DNA from: Alkalidesulfovibrio alkalitolerans DSM 16529 | GTDB taxonomy: Bacteria > Desulfobacterota > Desulfovibrionia > Desulfovibrionales > Desulfovibrionaceae | Assembly: GCF_000422245.1 (NCBI RefSeq) | Contig: NZ_ATHI01000002.1 | Span: 1-64,000, forward strand | Direction: 5' to 3' | DNA: 64,000 nt | Part shown: in pieces, positions 1 through 64,000 of the stretch | Position numbering within the stretch: the first letter of the stretch is position 1 | Layout of the letters: every line of letters begins with the position of its first letter | Position numbers and translations under genes: made by a program | Notes under the pieces: generated by a model | Databases searched by the model: none | Told to the model about the DNA's origin: nothing | What the model saw: only the letters and a program-made list of their open reading frames with translations

Positions 1-1326
1 GCCTACGGCGGGCATTCCCCCCGCCTCTCCGTGCATTCCGATGGACGCATGGCCGTGATCTCCGACGGCCCAGGCATGATCGGCTGGTCATATGACCGCG
101 GCGAACGGTTCGACGTGCAGACCGTAGGCGGCCTGGAGCACTCCATGCCGGACAGGTTGATCGAGATGCCTGACGGAGCCTGCCTGACCACGGCGCACAT
201 GCATCGCGGGCAGGCCCCGGCTCCCGCCTGCGGCCAGCCGCCCGCGGAACAGATGGTATTTCGCTCCCATAATCGGGGCAAGAATTTTGCAGCCCTCTCG
301 CTCCTCTCTCACGATCCGGCGCTTTCGCTGTGCGAGGCTTCCATGTGCCTGCTGCCCGATGGCAGGCTGCTGGCCCTGATGCGCGAGAACAGTGGGGTCT
401 ACGAGCCCATGTATAGCCGCATCTCTGAAGACGGCGGACTTACCTGGTCCGAACCCGCGCCCACGCCGCTCATCGGCCACAGGCCCACCGTGGGCGTGAC
501 CCTGGGCGGCAAGCTGCTGGTCACGTATCGCGACGTGGGGCCGCGCCAACGCACGGCCGCGTGGCTCGGCGACCTCGACGAATTGACAGATTTCGAGGTC
601 CACGGCCGCCTGCCCGAGGATGGCTGGCGTTTGACGGACGAGGGACTTTTCGTCGCCGGGACGGGGGGCCGCGCGGGCGCGTTCCGCCTCGCGCTGCGTC
701 CCATTTCCTGGCCGCTGTCGGCCCGGGCCGAGTTCAGCCTGTCCGTTTCCGTGGAGCAGGCCGGGGAGAACGGCGTGGGAGTGCGCTTCGGCGGCGTCTG
801 GTGGCGGATTTTGCCCGGCTCCATCCGTCCCATGGTCGCGGGCGGGCGCAATATCCGGTTGCCCGAGGGCGTGGCGAAGCTGCGCCTGCGCTACGAGCCG
901 GGCACGGTCTCTTTGGCGGTGAACGGGCGCACGCGAAAACGCCTCCCCGTGACAGCCGATGTGACCGCCCGCGCCGTGGCCGTGGGCAACCGCGATCTCG
1001 AAAAAGACAACGCCGCCGCGTTCGGCCTGCACGCCATGCAACTGTGCATCGAGGAGCCGCGCTACGCGCGAGTCTATTCCTGGGCCTGGGAGCCGGGCAT
1101 GGGCCTGCCCAACGCCTGGGAGCGGGCGCGGGTGCTGACGCTTCGCGACGCTCCAGGTGTCTGGTTCGGCGACATGGGGTATTCAGGGTGGTGTGAAACC
1201 GCGCCCGGTTTCTTCTTCTGCGCCTACCATCACGCCGACGCCGACGCGCAGGATTACGAACCTGGCAAACGCGCCTGGATCGAGGGAGTGACCTTCACCA
1301 GCGAGGACTTTGCGGACGAAGAGTGA
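1..1326 (+). CDS. BNR/Asp-box sialidase-like protein (5' end outside window)
   Basis: The frame is open from the first base, so the N-terminus lies outside the window; 441 residues are visible and the stop is at 1324-1326. An Asp-box is clear (SEDGGLTWSEP) and a weaker one lies upstream (RSHNRGKNF), the signature of beta-propeller BNR/sialidase-type proteins. The middle of the visible part (codons about 220-320) reads as a beta-sandwich-like insert rather than propeller. Exo-sialidases carry further Asp-boxes and an Arg triad that I cannot place, so substrate and activity are unknown. It converges on the gene at 1455-2480. An internal ATG at base 31 exists but has no reason to be the start. 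Confidence 0.7.
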   Translation, partial: AYGGHSPRLSVHSDGRMAVISDGPGMIGWSYDRGERFDVQTVGGLEHSMPDRLIEMPDGACLTTAHMHRGQAPAPACGQPPAEQMVFRSHNRGKNFAALSLLSHDPALSLCEASMCLLPDGRLLALMRENSGVYEPMYSRISEDGGLTWSEPAPTPLIGHRPTVGVTLGGKLLVTYRDVGPRQRTAAWLGDLDELTDFEVHGRLPEDGWRLTDEGLFVAGTGGRAGAFRLALRPISWPLSARAEFSLSVSVEQAGENGVGVRFGGVWWRILPGSIRPMVAGGRNIRLPEGVAKLRLRYEPGTVSLAVNGRTRKRLPVTADVTARAVAVGNRDLEKDNAAAFGLHAMQLCIEEPRYARVYSWAWEPGMGLPNAWERARVLTLRDAPGVWFGDMGYSGWCETAPGFFFCAYHHADADAQDYEPGKRAWIEGVTFTSEDFADEE

Positions 1327-1332
1327 TCAGGA

Positions 1333-1454
1333 CCGTCGCTTGGACGCACGGTGCAGGGCGACAAGAACTCCGGTCCCTCGGGCATGTCGATGTCGAGGAA
1401 CCGGATTTTTTTTGCGTCAAGAAAACTGATGGCGTTTTTCGGGCAATCTTTCGA
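1333..1454 (-). other. Protein-like in-frame tail beyond an amber stop (possible gene remnant)
   Basis: Directly downstream of the TAG (1455-1457) that ends the next gene, the same frame stays open to 1254. Its first 40 or so codons read like real protein, including DCPKNAISFLDAKKIRF and LDIDMPEGPEFL, before running into sequence antisense to the gene at 1-1326. No start codon with a ribosome site precedes it. It could be the decayed 3' end of a lost gene, an extended C-terminus cut by a nonsense mutation, or chance. Confidence 0.25.
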
Positions 1455-2480
1455 CTAATACTCTGCGGCCAAAACATCGAGCCGGTCGGCCAGATTGGAC
1501 AGAACCTCGCCGAGTTCTCCCACGCCCTGCGCCTGCCCAGGCGTGGTGGCCCGCCGCCCCGCCCAGGCGGCCAGGAAGAAAACCTCGCCATCGTCGATGG
1601 AAAGATGGCCGGTCTCCTGGCGCACGGCCCGCACCACGGCCATGCGCGCGGCCTCGCGCGCCTCGATGGCCCTGCGTACTTCGGCCTCGGCCTCGGACGG
1701 CGGGGCCGCTCCATCGCGCGTCCTGGCCCACATGCTCTCGTAGGCTCCGGCAACCGCGCGGGCCGCAACCTGGGCGTCGTGAACCCGGGTCACGATGCTC
1801 CTGTTCGCGGCCACGGCCGCGAAGACCTTGGCCCCGTCCCGCGCCAGCACGGCGTTGCCCGAGAGCATGACGGCCGCGTCGGCAGGCCGCAACGCTTGCT
1901 TGGCGAAGCCTTGGCCCGAGCGGTATTCGCGCTCGGCCTCGTTCACTGCCGCGCGCACCTCTTCGATGAATCTATCAGCATAATGGCCGTAGAGATAGGC
2001 CACGAAGCCGGGTTGGAAGACGTACCCCAGGATGCGCCGGCGCATGGCGTCCGCCCCGCCGGTCTGGACCTGGCCGAAGGCATTTCGATCCAGGCCGAAG
2101 CGGGCATTGAGCAGCCCATAGGTCAGTGTGTTCATGGGCATTTCCCCAGGGTTCTCGCGCGTGCCCGCAGGGTGGAAGCGAGACACGCCGTAGCGCGCCA
2201 GATCACGCATGAAGCGCGCCGGGATCATGTTGTCCTCGACCCAGGGCTCGGGCTCCTTTTCGGCCACGGCGGGCGTCTCTTCCACCGAAGTCGCGGGCTC
2301 CGTCGGTTCGGGGAGCGTAACCGCAGGCGGGGCTTGGGGTACGGCCTCGGAGGCGGGCTCTTTTGGAGTCGGCTCTTCCTCGTCTGGTTGAAAAAACTTT
2401 CCGGACAGATAAAAGGCCAGGGCCACGGCAATCATCAAGGCGACGAGATAGCCGATTCTACTGCGTGCTGGACGCGTCAT
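1455..2480 (-). CDS. Membrane-anchored conserved hypothetical protein
   Basis: The 341-residue product has an N-terminal transmembrane anchor (about residues 9-26, YLVALMIAVALAFYL). A Pro/Glu-rich linker follows (about 30-80) and then a mostly alpha-helical periplasmic domain of about 250 residues. No catalytic motif was recognised. GGGGAGACGC precedes the ATG. It is followed closely upstream by the ligase-fusion gene on the same strand (97 bp gap), so the two may be co-transcribed. The N-in topology with a charged, proline-rich spacer fits a periplasmic scaffold or lysozyme-inhibitor-like role, but this is inference only. Confidence 0.65.
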   Translation of the reverse strand: MTRPARSRIGYLVALMIAVALAFYLSGKFFQPDEEEPTPKEPASEAVPQAPPAVTLPEPTEPATSVEETPAVAEKEPEPWVEDNMIPARFMRDLARYGVSRFHPAGTRENPGEMPMNTLTYGLLNARFGLDRNAFGQVQTGGADAMRRRILGYVFQPGFVAYLYGHYADRFIEEVRAAVNEAEREYRSGQGFAKQALRPADAAVMLSGNAVLARDGAKVFAAVAANRSIVTRVHDAQVAARAVAGAYESMWARTRDGAAPPSEAEAEVRRAIEAREAARMAVVRAVRQETGHLSIDDGEVFFLAAWAGRRATTPGQAQGVGELGEVLSNLADRLDVLAAEY

Positions 2481-2576
2481 GCGTCTCCCCCGTGTTCGGC
2501 CGCGTTGCGGCGACCGGTTGGCGGCCGTCTGGTGGCCGGTTCACCTCGATATCGCGTCCGATAGCCTTTTCGTCAA

Positions 2577-4688
2577 TCACAACAATTTGGCCATGACGCC
2601 GGGAATGTCGTCGAGTCCCGCGCACAAGGCGATCCCCGCGCCCTTGAGAGCGGAAAGCTTGCCGCCCGCGCCACCCGAACTTTCCTCCAGGATAGCCCCG
2701 GCGTGGCCGAGACGCTTGCCCACGGGGGCGGTGATCCCGGCCACGAAAGCCGCCACGGGCTTTGTGCGGCCGCGCGCTTTGAGCCATATGGCCGCCTCTT
2801 CCTCGGCCCGGCCGCCGATCTCGCCGATGAGCAAAATGGCCTGGGTTCCGGGGTCGGCCTCGGCCATGGCTAGGCAGTCGATGAAATCGAGGCCCGTGAA
2901 AGGATCGCCGCCGACGCCCATGCAAAAACTCTGGCCTATCCCGGCTGCGGAAAGACGGGCTGCCGCCTCGTAGGTGAGTGTGCCGCTGCGCGAAAACACG
3001 GCCACCGGGCCGGGCGTGAAAGGCTCGGCAGGCATGATGCCGATCTTGGTCTGGCCGGGCACGATGACGCCCGGCGTGTTGGGCCCCACCAGCCGCGATC
3101 CGTGCCGCTCGATGACGGGCAGCGCGGCCAGCATATCCTGCTGCGGGATACCCTCGGTGATGCACACGATCCAGGGAATGCCGGCGCGGGCGGCTTCGAG
3201 CGCCGCGTCCGCCGCGTGCGCTCCGGGCACGAAAATGATGCTGGCCTCGATGTCATGCGCGGCGCAGGCCGTGACCACGCTGTCGTAGACCGGGACGCCC
3301 AGAACCGAAGTTCCGCCCTTGAACGGCGTGACTCCGGCCACGATGTTCGTGCCGTAGGCCTGCATCAGGGCCATGTGTGTTCCGGCCACGCGGCCCGTGG
3401 CCCCCTGCACCAGCACCGGCGAACCCAGGCCGAGCGAAAAGCCGTGCAACGGCGAAAATTCCGGGTCGTTGTCCAGCGCCGCCTTGGAGAGCGCGCCGCC
3501 GCCCTCGGGCAGGCTCACGCGCATGGGGTCGTCCGACGGCGTCAGGCCGCGCAGGATGTCCAGGGCCTTGGCCATGTCCGGGGCCACGTGGACGCCCGAA
3601 AGCCCGAGCCCGGCCATCACGGCCAGGCCGTCGGCCGCGCCGTTGCCCGCCATGCGCACCACCAAGGGCTTTTGCGGCGGCCGCCCGCCAAGCACGGCCG
3701 CGAGCGCGCGGGCCACGTCGCCGCAGGAGAGGATGCCGCCATACAGGTTGATGAGCACGGCACGCACCCGCTCGTCGCCGAAGAGCATGGACAAAGCCGC
3801 GCGCATGCGCTTTTCGTCGGCCGCGCCGCCGAGGTCCAGGAAGTTCGCGGCCCGAAGCCCGGCAAGGTTCAGGCTGTCCATGCTGGCCATGGCCAGCCCC
3901 GCGCCGTTGGCCAAAAGCCCCACGCTGCCTTTCAGGCGTACGTAAGCAAATCCGGACTCGCGGGCGAACCTCTCCTCCTCACCCAGATGCACGGGCTCGT
4001 AAAATCGGCCCAGTGCGGGGCGGATGTCCGCGAAGCTGCCGTCGATCTCGCATTTGGCGTCCAGGGCCAGGAACCGCCCTCCCTCGCTCCCCTCGCCGTC
4101 GTCGCCGGGCAGATGGACCAGGGGATTGATCTCGGCCAGGAGCAGGCCGTTGTCGCGCACCGCGCGCCACAACTGCTGCACGAGACCGGCAAAGGGCTTG
4201 AAGGCCTCCTTTCGAAGGCCGAGGGTGAAAAAGGCCGCGCGCACCTGATGCGGTGACGGCCCGGCGGGCAGGTCAATGTTCTGTAGGCAGACGCTCCCCG
4301 CCTCGGCCGACTCCACGTCCATTCCTCCCGCCGCGCTGGCAGCGAGGACCAGGGACTTTCTGTCGCGTGAGACTGAGAGGGAAAGGTAGAATTCGGACGC
4401 GTGCGCGACCGCCGCCTCTACACGCGCGAGCCTGACGGCCTGCCCGTCGATGGACACCCCGGCGAGCTTCGACAGGACGCGCGGCAATTCGTCCAGCGAG
4501 TCGGCGCGCAAGATGCCACCCGCCTTGCCCCGGCCTCCCGAGAGCACCTGGGCCTTGACCACATAGGGCGGCGGAAACGGCGGCGCGAGATCGGGCGGGA
4601 TATCGGCGAGGTCGATGAGGATTCCGGGCGGCACGGGGATTCCCGCCTCGGCGAACAGGGCCTTGGACTTGTCTTCGTCGAGCAGCAT
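2577..4688 (-). CDS. Succinyl-CoA-ligase-type (NDP-forming) beta-alpha fusion
   Basis: The 703-residue chain joins a SucC-like half (about 1-390) to a SucD-like half (about 405-703). The SucC half has the ATP-grasp region with VVKAQVLSGGRGKAGG and the LINLYGGILSC loop. The SucD half has a CoA-binding stretch resembling QGATGRVAGTHM. The phosphohistidine motif GKRLGHAGAI is intact, placing the catalytic His at residue 662. These enzymes interconvert an acyl-CoA and acid with substrate-level nucleotide phosphorylation. Succinate is the default guess, but acetate or another acid cannot be excluded. The order beta-then-alpha differs from archaeal-type ADP-forming acetyl-CoA synthetases, where the CoA-binding half comes first. 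The ATG at 4688 has only a weak GGGA upstream. Confidence 0.9.
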   Translation of the reverse strand: MLLDEDKSKALFAEAGIPVPPGILIDLADIPPDLAPPFPPPYVVKAQVLSGGRGKAGGILRADSLDELPRVLSKLAGVSIDGQAVRLARVEAAVAHASEFYLSLSVSRDRKSLVLAASAAGGMDVESAEAGSVCLQNIDLPAGPSPHQVRAAFFTLGLRKEAFKPFAGLVQQLWRAVRDNGLLLAEINPLVHLPGDDGEGSEGGRFLALDAKCEIDGSFADIRPALGRFYEPVHLGEEERFARESGFAYVRLKGSVGLLANGAGLAMASMDSLNLAGLRAANFLDLGGAADEKRMRAALSMLFGDERVRAVLINLYGGILSCGDVARALAAVLGGRPPQKPLVVRMAGNGAADGLAVMAGLGLSGVHVAPDMAKALDILRGLTPSDDPMRVSLPEGGGALSKAALDNDPEFSPLHGFSLGLGSPVLVQGATGRVAGTHMALMQAYGTNIVAGVTPFKGGTSVLGVPVYDSVVTACAAHDIEASIIFVPGAHAADAALEAARAGIPWIVCITEGIPQQDMLAALPVIERHGSRLVGPNTPGVIVPGQTKIGIMPAEPFTPGPVAVFSRSGTLTYEAAARLSAAGIGQSFCMGVGGDPFTGLDFIDCLAMAEADPGTQAILLIGEIGGRAEEEAAIWLKARGRTKPVAAFVAGITAPVGKRLGHAGAILEESSGGAGGKLSALKGAGIALCAGLDDIPGVMAKLL

Positions 4689-4840
4689 GTCGTGTCCCGT
4701 TGCTGAGTGAGGTGGCCTGTGCGACTATATATACCCGCTTTGGGGCGCGAAGGGAACCTGTCTTGACGGCACAGGCGCTTGCCGAGCGTCCAAAGGCCTC
4801 ACACGCGGAAAACGAAGGCCGAGATTGTTACCCCCCTTTT

Positions 4841-4950
4841 CAGGCTGCCCCAAAAAGGCCCAGATGCAAAGCGCAAGAAAGCGCCGGACCTGACGCGTAT
4901 TTATGCGCTTTCGCGGCAACGCAGCAGATGGGGCTTTTTGAACAACCTGC
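4841..4950 (+). repeat. Dispersed palindromic element, copy A (degenerate)
   Basis: The copy runs CAGGCTGCCCC...AAAAAGGCCC to GGGGCTTTTTGAACAACCTG(C), with the family's internal blocks GCGCAAGAAAGCGCCGG and GCGCTTTCGCGGCAACGC. The centre is shortened to GCGTATTTATGCGC and lacks the GTGTATA/TATACAC stem of the best copies. It sits 129 bp beyond the stop of the SlyD-like gene. Confidence 0.75.
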
Positions 4951-4968
4951 GAAGGCCCGGGCCTTCGC
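4949..4968. repeat. Perfect 20-bp palindrome beside repeat copy A
   Basis: GCGAAGGCCCGGGCCTTCGC is a perfect palindrome whose first two bases are the end of repeat copy A. It could form a very GC-rich hairpin without a spacer loop or act as a protein-binding site. No T-tract follows. Confidence 0.5.
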
Positions 4969-5078
4969 ACGGCATGACCATGCAAAAGTCCGGGCCTGTT
5001 CGCTGGAAGGACGGGCCGCCGCTTTGGGTGTCCGGAGAGATTCCGGTCGGCTTGCGTTGCGGCGGAGAAGACGGACGG

Positions 5079-5507
5079 CTAACCGATGGAGACCAATTCC
5101 ACGGCGAAGGTCAGCTCCTGCCCGGCCAGGGGGTGGTTGGCGTCCAGGGTCACGCTGTCTTCCTCCACGGCCGTGACCACCACGTGGGCGGGCTGGCCGT
5201 CCTCGGTGGTGAAGGCCAGCATCATGCCCGGCTCGGGCGTGATGTGGGGGGGAATCTGGTCGCGCGGCACGGCGCAGGAAAGCGACTCGTCGTAGTCGCC
5301 GTACCCCTTGTCCGGACCGAAGCTGATTTCGCGCTTCTCGCCCGGCTCAAGGCCGGTCACGGCTTCCTCGAAGCCCTGAATGACCATGCCCTCGCCCAGG
5401 GTGAACTCAAGGGGATCACGCCCCTCGGAGCTGTCGAAGACCGTGCCGTCCGGCAGTTTTCCCGTGTAATGAACCTTGACAGTGTCGCCGGTTTTGGCTT
5501 GGGCCAT
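5079..5507 (-). CDS. FKBP-type peptidyl-prolyl isomerase, SlyD-like
   Basis: The 142-residue protein has an FKBP core interrupted by an insert-in-flap domain. N-terminal KVHYTGKLPDGTVFDSS and GEGMVIQGFEEAVTGL are typical. The insert spans about residues 68-120, followed by the closing strand DANHPLAGQELTFAVEL. It would catalyse proline isomerisation and chaperone folding in the cytoplasm; there is no signal peptide. Unlike E. coli SlyD it ends right after the core, without the His/Cys-rich metal-binding tail, so a nickel-chaperone role is unlikely. AAGGAGGAGCCAC lies just before the ATG and fixes the start. Confidence 0.93.
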   Translation of the reverse strand: MAQAKTGDTVKVHYTGKLPDGTVFDSSEGRDPLEFTLGEGMVIQGFEEAVTGLEPGEKREISFGPDKGYGDYDESLSCAVPRDQIPPHITPEPGMMLAFTTEDGQPAHVVVTAVEEDSVTLDANHPLAGQELTFAVELVSIG

Positions 5508-5769
5508 GTGGCTCCTCCTTGGCGTTGTTTTCGATTGATGAAATGGATTGTCGGCTGGTGTGTCGTCCAGCCTACAGGAGCGGATGCGACTTGTCTAACG
5601 CAAAACCCGCGGCGTGCATTTACAACAAATAAACCTTGGTATTTCGGAACCATGAACGCAATGGCGAGATGAAGGAAATGGTCGCACCCTGGCAAAACGC
5701 ATGCTATCGATTGCACCGGCAGCGCGGCCGGGCGTTCCCATGCGGCCCCATCTGATGTACACGGCAAGC

Positions 5770-6510
5770 ATGAAGACCCTGCGCGACCTCATTCTCGTCC
5801 TTGGCCTGGGAGCGGCCATGCTGCTTTCCGCCGCCTGCGCGCCGAAAGCCCCGCCGCCTCCGCCGCCGCCCGCGGACCTTTATGGCCTTCTCGCCCGCTC
5901 GGCCAACACGGTGACGGAGTTGAGCGCCCGCTATCCGCGCCTTGCCGAACTGCTGCCCAAGGCGCGCGGAGTAGTCGTGTTCCCGCGCATCGCGGACGCG
6001 GCGCTGGTTTTCGGCGGAGCCTCAGGCGACGGCGTGGTCATGGTCAGGGACGAGGCCGACGCCTGGTCAGCGCCCGGCTTCATGCGCTTCACGGCGGTCA
6101 ATGCCGGCTTGGTGGTCGGAGCAACGGAAAACAGCCTTGTGCTCGTCGTTCCGAACGACCAGACGGCCAGGCGCATGGCAGGCATGACCCTGGACATCTC
6201 CGGCGCGGTCCGACAGGTGAGCCCGGACGGTTCCCTCAAGCAGCACGACGCCTCGCTGAACGAGGCTTTGGACGACGTCGTGCCCTTCCTGGGCGGCAAG
6301 GGCTTCTGGGCCGGGCTGTCCATGCAGGCCGCCTACGTCTCGCCCGAGCAAAACGCCCTGCGCCGCTTCTACGGTTCCGAGGCGACCATGACGGCCGTGC
6401 TCTACGATAAACTGTATCCGATGCCCGAGCAGGCCCTGTCCCTGGTGGAAGTTCTGGGACCGGCAGGACCGGGGAACCTGGATTCCCAGGAGGACGCCCC
6501 GGCCCCCTGA
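5770..6510 (+). CDS. SYLF/YSC84-domain lipoprotein
   Basis: The 246-residue product starts MKTLRDLILVLGLGAAMLL and has a lipobox-like SAAC near residues 20-23. A run of prolines follows, then a SYLF domain (about 45-225; ARGVVVFPRIADAALVFGG, then GDGVVMVR). SYLF proteins bind phosphoinositides or anionic lipids. A bacterial periplasmic lipoprotein of this family is probably envelope-associated. Earlier in-frame ATGs at 5701, 5742 and 5755 exist. The start at 5770 is chosen because it places the signal sequence at the N-terminus; no strong ribosome site supports any of them. It is transcribed divergently from the SlyD-like gene. Confidence 0.8.
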   Translation: MKTLRDLILVLGLGAAMLLSAACAPKAPPPPPPPADLYGLLARSANTVTELSARYPRLAELLPKARGVVVFPRIADAALVFGGASGDGVVMVRDEADAWSAPGFMRFTAVNAGLVVGATENSLVLVVPNDQTARRMAGMTLDISGAVRQVSPDGSLKQHDASLNEALDDVVPFLGGKGFWAGLSMQAAYVSPEQNALRRFYGSEATMTAVLYDKLYPMPEQALSLVEVLGPAGPGNLDSQEDAPAP

Positions 6511-6568
6511 TTCCTTTCGGCACGCTGGTTGCAACTAGGCCTGCCAGAGAGGGCCCGGAGGCAACCAG

Positions 6569-7609
6569 ATGTCGAATTTTCCCTATGATTTCAACCTGAC
6601 AGGCCGGTCTGCCGAGCCCGTGTCGCCCGTGTCGGAAATTCGACGCGACGCGCCGTCCCAGGATTTCCGGAAAACCATGGAGGCCATGCGCACGGGCATG
6701 GAGTTGGCCATGGCCAACCGCTTTCTGGAACAAAGCCTGATGGCGGACAACGCCGACGGCGGCGGCCAGGGAGGCTTCGGCTCACCCATGGCGGGATTTG
6801 GCGGCCCCATGGGCGGCATGGGCGGCCTTTTGGACAGCCGTATGCAGATGAACTCGCTTCTGACCATGGCCGCCATGCACATGGGTGGCCGCGAGGCCCT
6901 GCCCGTGCAGCCCCCGGCCCAGGCCCCCGCCGAGAATCCCGTTCCGATCGCCGACCTCGACGATCCCGGTGCGCTTTCCAGCCGCTTCGAATCCGGGTTG
7001 CAAGGACCGGCCGCCGTGGGCTACGACCGCATGGGCGGCACCTCCTACGGCACCTATCAGATATCCTCTGCCCAAGGAACATTCGACGCCTTCCTGCGCT
7101 TCCTCGACGAAAAATCCCCTGAGCTCGCCGAACGGCTACGCGCCGCCGGTCCGGCCGACACCGGCTCCACCAACGGCCGTCTGCCCGACGTGTGGCGGGC
7201 CGTGGCCGGGGAAATGCCGGAGGAATTCGCCGCGCTGCAGCGCGAATTCGTGGAGCTGAGTCACTACCGCCCGGCCCTCTCGGGCATCCTGGAGCGCCTC
7301 GATCTGAGCGAGGCGCAACTGCCCAAGGCCCTGCGCGAGGTGATCTTCTCCACGGCCGTGCAGCACGGCCCTAGCGGAGCGCAGTCCATCTTCGCCAGGG
7401 TCGCGGAACGTCTTCAGGAAACGGGGGGAGCGGCCTTTTTCCGTCAGTTGATCGACAGCGTCTACGACGAGCGCGGCAACCACTTCGGCGGTTCCACCGA
7501 GCGCGTGCGCGATGCGGTGCTCTCGCGCTTCACGCGGGAGAAGGCCCTGGCCCTGGCCTCGCTCGACAGCGAGTTCTCCATGCCGGGCAGCGGCAGCCTG
7601 CTGGCCTGA
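6569..7609 (+). CDS. Putative lysozyme/chitosanase-like protein
   Basis: The 346-residue product has no signal peptide. Residues 60-130 are a Gly/Met/Pro-rich linker. The C-terminal domain (about 132-340) opens with SRFESGLQGPAAVGYD and GGTSYGTYQI, and Glu141 is in the position expected of a catalytic acid in lysozyme-fold hydrolases. Similar SxFESG...GGTSYG modules are seen in phage-tail or VgrG-associated muralytic proteins. I assign the fold by motif resemblance only. The start has GGAGG eight bases upstream. It lies 58 bp after the SYLF gene on the same strand; no secretion genes are nearby. Confidence 0.55.
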   Translation: MSNFPYDFNLTGRSAEPVSPVSEIRRDAPSQDFRKTMEAMRTGMELAMANRFLEQSLMADNADGGGQGGFGSPMAGFGGPMGGMGGLLDSRMQMNSLLTMAAMHMGGREALPVQPPAQAPAENPVPIADLDDPGALSSRFESGLQGPAAVGYDRMGGTSYGTYQISSAQGTFDAFLRFLDEKSPELAERLRAAGPADTGSTNGRLPDVWRAVAGEMPEEFAALQREFVELSHYRPALSGILERLDLSEAQLPKALREVIFSTAVQHGPSGAQSIFARVAERLQETGGAAFFRQLIDSVYDERGNHFGGSTERVRDAVLSRFTREKALALASLDSEFSMPGSGSLLA

Positions 7610-7663
7610 CAGGCAGCCCGAAAGTCCCGCCCGACGCCTTGTGACCATGGGGAGTGGAGCTAA

Positions 7664-9520
7664 TCACTCCAAAAGCCTGCGTCGCTCGCCAATGAGCAGC
7701 AGATGGCGCAGGCTGGTCTCGTTCTTGGCCCGCCTCCACTTCCCCTCGAACTCCACGTCCGCGATGATCTGAGCCAGCGCGGCCACGGCCTGGATATAGA
7801 AACGCCGCTCGTCCTCGCTTGAGAGCACGAGAAAGAAGGCCATGACACGTCCGTCCGGAAAATGCACGCCGTCCACGTTACGCACCGCGACCATTTCCAG
7901 AAAACCTTCCCGTTCGGACACGTCCACGTGGGCCACGGCCACCTCGGGCACGATGACGTCGATGCCATCCTCGCAACAGACCGTGAGCTGCCTGAGCACT
8001 TCGTGACGCGAAATGCCGTGAACATCTTCGACCCGTTCGGCAACGAATGAAAACATTTCGTTCGTGTCCATCCCGCCGGTAACGTCCAGGACGAGGGCAC
8101 GCTCGACGAGGTGGTCGAAGCGGTCCATGGCAGTGACGTCGCGCTCGCGCAGGATCTCGCCAAGTTCGTTCTCCAGATGTCCGGCCGATATCTCGCGGCG
8201 CGAGACGCGCTCCACCAGATGCAGCAACGCGAATTCCCTGTGGCTTCGGATGCGCCCGTAGAACCAGTAGAAGAAAAGACCCGCGCCGGTGAGCGCGGCG
8301 CTCGTGAGAAGCGCCCCGGCCCCCATCTCCGTGAGCAGGATCAGCGCCCCGCCGATGCCCGCAATCTGAACCCAGGGATAAAACGGCGCGACGAACAGCG
8401 GCCTGTAGGTGGGCAGCCTGCTCTCGCGCAGCACGATGAGGCAGAGGTTGGAGAGGATGTAGGTCAGGATGAAGACCGTTGAGGCCGCCTGCACCAGGAC
8501 CGTGAGTTCGAGAAAGAGCGAACTGGCGATGAGCAGGGTGGTCAGAAAAAGCGCGTTGTGCGGCGTGCCGAAGCGCGTGTTGAGGCTGCTCAGGCCGTGC
8601 GGCAGGTAGTCGTCGCGCGAGAGCGCGAAGAGGTAGCGCGAGGCGGCCATGAGTCCGGCGTTGGCCGTGGAGACGAAGGCCAGGATGGCGGCCGCGCTCA
8701 TGACCATGACGCCGGGCCGTCCCATGAAGACGGCCGCACCGTCGCTGATGGGCGTGAGCGACATGTCCAGGACTTCGTCGTCGAGCACGCCCGAGGTGAC
8801 GAGAACCACCAGGGTGTAGGCGATGGCGACGACGATGAGCGCCAGAAACATGCCCAGCGGAATGTCGCGGCCGGGATCGCGCACCTCCTCGGCCACCGAG
8901 GCGATGGCCAGAAGGCCGCCGTAGGAGACGAAGACCAGCCCTGCCACGGAAAAGACCGCGTGCCAGCCGTGCGGGGCGAGCGGCACGAGACGCTGCGCCT
9001 GCACGTGCGGCATTCCGGCGAACACGTACCAGCACATGGCCGCGAGGAGACCGATCACCAACAGGTTCTGCACGCCGCCCGCCTCGCGCGTGCCGATGAG
9101 ATTCAGGCCGAGGAAGACTAGGCAGGCGGCCATGCCCACCAGCCGGGGGTCCACAACCCACGAGGGCCCGAAGAGCGGCATGGCGAAGGCGGTAAGGCCC
9201 ACCAGGGCGAAGGAGGTCTTGAGCGCCAGGGCGAACCAGGTCAAAAGCCCGGCCACCGTACCCACGGCCGGGCCCATGGTCCTGGTGATGAAGAAGTAGT
9301 CGCCGCCCGCCTTGGGCATGGCCGTGACGATCTCGGCCACGCTGAGCATGCCCGTGGCCGCGAAGAGTCCAGCCACGAGGTAGGACACGACCACGCCCGG
9401 TCCGGCGTCGGCGTGCGCGAGCCCCGGCAACACGAAGACCCCGGAGCTGATCATGGCTCCGGCGGCTATGGAGAAGACGCCGAAGAGCCCTATGGACTTC
9501 TTGAGATTCGCTTCCTTCAC
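7664..9520 (-). CDS. APC-type amino-acid permease fused to an EIIA-like domain
   Basis: The first about 430 residues form an APC-superfamily transporter with some 12 membrane segments. The N-terminal GLFGVFSIAAGAMISSGVF motif is characteristic. The remaining about 190 residues are soluble and resemble a PTS fructose/nitrogen-type EIIA domain, with IVPEVAVAHVDV placing a His (531 from this start) where EIIA is phosphorylated. The fusion suggests transport gated by phosphorylation or nitrogen/carbon status. The GTG at 9520 has AGAGG seven bases upstream; a GTG at 9559 is possible but lacks a ribosome site. It converges with the lysozyme-like gene. Confidence 0.85.
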   Translation of the reverse strand: MKEANLKKSIGLFGVFSIAAGAMISSGVFVLPGLAHADAGPGVVVSYLVAGLFAATGMLSVAEIVTAMPKAGGDYFFITRTMGPAVGTVAGLLTWFALALKTSFALVGLTAFAMPLFGPSWVVDPRLVGMAACLVFLGLNLIGTREAGGVQNLLVIGLLAAMCWYVFAGMPHVQAQRLVPLAPHGWHAVFSVAGLVFVSYGGLLAIASVAEEVRDPGRDIPLGMFLALIVVAIAYTLVVLVTSGVLDDEVLDMSLTPISDGAAVFMGRPGVMVMSAAAILAFVSTANAGLMAASRYLFALSRDDYLPHGLSSLNTRFGTPHNALFLTTLLIASSLFLELTVLVQAASTVFILTYILSNLCLIVLRESRLPTYRPLFVAPFYPWVQIAGIGGALILLTEMGAGALLTSAALTGAGLFFYWFYGRIRSHREFALLHLVERVSRREISAGHLENELGEILRERDVTAMDRFDHLVERALVLDVTGGMDTNEMFSFVAERVEDVHGISRHEVLRQLTVCCEDGIDVIVPEVAVAHVDVSEREGFLEMVAVRNVDGVHFPDGRVMAFFLVLSSEDERRFYIQAVAALAQIIADVEFEGKWRRAKNETSLRHLLLIGERRRLLE

Positions 9521-9690
9521 CTGCACGCCTCTTTCGCTGGAAATCCCCAGCCTGCCCACTATACGATAGACGAGGGCCGCCGCAAGGGGTACGCGCGCAA
9601 AGTCTCTTTTCCATCGGGATGCGTTGCGCGGGCGCGACCATTGGTGTAACCGGAGAGGAAAAATCCGCGAAAAGGACTGGAGCCGCCATC

Positions 9691-11214
9691 ATGTTTCGAA
9701 CCATCGCCCTGCTCGTCTGCCTCACGCTTTCCGCAGCCCTGGCCATGGCCCAGGATCGTGCTCCGCAAGCACCGGTCAGCGCCGCGACCTCCGAATGTCT
9801 GATGTGCCACGAGTCGTTGCATCCGGGCATCGTCGAGGCCTGGAAAAAGAGCCGCCACGCGGCTGTGACCCCGGCCGAAGCTTTCTCCCTCGCCGGCAGC
9901 AAGCGCAGGATATCCGCCGAGTCCGTGCCCGAAAAATACGCCGACACGGCCGTGGGCTGCGCGGAGTGTCACACCACCAGGGCCGAGAAGCATGCCGACT
10001 CGTTTCCGCACAGCGGCTATTCCGTGCACGTGGCCGTGAGCCCGGACGACTGCGCCCAGTGTCACGCCAAGGAGCGCGAGCAATATACACGCAACATCAT
10101 GGCCGAGGCATGGGGCAACCTGGCCGAAAATCCCCTGTTCATGCAGATGGTGCGGGCCATAAACGACGTCCCCGTCTATGACGGCGGCCTGCTCTCCTCG
10201 CGTGCGGCGTCCACTTCCACCGACGAGGAGACCTGCTTCTCCTGCCATGGCACCAAACTGCGCATGACGGGCATCGAGACACGCGACACGATCATGGGCG
10301 AGATGGAGTTCCCCCTGATCGAAGGCTGGCCCAACAGCGGCGTGGGGCGCGTCAACCTCGACGGGTCCAAGGGCTCATGCACGGCCTGCCACGCCCGACA
10401 CCAGTTCAGCATGGAGATGGCCAGAAAGCCCGAGACCTGCATGGTCTGCCACAGCGGTCCGGACGTGCCCGCCTACAAGGTCTACAAGGCCAGCAGGCAC
10501 GGCAATCTCCACTCCGCGCTCGGCAAGGACTGGAACTACTCCGCCATCCCCTGGACCGCGGGCCAGGATTTCGGCGCTCCCACCTGCGCGGTCTGTCACG
10601 TCAGCCGGGTCGCCGGGGGCGACGGAGTCGTGGTAGCCGAACGCACCCACGCCATGAGCGACCGCCTGCCCTGGCGCATTTTCGGCGTCCCTTACGCCAC
10701 GGCGCATCCCAAGTCGGCCGACACGAGCATCATCCGCAACGCCGACGGCCAGCCGCTGCCCGCGACCCTGGACAACCGGCCCGCCACGGAGTTTCTGGTC
10801 GACAAGGCAGAACAGAACAAGCGGCTCGCGGCCATGCAGTCAGTGTGCCTCCCTTGCCATGACGCGTCCTGGGTGGACGGCTATTTCGCCCGCCTGGAGA
10901 CGACCATCGAGGAGACCAATGCCGCCACCCTGGCGGCCACGCGAATCATGCAACGCATCTGGGCCGAGGGGCTGGCCGACGACGGCAATCCCTTCGACGA
11001 GTACATCGAGAGGGTCTGGGCCCGGTCCTGGTTGTTTTACGCCACAACCACCCGCTTCGCCTCGGCCATGGCCGGAGGCGGCGACTACGCCGTCTTCGAG
11101 AACGGCCGCTACCAACTCATGGAGACCGTGCGCAAGCTCGACGACTGGCACAGGGCCAGAAGCGCCAAGGCGGACGTGAACACGGCTACGAAGACGCCGA
11201 CAACCGCTCCGTAA
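9691..11214 (+). CDS. Octaheme cytochrome c, hydroxylamine-oxidoreductase-like
   Basis: The 507-residue precursor has a Sec signal peptide (residues 1-20, ending AMA) and eight CxxCH motifs at residues 36, 90, 121, 182, 230, 250, 299 and 386. The last, VCLPCHDASWVDGYF, resembles the terminal heme region of HAO-family octaheme proteins. It should be periplasmic and redox-active on a small nitrogen compound, or act in nitrite/hydroxylamine detoxification. I could not place the HAO Tyr that crosslinks the active-site heme, so oxidation versus reduction is undecided. The ATG is preceded by a poor ribosome site but puts the signal peptide first. No partner quinol oxidase gene is adjacent. Confidence 0.85.
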   Translation: MFRTIALLVCLTLSAALAMAQDRAPQAPVSAATSECLMCHESLHPGIVEAWKKSRHAAVTPAEAFSLAGSKRRISAESVPEKYADTAVGCAECHTTRAEKHADSFPHSGYSVHVAVSPDDCAQCHAKEREQYTRNIMAEAWGNLAENPLFMQMVRAINDVPVYDGGLLSSRAASTSTDEETCFSCHGTKLRMTGIETRDTIMGEMEFPLIEGWPNSGVGRVNLDGSKGSCTACHARHQFSMEMARKPETCMVCHSGPDVPAYKVYKASRHGNLHSALGKDWNYSAIPWTAGQDFGAPTCAVCHVSRVAGGDGVVVAERTHAMSDRLPWRIFGVPYATAHPKSADTSIIRNADGQPLPATLDNRPATEFLVDKAEQNKRLAAMQSVCLPCHDASWVDGYFARLETTIEETNAATLAATRIMQRIWAEGLADDGNPFDEYIERVWARSWLFYATTTRFASAMAGGGDYAVFENGRYQLMETVRKLDDWHRARSAKADVNTATKTPTTAP

Positions 11215-13792
11215 GACGCACGCGCAGATCTTCCCTGCGCGCCTCCGCCTCGACCTTCTGGCCGCCGGGACCGCGCACCCAGAAGACGTCCAGGATCTGC
11301 CCGCCCAGGGTGGTGATCTTGGCCGCGTGCACGGAAAGCCCGGCCTCGGCCAGGACGTCGGCGATGTCGTAGAGGCGGCCGAGGCGGTCGTCCGCAGCCA
11401 CCTCCACGACCGTGAAAAACTCCGAAAGATCGTTGGCAAGCCGCACCGAGGGCTCCCTGCCCGAGCCGCGCGGCGGGCGGTACAGCGGCGAGGCGCGGCG
11501 CTCGGCCAGCCGCTCTTGCAGACCGAGCTTGCCTGTCCCGGCCCAGCGCACGGCCTTGGCCACGTCCTCGAAGAACTCGGGATCGTCCTCGCGGCCCTCG
11601 GGTGGGCGGACGACGAAGACGTCCAGGGCGGTGCCGTCGGTGAGCGTGAAGATGTCGGCCGCGTAGATGTCGCCGCCGTAAAGGCTCAGGCATCCTGCCA
11701 GGGTGGCGAACAGGCGCGGCTGATCCGGGGCCATGACCGCGAAGCTCCAGACATCCTGCCCGGCGAGAGGCTTGGCCTCGTGCACGGTGAGTCCCTTGCC
11801 CGCCGTGGCGCTCGGCCGCTGGCGCAGATCCTCGGCCAGGGCCAGCTTGTAGCGCGCGAAAAGGTTCAGATGGTCCGTCACGATCTCGGGTTCGAGCCGC
11901 GCCAGACAGTCCGGCGGCAACGCTTCGAGAAACGTCTCCACGAGATCGGGGGAGTGCTCCTGAGCGGCCAAAGCGCGCACCCGCGCGCGGCGCTCCATGA
12001 TCAAACGCCCGGCCAACGGCTCGCCCAGGGAGCCCTTTTGGAGGTATTTTGCCGTCTTGGCGTACAGTTCGGAAAGAAGCGTCGCTTTCCAGCCGTTGTA
12101 CGCCATGGGGCCGGTGGACAGGGCGTCGGCCAGGGAGAGCGCCGTGAGATGCGTGAGGCGCGCGGGCGTCTCAACCAGGGAGGCCACGTGCGCGGCCGTG
12201 GCCACGTCGGCGAGATCGCGCCGGGTGGCGGCGTCCATGAGCACGAGATGTCGGCGCGCGAGAAAGGCCGCCTCCTCGACGCGCCGCGACGACACGCCCA
12301 GACGCGAGAGAACGGCGCGCGAAAGCCCCTCGCCCACCTCCTCGTGCCTCGCCCCGCCCTTGCCCGCGTCGTGGAGAAGCCCCGCCCAGACAAGCACCTC
12401 CCGGTCCTCGGCCGCTTCGAGGCAGCGGCACAAAAGCGCTGGCGCCTTCTCGTCGACCCAGGCCAGATGCCGCGCCGTACGCAGGCTGTGGCGGCCCACG
12501 GGAAAGCGGTGGAAGCCGTCCCGCTGGACCATGTGCTGCACCCGTCCGATCTCGGGCACGATGGCGCCGAGCAGCCCGAGTTCGAGAAAAATCCGAGCGG
12601 CCTCTCTGGCGTGCGGCTGGGCCAGGAACCGAGGCAGCCAATGAAAGAAACCGGGGCTGGCCGAAAATGCCTCGCCCACGGCCGGAGCCGCGCGGCGAAG
12701 GGCGCTCATGGCGGAGAACGAGGGCATGCGGCCCGTGCTGGCCGCGGTCTCGAAAAGGGCCAGGACGATCATGGGTTCGTGTGCGGGATCGCGCGTGAAG
12801 CCAAGCCCGCCCGGCGTGTCGGAAAGCCCGTCGGGCAAGCCGGCAAGGCGCGGCGTTCGGCCGAGCCTGCCGTTCACTTCGCGGTCCATGGCCTCGCGCG
12901 CCAGCCGCACCCTGGCCATGGCGGGCTGAAGACTTGCCAGCAGACGCGCCGCGTCCTCAGGCTCTGTGCCCAGGCCGAGCACTCCCGACACCTGAGGCTG
13001 CAACTCGAAATGAAAGACGTCCAGACGCCTGCCCGCCACCCGGTGCAGGGCGCAACGCGTCCTGGCCAACTGCTCGTGCGCCTCGCGCAGGGCGAACAGC
13101 TCGGCTGATTCGAGCAGGCCGAGTTCGAACAGCGTGGCCCCCTCGCGGCCGGGGAAAAGTCGTGCCAGCCAGCCGATCTGCTGCCAATCGCGCAGCCCGC
13201 CCGGGCCTTCCTTGAGGTTCGGTTCGAGCAGCGAAGCGCCCTCCCCCCGCTCCTGGGCCTTGGGCTCGTCCAGCCGTCTGAGCCAGTCGAGAAAGGCCGG
13301 ACGGACGGGGCCGCGCGAGAGATCGGCCAGGGCGGCGCAATAATCCCTCCACAGCGGCTCATGGCCTGGCCCCGCCACGGGCCTGGCGTCCAAAAGGCCC
13401 GCCATGACCTTTGGCTCCTCGCGGGCCAGGGCCATGGTTTCGGCCAGGGGCCGGATGCTGTAGTCGAGGCTCAGCCCGGCGTCCCACAGCGGGTAGAGCA
13501 GCAGGCGCGGCAGGTTTTCGGCTTGCTCTGGCGGCTCGCCGGGAAAGACGAAGGTCAGGTCGAGATCGGAGCCGGGCGAAAGCCTGCCCCGGCCGTAGCC
13601 GCCCAGGGCCAGGAGGAGAAAGGGGGCCGGAGGCAGGCCGGAGGCCTCCTCGCGCAGGCGCGCCTGGAAATAATCGTCGAAGAGGCGGGCGTGACTGGTC
13701 TCGAACTCTCGGCCGCACCCATCCCCGGCCAGCAGGGCCGAGCGGCGCTCGGCGAGTTCCTGCATGGCCGGGGAAAGGGAGGAGCCGGTCAT
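11186..13792 (-). CDS. glnD: Protein-PII uridylyltransferase / uridylyl-removing enzyme GlnD
   Basis: The 868-residue sensor of glutamine status uridylylates and deuridylylates PII. The nucleotidyltransferase motif GGYGRGRLSPGSDLD is at 64-78. The HD hydrolase site (HDAGKG) is near 473. Two ACT domains occupy about 690-770 and 795-868. The length and order match the family. It is the last gene of the leftward amtB-glnB-glnD cluster, 19 bp after glnB. Its 3' end overlaps the 3' end of the convergent octaheme cytochrome gene by 29 bp. Confidence 0.96.
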   Translation of the reverse strand: MTGSSLSPAMQELAERRSALLAGDGCGREFETSHARLFDDYFQARLREEASGLPPAPFLLLALGGYGRGRLSPGSDLDLTFVFPGEPPEQAENLPRLLLYPLWDAGLSLDYSIRPLAETMALAREEPKVMAGLLDARPVAGPGHEPLWRDYCAALADLSRGPVRPAFLDWLRRLDEPKAQERGEGASLLEPNLKEGPGGLRDWQQIGWLARLFPGREGATLFELGLLESAELFALREAHEQLARTRCALHRVAGRRLDVFHFELQPQVSGVLGLGTEPEDAARLLASLQPAMARVRLAREAMDREVNGRLGRTPRLAGLPDGLSDTPGGLGFTRDPAHEPMIVLALFETAASTGRMPSFSAMSALRRAAPAVGEAFSASPGFFHWLPRFLAQPHAREAARIFLELGLLGAIVPEIGRVQHMVQRDGFHRFPVGRHSLRTARHLAWVDEKAPALLCRCLEAAEDREVLVWAGLLHDAGKGGARHEEVGEGLSRAVLSRLGVSSRRVEEAAFLARRHLVLMDAATRRDLADVATAAHVASLVETPARLTHLTALSLADALSTGPMAYNGWKATLLSELYAKTAKYLQKGSLGEPLAGRLIMERRARVRALAAQEHSPDLVETFLEALPPDCLARLEPEIVTDHLNLFARYKLALAEDLRQRPSATAGKGLTVHEAKPLAGQDVWSFAVMAPDQPRLFATLAGCLSLYGGDIYAADIFTLTDGTALDVFVVRPPEGREDDPEFFEDVAKAVRWAGTGKLGLQERLAERRASPLYRPPRGSGREPSVRLANDLSEFFTVVEVAADDRLGRLYDIADVLAEAGLSVHAAKITTLGGQILDVFWVRGPGGQKVEAEARREDLRVRLTERLSASS

Positions 13793-13811
13793 GGATGGGT
13801 CCGTCCGGCGG

Positions 13812-14168
<357 letters not shown>

Positions 14169-14173
14169 TCAGG

Positions 14174-15376
14174 CTACCACTGGTACCCGGCTTCGCTGTG
14201 CTCGGCAACGTCCAGCCCCTTGACCTCGGCTTCCTCGCTGACGCGCAGCCCGAAGAAGGCGTCCACGAGCTTGAGCAAGATGAAGCTGCCCGCGAAGCAG
14301 AAAACCCAGGTGGCGACGACGGAGATAATTTGGATCCAGAGCTGTTCGGCGTTGCCGTAGAACAGGCCGGTCGTGCCGTCCATGTTCGCGAAGAGGCCGG
14401 TGGCCAGTGCGCCCCAGGTGCCGCCCACGCCATGGATGCCGACCACGTCGAGGGAGTCGTCGTAGCCGAGCTTGTTCTTCAGAAGGATGGCGCCATAGCA
14501 CACGCCGCCCGCCACCAGGCCGATGATGAGCGCGGGCATCGGTGTCACGAAGCCCGCGGCCGGGGTGATGGCCACAAGGCCCGCGATGGCGCCAGAGGCC
14601 GCGCCGAGCGTGGTGGGCTTGCCGCGATGCATCCACTCCACGCCGATCCAGGACAGGGCGGCCGTGCCGGCGGCGATATGGGTGACCACGAAGGCGTTGG
14701 CGGCCAAGCCGTCCGCGGCCAGGGCCGAGCCGGCGTTGAAACCGAACCAGCCGAACCAGAGCATGCCCGCGCCCAGAATGGTCATGGGCAGGTTGTGGGG
14801 GATGTGCGGCTCCTTGCCGTACCCCCTGCGCTTGCCGACGATGAGGCAAGCGGCCAGGGCCGCCGCGGCCGAGCTCATGTGCACCACCGCGCCGCCCGCG
14901 AAGTCGAGCGCGCCCATCTCGCCCATCCAGCCGCCGCCCCACACCCAGTGGGCCATGGGGCTGTAGATGAACAGGAGCCAGAGCGTGGCGAAGATCAGGA
15001 ACGGGCCGAACTTCATGCGCTCGGCGAACGCGCCCGTGATCAGGGCCACGGTGATGATGGCGAACATGCACTGGAAGATCATGAACAGCAGGTGAGGGAT
15101 GTTGTCCGCAGGGCCGTTGGCCTCCATGCCCACGCCGGTCAGGAAGAGATAGTCCAGGCCGCCGATGAGCCCGCCGATGTCGGTGCCGAAGGCCAGGGAA
15201 TATCCCGCCACGACCCAGACGACGGTCGCCAGCCCGAGCATGATGAAACTTTGCATGATGGTGCCCAGCACGTTCTTGCTGCGCACCATGCCGCCGTAAA
15301 ACAAGGCGAGACCCGGGGTCATGAACATGACCAGGGCCGCGCAGATCAGGATGAAACAGGTATCAGCCGCACTCAT
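14174..15376 (-). CDS. amtB: Ammonium channel AmtB
   Basis: The 400-residue protein has about 11 membrane helices and no cleaved signal. The family stretch GLALFYGGMVRSKN is at 23-35, and the pore twin-histidines are His166 (GGAVVHMSS) and His315 (VVGIHGVGG). It conducts ammonia/ammonium across the cytoplasmic membrane and is inhibited by deuridylylated PII. It is the first gene of the nitrogen cluster; AGGGAGG lies just upstream of the ATG. The leader holds a promoter candidate inside an 11-bp inverted repeat. Confidence 0.96.
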   Translation of the reverse strand: MSAADTCFILICAALVMFMTPGLALFYGGMVRSKNVLGTIMQSFIMLGLATVVWVVAGYSLAFGTDIGGLIGGLDYLFLTGVGMEANGPADNIPHLLFMIFQCMFAIITVALITGAFAERMKFGPFLIFATLWLLFIYSPMAHWVWGGGWMGEMGALDFAGGAVVHMSSAAAALAACLIVGKRRGYGKEPHIPHNLPMTILGAGMLWFGWFGFNAGSALAADGLAANAFVVTHIAAGTAALSWIGVEWMHRGKPTTLGAASGAIAGLVAITPAAGFVTPMPALIIGLVAGGVCYGAILLKNKLGYDDSLDVVGIHGVGGTWGALATGLFANMDGTTGLFYGNAEQLWIQIISVVATWVFCFAGSFILLKLVDAFFGLRVSEEAEVKGLDVAEHSEAGYQW

Positions 15377-15392
15377 TCCGATGCCTCCCTTG

Positions 15393-15454
15393 GCAAAATT
15401 GTGACAACCTGGTTTCTAACTAGCACTTCATATTTGTATTGTCCACAATTTTGC
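15393..15454 (-). promoter_or_regulatory. amtB promoter region within an 11-bp inverted repeat
   Basis: GCAAAATTGTG (15393-15403) and its perfect complement CACAATTTTGC (15444-15454) flank a 40-bp spacer. On the minus strand a -35-like TTGCAA overlaps the distal arm; 18 bp later comes TATGAA as a -10. The proximal arm lies in the leader next to the amtB ribosome site. This geometry fits repression or looping at the nitrogen operon. No good sigma-54 element was found. Confidence 0.5.
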
Positions 15455-15837
15455 AACACTCGACATAAATTTTTTTTATTTTACAGGCAGTTAATACATT
15501 TTTGGCAAATCAATTCAACATACGGGCACACGGCCCCGCATGCCGCGACCAGCCGTTTTTTTGGGGAAAAAATGAGCTGAATCAATAGATTGGACCACGC
15601 CCCTGCTGCGGGAGAATAATGAACGTTGTGCAGCTGAAATCTTCCATCACCTGGAAATATCAAGATCAATGCAGATGGATACAAAATTGTAATGCCATGT
15701 TCCCATAATTGCCACCCGCACCACGCCATCGACCGGCGGTCCTGATCCGGGCTTCACGTTCCCATGCGCCGAAATCCGTGCTAGAGAAATGGGAAGGCCT
15801 GTTTCGCGTGACGATTCAAAAAGTTGGAGGAACCGTG
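15455..15837. other. AT-rich divergent intergenic region, amtB / universal stress protein
   Basis: These 383 bp are clearly poorer in GC than the genes. Near 15530-15562 an ACGGC...GCCGT pair followed by seven T's could be a weak terminator-like hairpin. No small gene with a ribosome site was found. Confidence 0.4.
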
Positions 15838-16287
15838 ATGAACGTGAAGACGATCCTGTGGCCAACCGACCTTTCCGCCGCCTCGCGCAAGGCGGCCCCC
15901 TCCGTCGTCTCCCTGGCGGAGAAGTACGGCGCGACCGTCTATCTGCTCTACGTGGCCGTGGACCTGTGCTCCTACTTTCCGGCCTACGGCAACTATCCGA
16001 GCGGCGAGGAGGTGCAGCGCTTCCAGAGCTGGGAGATCGAGCAGGCCAAGAAGAAGCTCGAATCCCTCTGCCAGGAGGACCTGAAGGCCTGCCCGAACAT
16101 CGAGGTCAGGCTCGTGACCGGCAGCGCCGCCGATGAGATCCTGAAGGCCGTGGAGACCTACGGGGCCGACATGATCGTCATGACCGCGAGCGACTACCGC
16201 ACGAGCCCGACGGGAGAGGCCCGGATGTCGCACGTGGTGCACGAGGTGGCCAGCCGCTCGCCGGTTCCCGTGCACATCGTCAAGTAG
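15838..16287 (+). CDS. Universal stress protein (UspA family)
   Basis: The 149-residue UspA fold opens MNVKTILWPTDLS. A C-terminal half with VTGSAADEILKAVETYGADMIVM and SRSPVPVHIVK follows. The canonical ATP-binding G-x2-G-x9-GS is degenerate (ASDYRTSPTGEARMSH), so nucleotide binding is uncertain. TTGGAGG seven bases before the ATG sets the start; the frame is open further upstream but lacks a site. It is a stand-alone gene, transcribed away from amtB. Confidence 0.9.
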   Translation: MNVKTILWPTDLSAASRKAAPSVVSLAEKYGATVYLLYVAVDLCSYFPAYGNYPSGEEVQRFQSWEIEQAKKKLESLCQEDLKACPNIEVRLVTGSAADEILKAVETYGADMIVMTASDYRTSPTGEARMSHVVHEVASRSPVPVHIVK

Positions 16288-16301
16288 GGGCCGAAGGCCC
16301 C
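16287..16301. terminator. Hairpin between convergent genes
   Basis: GGGGCC-GAA-GGCCCC begins on the last base of the stress-protein stop codon, between two convergent genes. It has no T-tract, so it is at best a weak or factor-assisted terminator. Confidence 0.4.
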
Positions 16302-16311
16302 CGCGCGGGCG

Positions 16312-17187
16312 TCAGCTCTTCTCGAAGCGGTTGCGCATGTAGAGGTTGTCGTAGGCGTAGGTCAGGCACAAGGCGAAGAGACAGGCGCCCACGCCGATGG
16401 CCGCGTTGACGATCGGCGGCGCGGTGAGCGAGAGACGCAGGAGCAGCGTGGCCACGGCGTAGCCCGAGTTGCGCAGCACGGCGTGGAAGGCGGGCAGATA
16501 CTGCTGGGAGATGAGCACCAGCAGGATGTCGCTGAAAATGAGCACCGTGTAGAAGCTGGCGAAAAAGTCGAAGTGCGGCTCGCCCGTGAAGTAAAGCGTG
16601 ACGTCCCACACGGCCAGCCCGGCGAAGAGCACGAGCAGCGCCAGGGACACCAGTTTTTTGGCGGCCACGAAGGCGTAGCGGTCGTGCGGGGTCATGATCT
16701 CGCCCCGGTGGCGCTGCATGCGGTAGTAAAATCCCAGGATGGTGAAGATCAGAAGCGCGCCCACGCCGTCCGCAGCGATATTGAAAAGCGAGTCGAAGCG
16801 GCCTTCGAGCTGCACCGGCTCGGGAAAGTGGATGAGTTCCTTGAAGGCGTCGCGCAGAAGGATGAGGGCCAGGATCTCGAACTGCTTGCCCAGGGCTTTG
16901 GAGACCGAACAGGGCAGGACAAAGATCAGGCTGATGACCTCAAGTGCCAAAAGCAGGGTGAAGGCCAGGTTGACGGCGTGGAAATGATTGTCCGGGGTGA
17001 TGGAGGCCAGGGGTTCCGGCATGATCCCCCGTCGTTGCAGTTCAATCCCCAGGAGCCCCACGAGAAAGACCACCACCAGTCCGGCCGTGACCCTGCGATG
17101 GGTCGAGTCGCGCTCCACGAAGGAGTGCAGGTGGTCGAAGATGTTGGTTCCGAATTCGAACAGGCGCATGCTGTCTCCATGGCTCAA
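16312..17187 (-). CDS. Polytopic membrane protein of unknown function
   Basis: The 291-residue protein has about six or seven hydrophobic segments (for example VTAGLVVVFLVGLLGIEL at about 34-51). The soluble N-terminal 30 residues read FGTNIFDHLHSFVERDSTHR. No transporter or enzyme motif was found. A start at residue 7 (17169) is nearly as good. It is a monocistronic gene between convergent and co-directional neighbours; co-regulation with the stress protein is not implied. Confidence 0.65.
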   Translation of the reverse strand: MSHGDSMRLFEFGTNIFDHLHSFVERDSTHRRVTAGLVVVFLVGLLGIELQRRGIMPEPLASITPDNHFHAVNLAFTLLLALEVISLIFVLPCSVSKALGKQFEILALILLRDAFKELIHFPEPVQLEGRFDSLFNIAADGVGALLIFTILGFYYRMQRHRGEIMTPHDRYAFVAAKKLVSLALLVLFAGLAVWDVTLYFTGEPHFDFFASFYTVLIFSDILLVLISQQYLPAFHAVLRNSGYAVATLLLRLSLTAPPIVNAAIGVGACLFALCLTYAYDNLYMRNRFEKS

Positions 17188-17295
17188 ACTGACGCGGCGA
17201 CGACGAAAATCGCGCTTTCACCATGGTAATCCGCCATTTTTCCCGGAATGTGAAGGGAAAATGACGTTTGTGGCGCGCTGGACGTTTGAAATCCC

Positions 17296-17871
17296 CTATT
17301 TCAGGCGCGTGGCCGACAAGATGACGACGTCTTCCAGGGGAACGTCCTCATGTCCCATTCTCGATCCCACGGGCAGGCGATTGATGGTCTCCACTGTCCG
17401 CATGCCCTTCGACACCTTGCCGAAAACGCAGTAGCCGGGCCGTGTATCCGTGGCGTCGAGGTCGAAGTTGTTCAGGATGTTGATGAAGAACTGGCTCGCC
17501 GCGCTGTCGGGATCGTCCGCGCGGGCCATGGAAAGGGTGCCGCGCAGATTCCTGATGGCCGGGTCGGCTTCATTGGCTATGGGCAGCCGCGTGGCGCGTT
17601 CGGCCAGATTCACGTCGAAACCTCCTCCCTGAATGACGAAGTCGCGGATCACACGATGGAAGATGAGCCCATTGTAGTGCCCGGATTCGACATACTGCAG
17701 GAAGTTCCTCACCGTCTCAGGCGCGGCCTCCGGCCACAGTTCGATTTCAATCTCGCCGTGGGTCGTGGTCATGAGCACGAGGGGCCTGTCATTCGACTCC
17801 GCCGCGCCAGCCGTCCCCCACGTCAGGGAAACCAACAGCCCCAGGACAATCAGGATAGACAAATAACGCAT
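17296..17871 (-). CDS. Periplasmic cyclophilin-type peptidyl-prolyl isomerase
   Basis: The 191-residue precursor has a signal peptide of about 23 residues (to TAGAA). A cyclophilin domain with NGLIFHRVIRDFVIQGGGF and SQFFINILNN carries the conserved catalytic Arg and Phe/Gln residues. It would assist folding of exported proteins. The loop around residues 98-113 is short, as in bacterial periplasmic cyclophilins. It lies 30 bp downstream of the class V aminotransferase gene on the same strand, so the two probably share a transcript. Confidence 0.92.
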   Translation of the reverse strand: MRYLSILIVLGLLVSLTWGTAGAAESNDRPLVLMTTTHGEIEIELWPEAAPETVRNFLQYVESGHYNGLIFHRVIRDFVIQGGGFDVNLAERATRLPIANEADPAIRNLRGTLSMARADDPDSAASQFFINILNNFDLDATDTRPGYCVFGKVSKGMRTVETINRLPVGSRMGHEDVPLEDVVILSATRLK

Positions 17872-17901
17872 GAAACCAACTCCTTGACTCGTGATACATA
17901 A

Positions 17902-19041
17902 TTATGAAACCAAAACTTCGCCCAGATGGTTCAGATAGACGGCGAGCATCTCCTCGCTCACATCGCCCATGTGGCCGATGCGAAAGCACACCCGCTCCCC
18001 GGCCGCCTCCAGTTCCTGGTTCAGCTTGCCGTAACCGGGATCGAAGAGATAGCCCCGGCCGCGCATGGTCTCCTTGACTTTCTTCAGCCGGGCCGTGTCG
18101 AAGCCTTTGGGGGCGCGAACCGCCGTGAGCGTCGGCGAGCGGCTGCCCTCGGCGGCCATGAGGTCGAACCCGGAAAGTCCGGCCACGAAGCCGTGGGCCA
18201 TGTCGCGCAGCCGCTCGTGGCGGTCAAAGCGGGCGCTTATTCCCTCGACGGTCACGATGTGTTCGAGTTGCACGGCCAACTGGTTGCACAGCGTGGTGCT
18301 CGGCGTGGTCAGGGTCTGATGCTTCCTGGCCCGCTCCACCTGGCGCAGGATGTCCGAGGAGAAGCCCCGGTGCTGCACCCTCGCCGCCTTCTCCAGGGCC
18401 TCGGGCGCCACGAAGGCGATGCCAAAGCCCGCGGGCAGTCCCAGGGCTTTTTGCGTCGCCGTGGCGTAGAAGGCGCAGCCCGAGTCGGCAAGATCGAGCG
18501 GCGCGCCGCCGAAGACGCTCACTCCGTCCGTCAGGGGCAGCGCCCCGCGCTCGCGGATCAGGCGGCAGGCGGCCTTATAGTCGTTGATCACCCCGGTCGA
18601 AGTCTCGTTGTGAGTCACGGCTACAACGGCGGGGCGTTGAGTCTTCAGGGTATCGTCGAGCCGGTTCAGGTCGATGGCCTCGCCTGGAGCGAAACGAAGC
18701 GTGGCCACGCGCTTGCCATTGGACTCGGACATGGTGCGCCACAGGTCCCCGAAGGCTCCAACCACGACGTGCAAGATGGTCTCGTCGGCGGCCACGAGGC
18801 TTCGGATCGCAGCTTCCATGGCCGTCGAACCCGATCCGTTGAACAGGATGGGAACGTGGTCGTCGCCCGCCTGGGCCAGGGCCCGCAGATGACGCATGGC
18901 CGGGCCCAGCCGCTTCTCGTTCTCGCTGTCGCGATGGCCGAACTCGGGCAGGCTCCCGGTCGCGCGCACGCGGGGAGAGAGCCAGGTCGGGCCGGTGATG
19001 AACAGAGTCAGGTCGGTGAATTCGTCGTCTATGGGGGGCAT
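17902..19041 (-). CDS. Class V PLP-dependent aminotransferase (alanine-glyoxylate / serine-pyruvate type)
   Basis: The 379-residue fold-type I enzyme has FITGPTWLSPRV near the N-terminus and NGSGSTAMEAAIRSL in the cofactor phosphate-binding region. LTDGVSVFGG carries Asp172, and the Schiff-base Lys198 is in ATATQKALGLPAG. The family transfers amino groups among alanine, serine and glyoxylate, and some members feed glycine/serine metabolism. The exact substrate cannot be told. It is the first gene of a pair with the cyclophilin. Confidence 0.88.
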   Translation of the reverse strand: MPPIDDEFTDLTLFITGPTWLSPRVRATGSLPEFGHRDSENEKRLGPAMRHLRALAQAGDDHVPILFNGSGSTAMEAAIRSLVAADETILHVVVGAFGDLWRTMSESNGKRVATLRFAPGEAIDLNRLDDTLKTQRPAVVAVTHNETSTGVINDYKAACRLIRERGALPLTDGVSVFGGAPLDLADSGCAFYATATQKALGLPAGFGIAFVAPEALEKAARVQHRGFSSDILRQVERARKHQTLTTPSTTLCNQLAVQLEHIVTVEGISARFDRHERLRDMAHGFVAGLSGFDLMAAEGSRSPTLTAVRAPKGFDTARLKKVKETMRGRGYLFDPGYGKLNQELEAAGERVCFRIGHMGDVSEEMLAVYLNHLGEVLVS

Positions 19042-19119
19042 GCCTTTCCTCGCGTGGGTTTCGAGACCGGGTTCTAGAAGGCCCGGCCTCTCTTGTAAAG
19101 CCCCGCGAGACCTGCCGCC

Positions 19120-19437
19120 TCAGGCCAGCAACCCGCCCACGATGGCGCCAAGCAGGAGCATGCCTATGTTGAGGACATAGAAGAGAAAGCCCGTGGCCGC
19201 CATAAGCGCTCCCACCACAGGCAATCCGGTCATGAGCGTGGAGGCGAGAAGAAGCACCACGGCCAGGATCACACCCGGCAAGAGCGCCGCGAGGATGCCG
19301 TTGCCCACGCCGCCCGCCTTCTTGCCACCCACGAGCCCTGCGAGCAAGGGGCCGATCACCGGCAGCCAGAAAAGCAGCACGGAAATGACCACCATCCAGA
19401 TTGCGCCGCCGACAACGTTGTCTTTTCCATTCGCCAT
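19120..19437 (-). CDS. Small hydrophobic membrane protein
   Basis: The 105-residue protein has three hydrophobic stretches (about 12-38, 46-68 and 74-104) rich in Gly/Leu/Val, and a short charged N-terminus. No motif was recognised. It begins one base after the stop of the cupin gene, so the two are very likely translated from one message. Confidence 0.65.
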   Translation of the reverse strand: MANGKDNVVGGAIWMVVISVLLFWLPVIGPLLAGLVGGKKAGGVGNGILAALLPGVILAVVLLLASTLMTGLPVVGALMAATGFLFYVLNIGMLLLGAIVGGLLA

Positions 19438-19438
19438 A

Positions 19439-19765
19439 TCAGCTCACCTCCACGGGTATGAAGTCGAAAACCTCGCCGCGCTGCACGAGAAGAAAACGGC
19501 ACAGCCCATCGCCTTTGTTGCTCACCATGTGCGGTCTACCGGAGACAATCTCGGCCGACTGTCCCGGAAAGAGGCGAAAAATTGCCGGCGGGGATTCGGC
19601 CTCAATGTGCAGATCGCCTTCGAGACAATAGAATATGTCGTCCGCTGCGGAATGGAAATGTCGAGGCACCTGCTCTCCCTGCCCCAGGTGCATTTCGAGA
19701 ACGCGAAGCCGCGGAGCCTCGGCGACCACATGCCGCTTCAGCACACAATAAGGTTTGGCCGACAT
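19439..19765 (-). CDS. Cupin-domain protein
   Basis: The 108-residue single cupin barrel carries metal-ligand candidates His37 and His39 (PRHFHSAADDIFYCLEG) and His79 (GRPHMVSN). These small cupins are metal-binding sensors or enzymes of many kinds; no substrate can be inferred. The start at 19765 gives the usual N-terminus; an upstream in-frame start at 19819 would add 18 residues without cupin character. It is coupled to the downstream membrane protein. Confidence 0.8.
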   Translation of the reverse strand: MSAKPYCVLKRHVVAEAPRLRVLEMHLGQGEQVPRHFHSAADDIFYCLEGDLHIEAESPPAIFRLFPGQSAEIVSGRPHMVSNKGDGLCRFLLVQRGEVFDFIPVEVS

Positions 19766-19936
19766 TCCACTCTCCTCGCCCCGGGCCCGCCCGGCAAAAC
19801 ACCTAAGGCCTGCGGTCACGAACGGGGATTTCTGATCGAAATCTGCCCTTTTCCCTTGCGAGCGTCAATGTGACACTTCCAAGGCCTGGAATTATCCAGC
19901 GAATTTCCTGTTGAAAAAAGAGCTTGCTTCTCAATC

Positions 19937-20782
19937 CTACGCGTCGTGCACGAGGCAATATACGCGCACCAGAATTCCCGAAGGTGTGGTCAGACAAAAG
20001 GACGGCGGAATTTCGGCCGCCGCCTCCAGGAGAGAGCCGGGACATTCTTCGGCGCGGCACTCCTTGACAGGCACTCCCCGCGCCCCGAGCGCGGCGCGCA
20101 TGTAGCCCGCCACGATATCCCATATCCCGTCCGCCATGGGTCCAGACGGGACGTCTTCCTCCAAGCGCCCCGGTCCGTCCAGGCCCGACGCGGCTTCGCA
20201 TGGCAGGAGAAGCGCGAAGATGAGCTTCTCGCCGTCGCCGAGCGTCACGACCAAGCGGCGGCAGAAATCCTCGGCCGCATCGTCTGCGCAATCGGCCGCA
20301 GCGAGAGGCTTGACCTCTTGGTGCATGAAACGCAGAAATGCCCGGGCGAGGGCCTCGGCCAGCACCTGCCTGGCAACGGCGGCAACCCCTTCACCAAACA
20401 CCCGGCGGGCTTCCCCGCGCCGGTCTTCTTCAGCGTGAAATTCCTCAAGCAACGGACTGAGGCGATCCGCCGTGAGCACTCCCATTTCCAGCAGCACCTC
20501 TCCCAGATGGCTGTTGTGGATGTTTTGGGAGAACAAGAGATCATCGAGATCCTTTTGACCGAGCATGCCCATCTCCAGGGCGATCTCGCCGAAGGGCCTG
20601 TCACGTTTCCGTTGGGCCTCGAATATCTCGGTCACCTGCGCGCGAGAGAGCAATCCCCGGCTCACGGCCATGTCGCCGATGCGGCGATTGCCCTCGCGCT
20701 GGCGCTTGAGCGCCTCGGTTAGTTGCCGCGCGTCGATGACGCCCTTGTGCAGAAGGTGCAGTCCGATGAAATTGGCGTCCAT
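19937..20782 (-). CDS. MshEN/GspE-N-like repeat protein with C-terminal unknown domain
   Basis: In the 281-residue product, the first about 120 residues contain four copies of a helical motif of the type LLxxGVIDxxQLxEAL (around residues 8, 40, 70 and 95). This resembles the N-terminal domain of type II secretion/MSHA ATPases, which in some proteins binds c-di-GMP. The C-terminal 140 residues (GEKLIFALLLPCE, DGIWDIVAGYMR) may be CheX-like; this is uncertain. The ATG at 20782 has GAGG ten bases upstream. A GTG at 20797 would overlap the preceding stop as GTGA. Confidence 0.6.
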   Translation of the reverse strand: MDANFIGLHLLHKGVIDARQLTEALKRQREGNRRIGDMAVSRGLLSRAQVTEIFEAQRKRDRPFGEIALEMGMLGQKDLDDLLFSQNIHNSHLGEVLLEMGVLTADRLSPLLEEFHAEEDRRGEARRVFGEGVAAVARQVLAEALARAFLRFMHQEVKPLAAADCADDAAEDFCRRLVVTLGDGEKLIFALLLPCEAASGLDGPGRLEEDVPSGPMADGIWDIVAGYMRAALGARGVPVKECRAEECPGSLLEAAAEIPPSFCLTTPSGILVRVYCLVHDA

Positions 20783-20793
20783 GAAACCTGGCC

Positions 20794-21600
20794 TCACTCG
20801 TGCTCATCGATGGCCGCGAACTCTCCGGGAATGTCTGCGGCGCTCCCTCCGCTCGACGAGATCGTGGCGGAGTTTTTTCTGACCCAGGCCAGAAGTTTTC
20901 TAGCCTCGTAGAAATCAGGCCGTAGCGCAAGAGCTTGCTCAAGGCGTTCGGTGGCCTCCTCGGCACGCCCCTTGCCCACCAACGCGCGAGCGAAATTGTA
21001 CAACAGGTTCTCGTCCCTGGTGCAATACTCCTCGGCGCGGGAGTAAAATTGAAGCGCCTGATCGTGCAATCCCGCCTTCCGCAGCCTGATGCCGAATTCG
21101 TTGAAGAGATGTTTGTGTTCGACGTCAAAACCGGCCTGAAGCTCAATGAGGCGACGGAAAACAAGGTCCGCCTTGTGCGTCTCGCCCCGGTCGAGGTAGG
21201 TCAGACCGAAGCCGAACGTCGCCCGGATGTTGGTTTCGTCGATGCGCAGGGCCTGCTTGAACTCGTATTCGGCGCTGTAGGTCTGCCCCTTCTCGCGCAG
21301 CCGCTCCGCCCTGGCGATGGTCTTGGTCAACTCGCGCACCGCCGGCCGCACCTTGTTCATGTACAGGTCGGGCTCGGGCGTGAAATCCGCGAGCAGCGCC
21401 TCGTGCTCGACGCTCCAGGCTTTGCCTACGGGCACGAAATTGTCGTTCAGATAACGGAGGGAATACGTGCCGTTGGCCTGTTCCTCGGCATAGACGAACA
21501 TGGTCTGCACGTTTTTCTGCTTGGTTGTTCCAGCGCCGATCTTGCTCACGTTGAGCACGGAAAAGACACCGATAAAGCGTTCAGCAGTTGTCTGGTTCAT
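20794..21600 (-). CDS. Tetratricopeptide-repeat protein
   Basis: The 268-residue protein has a conserved-looking N-terminal segment (ERFIGVFSVLNVSKIGAGTT). About four TPR units follow between residues 95 and 240 (YSAEYEFKQALRIDETN, ALQFYSRAEEYC, ATERLEQALALRPDFYEA). It would be a protein-interaction scaffold. The start at 21600 gives the expected N-terminus; in-frame extension to 21741 is low-complexity and has no ribosome site. It leads directly into the MshEN-like gene and the two likely work together. Confidence 0.78.
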   Translation of the reverse strand: MNQTTAERFIGVFSVLNVSKIGAGTTKQKNVQTMFVYAEEQANGTYSLRYLNDNFVPVGKAWSVEHEALLADFTPEPDLYMNKVRPAVRELTKTIARAERLREKGQTYSAEYEFKQALRIDETNIRATFGFGLTYLDRGETHKADLVFRRLIELQAGFDVEHKHLFNEFGIRLRKAGLHDQALQFYSRAEEYCTRDENLLYNFARALVGKGRAEEATERLEQALALRPDFYEARKLLAWVRKNSATISSSGGSAADIPGEFAAIDEHE

Positions 21601-21825
21601 GCCTGGATTGCACTCGTATCGACTTGTCAGGTCAAGGGTTTTTTTCCCTTCGATCGCCTGCAACATGTCTTTTCTTCCCGCGCTTGGCAAGCCCGGGCAA
21701 CGAGGCGGCTTTGAGTGCGAACACCTTGCCTGCCGCGCCAAGGGCCTGTAGAGAGCATCCTGCGCAGGCCGCGCAGATTAAAGACCGTCAAGGCCGCAAC
21801 ACATCGACAACACCCGGGAGGAGCC

Positions 21826-22119
21826 ATGTTCGAGACCATCGACGACATCACGGTCAATTACGAGGAAGACGGCCGCCAGACCGTCGAGGAACTCGACAAG
21901 GTCGTGCTCAGCAAGGGCCAGTGGACCACGATCCTCTTCCGTTTCCGCCAGTACGACCCGAAGCTCGACGACTTCGGACCGGATCGCTACGCCATTCGCC
22001 GCTACAGAAAGATCGGCGGCAGCTACAAGCAGCAGTCCAAGTTCATCATTTCAAGCCCCAAGCAGGCCAGGATGATCGTGGACGCCCTGAACGGCTGGCT
22101 GGCCCAGATCGACGACTAG
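21826..22119 (+). CDS. Small conserved hypothetical protein
   Basis: The 97-residue soluble, charged protein contains VVLSKGQWTTILFRFRQYD, FGPDRYAIRRYRK and KQARMIVDALNGWL. The pattern of basic beta-strands followed by a helix suggests a small nucleic-acid-binding fold, but I recognise no family. GGGAGGAG precedes the ATG at 21826; the frame is open upstream without a site. It is divergent from the TPR gene. Confidence 0.7.
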   Translation: MFETIDDITVNYEEDGRQTVEELDKVVLSKGQWTTILFRFRQYDPKLDDFGPDRYAIRRYRKIGGSYKQQSKFIISSPKQARMIVDALNGWLAQIDD

Positions 22120-22330
22120 CAGGACCGCGAACGTCGTTCACGGACACCCCGCAATGCGCAGGAAAAATTCAACTTTTCCTAAGCAATTATTTTTACATGG
22201 AATAAAAAATTATTTCCCTAAAATCCCTGCCCCATAAGGATTTCGAGCCGGAATTCCATCCAGAGAAGGCCATATTCGCGCCGTGAAGGCAGACATGGAC
22301 TCCCGATTCGTGTAAGAGTGAAAGTAACCT

Positions 22331-22361
22331 CCCGCCATCTCCAACGGCGGCGGGAAGGTCT
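22331..22361 (+). promoter_or_regulatory. Leader hairpin upstream of the 54-residue gene
   Basis: TCCCGCC...GGCGGGA can pair across about a dozen bases, ending some 20 nt before the start codon at 22383. It has no T-tract and may be a leader structure or the end of the upstream transcript. Confidence 0.3.
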
Positions 22362-22382
22362 TTCACGGATGGGAGGAAGACC

Positions 22383-22547
22383 ATGGACCTGATCACGATC
22401 CTTACGGCCTCCATTTTCGCGGCGGTGGCGGTTGCGGCCCTTCGGGGACTGCGACGCCGTCGGAACAACGACCCCGTGCAGCGGCTCAATTTCGACCTCT
22501 ATAAGAAGCGCGAAATGGGCAGACGAGGCCTTGCGGGCAAGTTCTAA
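22383..22547 (+). CDS. 54-residue single-pass membrane miniprotein
   Basis: The ATG at 22383 has a strong GGGAGGAAGACC in front. The product starts MDLITILTASIFAAVAVAAL, a single membrane helix, then has a very basic stretch (RGLRRRRNN). The tail contains FDLYKKREMGRRG. The stop TAA is at 22545. The ribosome site, the N-terminal helix and the basic stop-transfer stretch support a real gene. The function is unknown; small inner-membrane proteins like this often modulate a larger partner. Confidence 0.65.
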   Translation: MDLITILTASIFAAVAVAALRGLRRRRNNDPVQRLNFDLYKKREMGRRGLAGKF

Positions 22548-22905
22548 ACGCAGGCGCGGTCGGAAAGCCAGGCGAACCGAGTCGGCTCTCAGGGGGGAGA
22601 GAACGGCGCGACGCATGTCCGACACAGGCGTCCCTCTGGACGGCGCGTTCCATCGCGGCCTTCCGTTTCCCGCCCCAACGGCCGGATACGCTTGCCTGCG
22701 GGTAGAGGACGTGCGCGACGAATGTCACATTTTTCTTCGGCACACCGAAAAATAACGTGTTTCCCCACTTTTTCGTATTCCGTCTTTGCGGTATGCTTTC
22801 GCAAAGGGGAATTTTCGCCCAACGCGCCCGGACCTTAGCCGTCCGGCTGCGATACGGGCGAGACTGCCGCTCCCAGGCGACCAGCGCGAACGCGAGGATG
22901 ACTGC
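22548..22905. other. Intergenic region upstream of the HDOD gene
   Basis: These 358 bp have no supported gene. An AT-rich patch (22728-22770) holds a small TTCGG-CACA-CCGAA hairpin flanked by T and A runs. A 46-codon frame from 22616 ends near it but lacks a correctly spaced ribosome site. Confidence 0.4.
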
Positions 22906-23949
22906 ATGACGGCCACGACGGAAAGTATTGCCAAGGCAGTCCCGATCTGCGCGGCGCGATTTGTCGCCAATGACATCGACCACCCGGTTGGAGAGGCGCT
23001 ACATTCTCTCGCCGTCGCCCGCCTCGCCCGAATTCTGGACAGTGGCGGCGCGTCCGCATGGTCTATGCCACGAGGCGAGCGCCCCCCGATCACCGAGCCG
23101 AACCCGCGCATCGACCCCGTGGACCTTTTGCAACGCGACATTCGCCTGCCCAGCCTGCCAGGCGTCCTGACGGAACTTCAGGACACAGCCGCGCGCCCCA
23201 CGAGTTCGGTGGAGGATCTGGCCTCCGTGGTCGCGCGCGACCCGAGTCTTGCGGCGCTCATCCTGCGCCTGGTGAACAGCGCCTTCTACGGCTGCCCGCA
23301 GCGCATCGAAACGATTTCACGAGCCGTGGCCGTCTTGGGCATGCGCCAGTTGAACATGCTTGCCACGGGTGCCTGTGTAGCGCGTCTTTTCGGCGAAATG
23401 CCGGATGAAACTATCGATCTCGTGGACTTCTGGCGGCACAGTGTGGGCGTCGGACTCGCCGCCAGGGCACTGGCCCTGCGTCTGGGACTTTCCGAGCCCG
23501 AGCGGCATTTCACGGCCGGACTCTTGCACGACATCGGCCGACTGGCCCTGTGCGTGGCCGCGCCGGACCGGGCCCGCCGTGTACACGAACTGTGCGCCAA
23601 GGGCATGGCCATCGGCGACGCCGAGGCAGCTTGCGGTCTGGACCACGCCGTTTTCGGCGGCATGCTCCTGCGCAAGTGGAACCTGCCCTTCCCCTTGGCC
23701 TTGGCGGTCCTGCGCCACCACACGCCTACCCGCGAAGACGCTGGGGTGGGAGCCGCCCTGACCCATGTGGCCGACATCATGGTCACGACCTTGTATCCCG
23801 CCGCAAACGGTGAATTCGTCATTCCTCGCCTCGACATCGCGGCCCTGACTCGGCTCGGCATCACCCCCGACGATGTGATGACCGCAAGCGCCGAACTCGA
23901 CGAATGGCTCGCCGCGACCATGGAAACATTCTTCGGGCACGCGGCCTGA
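22906..23949 (+). CDS. HDOD-domain signalling protein
   Basis: In the 347-residue protein, an HDOD domain (about 75-290) is recognised from LPSLPGVLTELQD, the SAFYGCPQRIETISRAVAVLG stretch and ERHFTAGLLHDIGRLAL. HDOD proteins are non-canonical HD relatives used in signal transduction. Here LLHDIGR keeps an H-D pair, so loss of phosphohydrolase activity is not certain. GCGAGGATGACTGC precedes the ATG; upstream in-frame sequence to 22786 is not protein-like. No chemoreceptor or kinase adjoins it. Confidence 0.85.
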   Translation: MTATTESIAKAVPICAARFVANDIDHPVGEALHSLAVARLARILDSGGASAWSMPRGERPPITEPNPRIDPVDLLQRDIRLPSLPGVLTELQDTAARPTSSVEDLASVVARDPSLAALILRLVNSAFYGCPQRIETISRAVAVLGMRQLNMLATGACVARLFGEMPDETIDLVDFWRHSVGVGLAARALALRLGLSEPERHFTAGLLHDIGRLALCVAAPDRARRVHELCAKGMAIGDAEAACGLDHAVFGGMLLRKWNLPFPLALAVLRHHTPTREDAGVGAALTHVADIMVTTLYPAANGEFVIPRLDIAALTRLGITPDDVMTASAELDEWLAATMETFFGHAA

Positions 23950-23958
23950 GTCTTGCGC

Positions 23959-23991
23959 GGCCGGGCGGCGCGACGTATACTCCGCCCGGCC
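23959..23991 (+). promoter_or_regulatory. 10-bp-stem hairpin abutting the methyltransferase start codon
   Basis: GGCCGGGCGG (23959-23968) pairs perfectly with CCGCCCGGCC (23982-23991). The second arm ends on the base before the ATG at 23992. The loop CGCGACGTATACT contains no obvious Shine-Dalgarno. The structure would both follow the HDOD stop and hide the initiation site. Confidence 0.5.
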
Positions 23992-24939
23992 ATGACCCAC
24001 GATTCCCCCCTGCCACTCAACCAAAATCTGACGGTCTACCAAGCCGCCCCTGACTACGCCGACGACCTCGCACGCGAGCTTGCCCACATGGGTGTCGTGG
24101 TCCTCGCGCGGCGCGATCCGCTCTTCGTGGCCGAGGGCTCGCCCGTGGACGCAGCCTGGGCGCAAAACGTATGGTTGGAGGCAATGGTTGCGCGCGTCGC
24201 CTCCATCGGCGAGACTGCCCGCACGCTCCGGGCCATGCAGCGCAACTGGAGTGCCGTGCCCGTAGGACACTACCGCCGCACCGCACTGGTCGTCGAAAAA
24301 CTCCCGCCCGTCTCCGCCCGGCACCTCGTCTTCGGCGCGCCCGCACCAAGCGCGCCGCTTGGAGCTTTCACACTGTGGGACGAGCACACGCTGATCGCCT
24401 CGCCGCGCTGCAAAAGCCCCTTCGCCAATGGCGCGCCACATTTCGAGGAGGACACCGTCAATCCCCCCAACCGGGCCTACCTCAAGCTATGGGAAGCCCT
24501 GACACTCTTGCCCGAACGGCCCGTGCCGGGTCAGCTTTGCCTCGATCTCGGCGGCAGCCCCGGCGGCTGGGCATATGTGCTGCAATCCCTCGGCGCGCGA
24601 GTCCTGTGCATCGACAAGGCCCCGCTCGACCCGAGGATAGCCCACTTACCCCTTGTGGAAACGTGCCTGGGCAGTGCCTTTGCGCTGGAGCCACGCATTG
24701 CCGGGGCGGTGGATTGGTTGTTCTCGGACGTGATCTGCTATCCTGAAAGATTGCTGCAGATGGTGAGGACTTGGCTTTTGGAGGGAGAATGCCGCCGTTT
24801 CGTGTGCACGGTGAAACTACAGGGGCCGTGCGAGAAAGGAACCTTCGAAACGCTCGACGCCTTCAAGGCTATTCCCGGCTCTCGACTTATGCACCTCTCC
24901 CACAACAAGCACGAACTGACCTGGATCAAGCTCGCCTGA
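23992..24939 (+). CDS. FtsJ/RrmJ-type 2'-O-ribose RNA methyltransferase (RlmM-like)
   Basis: The 315-residue enzyme has an N-terminal domain of about 150 residues and a SAM-binding Rossmann domain with LDLGGSPGGWAY (184-195). The K-D-K-E tetrad of FtsJ enzymes can be placed: Lys165 (RAYLKLWEAL), Asp246 (LFSDVIC), Lys275 (CTVKLQGP) and Glu308 (NKHELTW). The layout matches RlmM (23S rRNA C2498 ribose methylation) though it is shorter. The target remains inferred. The start codon sits directly after a strong hairpin and has no evident ribosome site. Confidence 0.83.
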   Translation: MTHDSPLPLNQNLTVYQAAPDYADDLARELAHMGVVVLARRDPLFVAEGSPVDAAWAQNVWLEAMVARVASIGETARTLRAMQRNWSAVPVGHYRRTALVVEKLPPVSARHLVFGAPAPSAPLGAFTLWDEHTLIASPRCKSPFANGAPHFEEDTVNPPNRAYLKLWEALTLLPERPVPGQLCLDLGGSPGGWAYVLQSLGARVLCIDKAPLDPRIAHLPLVETCLGSAFALEPRIAGAVDWLFSDVICYPERLLQMVRTWLLEGECRRFVCTVKLQGPCEKGTFETLDAFKAIPGSRLMHLSHNKHELTWIKLA

Positions 24940-25450
24940 CCCCTTGCCCGCTCAAAGTCTCGCTCAGACTCTTGCATTGCGGGAGTCTTGCCGCGTATTG
25001 CGCACGCGAACAGCTTTGCGGAATCGAAAAAAGACGTGGAGAAGATAGGATTCGCCGCATCGAGCATGTGATGCGATATTCAAAAACTGCTACAGGAGGG
25101 GATTCGATATCGGATAGCTTGCACAAAAGGATTCGCCGTAGTCGCGCTATACCGGATTGTCCGGTTGTTTCCCGAGATCGGCTCAGGGAACTGACGCGCG
25201 AACGGGCGAATCCATTGCGGCACTCATTTGCCGGGTATGGGAGTTGAAGTTAACGGCCAGCACCCTCCGTTCGCATTATAACGGATCTGACGAAGACCAC
25301 CTTCGCCATTGCTTTCTACTTACCTCTCCGCAATGCATTTGTAAAGAAGAATGGCACAAGCTGCTGGAAAAAAGAATGGGGAGCGAGTGCGTTGGCTACT
25401 CTTCTTTTCTCATCATTTTAGCACACTACGAAGGCAGCGCAGCCTGTGCC
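24940..25450. other. Lower-GC intergenic region without supported gene
   Basis: These 511 bp are visibly poorer in GC than the genes either side. The 10-mer GGATTCGCCG occurs at 25048-25057 and 25129-25138. GGCGAATCC, complementary to nine of its bases, is at 25205-25213. Frames crossing it mix unlike halves and lack ribosome sites. A decayed gene or short acquired segment is possible. Confidence 0.45.
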
Positions 25451-25873
25451 CTAGCCGTCGGGATCGGGCGGCTTGCGCAGATTCTTGGCCCTTCCACGCA
25501 ACTTCTTGGTCGCCACCCGGCGCGCCTTGGCCGCGCGGCCCGGCTTGGTCGCACGCCGCGGCGCATCGACCGCCAGGGCCTGCGCCAGAATGCGCGCCAG
25601 CCGCGCTACCGCTTCCGCGCGGTTGTCCGCCTGGCTGCGAGTTCCCCGGGCCACGATGCGCAGCCTGCCCCGCGAATCCAGACGTGAGGCCAGCCGGTCC
25701 AAAAGCCGTTCGCGCTGGTCGGGCGAAAGCGACGGCGAGGCGGCCACGTCGAAGACCAGGGCCGCGGCCGTGCTCGTGGTGTTGACGTGCTGCCCTCCCG
25801 GCCCGCCAGCACGGACGAAGGAGAACTCCAACTCGCTCTCGGGGATGGAAAGATCCGGCGCGACGACGATCAC
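25451..25873 (-). CDS. arfB: Alternative ribosome-rescue factor ArfB (GGQ hydrolase)
   Basis: In the 140-residue protein, the release-factor-like domain has RAGGPGGQHVN, with GGQ at 26-28. A C-terminal basic tail (RRATKPGRAAKARRVATKK) would enter the empty mRNA channel. It hydrolyses peptidyl-tRNA on stalled ribosomes. The start is a GTG overlapping the stop of the upstream MATE gene (GTGA), so translation is coupled to the exporter. Confidence 0.92.
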   Translation of the reverse strand: MIVVAPDLSIPESELEFSFVRAGGPGGQHVNTTSTAAALVFDVAASPSLSPDQRERLLDRLASRLDSRGRLRIVARGTRSQADNRAEAVARLARILAQALAVDAPRRATKPGRAAKARRVATKKLRGRAKNLRKPPDPDG

Positions 25874-27279
25874 GGCGAGCCCTCACAGGCCTTCACATCC
25901 ACTGTCACGGAACAGGACACGGCCGCCTCAGCTTGCGCCATGGCCCTCTCAAGAATGCGGCGGCCAACAATCGTTGCCACAAGCGCCGAGAACCAGACGA
26001 TGCCCAAAATGCTCCACCACACGCCGACAAGGCTCGCGTCGAAGACGCGGGTGACGAGGCTGAAGACGATGAGCGGCGCGATGATCTGCCTGAACAGGCC
26101 TATCCAGATGGCGAACATCGGCCGTTTGGCTCCCTGCAGCGAAGAGATGTGGACGTAAAGCACCACGTAGCCCGCGAGCGCGAAGGCCTCGATACGCAAA
26201 TACCGCGCCCCGGCCGCGATGACCTCGGCGTCGGCCGTGAACAGTCCCATGAGCTCGTGGGCGAACACATAGATGACCACCGCTCCCGCCGTCATGATCG
26301 AGAGCCCTGCCGCGAGCGTGGCCCGGAGTGACTCCCGCACGCGCTCGAAACGCCCAGCTCCCATGTTCTGGGCGGTCAAGGCCAAGGCGGCCACGCCAAG
26401 GCCGATGGACGGCAGAAGCACGATCTGCTCCACGCGCGTGGCAATGCCGTAGGCCGCAACCGAAACGTGCCCGTACGGGGCGATGAACCAGGTGATTATG
26501 TAGATGCCGATGCCAATGGACAAATAGTTCAGGGTCGCGGGCAATCCCTGCCCCAGGATGGCCGCCATGGCCGTGCGGCGGGGAACGAAATCGGCCGGGA
26601 CGAGGCCGCCAAGCAGCCCCGAACGCCTGAGCCGCCGGGCCAAATAGACCACGCCCATCGCCTGGACCGTGAGCGTGGCCCAGGCAATTCCCGCAACGCC
26701 CATTGCGGGCACGTGCAGCGGACCGATGCTCACCCCGTAGATGAAAAGCGGGTCGAGACCCACGTTCAACAGGCAGCCCAAGATCAGGAAGTTCCGGTTG
26801 GAGCGCGTGTCTCCCTGGGCCTGAAGTGCGGCGTTGAACTGATAGATGACGATGAACATCCAGCCGCCCGCGAAGATGGGCAGCATGTAGGCGAGACAGA
26901 TGCCCAGGTATTCGTCCGCAGCGCCCAGGGAGGCGAAGAGCATGGGCGCGGCCAGCACTCCGCCGATGGAGAGCAGCGCTCCCGCCAAAAGCCCGAACGT
27001 CAGCCCTTGGGCCGCGAGGCGCGCTCCATCCTGGCGGCGGCCAGCGCCGAGTTCCTGGCCGATGAGCGCGGTCGTGCCCGTGGCCAGGCCGTTGCCCAGG
27101 GCGATGACGAGGAAAAAGACAGGAAAGGAGAGCGACAGGGCGGCCTGGGCCAGAGTCGAAATCTGTCCGGCGAACCAGGTGTCCACCACGTTGAACATGG
27201 TGTGAAAAAAGAAGCCCACGCTCGCGGGTGCGGCGATGGCGCGCACCAGCCGCCAGATGGGATCGCGCGTCAGGTCCAT
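25870..27279 (-). CDS. MATE-family multidrug/cation exporter
   Basis: The 469-residue protein has 12 predicted helices in the two-fold MATE arrangement: N-half [52 protein letters not shown]-half [20 protein letters not shown]. It would export drugs or metabolites using an ion gradient. The ATG at 27279 has GGAGAAGGCGAC ahead; an ATG at 27324 with GGGAG is an equal alternative adding 15 residues. It leads arfB through a GTGA overlap. Confidence 0.9.
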
Positions 27280-27485
27280 GTCGCCTTCTCCGGTCGGGAC
27301 CACCGCACCTGTCCTCAAACTCATCGATTGACTCCCGAATCGGTCATATACTACCCGGGGCACGAAGCGTCCCACGTCTTTCGTTCTGGACAACATATCA
27401 CCGGAAGCGCAAAGCAAAAACCCTTTGCGCGTCAGCGCCAATCTATCACACCGGCACGCGCACGGCGCTGCCCGAGGAGAAATTC

Positions 27486-27965
<480 letters not shown>

Positions 27966-28038
27966 GGATTTACGGCAATCCCGCAAGCGAGGCTTTTGAC
28001 CAATCTGCCAGCGCGGAGTTTTCACGCCACGCACCGAC

Positions 28039-28162
28039 AGGCCGGTCAAAGGGCGTCAGCTGCAAGGCGCACGAAAGCGCCGGCCTGGCGCGTATCAAAG
28101 TATACACGAGGGGTCGGCGCTTTCACGGCAACGCCGCAGATGGCACCTTTTCTCCGGCCTGC
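28039..28162 (+). repeat. Dispersed palindromic element, copy B
   Basis: The 124-bp copy has ends CAGGCCGGTCAAAGGGCG and TTTTCTCCGGCCTGC, and inner blocks TGCAAGGCGC...AAAGCGCCGG and CGGCGCTTTCACGGCAACGC. The centre is CGTATCAAAGTATACACG. Its last C is also the complement of the final G of the neighbour's TAG stop (28162-28164), so the element abuts that gene exactly. It lies between convergent genes. Confidence 0.85.
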
Positions 28163-28662
28163 TAGGGCATCTTGATCTTGCCGGGCAGGCTCAGACGATC
28201 GGCCATATCGCCCTGGCGCGCGGTGGCTCGCCGGGCCGAGGCGAGGGGATCGCCGTTTGGATCCGTGGCCGCAAGGGCCTCGCGCAACGTGGCGTTGTCG
28301 ATGGAGCCGATCTCGAGACAGGCGTCGATGACGCGAATGCCGCGTTTCTCGGCCAGCTTCTTGGCCTTGAGGTATTGGGAGAGGGTGATCTTGCGGTTGT
28401 GCAGCAGCCATTCCGCCGGATCGGTGTTTCCCTCCAACTCGTTCCGTGCCGCGAGTCGCTCGAAGGTCTCACAGGTCTCGCGCATCTCCTTGACCGAGGC
28501 TTCCAGCTTTTCAAGCTGCTTGCGCTGCTTGCGCAGCAGTATCTCCTGAATGGCCTCGCGTCGTTTGAGGTCACGCATGGTGCGACGATACCACCGGGTC
28601 ATAGATCTGTTGACCGCGATGCTCGCCACCAGCGCCGCCACAAGAAGCACGAGCCAGAGCAT
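28162..28662 (-). CDS. Membrane-anchored coiled-coil protein of unknown function
   Basis: The 166-residue product has an N-terminal membrane helix (LWLVLLVAALVASIAV). A basic coiled coil (about 25-80, RKQRKQLEKLEASVKEM) follows, then a helical C-terminal domain (LSQYLKAKKLAEKRGIRVIDACLEIG). It lies five bases downstream of a second small membrane/coiled-coil gene on the same strand. The pair could form a hetero-oligomeric envelope complex, by analogy only with bitopic division proteins. The stop codon is fused to repeat copy B. Confidence 0.68.
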   Translation of the reverse strand: MLWLVLLVAALVASIAVNRSMTRWYRRTMRDLKRREAIQEILLRKQRKQLEKLEASVKEMRETCETFERLAARNELEGNTDPAEWLLHNRKITLSQYLKAKKLAEKRGIRVIDACLEIGSIDNATLREALAATDPNGDPLASARRATARQGDMADRLSLPGKIKMP

Positions 28663-28667
28663 GGCGG

Positions 28668-28913
28668 CTAGAGCCCCACGTCGCGTCTGAGCGCGTCGAG
28701 CTTCTGACCGAGGCTTTGTGCCTCCATTCGCTTGAGGCGGATTTGCTCCTTGAGGGCCTCGATACGCCGCTGATTCTTCTCTTCCAGATCCCGCACATCC
28801 CCCTGCTTGGCGCTGATGTCGGATTGGAAGCGCGAATACCGCGCGTAGAGGAAGATGAACAGCAGAAACGTCGTAACGACGAAGAGCAGAAAGTAGGTCA
28901 GGTTGCCGATCAT
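28668..28913 (-). CDS. Small bitopic coiled-coil membrane protein
   Basis: The 81-residue product has a membrane helix (YFLLFVVTTFLLFIFLYA, residues 7-24) followed by an uninterrupted coiled coil to the C-terminus (DLEEKNQRRIEALKEQIRL). The topology is reminiscent of FtsB/FtsL or phage-shock PspB types, but no family signature is present. AAAGGAT lies directly before the ATG. The gene is the first of a tight pair. Upstream in-frame extension to 29090 is not protein-like. Confidence 0.65.
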   Translation of the reverse strand: MIGNLTYFLLFVVTTFLLFIFLYARYSRFQSDISAKQGDVRDLEEKNQRRIEALKEQIRLKRMEAQSLGQKLDALRRDVGL

Positions 28914-29035
28914 ATCCTTTTTGTGTCCCGTTGACTGAATACGTGGTTCGCGATTCCCTGTAAAGGCGTCGGGCCGGTTGACGCCCGGCTTTCCCACCGC
29001 TATCACCACAGACACGTCATGCAACGGAGACCACG

Positions 29036-29632
29036 ATGCCCCACGCGATCCGTTTATCCATTGTCGCCAAAGCCATTTTCGCCGCCGCACTGCTCGTCGC
29101 CGCCCCGGGAATGACCGCTGCGAAGGCGGGCGACGCCTGTTTCGGCGTCATCAACAAGACTCGCGACACCGTGCGCGTCTTCAGCAAAACCGGCAGCCTG
29201 ACCTATCTCGAAATCGCGCCCAGGACTATGGACTCCTTCTGCTGCCCCGCCGATGACAAGCTGTGCTTCGACCGCAGCGACGGCACGACCAAGATAAAAT
29301 TCGTGCGCATCGATCCCAAGACCCCGGACGAATGGTCAGGCGATACTTGCCGCAAGATATACCTCAAGCCCGGCCAGACCATGGGCGTGGCCTACGACCT
29401 CGACGGCCGCCACATCCGTTGTGCACCCGCCGATCCTTCCGATCATCTGCCCGACTTCTCGGCCATTGACCTCGACGGAGACGGATCCGTCTCGCTTGGC
29501 GAGGCCTCGTCGGCCCGCATCCCGGCCCGAGCTTTCGCGGCCGTGGACAAGGACGGAGACGGGCGCATCTCGCACGAAGAATGGAAGGGCATTCCGAAAG
29601 ACATCAACATCCTCAAGGGAATCCCCTTTTAG
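29036..29632 (+). CDS. Exported EF-hand calcium-binding protein
   Basis: The 198-residue precursor has a signal peptide to about residue 31 (LLVAAPGMTAAKA). A Cys-containing beta-rich domain (35-130) has six cysteines that could form disulfides. Two canonical EF-hand loops follow: DLDGDGSVSLGE (145-156) and DKDGDGRISHEE (171-182). It probably binds calcium in the periplasm or outside; the role of the N-terminal domain is unknown. It is divergent from the small coiled-coil gene. Confidence 0.8.
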   Translation: MPHAIRLSIVAKAIFAAALLVAAPGMTAAKAGDACFGVINKTRDTVRVFSKTGSLTYLEIAPRTMDSFCCPADDKLCFDRSDGTTKIKFVRIDPKTPDEWSGDTCRKIYLKPGQTMGVAYDLDGRHIRCAPADPSDHLPDFSAIDLDGDGSVSLGEASSARIPARAFAAVDKDGDGRISHEEWKGIPKDINILKGIPF

Positions 29633-29725
29633 ACCGGGCGCATGCCACATCCGGCACGCGGCCAGCCCTCCGGTCCAGGGGGAAGCCTGGCCGCCGTTGT
29701 AACCCCAGAACCACAAGGACAATCC

Positions 29726-30253
29726 GTGAGCAAGATCAAAGCCACGGCGCTCAAGCCAGAGCCCGAATTCGACCTCATGTACTATCTCGATTTGTGCGGC
29801 GACAGCCGCATCGACCAGGGCCTTCTGGACCGCCTCGAACCGTTGTGGGCGCGCTGGAGCGAGAGGCTCAGGGCGTTCAAGCTCGCCGCATCGGGCGACA
29901 GCCGCGCGGCCGGGCACCTCATCGTCTATCTCGAACCCGAAGTGGAAGAGGACGTGGAGGAAACCTGGCAAACCTCGCCCGCCGACGGGCTGGCCACGCA
30001 CAACCTGGCCATCGCCCTGGTGATGCAGGCCACGGCGAGCCTGATCCCCGAAGTTGCGGCCGGCGGCTGCGCGCCGCTGACCAAGCCTACCCGGGACATC
30101 CGCAAGGCCTTCGAGCGCCTTGGCCTGGAATGGAACGAAGAAGGCACGGTCAACCGCCAATACGCGGTCTTCACGCCCATGCCTTACTCCGGCGGTTGCC
30201 GCATCTGCTTCATGCGCGACACGTGCCCCAAGAGCCAGGTCAGAGCCTCATGA
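29726..30253 (+). CDS. Conserved hypothetical protein with C-terminal Cys cluster
   Basis: The 175-residue protein starts at a GTG (29726) with AAGGAC upstream. The body is acidic and helical (LIVYLEPEVEEDVEETW). The end carries GGCRICFMRDTCP, a C-x2-C-x6-C arrangement that might bind zinc or an Fe-S cluster. An ATG at 29642 is in frame but adds unstructured Pro/Gly sequence. Its stop overlaps the next start (ATGA), so the two products are made together. Confidence 0.6.
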   Translation: MSKIKATALKPEPEFDLMYYLDLCGDSRIDQGLLDRLEPLWARWSERLRAFKLAASGDSRAAGHLIVYLEPEVEEDVEETWQTSPADGLATHNLAIALVMQATASLIPEVAAGGCAPLTKPTRDIRKAFERLGLEWNEEGTVNRQYAVFTPMPYSGGCRICFMRDTCPKSQVRAS

Positions 30254-30714
30254 GTGACGAAGCATTACGGCTGCACGCCCACATCCGGGCCGTGGTCCTG
30301 GCGCGGTTTTGCCGCGATGAAGCCAGCCGCGCGGAAGCGCTGAGCGACTATCTGGCCGTCTCCTGCCCAGGCGTTGGTGCCGAGTCCGCCAAACAGCTCG
30401 CCGCGCTCGTGCCGCCCGTGCTGCCAAAGCTCTACGCCGGGTGGGCGGCCATGTTCGCGGACCGGCTCCTTGAGACCGTGCCTATCGAACAGATCCAGCA
30501 CCTGTGCGACGGATCGCGCGAGAACGAAACCTCCCTGCTTCTGGCCTTCCTGATGTACTTGGAATCGGAAACCATGGAACGCCGTATGGCCGAAGATCTC
30601 GCGGCCTACGGCCTGGAGCGCTCGAGTGAGGACGACGGCGGCTCGCTCGTGGCCGACTACATCCGCGCCCGCGTGGCCAGATTCCGCCAGAACCTGGGCG
30701 AGAAGCTCCAGTAG
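30250..30714 (+). CDS. Conserved hypothetical protein, coupled to the upstream gene
   Basis: The 154-residue all-helical soluble protein contains ALSDYLAVSCPGVGAESAKQ, ADRLLETVPIEQIQHLC and LADYIRARVARFRQN-like segments. No motif was recognised. The ATG overlaps the preceding TGA, and its product is likely a partner of the Cys-cluster protein. Confidence 0.6.
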   Translation: MSDEALRLHAHIRAVVLARFCRDEASRAEALSDYLAVSCPGVGAESAKQLAALVPPVLPKLYAGWAAMFADRLLETVPIEQIQHLCDGSRENETSLLLAFLMYLESETMERRMAEDLAAYGLERSSEDDGGSLVADYIRARVARFRQNLGEKLQ

Positions 30715-30721
30715 GCCCGGT

Positions 30722-31348
30722 TCAGAAAGACGCTGCCAGTTCCTTGGCCCGCGACAACGCCTCGGCCTTTGACTTCTCGGTCACCTCCGGCCCCATAAGG
30801 GTGCCCTCCACGGCCGTCGTAACCACGTCCGTGATGCCCATGAAGCCGAGGATGAATTCCAGATAGGTCGACTGAAAGTTGATGTCGGCAGCGGGCGTGC
30901 CGGGCGTATAAACACCGCCTCGCGCGTAGCTCACGTAGCAGCGCTTGTTTTTCAGGAGTCCCTCGTAGCTCCCGTCAGTTTTGGGCATGAAGGTCAGGGT
31001 CGGCTGACAGATGATATCGATGTACTGCTTGAGACGGTAGGGGATCGAGAAGTTCCACATGGGCACCGCCAGCACGTAGCGCTCGAACGAGGCGAAATCC
31101 TCGATGATGCGCACGACCTCGTCCCAGGCTTTCCGCTCCTCGGGCGAGTAATCGAGCCCGTGCATGACGTTGTATTTGCCCTGCAAGGTCGGTCCGTCAA
31201 AAGGCGGCAGATCCTCTGCGAACAGATCGCGCGTGACGATCTCCACATCTGGCCGAGCGGCCGCAAAGGCGGCCACGAACGCGTCCGCCACGGTCACGGA
31301 ATGGGACCGGGAGCGTGGCGAGGTCTTGAGATACAGAAGTCGGCTCAT
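30722..31348 (-). CDS. azoR: FMN-dependent NADH-azoreductase (AzoR family)
   Basis: The 208-residue flavodoxin-fold quinone/azo reductase has the FMN phosphate loop in YLKTSPRSRSHSV, then the VPMWNFSIPYRLKQYID stretch and YARGGVYTPG. It would use NADH for two-electron reduction of quinones or azo compounds and protect against redox cyclers. The start at 31348 removes 13 non-homologous residues. It ends seven bases from the end of the convergent helical gene. Confidence 0.9.
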   Translation of the reverse strand: MSRLLYLKTSPRSRSHSVTVADAFVAAFAAARPDVEIVTRDLFAEDLPPFDGPTLQGKYNVMHGLDYSPEERKAWDEVVRIIEDFASFERYVLAVPMWNFSIPYRLKQYIDIICQPTLTFMPKTDGSYEGLLKNKRCYVSYARGGVYTPGTPAADINFQSTYLEFILGFMGITDVVTTAVEGTLMGPEVTEKSKAEALSRAKELAASF

Positions 31349-31435
31349 GATTGTCCTCCATGCGGAAATCTGCTGATTCCCGCACACCCTAGCCCATAAC
31401 CGGCCTCTTGGACAACACCATTGAGACGTGACCGG

Positions 31436-31600
31436 CTACTGGAGTGCGTCGATGTGTAAAAACGCGCCGCACGAGGGGCAGACGTGCACCGTGCGGCCGG
31501 CCCTGAGGCTGACGCTCCAGAAGACCGGTCGGCAGACCGTGCCGCTGATCCTGTACTGTACCCAGATGTCCCTGCCGCATTCGCACATCCTGCGCTGCAT
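31436..31600 (-). CDS. 54-residue zinc-ribbon-like miniprotein
   Basis: The ATG at 31600 follows a textbook AGGAGGTTGAGACG. The product opens MQRRMCECGRDIWVQYRISG and ends VHVCPSCGAFLHIDALQ. The CEC and CPSC knuckles are split by a beta-strand-like middle, as in a rubredoxin or zinc-ribbon fold. The function is unknown; such proteins may be nucleic-acid-associated or redox sensors. An inverted repeat and a minus-strand terminator lie just upstream. Confidence 0.65.
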   Translation of the reverse strand: MQRRMCECGRDIWVQYRISGTVCRPVFWSVSLRAGRTVHVCPSCGAFLHIDALQ

Positions 31601-31634
31601 CGTCTCAACCTCCTGCTTCGTCGCAAACGACATT

Positions 31635-31652
31635 TGTTCACAAAAATTAACA
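31635..31652. promoter_or_regulatory. Operator-like TGTTCAC...ATTAACA inverted repeat
   Basis: TGTTCACAAAAATTAACA lies 35 bp upstream of the zinc-ribbon start. Its ATTAACA end matches the site at 32690-32696 upstream of the S24 gene, suggesting a shared regulator. Confidence 0.3.
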
Positions 31653-31662
31653 CCAGGGCCCG

Positions 31663-31687
31663 AAAAAACAGGCCGTACGGCCCTGTT
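31663..31687 (-). terminator. Rho-independent-type terminator, minus strand
   Basis: Read on the minus strand, AACAGGGCC-GTAC-GGCCTGTT is followed by TTTT; the first arm has a one-base bulge. It would end leftward transcripts from the S24 gene before the zinc-ribbon gene. Confidence 0.55.
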
Positions 31688-31911
31688 GCCATGCATAACG
31701 CACCTCGCGTTTCGCGCGATCTCCCCGGATCGCGGTTATCCGATTCCAACCACTAGCCCACTGCCAGAAGCAACCTCCGTCAACCCTCGCACGGCCTTGT
31801 CCGACTCGCCACAGCCACGCGGATAGCAACGTACCGGCTGCGCGCCCAAGCACCGCCCGCTGACAGCCACCGCCAGCGACAACGCGCAGATCGGTTCCGC
31901 ACAGACAAGGT

Positions 31912-32589
31912 TCAGCGGTATTCGCGGCCTATCCAGACCACCTTGCCGATGACCCGCGCCTGCGAAATCTCTTCACCCTGCAGGACGATCGGCGAATAAT
32001 CCCGATTGTCGCTGAGCAGCACCAGCGCACCGGGCCGCTTCTCCACCCGCTTGACCATGACCGTGTCCTCCAGGCCGACCGCATAGATGCCGCCCGCTAT
32101 CACGTTTTGCTGCGACTGGTCGATGAGCGCGGTGTCGCCCTCGCGGATTTCCGGCTCCATGGAGTTGCCGAAGATGTCCATGAGCACCATGCTGTCGGCC
32201 CGGCCTTTGCGCGACAACCACTGCCGCCTGAAGGCGTAGTACTCCTCGACCTCCGCGCCGCTCTCGAACGACCCGCCGCCCGCGCACAGCCGCGCGCGCA
32301 CTTTGGGCACGGCACTGAATTCGTCCTCGGAAAATGCCCGGGAGACCTCCGCCTCCTGGCAAGCGGTCCGGTTTCGGAATGACGCCTCGCCCGTCTCGAG
32401 CCATTGCGCGTCGTAGCCGTAGTGCCGGGCGAGCCGATCGGGCCAGGCCGCGGGAACGACTCCGCGCCGCTTGGCCTGGGTCACTGCCGAGCGGTTCACG
32501 CCCAGAAGCCGGGCAAGTTCCTGCTGCGACTCTATGCCCGCGGCCTTGCACACCCTGGCGAAGAATCTCTCGAATGCCGTCGCGCTCAC
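31912..32589 (-). CDS. CI/LexA-type S24 transcriptional repressor
   Basis: The 225-residue regulator has an N-terminal helix-turn-helix (about 16-45, QELARLLGVNRSAVTQAKRR), a linker and an S24 peptidase-like domain. The domain has Ser143 (GNSMEP) and Lys180 (TVMVKRV); an Ala103-Gly104 (LCAGGG) fits the self-cleavage site. Such proteins repress until RecA-stimulated autocleavage. No prophage genes lie nearby, so it is an orphan or a host regulator. It is divergent from a small membrane-protein gene across two palindromic sites. Confidence 0.88.
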   Translation of the reverse strand: MSATAFERFFARVCKAAGIESQQELARLLGVNRSAVTQAKRRGVVPAAWPDRLARHYGYDAQWLETGEASFRNRTACQEAEVSRAFSEDEFSAVPKVRARLCAGGGSFESGAEVEEYYAFRRQWLSRKGRADSMVLMDIFGNSMEPEIREGDTALIDQSQQNVIAGGIYAVGLEDTVMVKRVEKRPGALVLLSDNRDYSPIVLQGEEISQARVIGKVVWIGREYR

Positions 32590-32630
32590 CGCTTCCTCCT
32601 GCCTGCGCCTTGTGGCCCCTTATGGACAGG

Positions 32631-32649
32631 TGACACGTATCACGTGCCA
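32631..32649. promoter_or_regulatory. Palindromic operator candidate TGACACGT-ATC-ACGTGCCA
   Basis: The two 8-bp arms match at seven of eight positions around a 3-bp centre, 42 bp upstream of the S24 start. The geometry suits a dimeric repressor. Confidence 0.4.
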
Positions 32650-32669
32650 CGCATTTTCGATACCCGCGA

Positions 32670-32696
32670 TGTTAACCAATGTCAACGAGATTAACA
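32670..32696. promoter_or_regulatory. TGTTAA...TTAACA operator candidate
   Basis: TGTTAAC and ATTAACA form the ends, with GTCAAC between them, giving three related half-sites in 27 bp. It lies midway between the divergent S24 and membrane-protein genes. Confidence 0.4.
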
Positions 32697-32751
32697 ACAA
32701 AAAATAATTTTCCCTCGCATCCCGCGCGCCTAGGGTGCCTTCAGGTGGCCC

Positions 32752-33129
32752 ATGAATACCGAGAACCCGTCGCATGTTTCCGGCCGCGAGCGCCGCATCG
32801 AGAAACTGAACGCGCTCTTGCTCGTGACCTCTTTCCTGCTCGCAACGCACAGAAGCGAGCACGCCTTCATCCTGCGCTCGCTGTGCGTCATCGCCGCGCT
32901 TCTCCTGTTCGCCATTCTCGTCGGCTACGACTATGACCTTCTCGGCCGCGTGGCCCTCCTCGGCGCGCTCGCCACGGCCTCCTGGCTTTGTCTGCGCGCC
33001 GTTCGCACCCGCCGGGCCATCGAATCCGCACGCGAGGAGTTGCACCGCCACGCACAAGCCATGCGAGAACTGGGTGTCCCCCTGCCCCCACTGGACGACC
33101 TTCGCGAGGCTCGCGGCCACATGGATTGA
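32752..33129 (+). CDS. Small membrane protein divergent from the S24 repressor
   Basis: In the 125-residue protein, a basic N-terminus precedes two adjacent membrane helices (about 44-58 and 65-82, LCVIAALLLFAILVGY, VALLGALATASWLCL). A C-terminal amphipathic tail with ELHRHAQAMRELGVPLPPLDDL follows. No family was recognised. It shares the operator-bearing region with the S24 regulator and may be its target. Confidence 0.6.
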   Translation: MNTENPSHVSGRERRIEKLNALLLVTSFLLATHRSEHAFILRSLCVIAALLLFAILVGYDYDLLGRVALLGALATASWLCLRAVRTRRAIESAREELHRHAQAMRELGVPLPPLDDLREARGHMD

Positions 33130-33141
33130 CCCCTTCGCGGT

Positions 33142-33160
33142 GAGCTTGTTGACAAGCTTC
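33142..33160. repeat. Short palindrome flanking repeat copy C
   Basis: GAGCTTGTTGACAAGCTTC contains the near-perfect AGCTTGT/ACAAGCT hairpin six bases before copy C. A related TTTGTCAACAAGC palindrome flanks the tandem array at 38504-38521. Confidence 0.4.
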
Positions 33161-33166
33161 ATTTCC

Positions 33167-33276
33167 CAGGCTGCTCAAAAAACGTCAGACGCAAGGCGCA
33201 AAACAACACCGGGACCGACGCGGCCAGGTCGGCGCTTTCGCGGCAACGTAGCAGATGGGGCCTATTCAGTAGCCTG
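33167..33276 (+). repeat. Dispersed palindromic element, copy C (centre-deleted)
   Basis: The 110-bp copy has ends CAGGCTGCTCAAAAAACG and CCTATTCAGTAGCCTG, and inner TGCAAGGCGC-like and CGGCGCTTTCGCGGCAACG blocks. The centre is reduced to CCGACGCGGCCAGGTCGG. It lies 37 bp after the membrane-protein stop and 78 bp before the thioesterase gene. GGCGGCG and seven T's follow, possibly a terminator. Confidence 0.75.
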
Positions 33277-33354
33277 GCGCCCGGCGGCGATTTTTTTGCT
33301 GCCAAAGAACGCCGTTTCGCCTACATTCGCGCCTCGCGACGAAAGGAGCACGCC

Positions 33355-33783
33355 ATGACAACTCGAAACGACGAATTCCCCGTGCCCGACGCCTGGTTTC
33401 ACCTTCACGTCTCCTACGGCGAAACCGACAGCGCCGGAGTGGTCTACTACGGCGAATACATGCACTGGTTCGAACGCGCCCGCAGCCAACTCATCCGAGA
33501 TCGCGGCATGAGTTACGCCGAGATCGAGAAACGTGGCATCCTTCTGCCCGTGCTCAAGGCCGAGGCCCGCTATCTCCGCCCCGCACGCTACGACGAGCAG
33601 GTCGCGGTGCGCTGCGCCGTGTCCGAGTGGGGTCGCGCCTCCGTCACCTTCGTATATCAAGTCTGGGGGCCGCCCGACCTGCAGACGCTGCTGACCACCG
33701 GCACGACCGTGCATGCGTCCATCGGCCCGGACTGGAAAAGCGTGCGCATCCCCGACTGGCTGAAAGCCCTCTTCATCGATTGA
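33355..33783 (+). CDS. Acyl-CoA thioesterase, YbgC/4HBT family
   Basis: The 142-residue single hot-dog domain has the 4HBT signature YGETDSAGVVYYGEYMHWFE, with catalytic Asp25. It would hydrolyse acyl-CoA, possibly feeding Tol-Pal-linked lipid turnover if it is a true YbgC; no tol genes adjoin. GAAAGGAG precedes the ATG. The amidohydrolase gene follows 19 bp later. Confidence 0.92.
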   Translation: MTTRNDEFPVPDAWFHLHVSYGETDSAGVVYYGEYMHWFERARSQLIRDRGMSYAEIEKRGILLPVLKAEARYLRPARYDEQVAVRCAVSEWGRASVTFVYQVWGPPDLQTLLTTGTTVHASIGPDWKSVRIPDWLKALFID

Positions 33784-33802
33784 CGGACGAAAAACCTTCC
33801 CC

Positions 33803-34594
33803 ATGCGCATCGACATCCACACGCACGCCTTCCATCCCAAGATCGCGGTCAAGGCCCTGGCCCACCTCAAGGCCCACTACGGTATCGAGCCCGTGGGCAC
33901 GGGCGTGGTGGACGACCTGTTGCCCCGCGCCCAGGCGGCCGGAATCGACAAGGTCGTGGCCTTGGTGGCCGCCACGGATCCCGCCCAGGTGATTCCGGCC
34001 AACACCTGGGCCATCGAATTGCAGCGCAGCGATCCACGCATCGTGGCTTTCGGGACCCTGCATCCAGGATTCGTGGATCTGGATGGCGAACTTGCCCGCC
34101 TGGAGCGAAACGGTATCCGGGGACTCAAATTCCACGCCGATTTCCAGGGCTTCTTCCTTGACGACCCCGCCTTCCTGCGTGTGCTCGAAGCCGCTGCCGG
34201 GCGCTTCGCGGTCATGTTCCACGTGGGCGATCGCCTGCCGCCGGACAAGAACCCCTCCTGTCCCATCAAGCTTGGAGCGCTCATCGACCGCTTTCCCGAG
34301 ACACCGATCATCGCCGCGCACCTGGGCGGCTACCTGCACTGGCGCTGGGCCCTCGAAGAACTTGCCGGACGCGACGTCTACCTCGACACCTCGTCCAGCC
34401 TCGATTTCATCCCCGACGATCTGTTGCAAGCCATCTTCGCACGTCACCCGCGCGAACGCATCCTCTTCGGCTCGGACTATCCGCTCTTCGATCCTTGCGA
34501 CGAGGTGGAAAAACTCATGCGGCGCGTGGGTCTGAGCCGTGGCGAGGTGCAGATGCTCATGGAGAACGGCGCGCGCCTGCTCGGACTCGCCTGA
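33803..34594 (+). CDS. Amidohydrolase-2 family metal-dependent hydrolase
   Basis: The 263-residue TIM-barrel enzyme has N-terminal metal ligands DIHTH (His6, His8). GIRGLKFH, IAAHLGGY and RILFGSDYPLFDP supply the other expected ligands and the terminal Asp. Members decarboxylate or hydrolyse ring and carboxylic substrates; I cannot tell which. It is co-directional with the thioesterase and likely in its operon. Confidence 0.85.
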   Translation: MRIDIHTHAFHPKIAVKALAHLKAHYGIEPVGTGVVDDLLPRAQAAGIDKVVALVAATDPAQVIPANTWAIELQRSDPRIVAFGTLHPGFVDLDGELARLERNGIRGLKFHADFQGFFLDDPAFLRVLEAAAGRFAVMFHVGDRLPPDKNPSCPIKLGALIDRFPETPIIAAHLGGYLHWRWALEELAGRDVYLDTSSSLDFIPDDLLQAIFARHPRERILFGSDYPLFDPCDEVEKLMRRVGLSRGEVQMLMENGARLLGLA

Positions 34595-34638
34595 GCCCCA
34601 AGCCGCGCCGCCTCCCATGCTCTTTGGCGGCACAGGGC

Positions 34639-35676
34639 TCACCAGCGGCAGTGCAGACAGCCCTTGACCATTTCCTCGTCCACGTTCGAGGGCAGGACGC
34701 ACCACGCCGCCTTGTTCTCACCGACCCATATCTGACCGCTCTTGTAGGCGGAGAGAAAGGCGTCCACGACCAGTGGATCGAAGTGCGTGCCCCTGCCTTT
34801 GCGGATTTCCTGCAAAGCGGCCTCCACCGGCATGGCGTCGCGGTAGGGGCGCTTGGTCGTCAGGGCCTCGAAGACGTCGGCCACGGCGATGATGCGCCCG
34901 AAAATGTGTATATCCTCACCCTTGGCGCGATCCGGATAGCCCTTGCCGTCCCATCGCTCGTGATGATGACGGATTCCCTTGGCGATGCCTTCCAAGGATT
35001 CGGCGATGGAATTCACCAGGTCGCAGCCTTCCTTGCTGTGCTTGCGAATGGCGTTGAACTCGGCGTCGGTGAGCTTGCCCGGCTTGTTCAGGATGCTGTC
35101 CGGCACGCCGATCTTGCCCACGTCATGCAGCAACCCGGCCCAGTACAGTCGCTGGCTCTCCCTTTCGGGCAGGCCGAGTTGGCGACCGATCGAGTAGGCG
35201 TTGTGGGCCACACGCTGGCAGTGATTCCCAGTATAGGTGTCTTTGGAGGATATCGCCGTGGAGAAGCCGCCGAAAACGTTGCTCAGCAAGGAGCAGGCCT
35301 CGCCGAGCATCTGTTTCACCCTGCGGATGTAAGCGTCCTTGACTCCCATGAGCAGGCCGTTGAGTCCACCCACCAGGACGAAGATGACCGCCCGCAAAAG
35401 CCAGTTGGCCGTTTCCTGCACCTCTCCCGTGGCCGTATCGATGGGAATGCCCGCCGCGGCAATTCCGGCCAGCACTGCCAGGGTTACGCCGCCGACAATG
35501 CCCCACAGGAACCCACCCAGAATGATGGGCACATAGAGGAGATGGGAGTAGGCGTACTTGATGCCGCCTGTGCCCACCACGATCTCGCGCACTAGAAGAA
35601 TCAGGCAGACGATAGCCGTCGCCTTCGCCACATTGCCTATATTCTCCCGCGCAAACGCGAATGCCCCTCGTCCCAT
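34639..35676 (-). CDS. Membrane-bound HD-GYP c-di-GMP phosphodiesterase
   Basis: The 345-residue protein has four hydrophobic segments in the first 110 residues. An HD-GYP domain follows, with LLHDVGKIGVPDSILNKPG (HD at 184-185) and HHHERWDGKGYPDR (238-250). It should cleave c-di-GMP in response to an unknown signal sensed by the membrane part. The start at 35676 has GGAGG four bases upstream. The frame remains open to 35859 but that stretch is not protein-like. Confidence 0.92.
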   Translation of the reverse strand: MGRGAFAFARENIGNVAKATAIVCLILLVREIVVGTGGIKYAYSHLLYVPIILGGFLWGIVGGVTLAVLAGIAAAGIPIDTATGEVQETANWLLRAVIFVLVGGLNGLLMGVKDAYIRRVKQMLGEACSLLSNVFGGFSTAISSKDTYTGNHCQRVAHNAYSIGRQLGLPERESQRLYWAGLLHDVGKIGVPDSILNKPGKLTDAEFNAIRKHSKEGCDLVNSIAESLEGIAKGIRHHHERWDGKGYPDRAKGEDIHIFGRIIAVADVFEALTTKRPYRDAMPVEAALQEIRKGRGTHFDPLVVDAFLSAYKSGQIWVGENKAAWCVLPSNVDEEMVKGCLHCRW

Positions 35677-35789
35677 ACCGCCTCCGTTTTCCATGCGTAC
35701 GCATAGAAGCCATGCGAATTCGCATAGCACAAAACGGAAAATATTTGCCACATTTTTCGGCGATGCCGAAGGGAATTCCCTGCCCCGCG

Positions 35790-36281
35790 TCAACCGCCGC
35801 GCGTGAACCGGGCATCGGCGCGGGCGTGGCGCGCGCCCTGACCCGAGGTTTCCAGCCAACCCGCACGCACTTCGCCCTCGGGCGTGTCGAAGGCCGGAAC
35901 GTAGGGTTTCACGTCGAGCACAGGCGTGCCGTCGAGAAGGTCCACATCAAGAAGATGGATGACGTTGCTTTCGATCTTGTCCAGACGCAGCACAGACAAA
36001 CCGATGGAGTTGGGGCGGCGCGGTGCGCGCGTGGCGAAGACGCCGTGTGGATCGCCATCCAGAAATGGCGTCACGGACAGTTCGAAACCCCGGCTGTGGT
36101 GGAAGTGATAAAGCACGAAGAGGTGCGAAAAGCCTTCGAGGTCGTCGAGACCCGGGGCAAGCTCGGGCAGAAGCTCGATGCGACCCGCGACGCCCCGTGC
36201 GCCTGCTGGCTGGATGGGCGCTCCCTCTGCCCGGACATGGGGCGAGCGGACAAGACCGATGGCGCGATAAACGAATTCCAT
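35790..36281 (-). CDS. trmO: tRNA N6-threonylcarbamoyladenosine methyltransferase TrmO
   Basis: The 163-residue TsaA/TrmO barrel contains YRAIGLVRSPH at the start, LEGFSHLFVLYHFHHSRG, FATRAPRRPNSIGLSVLRL and LLDVDLLDGTPVLDVKPYVP, all family signatures. It would methylate t6A37 in tRNA-Thr using SAM. AAGGAGCGCCCC precedes the ATG at 36281. It stands alone between the two HD-GYP genes. Confidence 0.92.
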   Translation of the reverse strand: MEFVYRAIGLVRSPHVRAEGAPIQPAGARGVAGRIELLPELAPGLDDLEGFSHLFVLYHFHHSRGFELSVTPFLDGDPHGVFATRAPRRPNSIGLSVLRLDKIESNVIHLLDVDLLDGTPVLDVKPYVPAFDTPEGEVRAGWLETSGQGARHARADARFTRGG

Positions 36282-36423
36282 GGGGCGCTCCTTTTCGGTG
36301 ATTCGAAGGAATGCGCGGGCGCGAATGGGGGGGAAGACGGCCGCACGGACACTGTGCCGCATGACGCGTCGTCCCGCAACCCGCCTGGAAAGGCGAGAGA
36401 GGTTACCTGGAGCGCGGCCGAAT

Positions 36424-37653
36424 TCAGGTCAGCAGGCGCAGGACATCGACCCCGAACAGCCTCGGGTCCAGGTTTTCGTGAATCTCCAGGCGGTTGCGAC
36501 CGTCCGGGCCGCTCGCGTCGGCGAGATCCACGAATTCGGCGCGGCAGGGCCGCAGCCGGGGATCGAAGACGAGCTTGACCGAGGGCCTGAGCGGCTGGTC
36601 CGAATTGGCCTCGCAGACCACGGCGTAATGCCCGTTGTTCAGGCGCACAAAACTGCCGACCGGGAATATCCCCATGGATTTGATGAATAATTCCAAAATC
36701 CTGGTTTCGAATTCCTTGCCCCGCATGGAGTACATGAGGCGGAAGGCCTCGGCTGCGGGTTTGGCCCTGGCGTAGGGGCGGTCCGAGGTGATGGCGTCGA
36801 AGACATCGATCACGGCCAGGAGACGGCCGTAAAGGTGCGTCTCGCCGTCACCCAGACCGCGCGGATAGCCTTTGCCTCCCGGCCGCTCATGGTGTTCCAG
36901 GGCCGCCCCGGCCACGGCTTCGGAAATGCCGTCCGTCTCGCGCAGCAGGCGGTAGCCTTCCACGGCGTGGCTGCGGGCCAGTTTCCGCTCCCAGGGGGAA
37001 AGGGGGCCGGGCTTGTTCAGGATGGCTTCGGGCAACCTGGCCTTACCGATATCATGGTAAAGCCCGGCCAAGCCGAACTCGTGCGTCTCGGCCTCGGACA
37101 TTCCCAGATGCCGGGCGAAGAGCACGGCCAGGATGCCGACGTTGACAAGGTGGGCCACATGGTAGCCGTTTCGCGCCCCGAGCTTGGCCAGGCAGGCGGC
37201 GGCGGACTCGTTGCGGTCAACGCTTGCCGCGATGTCCGAGACGATTTCGCGCGAGGCCGCGTGGTCCAGGCGGCCGTGCCGCCTGGCCGCGTCCATCAGG
37301 TCGCGCGCGTGGCGAAGCGTTTTGGCGTGGATCGCGGCCGCGACGGGCAGTTCGTCCACGAACGGAATCTTGTGCTCCAGGGCGAGGAATTCGAGCGGCA
37401 GGCCGCTGTCCGGCGCGATCGTTCCGCCCACACCCCGCCCGGGGTCGATGAAGACGTCCACAGCCCCGCTCTTGCGCATGAACTCTATCTGCTCCACGGC
37501 CACGATCTCCTGGCGCGGATAGGCGAAAGGGTCCTTGAAGGTTCCCTGGCCGTATTTCTCGACGTACATCCCGACTTCGAGGTCGTCGATGTGGATGCGC
37601 CTCAAGTGTGGCGCGTCGTCGCACCGCTCGGATTTCTTCACGGTATTGGACAT
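36424..37653 (-). CDS. HD-GYP protein with N-terminal DUF3391-like domain
   Basis: In the 409-residue cytoplasmic protein, residues 15-130 (RRIHIDDLEVGMYVEKY) match the DUF3391 lead-in common in HD-GYP proteins. The phosphohydrolase site has LYHDIGKARLPEAILNKPG (HD at 200-201) and EHHERPGGKGYPRGL (252-266). It is a likely c-di-GMP phosphodiesterase. The start at 37653 gives the expected N-terminus. It is the second HD-GYP gene within 3 kb and not a duplicate of the first, since the domain layouts differ. Confidence 0.92.
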   Translation of the reverse strand: MSNTVKKSERCDDAPHLRRIHIDDLEVGMYVEKYGQGTFKDPFAYPRQEIVAVEQIEFMRKSGAVDVFIDPGRGVGGTIAPDSGLPLEFLALEHKIPFVDELPVAAAIHAKTLRHARDLMDAARRHGRLDHAASREIVSDIAASVDRNESAAACLAKLGARNGYHVAHLVNVGILAVLFARHLGMSEAETHEFGLAGLYHDIGKARLPEAILNKPGPLSPWERKLARSHAVEGYRLLRETDGISEAVAGAALEHHERPGGKGYPRGLGDGETHLYGRLLAVIDVFDAITSDRPYARAKPAAEAFRLMYSMRGKEFETRILELFIKSMGIFPVGSFVRLNNGHYAVVCEANSDQPLRPSVKLVFDPRLRPCRAEFVDLADASGPDGRNRLEIHENLDPRLFGVDVLRLLT

Positions 37654-37818
37654 ATGGCCCCTCGCCGACGCGGCCCAAGGCCGCGCAGGATCGTTACGTT
37701 CCGCTCTCGCAAAAGAAAAAAGAACCGCCACGCCCCACGCCCATGGAGCGAGCGCATCGGACATGCTCGACGCTAATCGGCAATGCATGTCGACGACGCA
37801 ACGAAAATTTATGCAAAT

Positions 37819-38310
37819 TCAGGGCCGGTCGTCGTACGTCCAACGACCTGGGGGCGTCTTTCCCTCGAAGAAGTGAAGCACCCGCTCCTGTTCGGCGGCC
37901 TTGACGCGCAGGTCCGAGAGCGCATGGACCGCGTCCGTCCGGGCATAGATGGCCAGGGCACGCTCCATGAACTCCGCGAGCACGAACCCGGCCTCCACTT
38001 CCAGACCCTCGGGCCTGGTGGGCCAGGAAACGCGCAGTCGCAGGGTGTGGGAGCGGCTCCCGTCGGCCTCGGCGCGCGAGATCATGTTGCCGGTGCGTAC
38101 CAGCGTCTCAAGCGCGGCCTCTGGCGCCACGCCGGACCAGGCGGCCAGGCTCTGGGAGAAGAGCGGCTCCACCACGAGCCAGTAGTTCTGGTCGATCTTG
38201 CAGGCCACCGCGCTGCCTGGGGCGTTCAGCACGCCGGAATCCTTGGCGTAGCGGGCCGCCAGGGCCTTTTGCAGCTTGTCCAGCGTCTCGGCGTAGTCGA
38301 TGAGGGGCAT
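37819..38310 (-). CDS. Conserved hypothetical protein
   Basis: The 163-residue soluble, alpha/beta, acidic product has no signal peptide. Segments such as SAVACKIDQNYWLVVEPLF and LRVSWPTRPEGLEVEAGF suggest a compact beta-rich core. No family was recognised. It stands 165 bp upstream of the HD-GYP gene on the same strand. Confidence 0.55.
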   Translation of the reverse strand: MPLIDYAETLDKLQKALAARYAKDSGVLNAPGSAVACKIDQNYWLVVEPLFSQSLAAWSGVAPEAALETLVRTGNMISRAEADGSRSHTLRLRVSWPTRPEGLEVEAGFVLAEFMERALAIYARTDAVHALSDLRVKAAEQERVLHFFEGKTPPGRWTYDDRP

Positions 38311-38503
38311 GCGGCGGCCTCCTTTGCGCTATATCTACCCCACGTTCATGCCCCGCGCAAGGCGACGGCGGGAATAATACGGCATTTCCGGAAACAGGAG
38401 CGCCCCGCCGGTCCGGTTCGGGCCGACAGGGCGTCCAACAGGGGCGGATTCGCCGTTACGTAAAGCCTAGGCTGGCTTCAGTGCGCCCAGGCCGCTGAAA
38501 GAG

Positions 38504-38521
38504 GGGTTTGTCAACAAGCCC
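38504..38521. repeat. Short palindrome flanking the tandem repeat array
   Basis: GGGTTTGTCAACAAGCCC pairs almost perfectly with itself and shares the TTGTCAACAAGC core with the palindrome next to copy C. Confidence 0.35.
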
Positions 38522-38544
38522 AGGCCACTCGAAGAGCAACGCCC

Positions 38545-38667
38545 GCAGCCTGTCCCAAAAGCGCCGGATGCAAGGCGCACAAAAGCGCCGGGCCCGACGT
38601 GCATAAAAATATACACGAGGGATCGGCGCTTTCGTGGCAACGCGGCAGACGGTGCTTTTTCAACCCC
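38545..38667 (+). repeat. Dispersed palindromic element, copy D1
   Basis: First of three tandem copies, 123 bp, starting GCAGCCTGTCCCAAAAGC. The centre is CGTGCATAAAAATATACACG with one mismatch in the stem. It ends ...GCTTTTTCAACCCC where the next copy begins. Confidence 0.88.
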
Positions 38668-38789
38668 GCAGACTGTTCAAAAAGCGCTGGATGCAAGGCG
38701 CGAGAAAGCGCCGGGCCCGACGTGTATAAAAACATACACGAGGGATCGGCGCTTTCGCGGCAGCGCGGCAGACGGGGTTTTTTCAACCC
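38668..38789 (+). repeat. Dispersed palindromic element, copy D2
   Basis: Second tandem copy, 122 bp, starting GCAGACTGTTCAAAAAGC, with centre CGTGTATAAAAACATACACG. It is about as close to D3 as D1 is, with scattered single-base changes. Confidence 0.9.
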
Positions 38790-38916
38790 GCAGACTGTTC
38801 AAAAAGCGCCGGATGCAAGGCGCAAAAAAGCGCCGGGCCCGACGTGTATAAAAATATACACGAGGGATCGGCGCTTTCGTGGCAACGCGGCAGACGGGGC
38901 TTTTTCAACAGTCTGC
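38790..38916 (+). repeat. Dispersed palindromic element, copy D3 (most complete)
   Basis: The 127-bp copy has ends GCAGACTGTTCAAAAAGC (38790-38807) and GCTTTTTCAACAGTCTGC (38899-38916), inverted repeats matching at 17 of 18. The centre CGTGTATAAAAATATACACG is a perfect 8-bp stem with an AAAA loop. GCGCCG/CGGCGC pairs outside it. The final C doubles as the complement of the G of the opgG TAG stop. Confidence 0.92.
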
Positions 38917-40508
38917 TAGTCGCGCATCCAGGCGTAGGACCAAGTCTCGGTAAGGATGTCATCCCCGCGCTTGAGGTAGGCGCGCATTTCGATGGGCCTG
39001 GGCTCGCCTTCGGGCGGCGCGACCTCGAAATAAACGCGCCAGCCGTCCATGAAACGGTTCTTGACCGTGATGAGCTTGGCGATGCTGCCCTCGGAGAGGC
39101 TGATCACCGCCTCCACGGGCGCGTTGGCGGGCAGATCGGGCAACTCTCCGCCCGCGAAATCGACCACAAACAGCCGCGTGCCGGGCACCGCGTCGCGACA
39201 AGGCTCGGAGCCGCACATGCCGCCGCGCATCTGGTGCGTGGCCTGCACGTACCCCGCCGGGGGAACGTCTTGCAGCGAACCGTGGAAATAAGTCAGACGG
39301 TAGTCGAAAGACAAGGCGTCGCCCGCGCGGACTTCCTGCTGCGGCGTCCAGTAGGAGACGATGTTGTCGTATATCTCGGCGTCGGTGGGGATCTGCACCA
39401 GTTCCACCCGGCCCGGCCCCCAGTCGCCCTTGGGCTCCACCCAGGCGCTGGGCCGCAGATGATAGACCGCCTCGATGTCCTGGTAGTTCCAGACGTTGGT
39501 GTCGCGCTGCAAGAGGCCGAAACCGCGCGGGTTCTCGTCCGTGAAGGTGTTCACCAGAATGCTTTTGGGATTCATGAGGGGGCGAAGCAGCCACTCGCCG
39601 GCGCCGGTGTGCATGAGCAGCGTGTCCGAGTCATGCACCTCGGGCCTGAAATCGTCGATGAACCGCACCTCCTTGGGGAATCGGCCGGTGTTCTCTCCAT
39701 ACCAGTACATGCTCGTCAGAGGCGCCACGCCGACCTTTTTGATGTCCGCGCGGGCGAAGACGCGTGACTGCACGTCCACCACCGGCGTCTCGCCGGGAGT
39801 CAGATCGAAGCGGTACGCGCCGGAGACGCTCGGGCTGTTCATGAGCGCGTACACCGTGATGGACTCGGCATCCTTCTCGGGCTTGACGATCCAGAACTCC
39901 CGAAAATAGGGGAACTCCTCGCCCGAGGGCAGCACGGTGTCGATAGCCAGTCCGCGCGCCGAGAGGCCGTATTCCATGTCCCGCCCCTTGACCCGGAAAT
40001 AGCTCGCACCCAGAAAGACCATGCACTCCCGGTACTCCCCGCCCTGCTCGTACGGATGGAAGAGCACGAAACCGCCGAAGCCCAGGTCCTTCGGAAGCTT
40101 GCCGTGGGGATAGGCGCTTTTCTGATAGTTGAAGTAGTTCTCGGAGAAGGGCACTTCCTTGGCCGCGCCCTTTTCCACGGTGTTGATGGTCACTTTTTTC
40201 GTGAACAGGTAGCCGCGATGGAAGAAGGCCACGGCAAAAGGGCCCTTTTCCTTGCGCCAGAGCATGTTCTCGTCGTTGAACCTGATCTCGCCGAAGCCCG
40301 AGTAGTCGAGATTCCTGAAGAACTCCGGAAGCGGGTCGGATTCCGAGGCGTAAGGCTCCTGAGCCAGGGCCCTGGCCTTGGCCACGACCATCTCGAAGGA
40401 GAAGGGCGTCTCTTTGCCTGCGGCGAAGGCCGAACCGGCAGCCAGGATCACGAGCAGCCAAGCGGCTGCGAAGGCGCGCACGCGGCGCGCAACCGTCGTC
40501 GCGGTCAT
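38916..40508 (-). CDS. opgG: Periplasmic glucan biosynthesis protein OpgG (MdoG)
   Basis: The 530-residue precursor has a signal peptide (to AAGSAFA, about residue 29). OpgG/OpgD signatures follow: PFSFEMVVAKARALAQEPY, LPEFFRNLDYSGFGEIRF, SMYWYGEN and SVSGAYRFDLTPG. It shapes osmoregulated periplasmic glucans. AAAGGAGCATACGACA sets the start at 40508; the very long open frame further upstream is antisense to the next gene. The usual partner opgH is not adjacent, which is unusual. The stop is fused to the repeat array. Confidence 0.93.
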   Translation of the reverse strand: MTATTVARRVRAFAAAWLLVILAAGSAFAAGKETPFSFEMVVAKARALAQEPYASESDPLPEFFRNLDYSGFGEIRFNDENMLWRKEKGPFAVAFFHRGYLFTKKVTINTVEKGAAKEVPFSENYFNYQKSAYPHGKLPKDLGFGGFVLFHPYEQGGEYRECMVFLGASYFRVKGRDMEYGLSARGLAIDTVLPSGEEFPYFREFWIVKPEKDAESITVYALMNSPSVSGAYRFDLTPGETPVVDVQSRVFARADIKKVGVAPLTSMYWYGENTGRFPKEVRFIDDFRPEVHDSDTLLMHTGAGEWLLRPLMNPKSILVNTFTDENPRGFGLLQRDTNVWNYQDIEAVYHLRPSAWVEPKGDWGPGRVELVQIPTDAEIYDNIVSYWTPQQEVRAGDALSFDYRLTYFHGSLQDVPPAGYVQATHQMRGGMCGSEPCRDAVPGTRLFVVDFAGGELPDLPANAPVEAVISLSEGSIAKLITVKNRFMDGWRVYFEVAPPEGEPRPIEMRAYLKRGDDILTETWSYAWMRD

Positions 40509-40700
40509 TGTCGTATGCTCCTTTTGGTTTCCGGCGGTAAGCCGAAAATACGTGGGCGGGCTCCTATCCGGTTCCCCTGACTCTTGCAAGCCCAGGTCGC
40601 CTTCACATGCTTGCCAATCCTCATCATACATCTTACTCTTCTTCTCTTCCCGAGAAGGAAAATCCCCCGGCCTCCCGGCCGTTCGAGACGAAGCGAACCC

Positions 40701-43700
40701 ATGCCCAACAAAGGTCCCCACATCTCCATACCACTTGAACGGCTCGTGCCGCGAGTGCTCGGCATCCCCGCCGCGGAAACCGCCGCCTGGCCCACGGGCG
40801 TGCGCGAGACAGTTTGCGCCCTGGCGGGCGAGATGTTCCTCGTGCGCTACAACCCTTTCATCGATCCGGGGCTCGTGCGGAAAAGCGTGACCGAGGCCCT
40901 GGAAAAAGCCTGCCCCACCCTTGGGGAAGATTGCTGCGGCCGCGTGCGCCAGGGCATGGAGCGGTTCTGGAAGGATTTCGACGACGAGCAGGAATTCAAG
41001 GCCGAGATCCTGCGCCGCCTGGAACCGCTGGTCTCCAGGGAGGCCGTCGTCACCACGCGCGGCAGCCTCATCGAGACGGCCACCGACGCCACGGACCTGC
41101 GCATGGAACTGCCCATGCTCATGCTCGCGCCGGGCACGGTGGACGAGGTCAAGGCCATCGTGCGCCTGGCCGCCGAGATGGGCTTCGCCCTCATCCCGCG
41201 CGGCGGCGGCACAGGGCTCACGGGCGGGGCCATCCCCGCGCTCACGCGCTCGGTCGTCCTCTCGCTCTCCAAGCTCAAGGCCATCCGCGACATCGACCCC
41301 GACTCCATGACCCTGTGCGCCGAGGCGGGCGTGATCACGGCCGACGCCATCAAGGCCGCAGCCGAGCAGAATCTGCTCTTCACCGTGGACCCGGCCTCCA
41401 AGGCGGGATCGAGCATCGGCGGCAACATCTCCGAGAACTCGGGCGGGCCGTTCTGTTTCGAATACGGCGTGACCCTGGACAACATCCTCTCCTACTCCAT
41501 GGTCATGCCCTCGGGCGAGCTCATCGAGGTCGTGCGCATGAACCACCCCCGCCACAAGATCATGCCGGGGGAGGCGGCCGTCTTCGAGATCAGGAACGAG
41601 CAGGGCGAGACCACGCGGACCATCACCCTTTCGGGCGACGACATCCGGGGCAAGAACCTGGGCAAGGACGTCTCCAACAAGTTCCTGGGCGGCCTGCCCG
41701 GCGTGCAAAAAGAAGGCGTGGACGGCGTCATCGTCGAGGGCTGTTTCGTGCTCCACGAAAAGCCCGCCCTTTCGCGCACACTGTGCCTGGAATTCTTCGG
41801 ACGCAGCATGCACAACGCCATGCTGGTCATCAAGGACATCGTGGCGCTGCGCGACCGCATCCGCGACGCGGGCGACTTGGTCAAGATATCGTCCCTGGAA
41901 GAGTTCGGCCCCAAATACGTGCAGGCCATCGGCTACGCCAAGAAATCCGGCGCCTACGAGGGCGAGCCCATCTCGGTCCTGCTCGTGCAGCTCGACTCCG
42001 ACAACGAGGAGGCCCTGGCCCAGGCCGTTTCCGACATCGTGACCATTTCCGGACGTTTCGACAACGTGGACGTCTTCTCCGCCGAGGACGACCGTCAGGC
42101 CGAGATTTTCTGGGAAGACCGCCACAAACTCTCGGCCATCGCCAAGCGCACCTCGGGCTTCAAGGTCAACGAGGATATCGTCATTCCCCTGGAGGTCATC
42201 CCGGAGTTCTCCGACTTCCTGGAGAACATGAATCTGCACTACATGGCCGTGGCCTACAGAAAGGCCCTGAAGAAGGTCACGGACCTTGCGGGCGTGGACC
42301 CGGCCGACCCCTTCATCGACCAGGAATTCGCCTTCGTGAAGGACATTTTCAAGGGCGTGGTCACGGTCAAAGACCTTTCGGATCAGGAATTGGAGGTGCA
42401 GGCCTCCTACTTTTTCCACGACCTGCGCAGCCGCTATCCGGCCGAACGCGAGGCCCTGGACGCCATCCTGAGCGACATGCAGGCCACCCGCGTCATCGTG
42501 GCCAACCACATGCACGCGGGCGACGGCAACTGCCACGTCAACTTCCCGGTCAACTCCAACGACCCGGAAATGCTCGGCCTGGTGCATGAGGCCGTGGAAA
42601 AGCTCTTCCGCAAGGTCATGGCGCTGGGCGGCGCGGTCTCGGGCGAACACGGCATCGGCATCACCAAGATCGGCCACCTGGAGCAGGAGAAGATCGACGC
42701 GCTGCGCGCCTACAAGCAGGAGGTGGACCCGAAGGGCATCATCAACCCCGGCAAGCTCGTGAGCCGCGAACTGACCGTGGAGCCCTACACCTTCTCCTTC
42801 AACCGCTTGATCCAGGATCTCTCCACCACCGCCCTGCCCGACAAGGAGCGGCTCATCACCCTGCTCTCGGGCATCCAGACCTGCACCCGCTGCGGCAAGT
42901 GCAAGCAGGTCTGCCCCATGTATCACCCGCGCGCAGGGTTCCTCTATCATCCGCGCAACAAGAACATCGCCCTGGGCGCGCTCATCGAGGCCATCTACTA
43001 TTCGCTCCTGCACACCGGCCGCCCGGACAAACGGCTGATGGGCGAACTGCGGCGCATCATGGAGCACTGCACGGCCTGCGGCAAATGCGCGGGCATTTGC
43101 CCCGTGAAGATCGACTCCTCCAACGTGGCCCTGCACATGCGCGCCTTCCTGGAGGAGAAAAAGGCGGGCGGCCATCCGCTCAAGAGCCGCATTCTGCACT
43201 TCCTGGCCCAGGCGCCGGAAAAGCGCGTGCCCACGGCGGCCAAGGCCCTTTCGCTGGCCCAGCAGATGCAGAACGTCGGCCTGGGGCTGATCCCCAAGGC
43301 CTGGCGCAGCCGCCTGGAGAGTCCGGTCTTCCGCGAAAAGGGCCCTGCGCCCGGATTCGCCAACCTGGCCGAGGCCATCGGCCTGGACGACGCCTTCCTC
43401 ATCGCTCCGCGCGAGATCGAGGACGCCCGCGACGTGCCCGAGACCGTCTTCTACTTCCCGGGCTGCGGCGCGGGGCTGTTCTACCGCGACATCGGCCTCG
43501 CGGTCCTGGCGCTGCTCCTGCGCCGGGGCGTGAGCGTGATTCTGCCCGACCGCCACCTGTGCTGCGGCTATCCCCTCCTGGCCCAAGGCCTGGAGGAGGC
43601 CTACCTGAACAACTACGGGGCCAACGTGGCCCGCATCCGCATGGTGCTGGACAAGGCCGCGCGCAAGGGCTTCAAGGTCACGAGCGTGCTGACCTCCTGC

Positions 43701-44282
43701 GGCACCTGCCGCGAGTCGCTCTCGCGCCACGGCATCGAGGCCACCTTCGGTCCCAAGGCCCGCCACCTGGACGCGGCGCAGTTCCTCTCCGAACGCATGG
43801 AGCGCGCCGAGGGCGGTCCCGAACGCATCATCTACCACGCGGCCTGTCATGCCGAATGGACCGGCCAGCACCCGAACAAGGCCGCCGGGATATATCAGAA
43901 GGTCCTGGCCGGGCTGACCGGAGCCCAGGTGCTGCACACGCCCGGCTGCTGCGGCGAATCCGGGCTTGGCGCGCTGACCTCGCCGGCCATCTACAACCGG
44001 CTGCGCGAGCGCAAGAAGGAGCGCCTGGCCATCGACCTGATGCGCGCGGGCCGCGAAGCGCCCGTGGTCGTGGGCTGCCCCTCGTGCAAGGTGGGGCTCA
44101 TGCGCTGCCTGATCGAGATGGGTCCAGAGGCTCTGGCCGGACGCGAAGTGCTGCACACGGTCGAGCTTCTGGCCCGCCTGGAGTGCGGCGAGAACTGGCG
44201 CAAGGAACTCCTGACGGCGATCGGCGGAGCGATCGCCCACGACGGCCTGAGGCTCGTTCAGGGGCTGGCGGTGGAGTTGTAG
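40701..44282 (+). CDS. FAD/Fe-S D-lactate (2-hydroxyacid) dehydrogenase, GlcD-GlcF-type fusion
   Basis: The 1193-residue protein starts with a PCMH-type FAD domain (IPRGGGTGLTGG, 165-176) and a GlcD-like C-terminal cap (NHMHAGDGNCHVNF). Two 4Fe-4S motifs follow (CTRCGKCKQVCP at 728; CTACGKCAGICP at 790). Two CCG domains come last (CCGYPL near 954; CCGESG near 1083). This is the layout of the large D-lactate/2-hydroxyacid oxidoreductases that feed electrons to quinone in sulfate reducers. The substrate is inferred. The ATG has a weak ribosome site and is divergent from opgG. Confidence 0.93.
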   Translation: MPNKGPHISIPLERLVPRVLGIPAAETAAWPTGVRETVCALAGEMFLVRYNPFIDPGLVRKSVTEALEKACPTLGEDCCGRVRQGMERFWKDFDDEQEFKAEILRRLEPLVSREAVVTTRGSLIETATDATDLRMELPMLMLAPGTVDEVKAIVRLAAEMGFALIPRGGGTGLTGGAIPALTRSVVLSLSKLKAIRDIDPDSMTLCAEAGVITADAIKAAAEQNLLFTVDPASKAGSSIGGNISENSGGPFCFEYGVTLDNILSYSMVMPSGELIEVVRMNHPRHKIMPGEAAVFEIRNEQGETTRTITLSGDDIRGKNLGKDVSNKFLGGLPGVQKEGVDGVIVEGCFVLHEKPALSRTLCLEFFGRSMHNAMLVIKDIVALRDRIRDAGDLVKISSLEEFGPKYVQAIGYAKKSGAYEGEPISVLLVQLDSDNEEALAQAVSDIVTISGRFDNVDVFSAEDDRQAEIFWEDRHKLSAIAKRTSGFKVNEDIVIPLEVIPEFSDFLENMNLHYMAVAYRKALKKVTDLAGVDPADPFIDQEFAFVKDIFKGVVTVKDLSDQELEVQASYFFHDLRSRYPAEREALDAILSDMQATRVIVANHMHAGDGNCHVNFPVNSNDPEMLGLVHEAVEKLFRKVMALGGAVSGEHGIGITKIGHLEQEKIDALRAYKQEVDPKGIINPGKLVSRELTVEPYTFSFNRLIQDLSTTALPDKERLITLLSGIQTCTRCGKCKQVCPMYHPRAGFLYHPRNKNIALGALIEAIYYSLLHTGRPDKRLMGELRRIMEHCTACGKCAGICPVKIDSSNVALHMRAFLEEKKAGGHPLKSRILHFLAQAPEKRVPTAAKALSLAQQMQNVGLGLIPKAWRSRLESPVFREKGPAPGFANLAEAIGLDDAFLIAPREIEDARDVPETVFYFPGCGAGLFYRDIGLAVLALLLRRGVSVILPDRHLCCGYPLLAQGLEEAYLNNYGANVARIRMVLDKAARKGFKVTSVLTSCGTCRESLSRHGIEATFGPKARHLDAAQFLSERMERAEGGPERIIYHAACHAEWTGQHPNKAAGIYQKVLAGLTGAQVLHTPGCCGESGLGALTSPAIYNRLRERKKERLAIDLMRAGREAPVVVGCPSCKVGLMRCLIEMGPEALAGREVLHTVELLARLECGENWRKELLTAIGGAIAHDGLRLVQGLAVEL

Positions 44283-44284
44283 CG

Positions 44285-44731
44285 GTGCGCGTGCTGGCGG
44301 TCGATTTCGGGACCAAGAAGCTCGGACTCGCCCTCTCCGATCCTTTGGGACGCATGGCCCTGCCGCGCGGCGTCATGCCTCGCTCGAGCGAGGAACGCGA
44401 CCTGGCCGAGCTTGCCCGGCTCGTGGCCGAGGAGGGTGTCGCGGCCCTGGTCGTGGGCCTCCCCTTGTCGCTTGGCGGCGAGGAAACCCCCTCGTCGCGC
44501 CGAGCGCTCGATTTCGGCCGCAAGCTTGCGGCCCGCACGGGCCTGGCCGTGCACTTCGTGGACGAGCGGCTGACCAGCAGCGAGGCCAAGGCGAGGCTGC
44601 GCGAATCGGGCGCACGCGCCAAGAAGACCAAGGCGAGGCTCGACGCCGAGGCCGCCGCAGTGATCCTGGAAAGCTTTCTGGCCGAGCGCCGAACGGCAGC
44701 CCCGACGGACGCCACGGAGCCGGCTTCGTGA
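44285..44731 (+). CDS. ruvX: Putative Holliday-junction resolvase / pre-16S rRNA nuclease RuvX (YqgF)
   Basis: The 148-residue RNase H-like fold starts at GTG 44285, two bases after the dehydrogenase stop. VLAVDFGTKKLGLALSD holds the first catalytic Asp, VVGLPLSLGGEE is the second conserved block and VHFVDERLTSSEAK the third. Family members process the 16S rRNA 5' end. It overlaps mltG by GTGA, a common pairing of these two genes. Confidence 0.92.
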   Translation: MRVLAVDFGTKKLGLALSDPLGRMALPRGVMPRSSEERDLAELARLVAEEGVAALVVGLPLSLGGEETPSSRRALDFGRKLAARTGLAVHFVDERLTSSEAKARLRESGARAKKTKARLDAEAAAVILESFLAERRTAAPTDATEPAS

Positions 44732-45951
44732 AGCTCTTGCGGCGCGTCTTCTCCCTGCCCGTGCTCCTTTGCACGTCGCTCGCGCTCATGGCCGCGCTCG
44801 GCTTGGCTAGCGTTGGCGCGGGCGTCTTCCTGCTCGCGCCGCCTCCCACAGCGATGAAGGCGAGTTTCGAAACCACGCCCCCGATCACGCCAGCCCCTGC
44901 TTCCGAAATCGCCGACGACGCGGCCCCGAATGCGGACCACGGCGCAGCGCAGCACGGCATGGCGGGCGAGACCGAGGACTTAAGCGGGGAAGCCGCTCGG
45001 CCGGAGCACGCCGAAATCGACGCCGCCAAGGCTCCCGCCCCCGATGCCGACGAGGTCGTCTTCCTGGTTCCCCCGGGCAGCAGCTTTCACGGCATCGCGC
45101 AGCGCCTGGAAGGGCAGGGATTGATCCGCGACGCCCGGGCCTTCCTCCTGCTCGTGCGCCTCACAGAGACGGGCGGCAGCCTCAAGGCCGGGGAGTTCCT
45201 CCTGCCGCGCGGTAAAAGCCCGCTGACCGTGCTCGCGGGCCTCACGCGCGGCCAGCCCATCCTGCACCGCCTGCAAGTTCGCGAGGGGCTGACCTGGTGG
45301 GAGACCGGCCGCCTCGTGGAAGAGGCGGGGCTCGGCAGCTTCGAGAGCTTCGAGCGGGCCGTGCACGATCGCGCCCTGCTCGACGCGCACAACATCCCCT
45401 TCGATTCGGCCGAGGGCTTCCTCTTCCCCGAGACGTACTTCCTCCCCCGCCCCCACGACGACGACGCAAGGCCCGTGGTCGAAGCCATGCTGCGCGAGTT
45501 CGGCCGAGCCGCCTCCCTGATCTGGCCCGAAGGGCGACCCGGCTCCGACGAGCTTGCCCGGCTGGTCATCCTGGCCAGCATCGTGGAGCGCGAGACGGGC
45601 CAGCCGCACGAACGTCGGCGCGTGGCCGGGGTCTACGCCAACAGGCTGCGCATCGGCATGCTCCTGCAGGCCGATCCCACGATCATCTACGGCCTGGGGC
45701 CGGGCTTCGAGGGCAGGCTCAGGCGCAGGCACCTCGACGACCGCAACAACCCCTACAACACCTATCAGCGCGGCGGCCTCCCCCCCGGCCCGATCTGCTC
45801 GCCTGGCTTCGCGGCGCTCGCGGCGGCCGTGGACCCCGAGGAACACCGCTACCTCTATTTCGTCTCGCGCATGGACGGCACGCATCATTTCAGCACCAAC
45901 CTGGAAGAACACAACCGGGCCGTGCGGCGATACATCCTGAACCGCCGTTAG
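44728..45951 (+). CDS. mltG: Endolytic murein transglycosylase MltG
   Basis: The 407-residue product has an N-terminal membrane anchor (SLPVLLCTSLALMAALGLAS). A long acidic linker (about 45-108) is followed by a LysM-like segment and the YceG catalytic domain. The catalytic Glu287 is in LVILASIVERETG, with YANRLRIGMLLQADPTIIYG beyond it. It cleaves nascent glycan strands at the inner membrane. The linker is longer than in E. coli MltG. The GTG start overlaps the ruvX stop. Confidence 0.95.
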   Translation: MKLLRRVFSLPVLLCTSLALMAALGLASVGAGVFLLAPPPTAMKASFETTPPITPAPASEIADDAAPNADHGAAQHGMAGETEDLSGEAARPEHAEIDAAKAPAPDADEVVFLVPPGSSFHGIAQRLEGQGLIRDARAFLLLVRLTETGGSLKAGEFLLPRGKSPLTVLAGLTRGQPILHRLQVREGLTWWETGRLVEEAGLGSFESFERAVHDRALLDAHNIPFDSAEGFLFPETYFLPRPHDDDARPVVEAMLREFGRAASLIWPEGRPGSDELARLVILASIVERETGQPHERRRVAGVYANRLRIGMLLQADPTIIYGLGPGFEGRLRRRHLDDRNNPYNTYQRGGLPPGPICSPGFAALAAAVDPEEHRYLYFVSRMDGTHHFSTNLEEHNRAVRRYILNRR

Positions 45952-46134
45952 CCGCCTCCGCCTGGCATCGTCCAGCGCGGTGCAACACGGGGCCGGAAAC
46001 CGACCCGCACCAGACCGAACACTCCGGCGCACGAGCCATCCCCTTCTGGCCGCAAACGCCGACGTATCTTTTTTTGCCTTCCCTCCCCGTTTGCAGCCCT
46101 TTTTCCCAGCCGCCCCGCTTTACATGCCCTTGCC

Positions 46135-46158
46135 CCTTTCCCACTGCCCTGGGAAAGG
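46135..46158. terminator. Hairpin downstream of mltG
   Basis: CCTTTCCCA and TGGGAAAGG form a perfect 9-bp stem around CTGCCC. CAAAATTTAC follows, so it lacks a proper T-tract; it may still mark the end of the ruvX-mltG transcript. Confidence 0.35.
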
Positions 46159-46314
46159 CAAAATTTACATAATCCAAGGAAAACTGCATTCCACTTCTCG
46201 GACATGAATGAAAGATACGTCGCACAGCCACCGTAGCCATTGCTGGCTAAAGAAATGACTCTACATTTACCATTAAATTCCATCCATAACACCATATACT
46301 ATTCAATGGCCAGC

Positions 46315-46338
46315 TGCATTAATGCATAATCATGCATT
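46315..46338. promoter_or_regulatory. Overlapping TGCAT palindromes upstream of the proV promoter
   Basis: TGCATTAATGCA (46315-46326) is a perfect palindrome. It overlaps AATGCAT-AATC-ATGCATT (46321-46338), a second inverted repeat. The cluster ends 26 bp before the -35 box and may be an osmotic-regulator operator. Confidence 0.5.
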
Positions 46339-46363
46339 CAAATACCATGAAAGACATGTGGGG

Positions 46364-46391
46364 TTGACAGATGATCTTCAGCATGTATGAT
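46364..46391 (+). promoter_or_regulatory. Sigma-70-type promoter for proVWX
   Basis: TTGACA (46364-46369) and TATGAT (46386-46391) are separated by 16 bp. Transcription would start about 46398, giving a leader of some 43 nt to the proV ATG. Confidence 0.7.
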
Positions 46392-46440
46392 AACACGCCT
46401 CCATAGACAACGAATCAAATCGCGAAACACAGGGAGACGA

Positions 46441-47643
46441 ATGAGCAGCATTGTCGTCGAAAACCTATTCAAGATCTTCGGCTCGAATCCGGAACGAGCC
46501 TTTCCGCTCCTGGAACAAGGAGTGGACAAACAGGAAATCCTCGAAAAGACTGGCCTGGGCGTGGGTGTCAACAACGCCTCCTTCGAGGTCAAGAAGGGCG
46601 AGATCGTGGTCGTCATGGGGCTTTCGGGCTCCGGCAAGTCCACGCTCGTCCGCTGCCTGAACCGCCTCATCGAGCCCACCCGCGGCCGCGTGCTCATCGA
46701 CGGCCGCGACGTGACCGCGCTTTCTCCCGACGAACTGCGCAACCTCAGGCTCGAAAAGCTCGGCATGGTCTTCCAGAACTTCGCCCTCTTCCCGCACCGC
46801 ACCGTGGCCGAGAACGCCGCCTACGGCCTCGAAGTCAAGGGCGAGGACCCGGCCTCGCGTCGTGAAAAGGCGATCGAAGCCCTGGCAAAGGTCGGTCTCG
46901 CGGGCTGGGAGGACTCCTACCCCTCGCAACTTTCCGGAGGCATGCAGCAGCGCGTGGGCTTGGCCCGCGCCCTGGCCCTGGATCCGGAGATCCTGCTCAT
47001 GGACGAGGCATTTTCCGCGCTCGATCCGCTCATCCGCCGCGACATGCAGGACGAACTGCTCTCGCTGCAGGAGGAGATGAGAAAGACCATCGTCTTCATC
47101 AGTCACGACCTCGACGAGGCACTCAAGCTCGGCGACCGCATCGTGCTCATGAAAGACGGGGCCATCGTGCAGATAGGCACTCCCGAAGACATCCTGACCA
47201 ACCCGGCCGACGACTACGTCTCGCGCTTCGTGGCCGAGGTGGACATCACCAAGGTGCTCGTGGCGGAGAGCGTGATGCGCAAACCGGCCGCGGTAGCCTA
47301 CCTGGAGCACGACGGGCCTCGGGCGGCTCTTCGCAAGATGAAGAAGGAGAGCATCTCCAGCCTCTTCGTGCTCGACGCGGACCACCGCCTCACAGGCATC
47401 GTTTCAGCCGAGGATTGCGTACGCCAGATCGAGGCGGGAGAGCGCGATCTTTCCGCCATCATGCGCACGGACCTGACCACCGCGAGCCCGGACACGCCCG
47501 CCCAGGAACTGATCCAGATCATGCACGATCTGCCCTATCCCCTTGCAGTGACCAACCAGAAAGGCCGCATCGTGGGCGTCATCGTTCGCGGCGCACTGCT
47601 CGGAGCCATCGCCGAGCGGGGGAGGAATGCGGATGATTCCTAG
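46441..47643 (+). CDS. proV: Glycine betaine/proline ABC transporter ATPase ProV
   Basis: In the 400-residue protein, Walker [10 protein letters not shown] is at 60-68. [17 protein letters not shown] is the signature and [13 protein letters not shown] is Walker B. An N-terminal extension with [19 protein letters not shown] is typical of OpuAA/ProV. Tandem CBS domains occupy about 270-400 and would sense ionic strength or nucleotides. It energises betaine uptake under salt stress. AGGGAGACG precedes the ATG at 46441. Its 3' end overlaps proW by 17 bp. Confidence 0.96.
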
Positions 47644-48466
47644 AATTCCCATTGGAAGCACCATCGAAGGCTTCATCAATTTTCTGGTGGACAACTTCTC
47701 CTGGCTGACCAAGGGCTTCTCCGCGATCATGGATACGGGGCTTTCCGCCCTGGAAGGCGGTCTTCTGTATCTGCCGCCGTGGCTGTTCATCATCCTGGCC
47801 ACTGCCCTGGCCTTCAGGCTGACCCGGAAATCCGGCGTCGCGGCCTTCACTCTTTTGGGCCTTGGTCTGATCTGGAACATGGGCCTTTGGGCGGCCACGG
47901 TCTCAACCATCGCCCTGGTGCTCATTTCCACGCTCACGGCCATCGCCCTTGGCATTCCCCTGGGCATCCTGGCGGCGGTCAGCACGCCTATCAGGCGCGT
48001 GGTCATGCCCGTGCTCGACGTGATGCAGACCATGCCGGCCTTCGTCTATCTGATCCCGGCCATCCCCTTCTTCGGCCTGGGCAAGGTCGCGGCGGTCTTT
48101 GCCACCGTGGTCTTCTCCATGCCGCCTTCCATCCGCCTGACCTGCCTGGGCATCCAGCAGGTGCCGCGCGAACTCAAGGAATGCGCCGATGCCTTCGGGT
48201 CCACCCGCTGGCAGCGGCTGGTCAAGCTCGAACTGCCCCTGTCCACGCCCACGATCATGGCGGGCGTGAACCAGACGGTCATGCTGGCCCTGTCCATGGT
48301 GGTCATCGCGGCCATGATCGGCGCCAAGGGCCTGGGTGGCGAAGTCTGGCGGGCCATCCAGCGCCTGCAGATGGGCGCAGGCTTCGAGGCGGGCATCGGC
48401 ATCGTCATCGTGGCCATCATCCTCGACCGCGTTTTGCAGCGCTTCGGCGAAAAGAAACAACAGTAA
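47627..48466 (+). CDS. proW: Glycine betaine/proline ABC transporter permease ProW
   Basis: The 279-residue binding-protein-dependent permease has about six membrane helices. The EAA-like loop CADAFGSTRWQRLVKLELPLSTPTI lies before the last helices. Two start codons, 47627 and 47633, both lie inside the end of proV, so translation is coupled. It forms the membrane channel with ProV and receives substrate from ProX. Confidence 0.95.
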   Translation: MRMIPRIPIGSTIEGFINFLVDNFSWLTKGFSAIMDTGLSALEGGLLYLPPWLFIILATALAFRLTRKSGVAAFTLLGLGLIWNMGLWAATVSTIALVLISTLTAIALGIPLGILAAVSTPIRRVVMPVLDVMQTMPAFVYLIPAIPFFGLGKVAAVFATVVFSMPPSIRLTCLGIQQVPRELKECADAFGSTRWQRLVKLELPLSTPTIMAGVNQTVMLALSMVVIAAMIGAKGLGGEVWRAIQRLQMGAGFEAGIGIVIVAIILDRVLQRFGEKKQQ

Positions 48467-48485
48467 CCCTAACCGGGAGGTTCAC

Positions 48486-49340
48486 ATGCGTATGAAAAAA
48501 CTCCTTACCGTGATGTTCACACTTGCCCTTTGTCTTGGGCTGACCATGCCCGCCATGGCTAAGAAGGTCCGGCTAGCCTATGTCGAATGGGACTGCGCCG
48601 CCACCAGCACCGCCGTGGCCCAAGCCGTGCTCCAGGAAAAAATGGGCTACGAGGTCGAGATCCTGCCCGTTGCAGCCGCCGCCATGTGGCAGGCCGTGGG
48701 CACCGGCGACGTGGACGGCATGGTCACAGCCTGGCTGCCCGTGACCCACGCCGACTACCTCAAGTCCGTGGAGAACCGGGTCGAAAACCTCGGCCCCATC
48801 GTGGGCGGCGCCAAGCTCGGCTGGGCCGTGCCCAAGTACGTGACCATCTCCTCCCTGGACGAGGTCAACGCCAACGCCGACAAGTTCGGCGGCCGGATCA
48901 TCGGCATCGACCCCGGCGCGGGCCTGATGCGCCTCTCCGAGGACGCCGTGAAGGAATACGGCATGAACAAGATGGAGCTCATGGAAGGCAGCGGCGCGAC
49001 CATGACTGCCGCGCTGGGCGACGCCATCCGCAACAACCGCTGGGTGGTGGTCACTGCCTGGTCGCCCCACTGGATGTTCGGCAAGTGGGACCTGAAGTAC
49101 CTCGACGACCCCAAGGGCGTGCTCGGCGACGAGGAGCACATCGCGACCATCGTGCGCAAGGGCCTGAAGGACGACATGCCCGAGGTCTACGCCTTCCTCG
49201 ACCGCTTCCACTGGGAAAACCCGGAGCAGTTGCAGATGGTCATGGCCTGGAACGAGGAGCCCGGCTCCGACCGCTACGCCAACGCCAAGAGGTTCATCGA
49301 CGAGAACCCCGAGTTGGTGAAGCAGTGGCTGGGCCAGTAA
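48486..49340 (+). CDS. proX: Glycine betaine/proline-binding protein ProX (OpuAC)
   Basis: The 284-residue precursor has a signal peptide to PAMA (about residue 24). The OpuAC fold is recognised from AYVEWDCAATSTAVAQAVL and AMWQAVGTGDVDGMVTAWLP. TAWSPHWMFGKWDLKYLDDP supplies the aromatic residues that cage a quaternary amine. It lies 19 bp after proW. The start has GGGAGG upstream. Confidence 0.95.
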   Translation: MRMKKLLTVMFTLALCLGLTMPAMAKKVRLAYVEWDCAATSTAVAQAVLQEKMGYEVEILPVAAAAMWQAVGTGDVDGMVTAWLPVTHADYLKSVENRVENLGPIVGGAKLGWAVPKYVTISSLDEVNANADKFGGRIIGIDPGAGLMRLSEDAVKEYGMNKMELMEGSGATMTAALGDAIRNNRWVVVTAWSPHWMFGKWDLKYLDDPKGVLGDEEHIATIVRKGLKDDMPEVYAFLDRFHWENPEQLQMVMAWNEEPGSDRYANAKRFIDENPELVKQWLGQ

Positions 49341-49367
49341 CCCGCCCCGTTCACACTTTGGGTTAGA

Positions 49368-49401
49368 CAAAGAGGCCGCCTCTCACGGGGCGGCCTCTTT
49401 G
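49368..49401. terminator. Strong terminator hairpin after proVWX
   Basis: CAAAGAGGCCGCC and GGCGGCCTCTTTG form a perfect 13-bp stem around an 8-nt loop. With A- and T-rich stem ends it can work in both directions, serving proX and the convergent glycosyltransferase. Confidence 0.85.
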
Positions 49402-49414
49402 CTTGTCACCAAAC

Positions 49415-50440
49415 TCAGGCCGCGTGCAGGTAGTGCGCGCCTTCGAGATAGCCGCGCGCCGCGAGGTGCGCCGCGATCTCGCCGCGCGCGCCGCGGCTGG
49501 CCACGTAGGTCAACAGAAACGGCCCGGCTCCGGGCGCGGGCAGCATGTCGGGCGCGATCACCCGCACCCCGCCCGGCCGCTGCCCGATCTTCCTCGGGTC
49601 GATGTCCACGTACGCGCTCACCCGCGCGCCCAGGGCAGCCAGCAGTTCCGCCCGCTTGCGCGAGACGCGGCCAGCGCCCCAGACAACGACCTCGGGCCAG
49701 GAGGCGGCGTTTGCGCGCAGCCAGGCCGCGAGATGTTCGCTCTTGAGCGCATAGAAGGCGTCCACCCCGTAGTTCTCGTGGGTGCGCGAAAGGCGGTTTG
49801 GCGGGTCGTTCCAAACGAGCAGTTCGTCCGGATGCTTGGCGAAGCGGACCCCGGCCGCGAAGAGCCGCAGCCACAATTCGTAGTCCTCGGGAAAGCGGCC
49901 CGCCGCATATCCACCGTAACGCGCGAGGACGTCGCGGCGCAGCATGGCCGAAGGGTGCGCCAGGGGCGATTCCACGAAGCGCGAGAGCGCCATCTCCTCG
50001 TGGCCGAGCAGCCCGTTGATCCACTCCACATAGGCGGCGTAACCCGCGCAGGCGTTCTCGCAGCCGCCAAAACGCACCCGGCACGAGGCCACGCCGAGCA
50101 ACGGGTCGTCCGTAAACATCCGCGCCTGCCGCGCAAGGCGCTCGGGCAGACAGAGGTCGTCGGCGTCCATGCGCGCGACGAGTTCGCCCCGGCAGACTCC
50201 GAGCCCGGCGTTCAAGGCGGCCACGATGCCGCCGTGCGGAGCGAAGACGGGCCGGATGCGCGTATCGCGCGCGGCGAAAGCCCGCAGCACCTCGGCCGTG
50301 GCGTCCGTGGAGCCGTCGTCCACGGCCACGACCTCGAAGTCGCCGAGGGTCTGGGCCAGGATGCTTTCGAGCGCGGCCGCAAGCGTCGCCGCCGCGTTGA
50401 AGCAGGGCATGAGGACGGAAACGAGGGGCGATCTTTTCAT
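49415..50440 (-). CDS. GT2 glycosyltransferase with C-terminal Rossmann-like domain
   Basis: In the 341-residue protein, the GT-A fold shows VSVLMPCFNAAATLAAALES, EVVAVDDGSTDATAE and the metal-binding ARMDADD, followed by FPEDYELWLRL. The last about 100 residues begin VVVWGAGRVSRKRAELLAAL, a nucleotide-binding-like turn not found in plain GT2 enzymes. It probably adds a sugar in surface polysaccharide or glycolipid synthesis. The start at 50440 follows a weak site. It lies 49 bp downstream of the dehydrogenase gene on the same strand. Confidence 0.88.
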   Translation of the reverse strand: MKRSPLVSVLMPCFNAAATLAAALESILAQTLGDFEVVAVDDGSTDATAEVLRAFAARDTRIRPVFAPHGGIVAALNAGLGVCRGELVARMDADDLCLPERLARQARMFTDDPLLGVASCRVRFGGCENACAGYAAYVEWINGLLGHEEMALSRFVESPLAHPSAMLRRDVLARYGGYAAGRFPEDYELWLRLFAAGVRFAKHPDELLVWNDPPNRLSRTHENYGVDAFYALKSEHLAAWLRANAASWPEVVVWGAGRVSRKRAELLAALGARVSAYVDIDPRKIGQRPGGVRVIAPDMLPAPGAGPFLLTYVASRGARGEIAAHLAARGYLEGAHYLHAA

Positions 50441-50489
50441 ATGCGGGAAAGCCGGACGGTTCTGGCCGCCCGGCTCTCAAGCCGTGATG

Positions 50490-51377
50490 CTACCGCGCAA
50501 TCCCGTTCAGCCGTTCGAGCACCTGGTAAAGCCCCTGTGTGCCCAGGTTCTCCAGCCCCATGGCCTGCGCGGCCACGTAGAACTGGTTGGCCAGGGCCAG
50601 ACCCGGCAGGGCCAGGTTCATGGCCTTGGCCTCGGCCAGGGCGATACCCATGTCCTTGACGAAGTGCTTGATGAAGAAGCCGGGGTTGAAGTCGCCCTTG
50701 GCGATGCGGCGGCCCAGGTTGTTGATGGACCACGATCCGGCCGCGCCGCTGCCGATGACGTCGATGACCGCGTCCAGGTCCATGCCCGCGCGCTGCGCGT
50801 AGAGCAGCGACTCCACCACGCCGATCATGGTGCCCGCGATCAGGATCTGGTTGCACATCTTGGTGTGCTGGCCCGCACCAGGCCCGCCCATGAGGCGCAC
50901 GTTCCTGCCCATTGTTTCGAGAAGCGGCCTGACGCGCTCAAAGGCTTCGGCCTCGCCGCCGACCATGATCGCGAGCGTGGCCTCGCGCGCGCCCAGATCA
51001 CCGCCCGAAACGGGCGCGTCCAGGGCCGCGATGCCGCGCGCCTTGGCCGCCTCGTAGACGCGCACCGCAAGCGAGGGCTCGGAGGTGGTCATGTCCACGA
51101 CCACGCTGCCGGGCTTGGCGTGGGCCAAAACCCCGTCCTCGCCGAGCAGCACCTGCTCCACGTCGCAGGGAAAGCCCACGATGGAAAAGATCACGTCGCT
51201 CTCGGCCGCGACCTCGGCCGGGGTCTTGCAGACCACCGCGCCCTTTCCGGCCAGCGGCGCGCACTTTTCGGCCGTGCGGTTGTAGACCCGCGCGGCGCAG
51301 CCCGCTTCCATCAGATGCCCGCACATGGAGCGCCCCATCACGCCCACGCCGATCCAGCCTATCTTCATGCCTTTCAT
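50490..51377 (-). CDS. Beta-hydroxyacid dehydrogenase (3-hydroxyisobutyrate dehydrogenase family)
   Basis: The 295-residue NAD(P)-dependent enzyme has the dinucleotide motif GWIGVGVMGRSM (7-18) and DAPVSGGDLGA substrate loop (120-130). Catalytic Lys173 is in GQHTKMCNQ. Members reduce or oxidise small beta-hydroxyacids, for example succinic semialdehyde, glyoxylate or tartronate; the substrate is open. GGGAGGAATACGC sets the start at 51377; upstream frame to 51437 is not needed. Confidence 0.9.
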   Translation of the reverse strand: MKGMKIGWIGVGVMGRSMCGHLMEAGCAARVYNRTAEKCAPLAGKGAVVCKTPAEVAAESDVIFSIVGFPCDVEQVLLGEDGVLAHAKPGSVVVDMTTSEPSLAVRVYEAAKARGIAALDAPVSGGDLGAREATLAIMVGGEAEAFERVRPLLETMGRNVRLMGGPGAGQHTKMCNQILIAGTMIGVVESLLYAQRAGMDLDAVIDVIGSGAAGSWSINNLGRRIAKGDFNPGFFIKHFVKDMGIALAEAKAMNLALPGLALANQFYVAAQAMGLENLGTQGLYQVLERLNGIAR

Positions 51378-51555
51378 GCGTATTCCTCCCGGTTGATCGC
51401 TCTGGGAAAAGCTACCAGCTTTGCCCCGCAGCGTCACCCTGCGCGCCGCTCCTTATCCCCAGGGCCGGGCAGCGCAGACGTTGTGTCTTGCGCCGGGGCC
51501 GCGCACCCTGTTACTATAACGACACCGCGCCACGACAACGGGAACAAAGCCCACC

Positions 51556-52059
51556 ATGAACGACGATTCCACCGAAGACCGCGAGCCGCGCCGCCCGACA
51601 GGGCTGGACGCCCTGTGCCTCTCCTTCTCCACGCTTGGCTTCATCGGCCGCGTGGGCAAAGCCCCCGGCACGGCCGGATCGCTTGCCGCCGTGCTGCTCG
51701 CACCCGTCCTCTTCCTGCATCTGGACCTTTATGGCCGCCTGCTCGCGCTGGCCGCGCTCTTCGTGCTGGGCGGACTGGCGGCGAGCCGCGCCGAGGCGGT
51801 CCTCGGCCGCAAAGACCCTTCCGTGGTGGTCATCGACGAAGTGCTCGGCCAATGGCTGACCTTCCTGCCCTTCTTCCTGTTGCCGACCTGGCAATTGATC
51901 GCGGGCTTCGTCTTGTTCCGCGTCTTCGACATCGCCAAGCCCTGGCCCATCCGGCGTTCCGAGAACTGGCTGCCCGGCGGCTTCGGGATCATGCTCGACG
52001 ACGTTCTGGCCGGAATCTACGCCATGGCGGCGCTGGCGCTCATACGTCTGGCCGCGTAG
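51556..52059 (+). CDS. pgpA: Phosphatidylglycerophosphatase A
   Basis: The 167-residue membrane enzyme contains FIGRVGKAPGTAGSLAAV, VVVIDEVLGQWLTF and FRVFDIAKPWPIR, the conserved PgpA blocks with acidic residues that bind the phosphate and metal. It makes phosphatidylglycerol from PG-phosphate. It is the first of a rightward pair with selB, which starts 87 bp later. Confidence 0.93.
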   Translation: MNDDSTEDREPRRPTGLDALCLSFSTLGFIGRVGKAPGTAGSLAAVLLAPVLFLHLDLYGRLLALAALFVLGGLAASRAEAVLGRKDPSVVVIDEVLGQWLTFLPFFLLPTWQLIAGFVLFRVFDIAKPWPIRRSENWLPGGFGIMLDDVLAGIYAMAALALIRLAA

Positions 52060-52146
52060 GCCCCCGTGCCCGGATCGCGCGGCTTGCCGCGAACGGGCGA
52101 TGGGAGTAGACAAAGCGATTACGCTCGCAAGGGACAAGGAGGAGCC

Positions 52147-54051
52147 ATGGCGGTCATCATGGGCACGGCCGGACACATCGATCACGGCAAGACATCGCTC
52201 GTGCGCGCGCTCACGGGCATCGACTGCGACCGGCTGGCCGAGGAGAAGCGACGTGGCATCACCATCGAACTCGGCTTCGCCTATCTCGACCTGCCCGATG
52301 GGCAGCGCGTGGGCGTGGTGGACGTTCCGGGCCACGAGCGCTTCGTGAAGAACATGGTCGCGGGCGCGGCCGGGATAGATTTCGTGATGCTGGTCATCGC
52401 GGCGGACGAGGGCGTAATGCCACAGACCCGCGAGCACCTGGAGATATGCTCCCTGCTCGGCACCGCCACCGGCCTCGTGGCCCTGACCAAGATCGACGCC
52501 GTGGACGAGGAGTGGCGCGAACTGGTCAGCGAGGACGTGCGCGAGTTTCTACGCGGCACCTTCCTCGAAGGCGCGCCCCTGGTCCCGGTCTCCTCGGTGA
52601 ACGGCGAGGGCGTCGCCCGGCTGCGCCAGGAGATCATGGACATCGTCAAGGCCCACAAGGCCCGGCGGCGCTCCGATCTCACGCGGCTGCCCGTGGACCG
52701 CGTCTTTACCATGAAGGGCTACGGCACGGTCATCACCGGCACCCTGACGTCCGGGGCAGTGGACGTGGGCGACGATCTGGTCGTCTATCCCACTGGCATC
52801 CCGGTGAAGGTCCGCTCCCTGCAATCGCACGGGGCGAGCGTGCAGCGCGTGGAGGCGGGCCGCCGCACGGCCGTGAACGTCTCCGGCGCGGAGGTCGAGG
52901 ACATCTCGCGCGGCGACGTTTTGGCCCCGCAGGGCGCGCTCTTCCCTTCCCAGGTCTGGGACGCGCGCGTCACGCTCCTGTCGTCCATGCAAAAGCCCTT
53001 CAAGCACCGAAAGCAGGTTCATTTCCACCACGGCAGCCGCGAGGTCATGGCCAGGGTTTATCTTTTGGACCGAGACGAACTGGCCCCGGGCGAGAGCGCC
53101 CCGGCCCAGATCCGCTTCGAGGAGCCCCTGACCGGAGTTTTCGGCGACCATTTCGTGATGCGCTCGCACTCGCCGCTCCGGACCATCGGCGGCGGCGTGG
53201 TGCTCGGCCCCTACCAGCGCAAGTTCAAGCGCCGTTCGGTGCAGGCTGCGCGGCTGTCCTCCCTGCCCCAGGCCACGCCCGAGGAACTGACCCTCTTCCA
53301 ACTCGAAATGGCGGGTACTGCGGGCCTCTCCTTCGCCCGGCTGCTCGTGGCCACGAATCTGGAGAGTAAAACGCTGGAAAAGGTGCTCTCCGACCTCGGA
53401 GGGCGACAGCAGGCGCTGATGTTCGACCGCGAGGAGCGGGCCTACGTGGCCGGAAGCGTCGTGGACGAACTTCGGCGCGGCATCCTGGACCACCTGGCCG
53501 CATTTCACCGCCGCGAGCCGCTGCGCCAGGGGCTCACGCGGGGCGAACTGGCCTCGGGATTCTCCAAGACCCTGCCGCAAAAGCTCGTACACTTCTTGGT
53601 GGAACGGCTCGTGCGCAAAAACGAGATCGTCCAAGAGCAGGAAATCCTGCGCCTGCCTGGCCACAAGGTCTCGCTGGCCTCGGACCAGGCCAAGGCGCGC
53701 GAGGCCGTGATGGCGGCCTACGTAAAGGGAGGCATCACGCCGCCCAACCTGAAGGACGTGCTCGACCCCCTGGGCCTGGACGCCAAGGCCGCGGCCTCCC
53801 TGTTCAAGATGCTCGTGGAGCAGGGAGAACTGGTCAAGGTCAAGGAGGACATGTTCTTCGCCGCCGGGGCCGTCGAGTCGCTCGTGGCCCGCATCACCGA
53901 GTGGTTCGCCACGAACGACGACCTCACGCCAGCCTCGCTGCGCGACCTGACGGGCCTTTCGCGCAAGTACGCGATCCCGGTTCTGGAGTGGCTGGACAAG
54001 GAGAAGATCACCGTCCGCGTGGGCGACAAGCGCCTTCTGCGCAAACGGTGA
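52147..54051 (+). CDS. selB: Selenocysteine-specific elongation factor SelB
   Basis: In the 634-residue protein, the GTPase motifs are clear: [44 protein letters not shown] and TKIDAVD. Winged-helix domains fill the C-terminal 250 residues and would bind the SECIS hairpin. It delivers Sec-tRNA to in-frame UGA. Its presence implies selenoproteins elsewhere in the genome. AAGGAGGAGCC precedes the ATG at 52147. The usual neighbours selA and selD are not in the window. Confidence 0.95.
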
Positions 54052-54112
54052 GGCGCTGAAGTTCTACGGCTTCATTCTCGAACGACGCAAGGCGAACCGC
54101 ATCGAGACGTCC

Positions 54113-54862
54113 ATGAAACGAATTACGCTCCTTATCTGCAGCGTGCTTTTCCTCGCCCTACCCGCCGCACGGGGCCATTGCGCCGAAGTGCGTCTCGTGG
54201 TGGACGAATGGCCGCCCTTCGTCTCGAAGGACCTGCCCGGCCACGGCTTCGCGGCCGAGATCGTCACCGAGGCCTTCGCGGCCGCCGGAATTTCGGCGCA
54301 TATCGAGTTCATGCCCTGGAAGCGCTGTGAGGCGACGGTGCGAAACGGCGAAGCCTTTGCCTCGTTCCCCTACGCCAGGACCGGCGAACGCGCCAAGGTC
54401 TTCGATTTCTCAGACACCTTCCTGGTTCTTCAGGACAAGTTCTTCTTTCTCGAAGAGCGCTTTCCCGGATTCGAATTCCAAACCCTTGACGACCTGCGCC
54501 CCATGCTCATCGGCGGGGCCATCGGCTACCACTACGAGGCCAGGCTCGCGGAGGCGGGCCTGCATGTGGAATACGCCAGCACCTCCCTGGCCTCGTTCAG
54601 GAAGCTGCTGGCGGGACGGGTGGACGTGGTACTGGAGGAAGAGATGGCGGGACGGGCCATCGTGGCCGAACTCCTGCCCGGCCGGGAAGACATGGTCGCC
54701 GTGGCCGGACAACCCTTCAGCGTGAACGAGAACTGCCTGCTCGTCTCCAAGACCTACCCGGATGCCGATGCAACGATGCGCGCCTTCAACCGGGGGCTTC
54801 GGATCATCAAGGCCGATGGTCGCTACGAATCCATCCTGCGCAAGCACGGCCTCGCCCCGTAA
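54113..54862 (+). CDS. Periplasmic solute-binding protein (SBP_bac_3)
   Basis: The 249-residue precursor has a signal peptide to GHCA (about residue 24). A family-3 type binding fold follows: RLVVDEWPPFVSKDLPGHGF, ASFPYARTGERAKVFDFSD, and a second lobe with DVVLEEEMAGR. The ligand is unknown, probably an amino acid or small acid. No ABC permease or ATPase is adjacent, so it could be an orphan or a sensor-type binding protein. The start has a weak site. A terminator follows. Confidence 0.85.
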   Translation: MKRITLLICSVLFLALPAARGHCAEVRLVVDEWPPFVSKDLPGHGFAAEIVTEAFAAAGISAHIEFMPWKRCEATVRNGEAFASFPYARTGERAKVFDFSDTFLVLQDKFFFLEERFPGFEFQTLDDLRPMLIGGAIGYHYEARLAEAGLHVEYASTSLASFRKLLAGRVDVVLEEEMAGRAIVAELLPGREDMVAVAGQPFSVNENCLLVSKTYPDADATMRAFNRGLRIIKADGRYESILRKHGLAP

Positions 54863-54891
54863 GCGGGGCGGCATCCCGCGAAAACGAAAAA

Positions 54892-54913
54892 GCCCCGTTC
54901 TTCCGAACGGGGC
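54892..54913 (+). terminator. Terminator after the binding-protein gene
   Basis: GCCCCGTTC-TTCC-GAACGGGGC is a perfect 9-bp stem with a tetraloop, just before the convergent tRNA gene. An A-rich stretch before it gives a T-tract on the minus strand, so it may serve the tRNA gene as well. Confidence 0.75.
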
Positions 54914-54924
54914 ACATCTTCGTG

Positions 54925-55001
54925 TGGGGCGAACGATGGGGCTTGAACCCACGACCCCAAGGGCCACAACCTTGTGCTCTGCCAACTGAGCTACGTCCGC
55001 C
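54925..55001 (-). tRNA. tRNA-His (anticodon GTG)
   Basis: The 77-nt cloverleaf on the minus strand has acceptor GGCGGACG paired with CGTTCGCC, including the encoded extra G at -1 opposite C73 that marks tRNA-His. The D arm is GCTCAGTTGGCAGAGC, and the anticodon stem CAAGG/CCTTG carries loop TTGTGGC with anticodon GTG. The T arm has GTGGGTTCAAGCCCCAT. The 3' CCA is encoded. Confidence 0.97.
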
Positions 55002-55064
55002 ACAAAGAGGAACAGTCAGATATACAGCCCTGGCTTCTTTGTCAAGGGAGAGCGACGGCCAGGA

Positions 55065-57143
55065 TCACGTCGCGGCCAAAAGCCGTGCGAAAACTTCCGG
55101 ATCGGTCGCGGGTTCCTCGCAATGCCGCTTGGCGCGGCAGACGTATGCCGTGGCCCTGCCGTCCTGCATGGCCCGGCCCCGCGCCAGGGGGCACAGTTCC
55201 TCGGCTGGCTTGGGATCGTCCGCGTCGCGGAAGACAAAGGTGGCCTCGGGCGCGTAGACCTGCCGCGCGACATCGAGCAACAGCCGCGTGTCCTCGGCGT
55301 CCCGCCTCCCCGTGACGATCACGTCCGCGCCGCCCTCGCCCAGGAAAAGTCCGCACAAGAGCATGGTGAAGGCCTCGGGATGCGCCGCGCCCTTGCTTCC
55401 GGCGTGGGCCAGCAGACGGTCGGCCGCCGCGTCGAAATCCTCGTGCCCGGTCACGCGGGCGAGCTTTCGCAGCACGATCAGGGCCATGGAATTGCCCGAG
55501 GGCAGGGCCGCATCGTGGATGTCTTTTTGACGCACAGGCAGATCGCCTCCCGTGGCGGTCATGAAGAAGCCGCCATGCTCGCGGTCCTCGAAGTCGTCGA
55601 GCATGATCCGGGCGAGCGAGACGGCGTGCCCAAGCCACGTCGCGTCGGCCAGGGTCTCGGAAAGCTCGATCAGGCCGTGGGCCAGAAAGGCGTAGTCCGC
55701 GAGCAGACCGGGCACGGCGGCCTGGCCGTCGCGCCAGCGGTGCATGAGCCGCCCGTCGGGCATGCGCATGTGCGCGAGGATGAACCGCGCCGCCCTTTCC
55801 GCCTCCTGGGCGAAGGAGGGCTCCACCGCCCTGCCCGCGCGGGCCATGGCCGCGATGGCAAGCCCGTTCCAGTCGGCCAGCACCTTGTCGTCCAAGGCGG
55901 GTCGCACGCGCCGCGCGCGCGCCGCGAACAGGCGCTCGCGCAGGCCCTCAAGGCGCTCCAAAAGCTCGTCCTCGTCCATGCCAAGCGCCCCGGCCATGGC
56001 CTCCGGGCTCATGGAAAAATGCAGGACGTTCGCGCCGGTACGCTCGCGCGTGGCCTCGTCCTCGAAATTTCCCTGGGCTTCGACGCCGAAGACGCCTGCC
56101 GCGAAGGCCGCGTCCGGGCCGAGCACGGCCTGAAGCTCGTCCTTGCTCCAGACGTAGAAACGGCCCTCCTCGCCCTCGCTGTCCGCATCCTCGGCCGAAT
56201 GAAACGCCCCGCCCTCGTCGCGCAGGTCGCGCAGCAGGTACTCCCCGATCTCGCGCGCCGTGCGCGCGAACAAGGGCTCGCCCGTGACGTCATACGCCTC
56301 GGAGTAAGCCATGAGCAGCATGGCCTGGTCGTAGAGCATCTTCTCGAAGTGGGGCAAAAGCCAGCGCTCGTCCGTGGAGTAGCGGTGGAAGCCGAAGCCC
56401 GCGTGGTCCCAGATGCCGCCCAGGCGCATGGCCGTGAGGGTCTTTTCGACCATCTGGAGAATATGCGCCTCGCCCGTGCGGCGGTGCTGACGCAACAGGA
56501 ACAATAGTTGATGCGGGGTGGGGAACTTGGGTGCCTCGCCGAAGCCGCCGTGCTCGGAATCGAAGCGCGCGGCCAGCCTCTTGGCGGCCAAATCCCGCGC
56601 CTCGGGGCCGAAAGCTCCGTGCGTCATGGCCCGTTCAAGGTCGTGCATGTGGCGCACGATCTGTTCGGCCGCGTTCTCGGCCTTGTCGCGCTCCTCGCGC
56701 CAGACCTGGGAGATGCGCGGCACGAGATCGAGCATGCCCAGTCGGCCGGGCATGCTCTGGCGCGGGATATAGGTGGCCGCGAAGAAGGGCTTGCCCTGCG
56801 GCGTCAGCAAAACGTTCAGCGGCCAGCCGCCGCCTCCGGTGAGCATCTGGCAGGCGGTCATGAACTGCGCGTCCACGTCGGGCCGCTCCTCGCGGTCCAC
56901 CTTCACGCAGACGAAAGCCTCGTTCATGAGCCGGGCCACGTCCTCGTCCTCGAAGCACTCGCGCTCCATGACGTGGCACCAGTGGCAGGTGGCGTAGCCG
57001 CTGGAGACGAAGAGCGGCACGTCGCGCTCGCGCGCGGCCGCGAAGGCCTCCTCGCCCCACGGATACCAGTCCACGGGGTTGTGGGCGTGCTGCAGGAGAT
57101 ATGGGCTCTTCTCGGTGACGAGGCGGTTTTCGTGGCGCGTCAT
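55065..57143 (-). CDS. Thioredoxin-domain protein, YyaL / DUF255 family
   Basis: In the 692-residue protein, the N-terminal thioredoxin-like domain has [20 protein letters not shown] and [16 protein letters not shown], with Cys53 and Cys56. An alpha/alpha-barrel region of the six-hairpin glycosidase type follows (about 200-600). Family members have no proven reaction; a thiol-disulfide and sugar-epimerase-like combination has been suggested from structure. It starts 60 bp from the tgt stop and may share its transcript. Confidence 0.93.
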
Positions 57144-57202
57144 GATCCCTCCGATCGTTCGATCATGGACCAGATGCGGCCGTGAAAGTCAAACGCGGTT
57201 TT

Positions 57203-60011
<2,809 letters not shown>

Positions 60012-60012
60012 G

Positions 60013-60348
60013 CTACTGCTCGCGGCTCATGCGGCGAAGGCCCCAATGCCCCTTGGGGATCGGCAGGCAGATGCCGGGCGCGGGTACGTCGGCGCACAGC
60101 AGGAGTTCGCCCGTACGCTGGTTGAAATAGATACGGTCCAAAAACATGGCCAAGGCGCGCGCGGGCGTGAAACGCGCGGACTCGCCGTGCATATGGCGCT
60201 CGATCAAGGCGCGGCCTGCGGCGCGTACGATGGACAGCGCCTCGGCGGAGATGGAGATGTCCTGATAATCGAGTTTGTGCAGGTCGGTGCGGGCGATATC
60301 CTCGGGAATGGCCCGCGTTTCGGCCTCGGTGACGGGCGACGGAATCAT
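60013..60348 (-). CDS. Small conserved hypothetical protein upstream of the TPR-GT2 gene
   Basis: The 111-residue soluble product contains IARTDLHKLDYQDISISAEA and LAMFLDRIYFNQRTGELLLC. No family was recognised. CCAGGAGGAGCGTC places a strong ribosome site before the ATG at 60348, excluding the longer frame to 60492. It ends one base before the glycosyltransferase start, suggesting a chaperone or partner of that enzyme. Confidence 0.65.
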   Translation of the reverse strand: MIPSPVTEAETRAIPEDIARTDLHKLDYQDISISAEALSIVRAAGRALIERHMHGESARFTPARALAMFLDRIYFNQRTGELLLCADVPAPGICLPIPKGHWGLRRMSREQ

Positions 60349-60491
60349 GACGCTCCTCCTGGGTTCCCCGCCGTATCGAGCAACACCCGTGCCAGAAGCG
60401 CAAAAGCCGCGCGCATCGCCGATTCCTCGTCTTCGCCCCTTGTTCGCACGTCGGTTTTTCCGTAGTGTCGCGCATCGAGAGGTCATCTTCA

Positions 60492-61208
60492 ATGCTTCAC
60501 ACCGTGCTCACCAACGTGCTCGTCTATCTGGTCTTCGTGCCCGTCACCGCCCTGCTTTCGCTGCTGGCGGTCGTGGCCCCCTCGCTGTGCGACCGCATCC
60601 ACATGATATGGGGCCGCATCGCACTCTTCTGCGCCGGAGTCAGAGTCGAGACCGACCTGTCCGTGCTCACGCCCGGCAAGACCTACGTTTTCATGCCCAA
60701 CCACCAGAGCCAGCTCGACATCCTTCTCCTGCTGGCCCTTCTGCACGCCCACAGGGTGCGCTTCGTGGCCAAGCAGGAACTCTTTTCCATCCCGCTTCTG
60801 GGCTGGGCCATGGGCCGCGTGGGCCACGTGCCCATCGACCGGGGCAACTCCGTGAGCGCCATGAAGAGCCTGGACCGCGCGGCCAAGCAGGCCCAGGGCG
60901 GCATCTCCATCATCGTCTTCCCTGAAGGGACGCGCGCGGGCGAGGAGCCTGAGGAACTGATGGACTTCAAGATCGGCGGCATGATCCTGGCGCTCAAGAC
61001 CGGTCTGCCCGTGGTCCCGCTGGTCATCACCGGCACGGCCCGCGTCCTGCGCAAGAAGAGTGTCTGGCTCAGACCGGGCGTGGTCAAAGTCAGAGCGCTG
61101 CCGCCCCTCGAGACTGCCGGGCGCTACACGCTCAAGCAGCGCGAGGCATTTCGCGACGACCTCTACCGCCTCATGAACGGGGCCTACCGGGAGCTGCGCA
61201 ATGGCTGA
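60492..61208 (+). CDS. plsC: 1-acyl-sn-glycerol-3-phosphate acyltransferase
   Basis: The 238-residue protein has an N-terminal membrane helix (VYLVFVPVTALLSLLAVVA). The acyltransferase boxes are NHQSQLD (His71-x4-Asp76) and FPEGTR (143-148), with VPIDRG between them. It makes phosphatidic acid from lysophosphatidic acid. The start at 60492 is chosen over 60465. Its stop overlaps the RNase J start by eight bases, so the two are co-translated. Confidence 0.93.
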   Translation: MLHTVLTNVLVYLVFVPVTALLSLLAVVAPSLCDRIHMIWGRIALFCAGVRVETDLSVLTPGKTYVFMPNHQSQLDILLLLALLHAHRVRFVAKQELFSIPLLGWAMGRVGHVPIDRGNSVSAMKSLDRAAKQAQGGISIIVFPEGTRAGEEPEELMDFKIGGMILALKTGLPVVPLVITGTARVLRKKSVWLRPGVVKVRALPPLETAGRYTLKQREAFRDDLYRLMNGAYRELRNG

Positions 61209-62856
61209 AAACGGCGTGACCCTCTACCCCCTGGGCGGCCTTGGCGAGATCGGCATGAACTGCATGCTGCTCAAGAGCGGCCAGGACATGATCATGATCG
61301 ACTGCGGACTCATGTTCCCCGAGGAATACCTCTTCGGCGTGGATGTGGTCATCCCCCGTTTCGACTTCGTGCTTGCCAACAAGGACAAGCTCAGGGCCAT
61401 CATCCTCACGCACGGCCACGAGGACCACATCGGGGCGCTGCCCTGGCTCATGCCCTTTGTCAACGCCCCGCTCTTCGGATCGCGCTTCACCCTCGCCCTG
61501 GTGGAAAGCAAGCTGCGCGAGCACGACCTGGACCGCTACGTCGAATTCAAGCCCGTCGCGGCGGGCGACCGGCTGATCTTCGGCGAGCTCGCCTGCACCT
61601 TCGTCCCGGTCTGCCACTCCATCATCGAGGGTTTCGGCCTGTGCATCGAAAGCCCGGCCGGGCGCATCGTGCACACCGGCGACTTCAAGCTCGACCGTCA
61701 TCCCATGCACGGCCAGCATACCGACCTCGACGCCTTCCGCGCCTTCTCCGACCCCGGCGTCACGCTCATGCTCTCGGATTCGACCAACGTGGAGCAGGAA
61801 GGCCGCGCGCTCACAGAGCGCGAAATCGAGCACACCTTCGACTCCATCTTCGCCGAGACCGAGGGGCGCATCCTCGTGACGCTCTTTTCCAGCCACATCC
61901 AGCGCATGCAGGAGATATTCGACCTCGCGGCCAAACACGGCCGCAAGGTGGCGGCCAGCGGCAAGAGCCTGTGGCGCAACATAGACATCGCCCGCGAACT
62001 CGGCCACCTGCACGTCGAGCCGGGCGTGTACGTGCACCTCGACGACGTCTCCCGCTTCCCGGACAGCGAGATGGTCATCCTGCTCACGGGCTCGCAGGGC
62101 GAGCCGCTCTCGGCGTTGTCCAGGCTGGCCATGGGTGAACATCGCCAGATAAGAATCCACGAGGGCGACCTGGTGATCATGAGTTCGCGCTTCATCCCCG
62201 GCAACCAGCGCGCAATCACCAAGGTCATCAACCGCCTCTACAAGCTCGGGGCCGAGGTGCTCTACGAACGGGTGGCCGGCATCCACGCCTCGGGCCACGC
62301 GTACGCGGCCGAACTCTCCCAGATGCTCGACGCGGTGCGGCCGCGCTTCTTCATCCCGGTGCACGGCGAATACCGCCACTTGGTCAAACACAAGCGTTTG
62401 GCCGAAATGCGCGGCGTGATGCCCGAACGCGCCCTGATCGTCGAGGACGGCCAGCCCGTGACCTTCTTCCCCGACGGCACGATCCGCCTGGAGGAGAAGA
62501 TTCTCGTGGAGTCCATCTACGTGGACGGCAAGGGCGTGGGCGACGTGGGCCACACTGTGCTCAAGGAGCGCCAACTCCTGGGCGGCGAGGGCCTGGTCAT
62601 CGTGAACCTGGTTATCGACGAGGCCACGGGCGAGATCACGCTCGGGCCCGACATTCTCTCCAAGGGCTTCATTTTCGAGCAAACCTACGCCCACTACCTG
62701 GAAGACGCCAAGTGCATCGTGCTCGACATCTACGAGAACGTGCCCCCGCACCAGATCGAGAAGCTCAAGGAACGCATTCGCTCCTCGCTCAGGCGTTTCT
62801 TCCGCAAGGTGCTGGACCGCGACCCCGTGGTCGTGCCGGTGGTCATCTCCATCTGA
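61201..62856 (+). CDS. rnj: Ribonuclease J
   Basis: In the 551-residue metallo-beta-lactamase/beta-CASP nuclease, THGHEDHIG puts His71, His73, Asp75 and His76 as zinc ligands. HTGDFKLD and the beta-CASP GIHASGHA follow, and the C-terminal domain is complete. It processes and degrades RNA from the 5' end or internally. The start ATG lies inside the end of plsC. Confidence 0.96.
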   Translation: MAENGVTLYPLGGLGEIGMNCMLLKSGQDMIMIDCGLMFPEEYLFGVDVVIPRFDFVLANKDKLRAIILTHGHEDHIGALPWLMPFVNAPLFGSRFTLALVESKLREHDLDRYVEFKPVAAGDRLIFGELACTFVPVCHSIIEGFGLCIESPAGRIVHTGDFKLDRHPMHGQHTDLDAFRAFSDPGVTLMLSDSTNVEQEGRALTEREIEHTFDSIFAETEGRILVTLFSSHIQRMQEIFDLAAKHGRKVAASGKSLWRNIDIARELGHLHVEPGVYVHLDDVSRFPDSEMVILLTGSQGEPLSALSRLAMGEHRQIRIHEGDLVIMSSRFIPGNQRAITKVINRLYKLGAEVLYERVAGIHASGHAYAAELSQMLDAVRPRFFIPVHGEYRHLVKHKRLAEMRGVMPERALIVEDGQPVTFFPDGTIRLEEKILVESIYVDGKGVGDVGHTVLKERQLLGGEGLVIVNLVIDEATGEITLGPDILSKGFIFEQTYAHYLEDAKCIVLDIYENVPPHQIEKLKERIRSSLRRFFRKVLDRDPVVVPVVISI

Positions 62857-62936
62857 AGGCCGCATTGGACAGGGCCATGCACGGCTGGTAGTGTCGGGCC
62901 GAAACGACAACCCCAAACCCTTCCGAGGTCCGGCCC

Positions 62937-63719
62937 ATGCGCATCCTCCGCGTCCAATACCGGGGCAGGATATTCTACGCCGCGCTCCATGACGACCACG
63001 TCATCTGCCTGAACAAGGAACTCGGCTTTCCCGATCCCATCCCCCTGCGCGAGGTGGGCGTGATGCCCACGGTCATGCCCAGCAAGATCGTCTGCGCGGC
63101 CGTGAACTACCGCGCCCACGGCGAGGAGTTGGGCCACGACCTGCCCGAGGAGCCGCGCCTGTTCCTCAAGCCGCCCTCCTCGGTCATCGCCTCGGGCCAG
63201 GCGATCGTCCTGCCGCCGGATTCCGAGCGCGTGGACCACGAAGGCGAACTGGCAGTGGTCATCGGCCGCACGGCCAGAAACCTCCGCGAATCCGAGGTCG
63301 ATGCCTACGTCTTCGGCTATACCTGTGCCAACGACGTCACGGCCCGCGACCTGCAGCGGCGCGACGGACTGTTCGGCCGCGCCAAGGGATTTGACACATT
63401 CTGCCCCATCGGGCCCTGGATCGAGACTGAGGTACCCGACCCGGACAACCTGGCCATACGCACCGTGGTCAACGACACCGTACGCCAGTCCTCGTCCACG
63501 GCGGCCATGATCTTCCCCGTGCGCACGCTCGTCAGCTTCGTCTCGCGCGTCATGACCCTGAATCCCGGCGACGTCATCCTGACCGGCACGCCCGAGGGCG
63601 TGGGGCCACTTCGCGACGGCGACGAGGTGCGCGTGGAAATCGAGGGCGTGGGCATGCTCATCAACCCCGTCACCGCCTCGGCCCAGACCGATGCTGCCTT
63701 CGAGGCCGGGGTCCAGTAG
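62937..63719 (+). CDS. Fumarylacetoacetate hydrolase-family protein
   Basis: The 260-residue FAH fold contains VCAAVNYRAHGEELGH, LFLKPPSSVIASGQ, VDHEGELAVVIGRTARN (the metal-binding Glu), YTCANDVTARDLQRRDG and DVILTGTPEGVGPL. Members hydrolyse or decarboxylate beta-diketo acids such as acylpyruvates or oxaloacetate; the substrate is open. It starts 80 bp after rnj on the same strand. Confidence 0.93.
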   Translation: MRILRVQYRGRIFYAALHDDHVICLNKELGFPDPIPLREVGVMPTVMPSKIVCAAVNYRAHGEELGHDLPEEPRLFLKPPSSVIASGQAIVLPPDSERVDHEGELAVVIGRTARNLRESEVDAYVFGYTCANDVTARDLQRRDGLFGRAKGFDTFCPIGPWIETEVPDPDNLAIRTVVNDTVRQSSSTAAMIFPVRTLVSFVSRVMTLNPGDVILTGTPEGVGPLRDGDEVRVEIEGVGMLINPVTASAQTDAAFEAGVQ

Positions 63720-64000
63720 CATCGCGAAGAAGTATCACCCGGCTCCCGAAAAAATTCCGCTGACGGACAGGTCGCGAGTCACCGTCTGATAGACGCGCAA
63801 ACAGCTCCCAAGGCCTTCGCGCGCAGGACTCCAGCCTGATTTCGCGCAGTTCGCTCCGCTGTCTCGGACAGCGCTACCTGGAACAGCCTGCCGGGGTTGC
63901 CTTCTCCGGTGGATTTGTTTAGATACTCCGGTTCACCAACGACACACACCCCCGCACGATCCACGGGTCGTCCGCGCGAAGGCGCGTGGGCGCTTGCAAG
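63720..64000. other. Right-edge region, poorly coding and hairpin-rich
   Basis: On the minus strand one frame is open from the window edge to a TGA at 63779, but its codon choice (TGT, GTT, TAT, CTA, AAA, GGA) is unlike the neighbours. Hairpins include CGCTGTC-TCG-GACAGCG (63857-63873) and a CGCGC/GCGCG tetraloop pair near the end. It could be a structured RNA, a fragment of one, or the 3' end of an acquired gene. I could not identify it. Confidence 0.25.

Follow-up and report, generated by a model that had tools for sequence, protein, structure and literature searches.

A three-unit hairpin array behind opgG of Alkalidesulfovibrio alkalitolerans as a probable triplication within an IS1182-type MITE

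The window analysed here is a stretch of 64,000 nucleotides from Alkalidesulfovibrio alkalitolerans DSM 16529 (contig NZ_ATHI01000002.1), and behind its opgG gene it carries an array of three related hairpin units. Judged from its sequence, this array is best explained as an old triplication in place inside one MITE, and it is not shown to be dynamic. We regard it as likely that a single MITE of an IS1182-derived family inserted at the opgG stop codon and that two later rounds of duplication in place tripled its hairpin body. The two parts of this explanation differ in strength: the mechanism by which the array grew is the weaker one as compared to the IS1182 link.

Results

The array downstream of opgG

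Direct reading of the sequence bears out the arrangement described in the first-pass annotation: three units of ~122 nt lie head to tail at 38545-38916, and the junctions read CAACCCC/GCAGAC and CAACCC/GCAGAC (the slash marks the border) with no spacer. Tandem Repeats Finder lists two rows in all for the 64-kb window, of which one is a repeat of period 122 at 38537-38909 (3.0 copies, 90% matches, score 639), and a repeat search returned three 123-nt copies at spacings of 123 and 122. Units A, B and C measure 123, 122 and 127 nt. The accompanying description of all three as palindromic copies has to be narrowed: they do stand in tandem, but only D3 is a complete palindrome, and D1 and D2 are not. 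The end of D3, ...CAACAGTCTGC, pairs with GCAGACTGTT, and the unit folds at -73.5 kcal/mol (z -9.9); the z values for D1 and D2 are -3.9 and -6.3. The element runs forward on the minus strand, as does opgG. In this direction, units B and A have kept the right arm, and the right arm of the preceding unit is followed by 4 or 5 nt and then by the core motif TGAAAA (Table 1).

The 24 nt that follow unit A very probably are part of the element, as their resemblance to the tails of other copies suggests, and the end of the element would thus lie beyond 38545. On the plus strand, this tail ends in CAGGCCACTCGAAGAG, by eye an imperfect partner of the left end CAGACTGTTGAAAAAG. The neighbouring segment at 38485-38518 is a probable remnant of a second element that would have lost its hairpin body by deletion.

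Table 1. Features of the window that belong to the array, its host gene and further copies of the element.
Feature	Position	Strand	Description
opgG (MdoG, periplasmic glucan biosynthesis)	38919..40484	-	PF04349, 616 bits; 40484 is not a called start codon
opgG stop codon TAG	38916..38918	-	the element begins with the G of this codon
Unit C (D3)	38790..38916	-	first unit after opgG; the only one with a complete hairpin (126-127 nt)
Unit B (D2)	38668..38789	-	tandem copy without outer left arm; core TGAAAA 4 nt past unit C
Unit A (D1)	38545..38667	-	tandem copy without outer left arm; the right arm, GGGACAGGCTGC on the minus strand, has diverged
Tail, 24 nt	38521..38544	-	assigned by eye against the tails of other copies, from which its length is taken
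Putative second element	38485..38518		tail-like GGGTTTGTCAACAAG beside end-like CCAGGCCGCTGAAAGAGG, hairpin body gone (by eye)
Another copy	33166..33277	-	tail well conserved
Another copy	28037..28162	-	placed at CTAG
Another copy	4840..4950	-	terminator-like hairpin beside it, GGCCTTC on both sides, then a T-run

The gene directly upstream of the array, opgG, is its host gene. On the minus strand, the border between the two reads GCGCGAC TA/G CAGACTGTTGAAAAAG. CTAG thus stands on the left of the element; a matching repeat on the right is absent, and no target duplication is visible at this copy. In one genome of the same genus (G002), the opgG orthologue (65% identity) ends GCGCGAC TGA, and no copy of the element was found on the 108-kb contig that carries it; in another (G001), no element adjoins opgG. 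The simplest reading of these sequences is that the element arrived at opgG after the split from the G001 and G002 lineages, with loss as the alternative. The first-pass annotation had taken the same three copies in all relatives as a sign against a dynamic array: both same-genus genomes lack the element at opgG, but at this level of protein identity they are too distant to show dynamics.

A hairpin family found across the phylum

In the genome of the window, BLAST gave at least 44 matches to the element (40 of 177 candidates were scored, and one match repeats another on the reverse strand). The stretches that we read contain 87 distinct copies or units, made up of 70 stronger matches, unit B of the window and 16 copies from a further search; five weaker forward matches (34-56 bits) were left out. 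With a covariance model, the element is found in 34 of 59 genomes of the order (E<=0.001) and in 65 of the 247 genomes of a phylum sample (E<=1e-6), the own genome being included in both numbers. All matches listed in the phylum search span model positions 1-126. The copy counts per genome are lower bounds, with 59 and 14 candidates scored per genome in the order and phylum searches, respectively.

Over 42 copies, 96.5% of the stem cells are paired, and 17 of the 37 pairs have changed on both sides. The stem covariation amounts to 0.273 as compared to 0.129 in shuffled alignments (none of 500 reached the observed value) and 0.02-0.09 in slid versions; these controls keep the relatedness between the copies, and the structure was drawn from the same alignment. 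This alignment (A1) holds 42 of 53 copies; units B and A of the array were set aside, as were copies that are incomplete or of the duplicate type.

The Rfam search of 38300-39200 returned a single match that lies outside the array and below the gathering score (E 0.23); no match reached the threshold, and a known RNA family was thus rejected. No description of the element was found in the open literature, in which a search by motif led to unrelated papers only; subscription journals or supplements could still hold one.

Ends, tail and target duplications

The element is ~150 nt long and consists of the 126-nt hairpin and a 24-nt tail. It is bounded by imperfect terminal inverted repeats (left, CAGGCTGTTGAAAAAG; right, on the reverse strand, GAGATTGTTGACAAAC; compared by eye), and 38 places match a pattern taken from the end GAGGCTGTTGAAAAACTC, as compared to 3 for the reversed pattern used as a control. 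As expected of a MITE, it is short, carries no transposase gene and occurs in many dispersed copies. Target-site duplications are present at the level of the family, and they are of two types: (i) At seven of the 87 own copies, flanking direct repeats reach a score of at least 12, as compared to 3 of 1294 mismatched pairs. These repeats are 14-25 nt long, five of them exact and two imperfect, and by eye each can be folded into a hairpin. Since they abut the left end (gap 0 in six cases, 1 nt in the seventh) and resume 23-28 nt past the hairpin, the mobile unit would comprise the hairpin and a tail of ~24 nt. A T-run follows the hairpin repeat in only two of the seven copies (L226 and L228), and therefore not all targets need be terminators. 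Elsewhere, a perfect 30-nt hairpin repeat was found at one of 62 copies, in G001. A clear hairpin duplication is thus absent from 80 of the 87 own copies and from 61 of the 62 copies in other genomes; the copy at 4840..4950 has a repeat score of 7, which is not above the control level. An anchored stem of at least 6 bp closes the left flank at 12 of the 87 own copies and in 13 of 522 shifted controls. (ii) The tetranucleotide YTAR stands on the left of 23 among the 149 copies examined. Five of these repeat the same 4 nt after the tail, with ~0.3 expected; an exact repeat is absent in the other 18.

In the L228 copy at 1052, the right hairpin is the exact reverse complement of the left one (loop CA versus TG) rather than a direct copy.

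Many insertions lie close to gene ends, which were called by a crude ORF and GC3 rule and not taken from an annotation. A gene end falls between -60 and +20 at 45 copies, and for 17 of these its position is exactly +1; the stop codons at this position are TAG (12), TAA (3) and TGA (2), and their third base is the first base of the element. The opgG copy, like 16 others, thus begins inside the stop codon. On the other side of the element, 5 of 11 gene ends coincide with the end of the tail.

A position after stop codons, which is also typical of the attC sites of integrons, together with a covarying stem and a constant length across the phylum would likewise suit a 3' RNA element, either a terminator or a stabiliser, that the host maintains by selection and whose mobility is only ancient. 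Moreover, three terminator-like sites lie on the opgG strand inside units C (D3) and A, with 1.1 expected (sd 1.1). These sites are short stems with T-runs. We nevertheless judge such an element to be unlikely: the full hairpin is followed by GGG or by the tail and not by a T-run. In addition, neither same-genus genome has the element at opgG, and its presence in the order is patchy. From its sequence, an effect of the array on transcription is possible.

The link to IS1182-type elements

A profile search for transposases of the families PF13751, PF05598, PF01609 and PF01797 found none in the own genome. Since this search detected no IS1182-type transposase, the partner of the MITE has to be inferred from relatives. 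In G010, a genome from the same bacterial family as the window, the transposase of an insertion sequence (IS) belongs to the NF033551 IS1182 family equivalog (463 bits). Eight of the eleven copies of this IS (L280, L282-L284, L286-L289) lie between direct repeats of 21-40 nt that are perfect or nearly so, and each repeat is a whole hairpin abutting the IS; one further copy has a hairpin on the left only. In G372, two of three IS copies have hairpin duplications (by eye), and in G376 all six left flanks read end in a hairpin; for this IS, which has ten matches, four are cut by contig ends and the left flanks alone were considered. The PF13751 IS pair in G027 has no hairpin duplication.

Two G010 copies on contig C1 (L285 and L290, at ~2.64 and 2.58 Mb) share a hairpin, which lies to the right of one copy and to the left of the other; recombination between the IS copies would give such an arrangement.

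A second type of duplication was found in G039, a genome of the same order with an NF033551 IS1182 family transposase (323 bits, cut-off 270). Its three IS copies (L263, L277 and L339) are all flanked by 4-nt duplications, TTAG, TTAA and TTGA, and by no hairpin duplications; the TTGA pair was assigned by eye to a copy that is detected only with a tolerant motif. Both duplication types of the MITE can be accounted for because both occur with IS1182-family transposases, i. e. whole hairpins, mostly terminator-like, in G010 and G372 and 4 nt in G039, and the 4-nt duplications of G039 therefore remove the objection that the YTAR sites belong to another IS family.

The ends of the elements point in the same direction. 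The left and right ends of the MITE agree with those of the three hairpin-duplicating IS at 12-16 of 19 positions, which is similarity and not identity, and the other right end, seen in the YTAR copies, matches that of G039 at 17 of 19. Between this third MITE end and the hairpin-duplicating IS, the agreement is only 11-13 of 19. In these comparisons, the 19-mer background included IS loci, and the MITE end strings were picked by hand from younger copies. A motif scan of 20 transposase loci gave matches in five, and whole-copy comparison identified those at L260, L263 and L277 as real IS ends.

On these sequence similarities we read the family as an IS1182-type MITE, and we infer that an IS1182-type transposase moved it. 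That none was found in the own genome is compatible with a non-autonomous relic, with the IS1182 link coming from the relatives.

Origin of the array

According to our explanation, a MITE of ~150 nt would have inserted at the opgG stop codon, and two duplications of its hairpin body in place would have given the head-to-tail units of 122-123 nt. Growth would have occurred at the foot of the hairpin, where both ends of the duplicated segment come to lie side by side, presumably by replication slippage or unequal exchange, or else by template switching.

The unit cores are 95.2% (A-C), 93.2% (B-C) and 88.8% (A-B) identical. Unit C thus lies between A and B in distance, and because the distances are roughly additive through C, it looks as if A and B had each been copied from a C-like unit. 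No other copy read is as close to C as A and B are: the best match among the others is 91.7% identical to C, 88.6% to B and 89.5% to A. Counting against duplication in place, the identity between A and B does not exceed that between A and one outside copy (89.5%). The junctions provide a second line of evidence. A complete right arm, 4-7 nt and then a core without outer arm make up a form of junction that is present at 9 of the 19 junctions examined, spread over eight loci; the seven loci besides the opgG array include ones in G058 (another family) and G015 (another genus). The ten other junctions do not have this form. The gaps were taken from motif matches, and the second unit is partial at L041 and truncated at L010.

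As the point of duplication we considered a GTTG that the left arm has in common with the flank of unit A; this microhomology is suggestive, but it predicts an extra C that is missing at both junctions, and was rejected.

The first-pass annotation had attributed the tandem growth to unequal exchange, slippage or transposition of the element into itself. Slippage or unequal exchange fits, because C is nearest to A and B, A and B lack the same arm, and the junction recurs elsewhere. Transposition into itself is not supported at the opgG array. In such an event, a second element would enter a resident hairpin and the transposase would duplicate the latter, giving the order resident-newcomer-resident. 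IS1182-type elements of this order do duplicate whole hairpins, and elsewhere there are arrays that suit the idea: in the G002 array at C4:182861-183241, the two outer units show 100% identity and enclose a middle unit that is 80% alike, as expected from its sequence for an insertion into a resident hairpin, and in G000 (C26, near 234.8 kb) a single base separates unit 1 from unit 3, and unit 2 is 63% alike. Yet the newcomer unit of the G002 array is also without a tail, and the G000 array, which has four units, can equally be explained as a duplicated pair. At opgG, the outer units are not identical (95.2%), the middle unit is 93.2% alike to one of them, neither a tail nor a target duplication is found around it, and both later units lack the same arm. 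On the unit identities, self-insertion was thus rejected for this array, and we rate it as a rather improbable origin.

Two observations concern the other arrays themselves. The G002 arrays (L213, L214, L216, L201 and L197) have steps of ~168, 210 and 290 nt (range 168-294), and their repeated unit includes spacer DNA. The four-unit array of G000 (L014, C26, ~234.8-235.3 kb) alternates two unit types, and units 2 and 4 are 88% alike.

We consider it still less probable that related elements entered one site three times independently. Neighbouring copies do exist at several loci, and hairpins attract insertion; yet each arrival should bring both arms and a tail, whereas B and A are without the left arm and no tail intervenes, and the step is constant at 122-123 nt.

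For duplication in place, the units differ from each other by 5-11%, and the array is therefore old. To judge from the sequence, this divergence argues against ongoing expansion.

Discussion

Bacterial MITEs are short, non-autonomous elements with inverted ends that are present in many intergenic copies and duplicate their target. The family described here shares all of these properties, and it differs in that a hairpin body of ~126 nt is conserved over a phylum and that the target duplication varies with the site hit. REPIN/RAYT elements are intergenic palindromes as well, likewise multicopy and at times arranged in arrays. Mobilisation of a REP/REPIN element by a RAYT (Y1) transposase would thus account for palindromic, intergenic sequences in many copies, yet this origin was rejected as extremely improbable: a search for the Y1 transposase family PF01797 gave no match in G000, G001 and G002, each with at least 15 element matches, and neither the IS1182-type ends of the present family nor its target duplications have a place there.

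Multicopy, partly palindromic intergenic sequences have been described for Geobacter and Pelobacter genomes, and in G. bemidjiensis several multicopy palindromic sequences may share an intergenic region (passages of PMC2700814, PMC3543383, PMC2996986). As multicopy palindromes between genes of delta-proteobacteria they resemble the present family, a likeness of the descriptions and not of aligned sequences.

The closest parallel for the targeting of hairpins is IS1272, a member of the IS1182 family. In the passages cited here (PMC5678879, PMC4923244), it inserts in hairpins, often gene terminators, without sequence preference, and replaces the target hairpin wholly or partly without duplication. 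A model figure (PMC5678879) includes an alternative, b, with attack at the 5' feet, by which the stem-loop would be duplicated as a whole. The elements of G010 and G039 belong to the same transposase family as IS1272, and hairpin targeting is common to both systems. In contrast to what those passages describe for IS1272, the hairpin is duplicated around the present elements, and the element of the window carries no transposase gene.

It is tempting to speculate that across the phylum the MITE serves both as cargo and as landing pad: the IS1182-type transposase would recognise hairpins, duplicate them whole and insert into resident copies, arrays would be seeded in this way and then grow by slippage at the foot, and a placement at stop codons and at hairpins downstream of genes would keep the insertions harmless. 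We put this forward as a tentative idea that is more doubtful than the origin proposed for the opgG array.

With our analysis, an anonymous tandem repeat is recognised as what is probably a relic left by a mobile element, and an origin is proposed for a palindromic repeat that is very common in the phylum. The analysis also suggests that insertion by IS1182-family elements can duplicate the target hairpin as a whole (21-40 nt and perhaps as much as 126 nt), whereas IS1272, according to the passages cited, removes it. With such natural examples, structure-guided transposition becomes testable.
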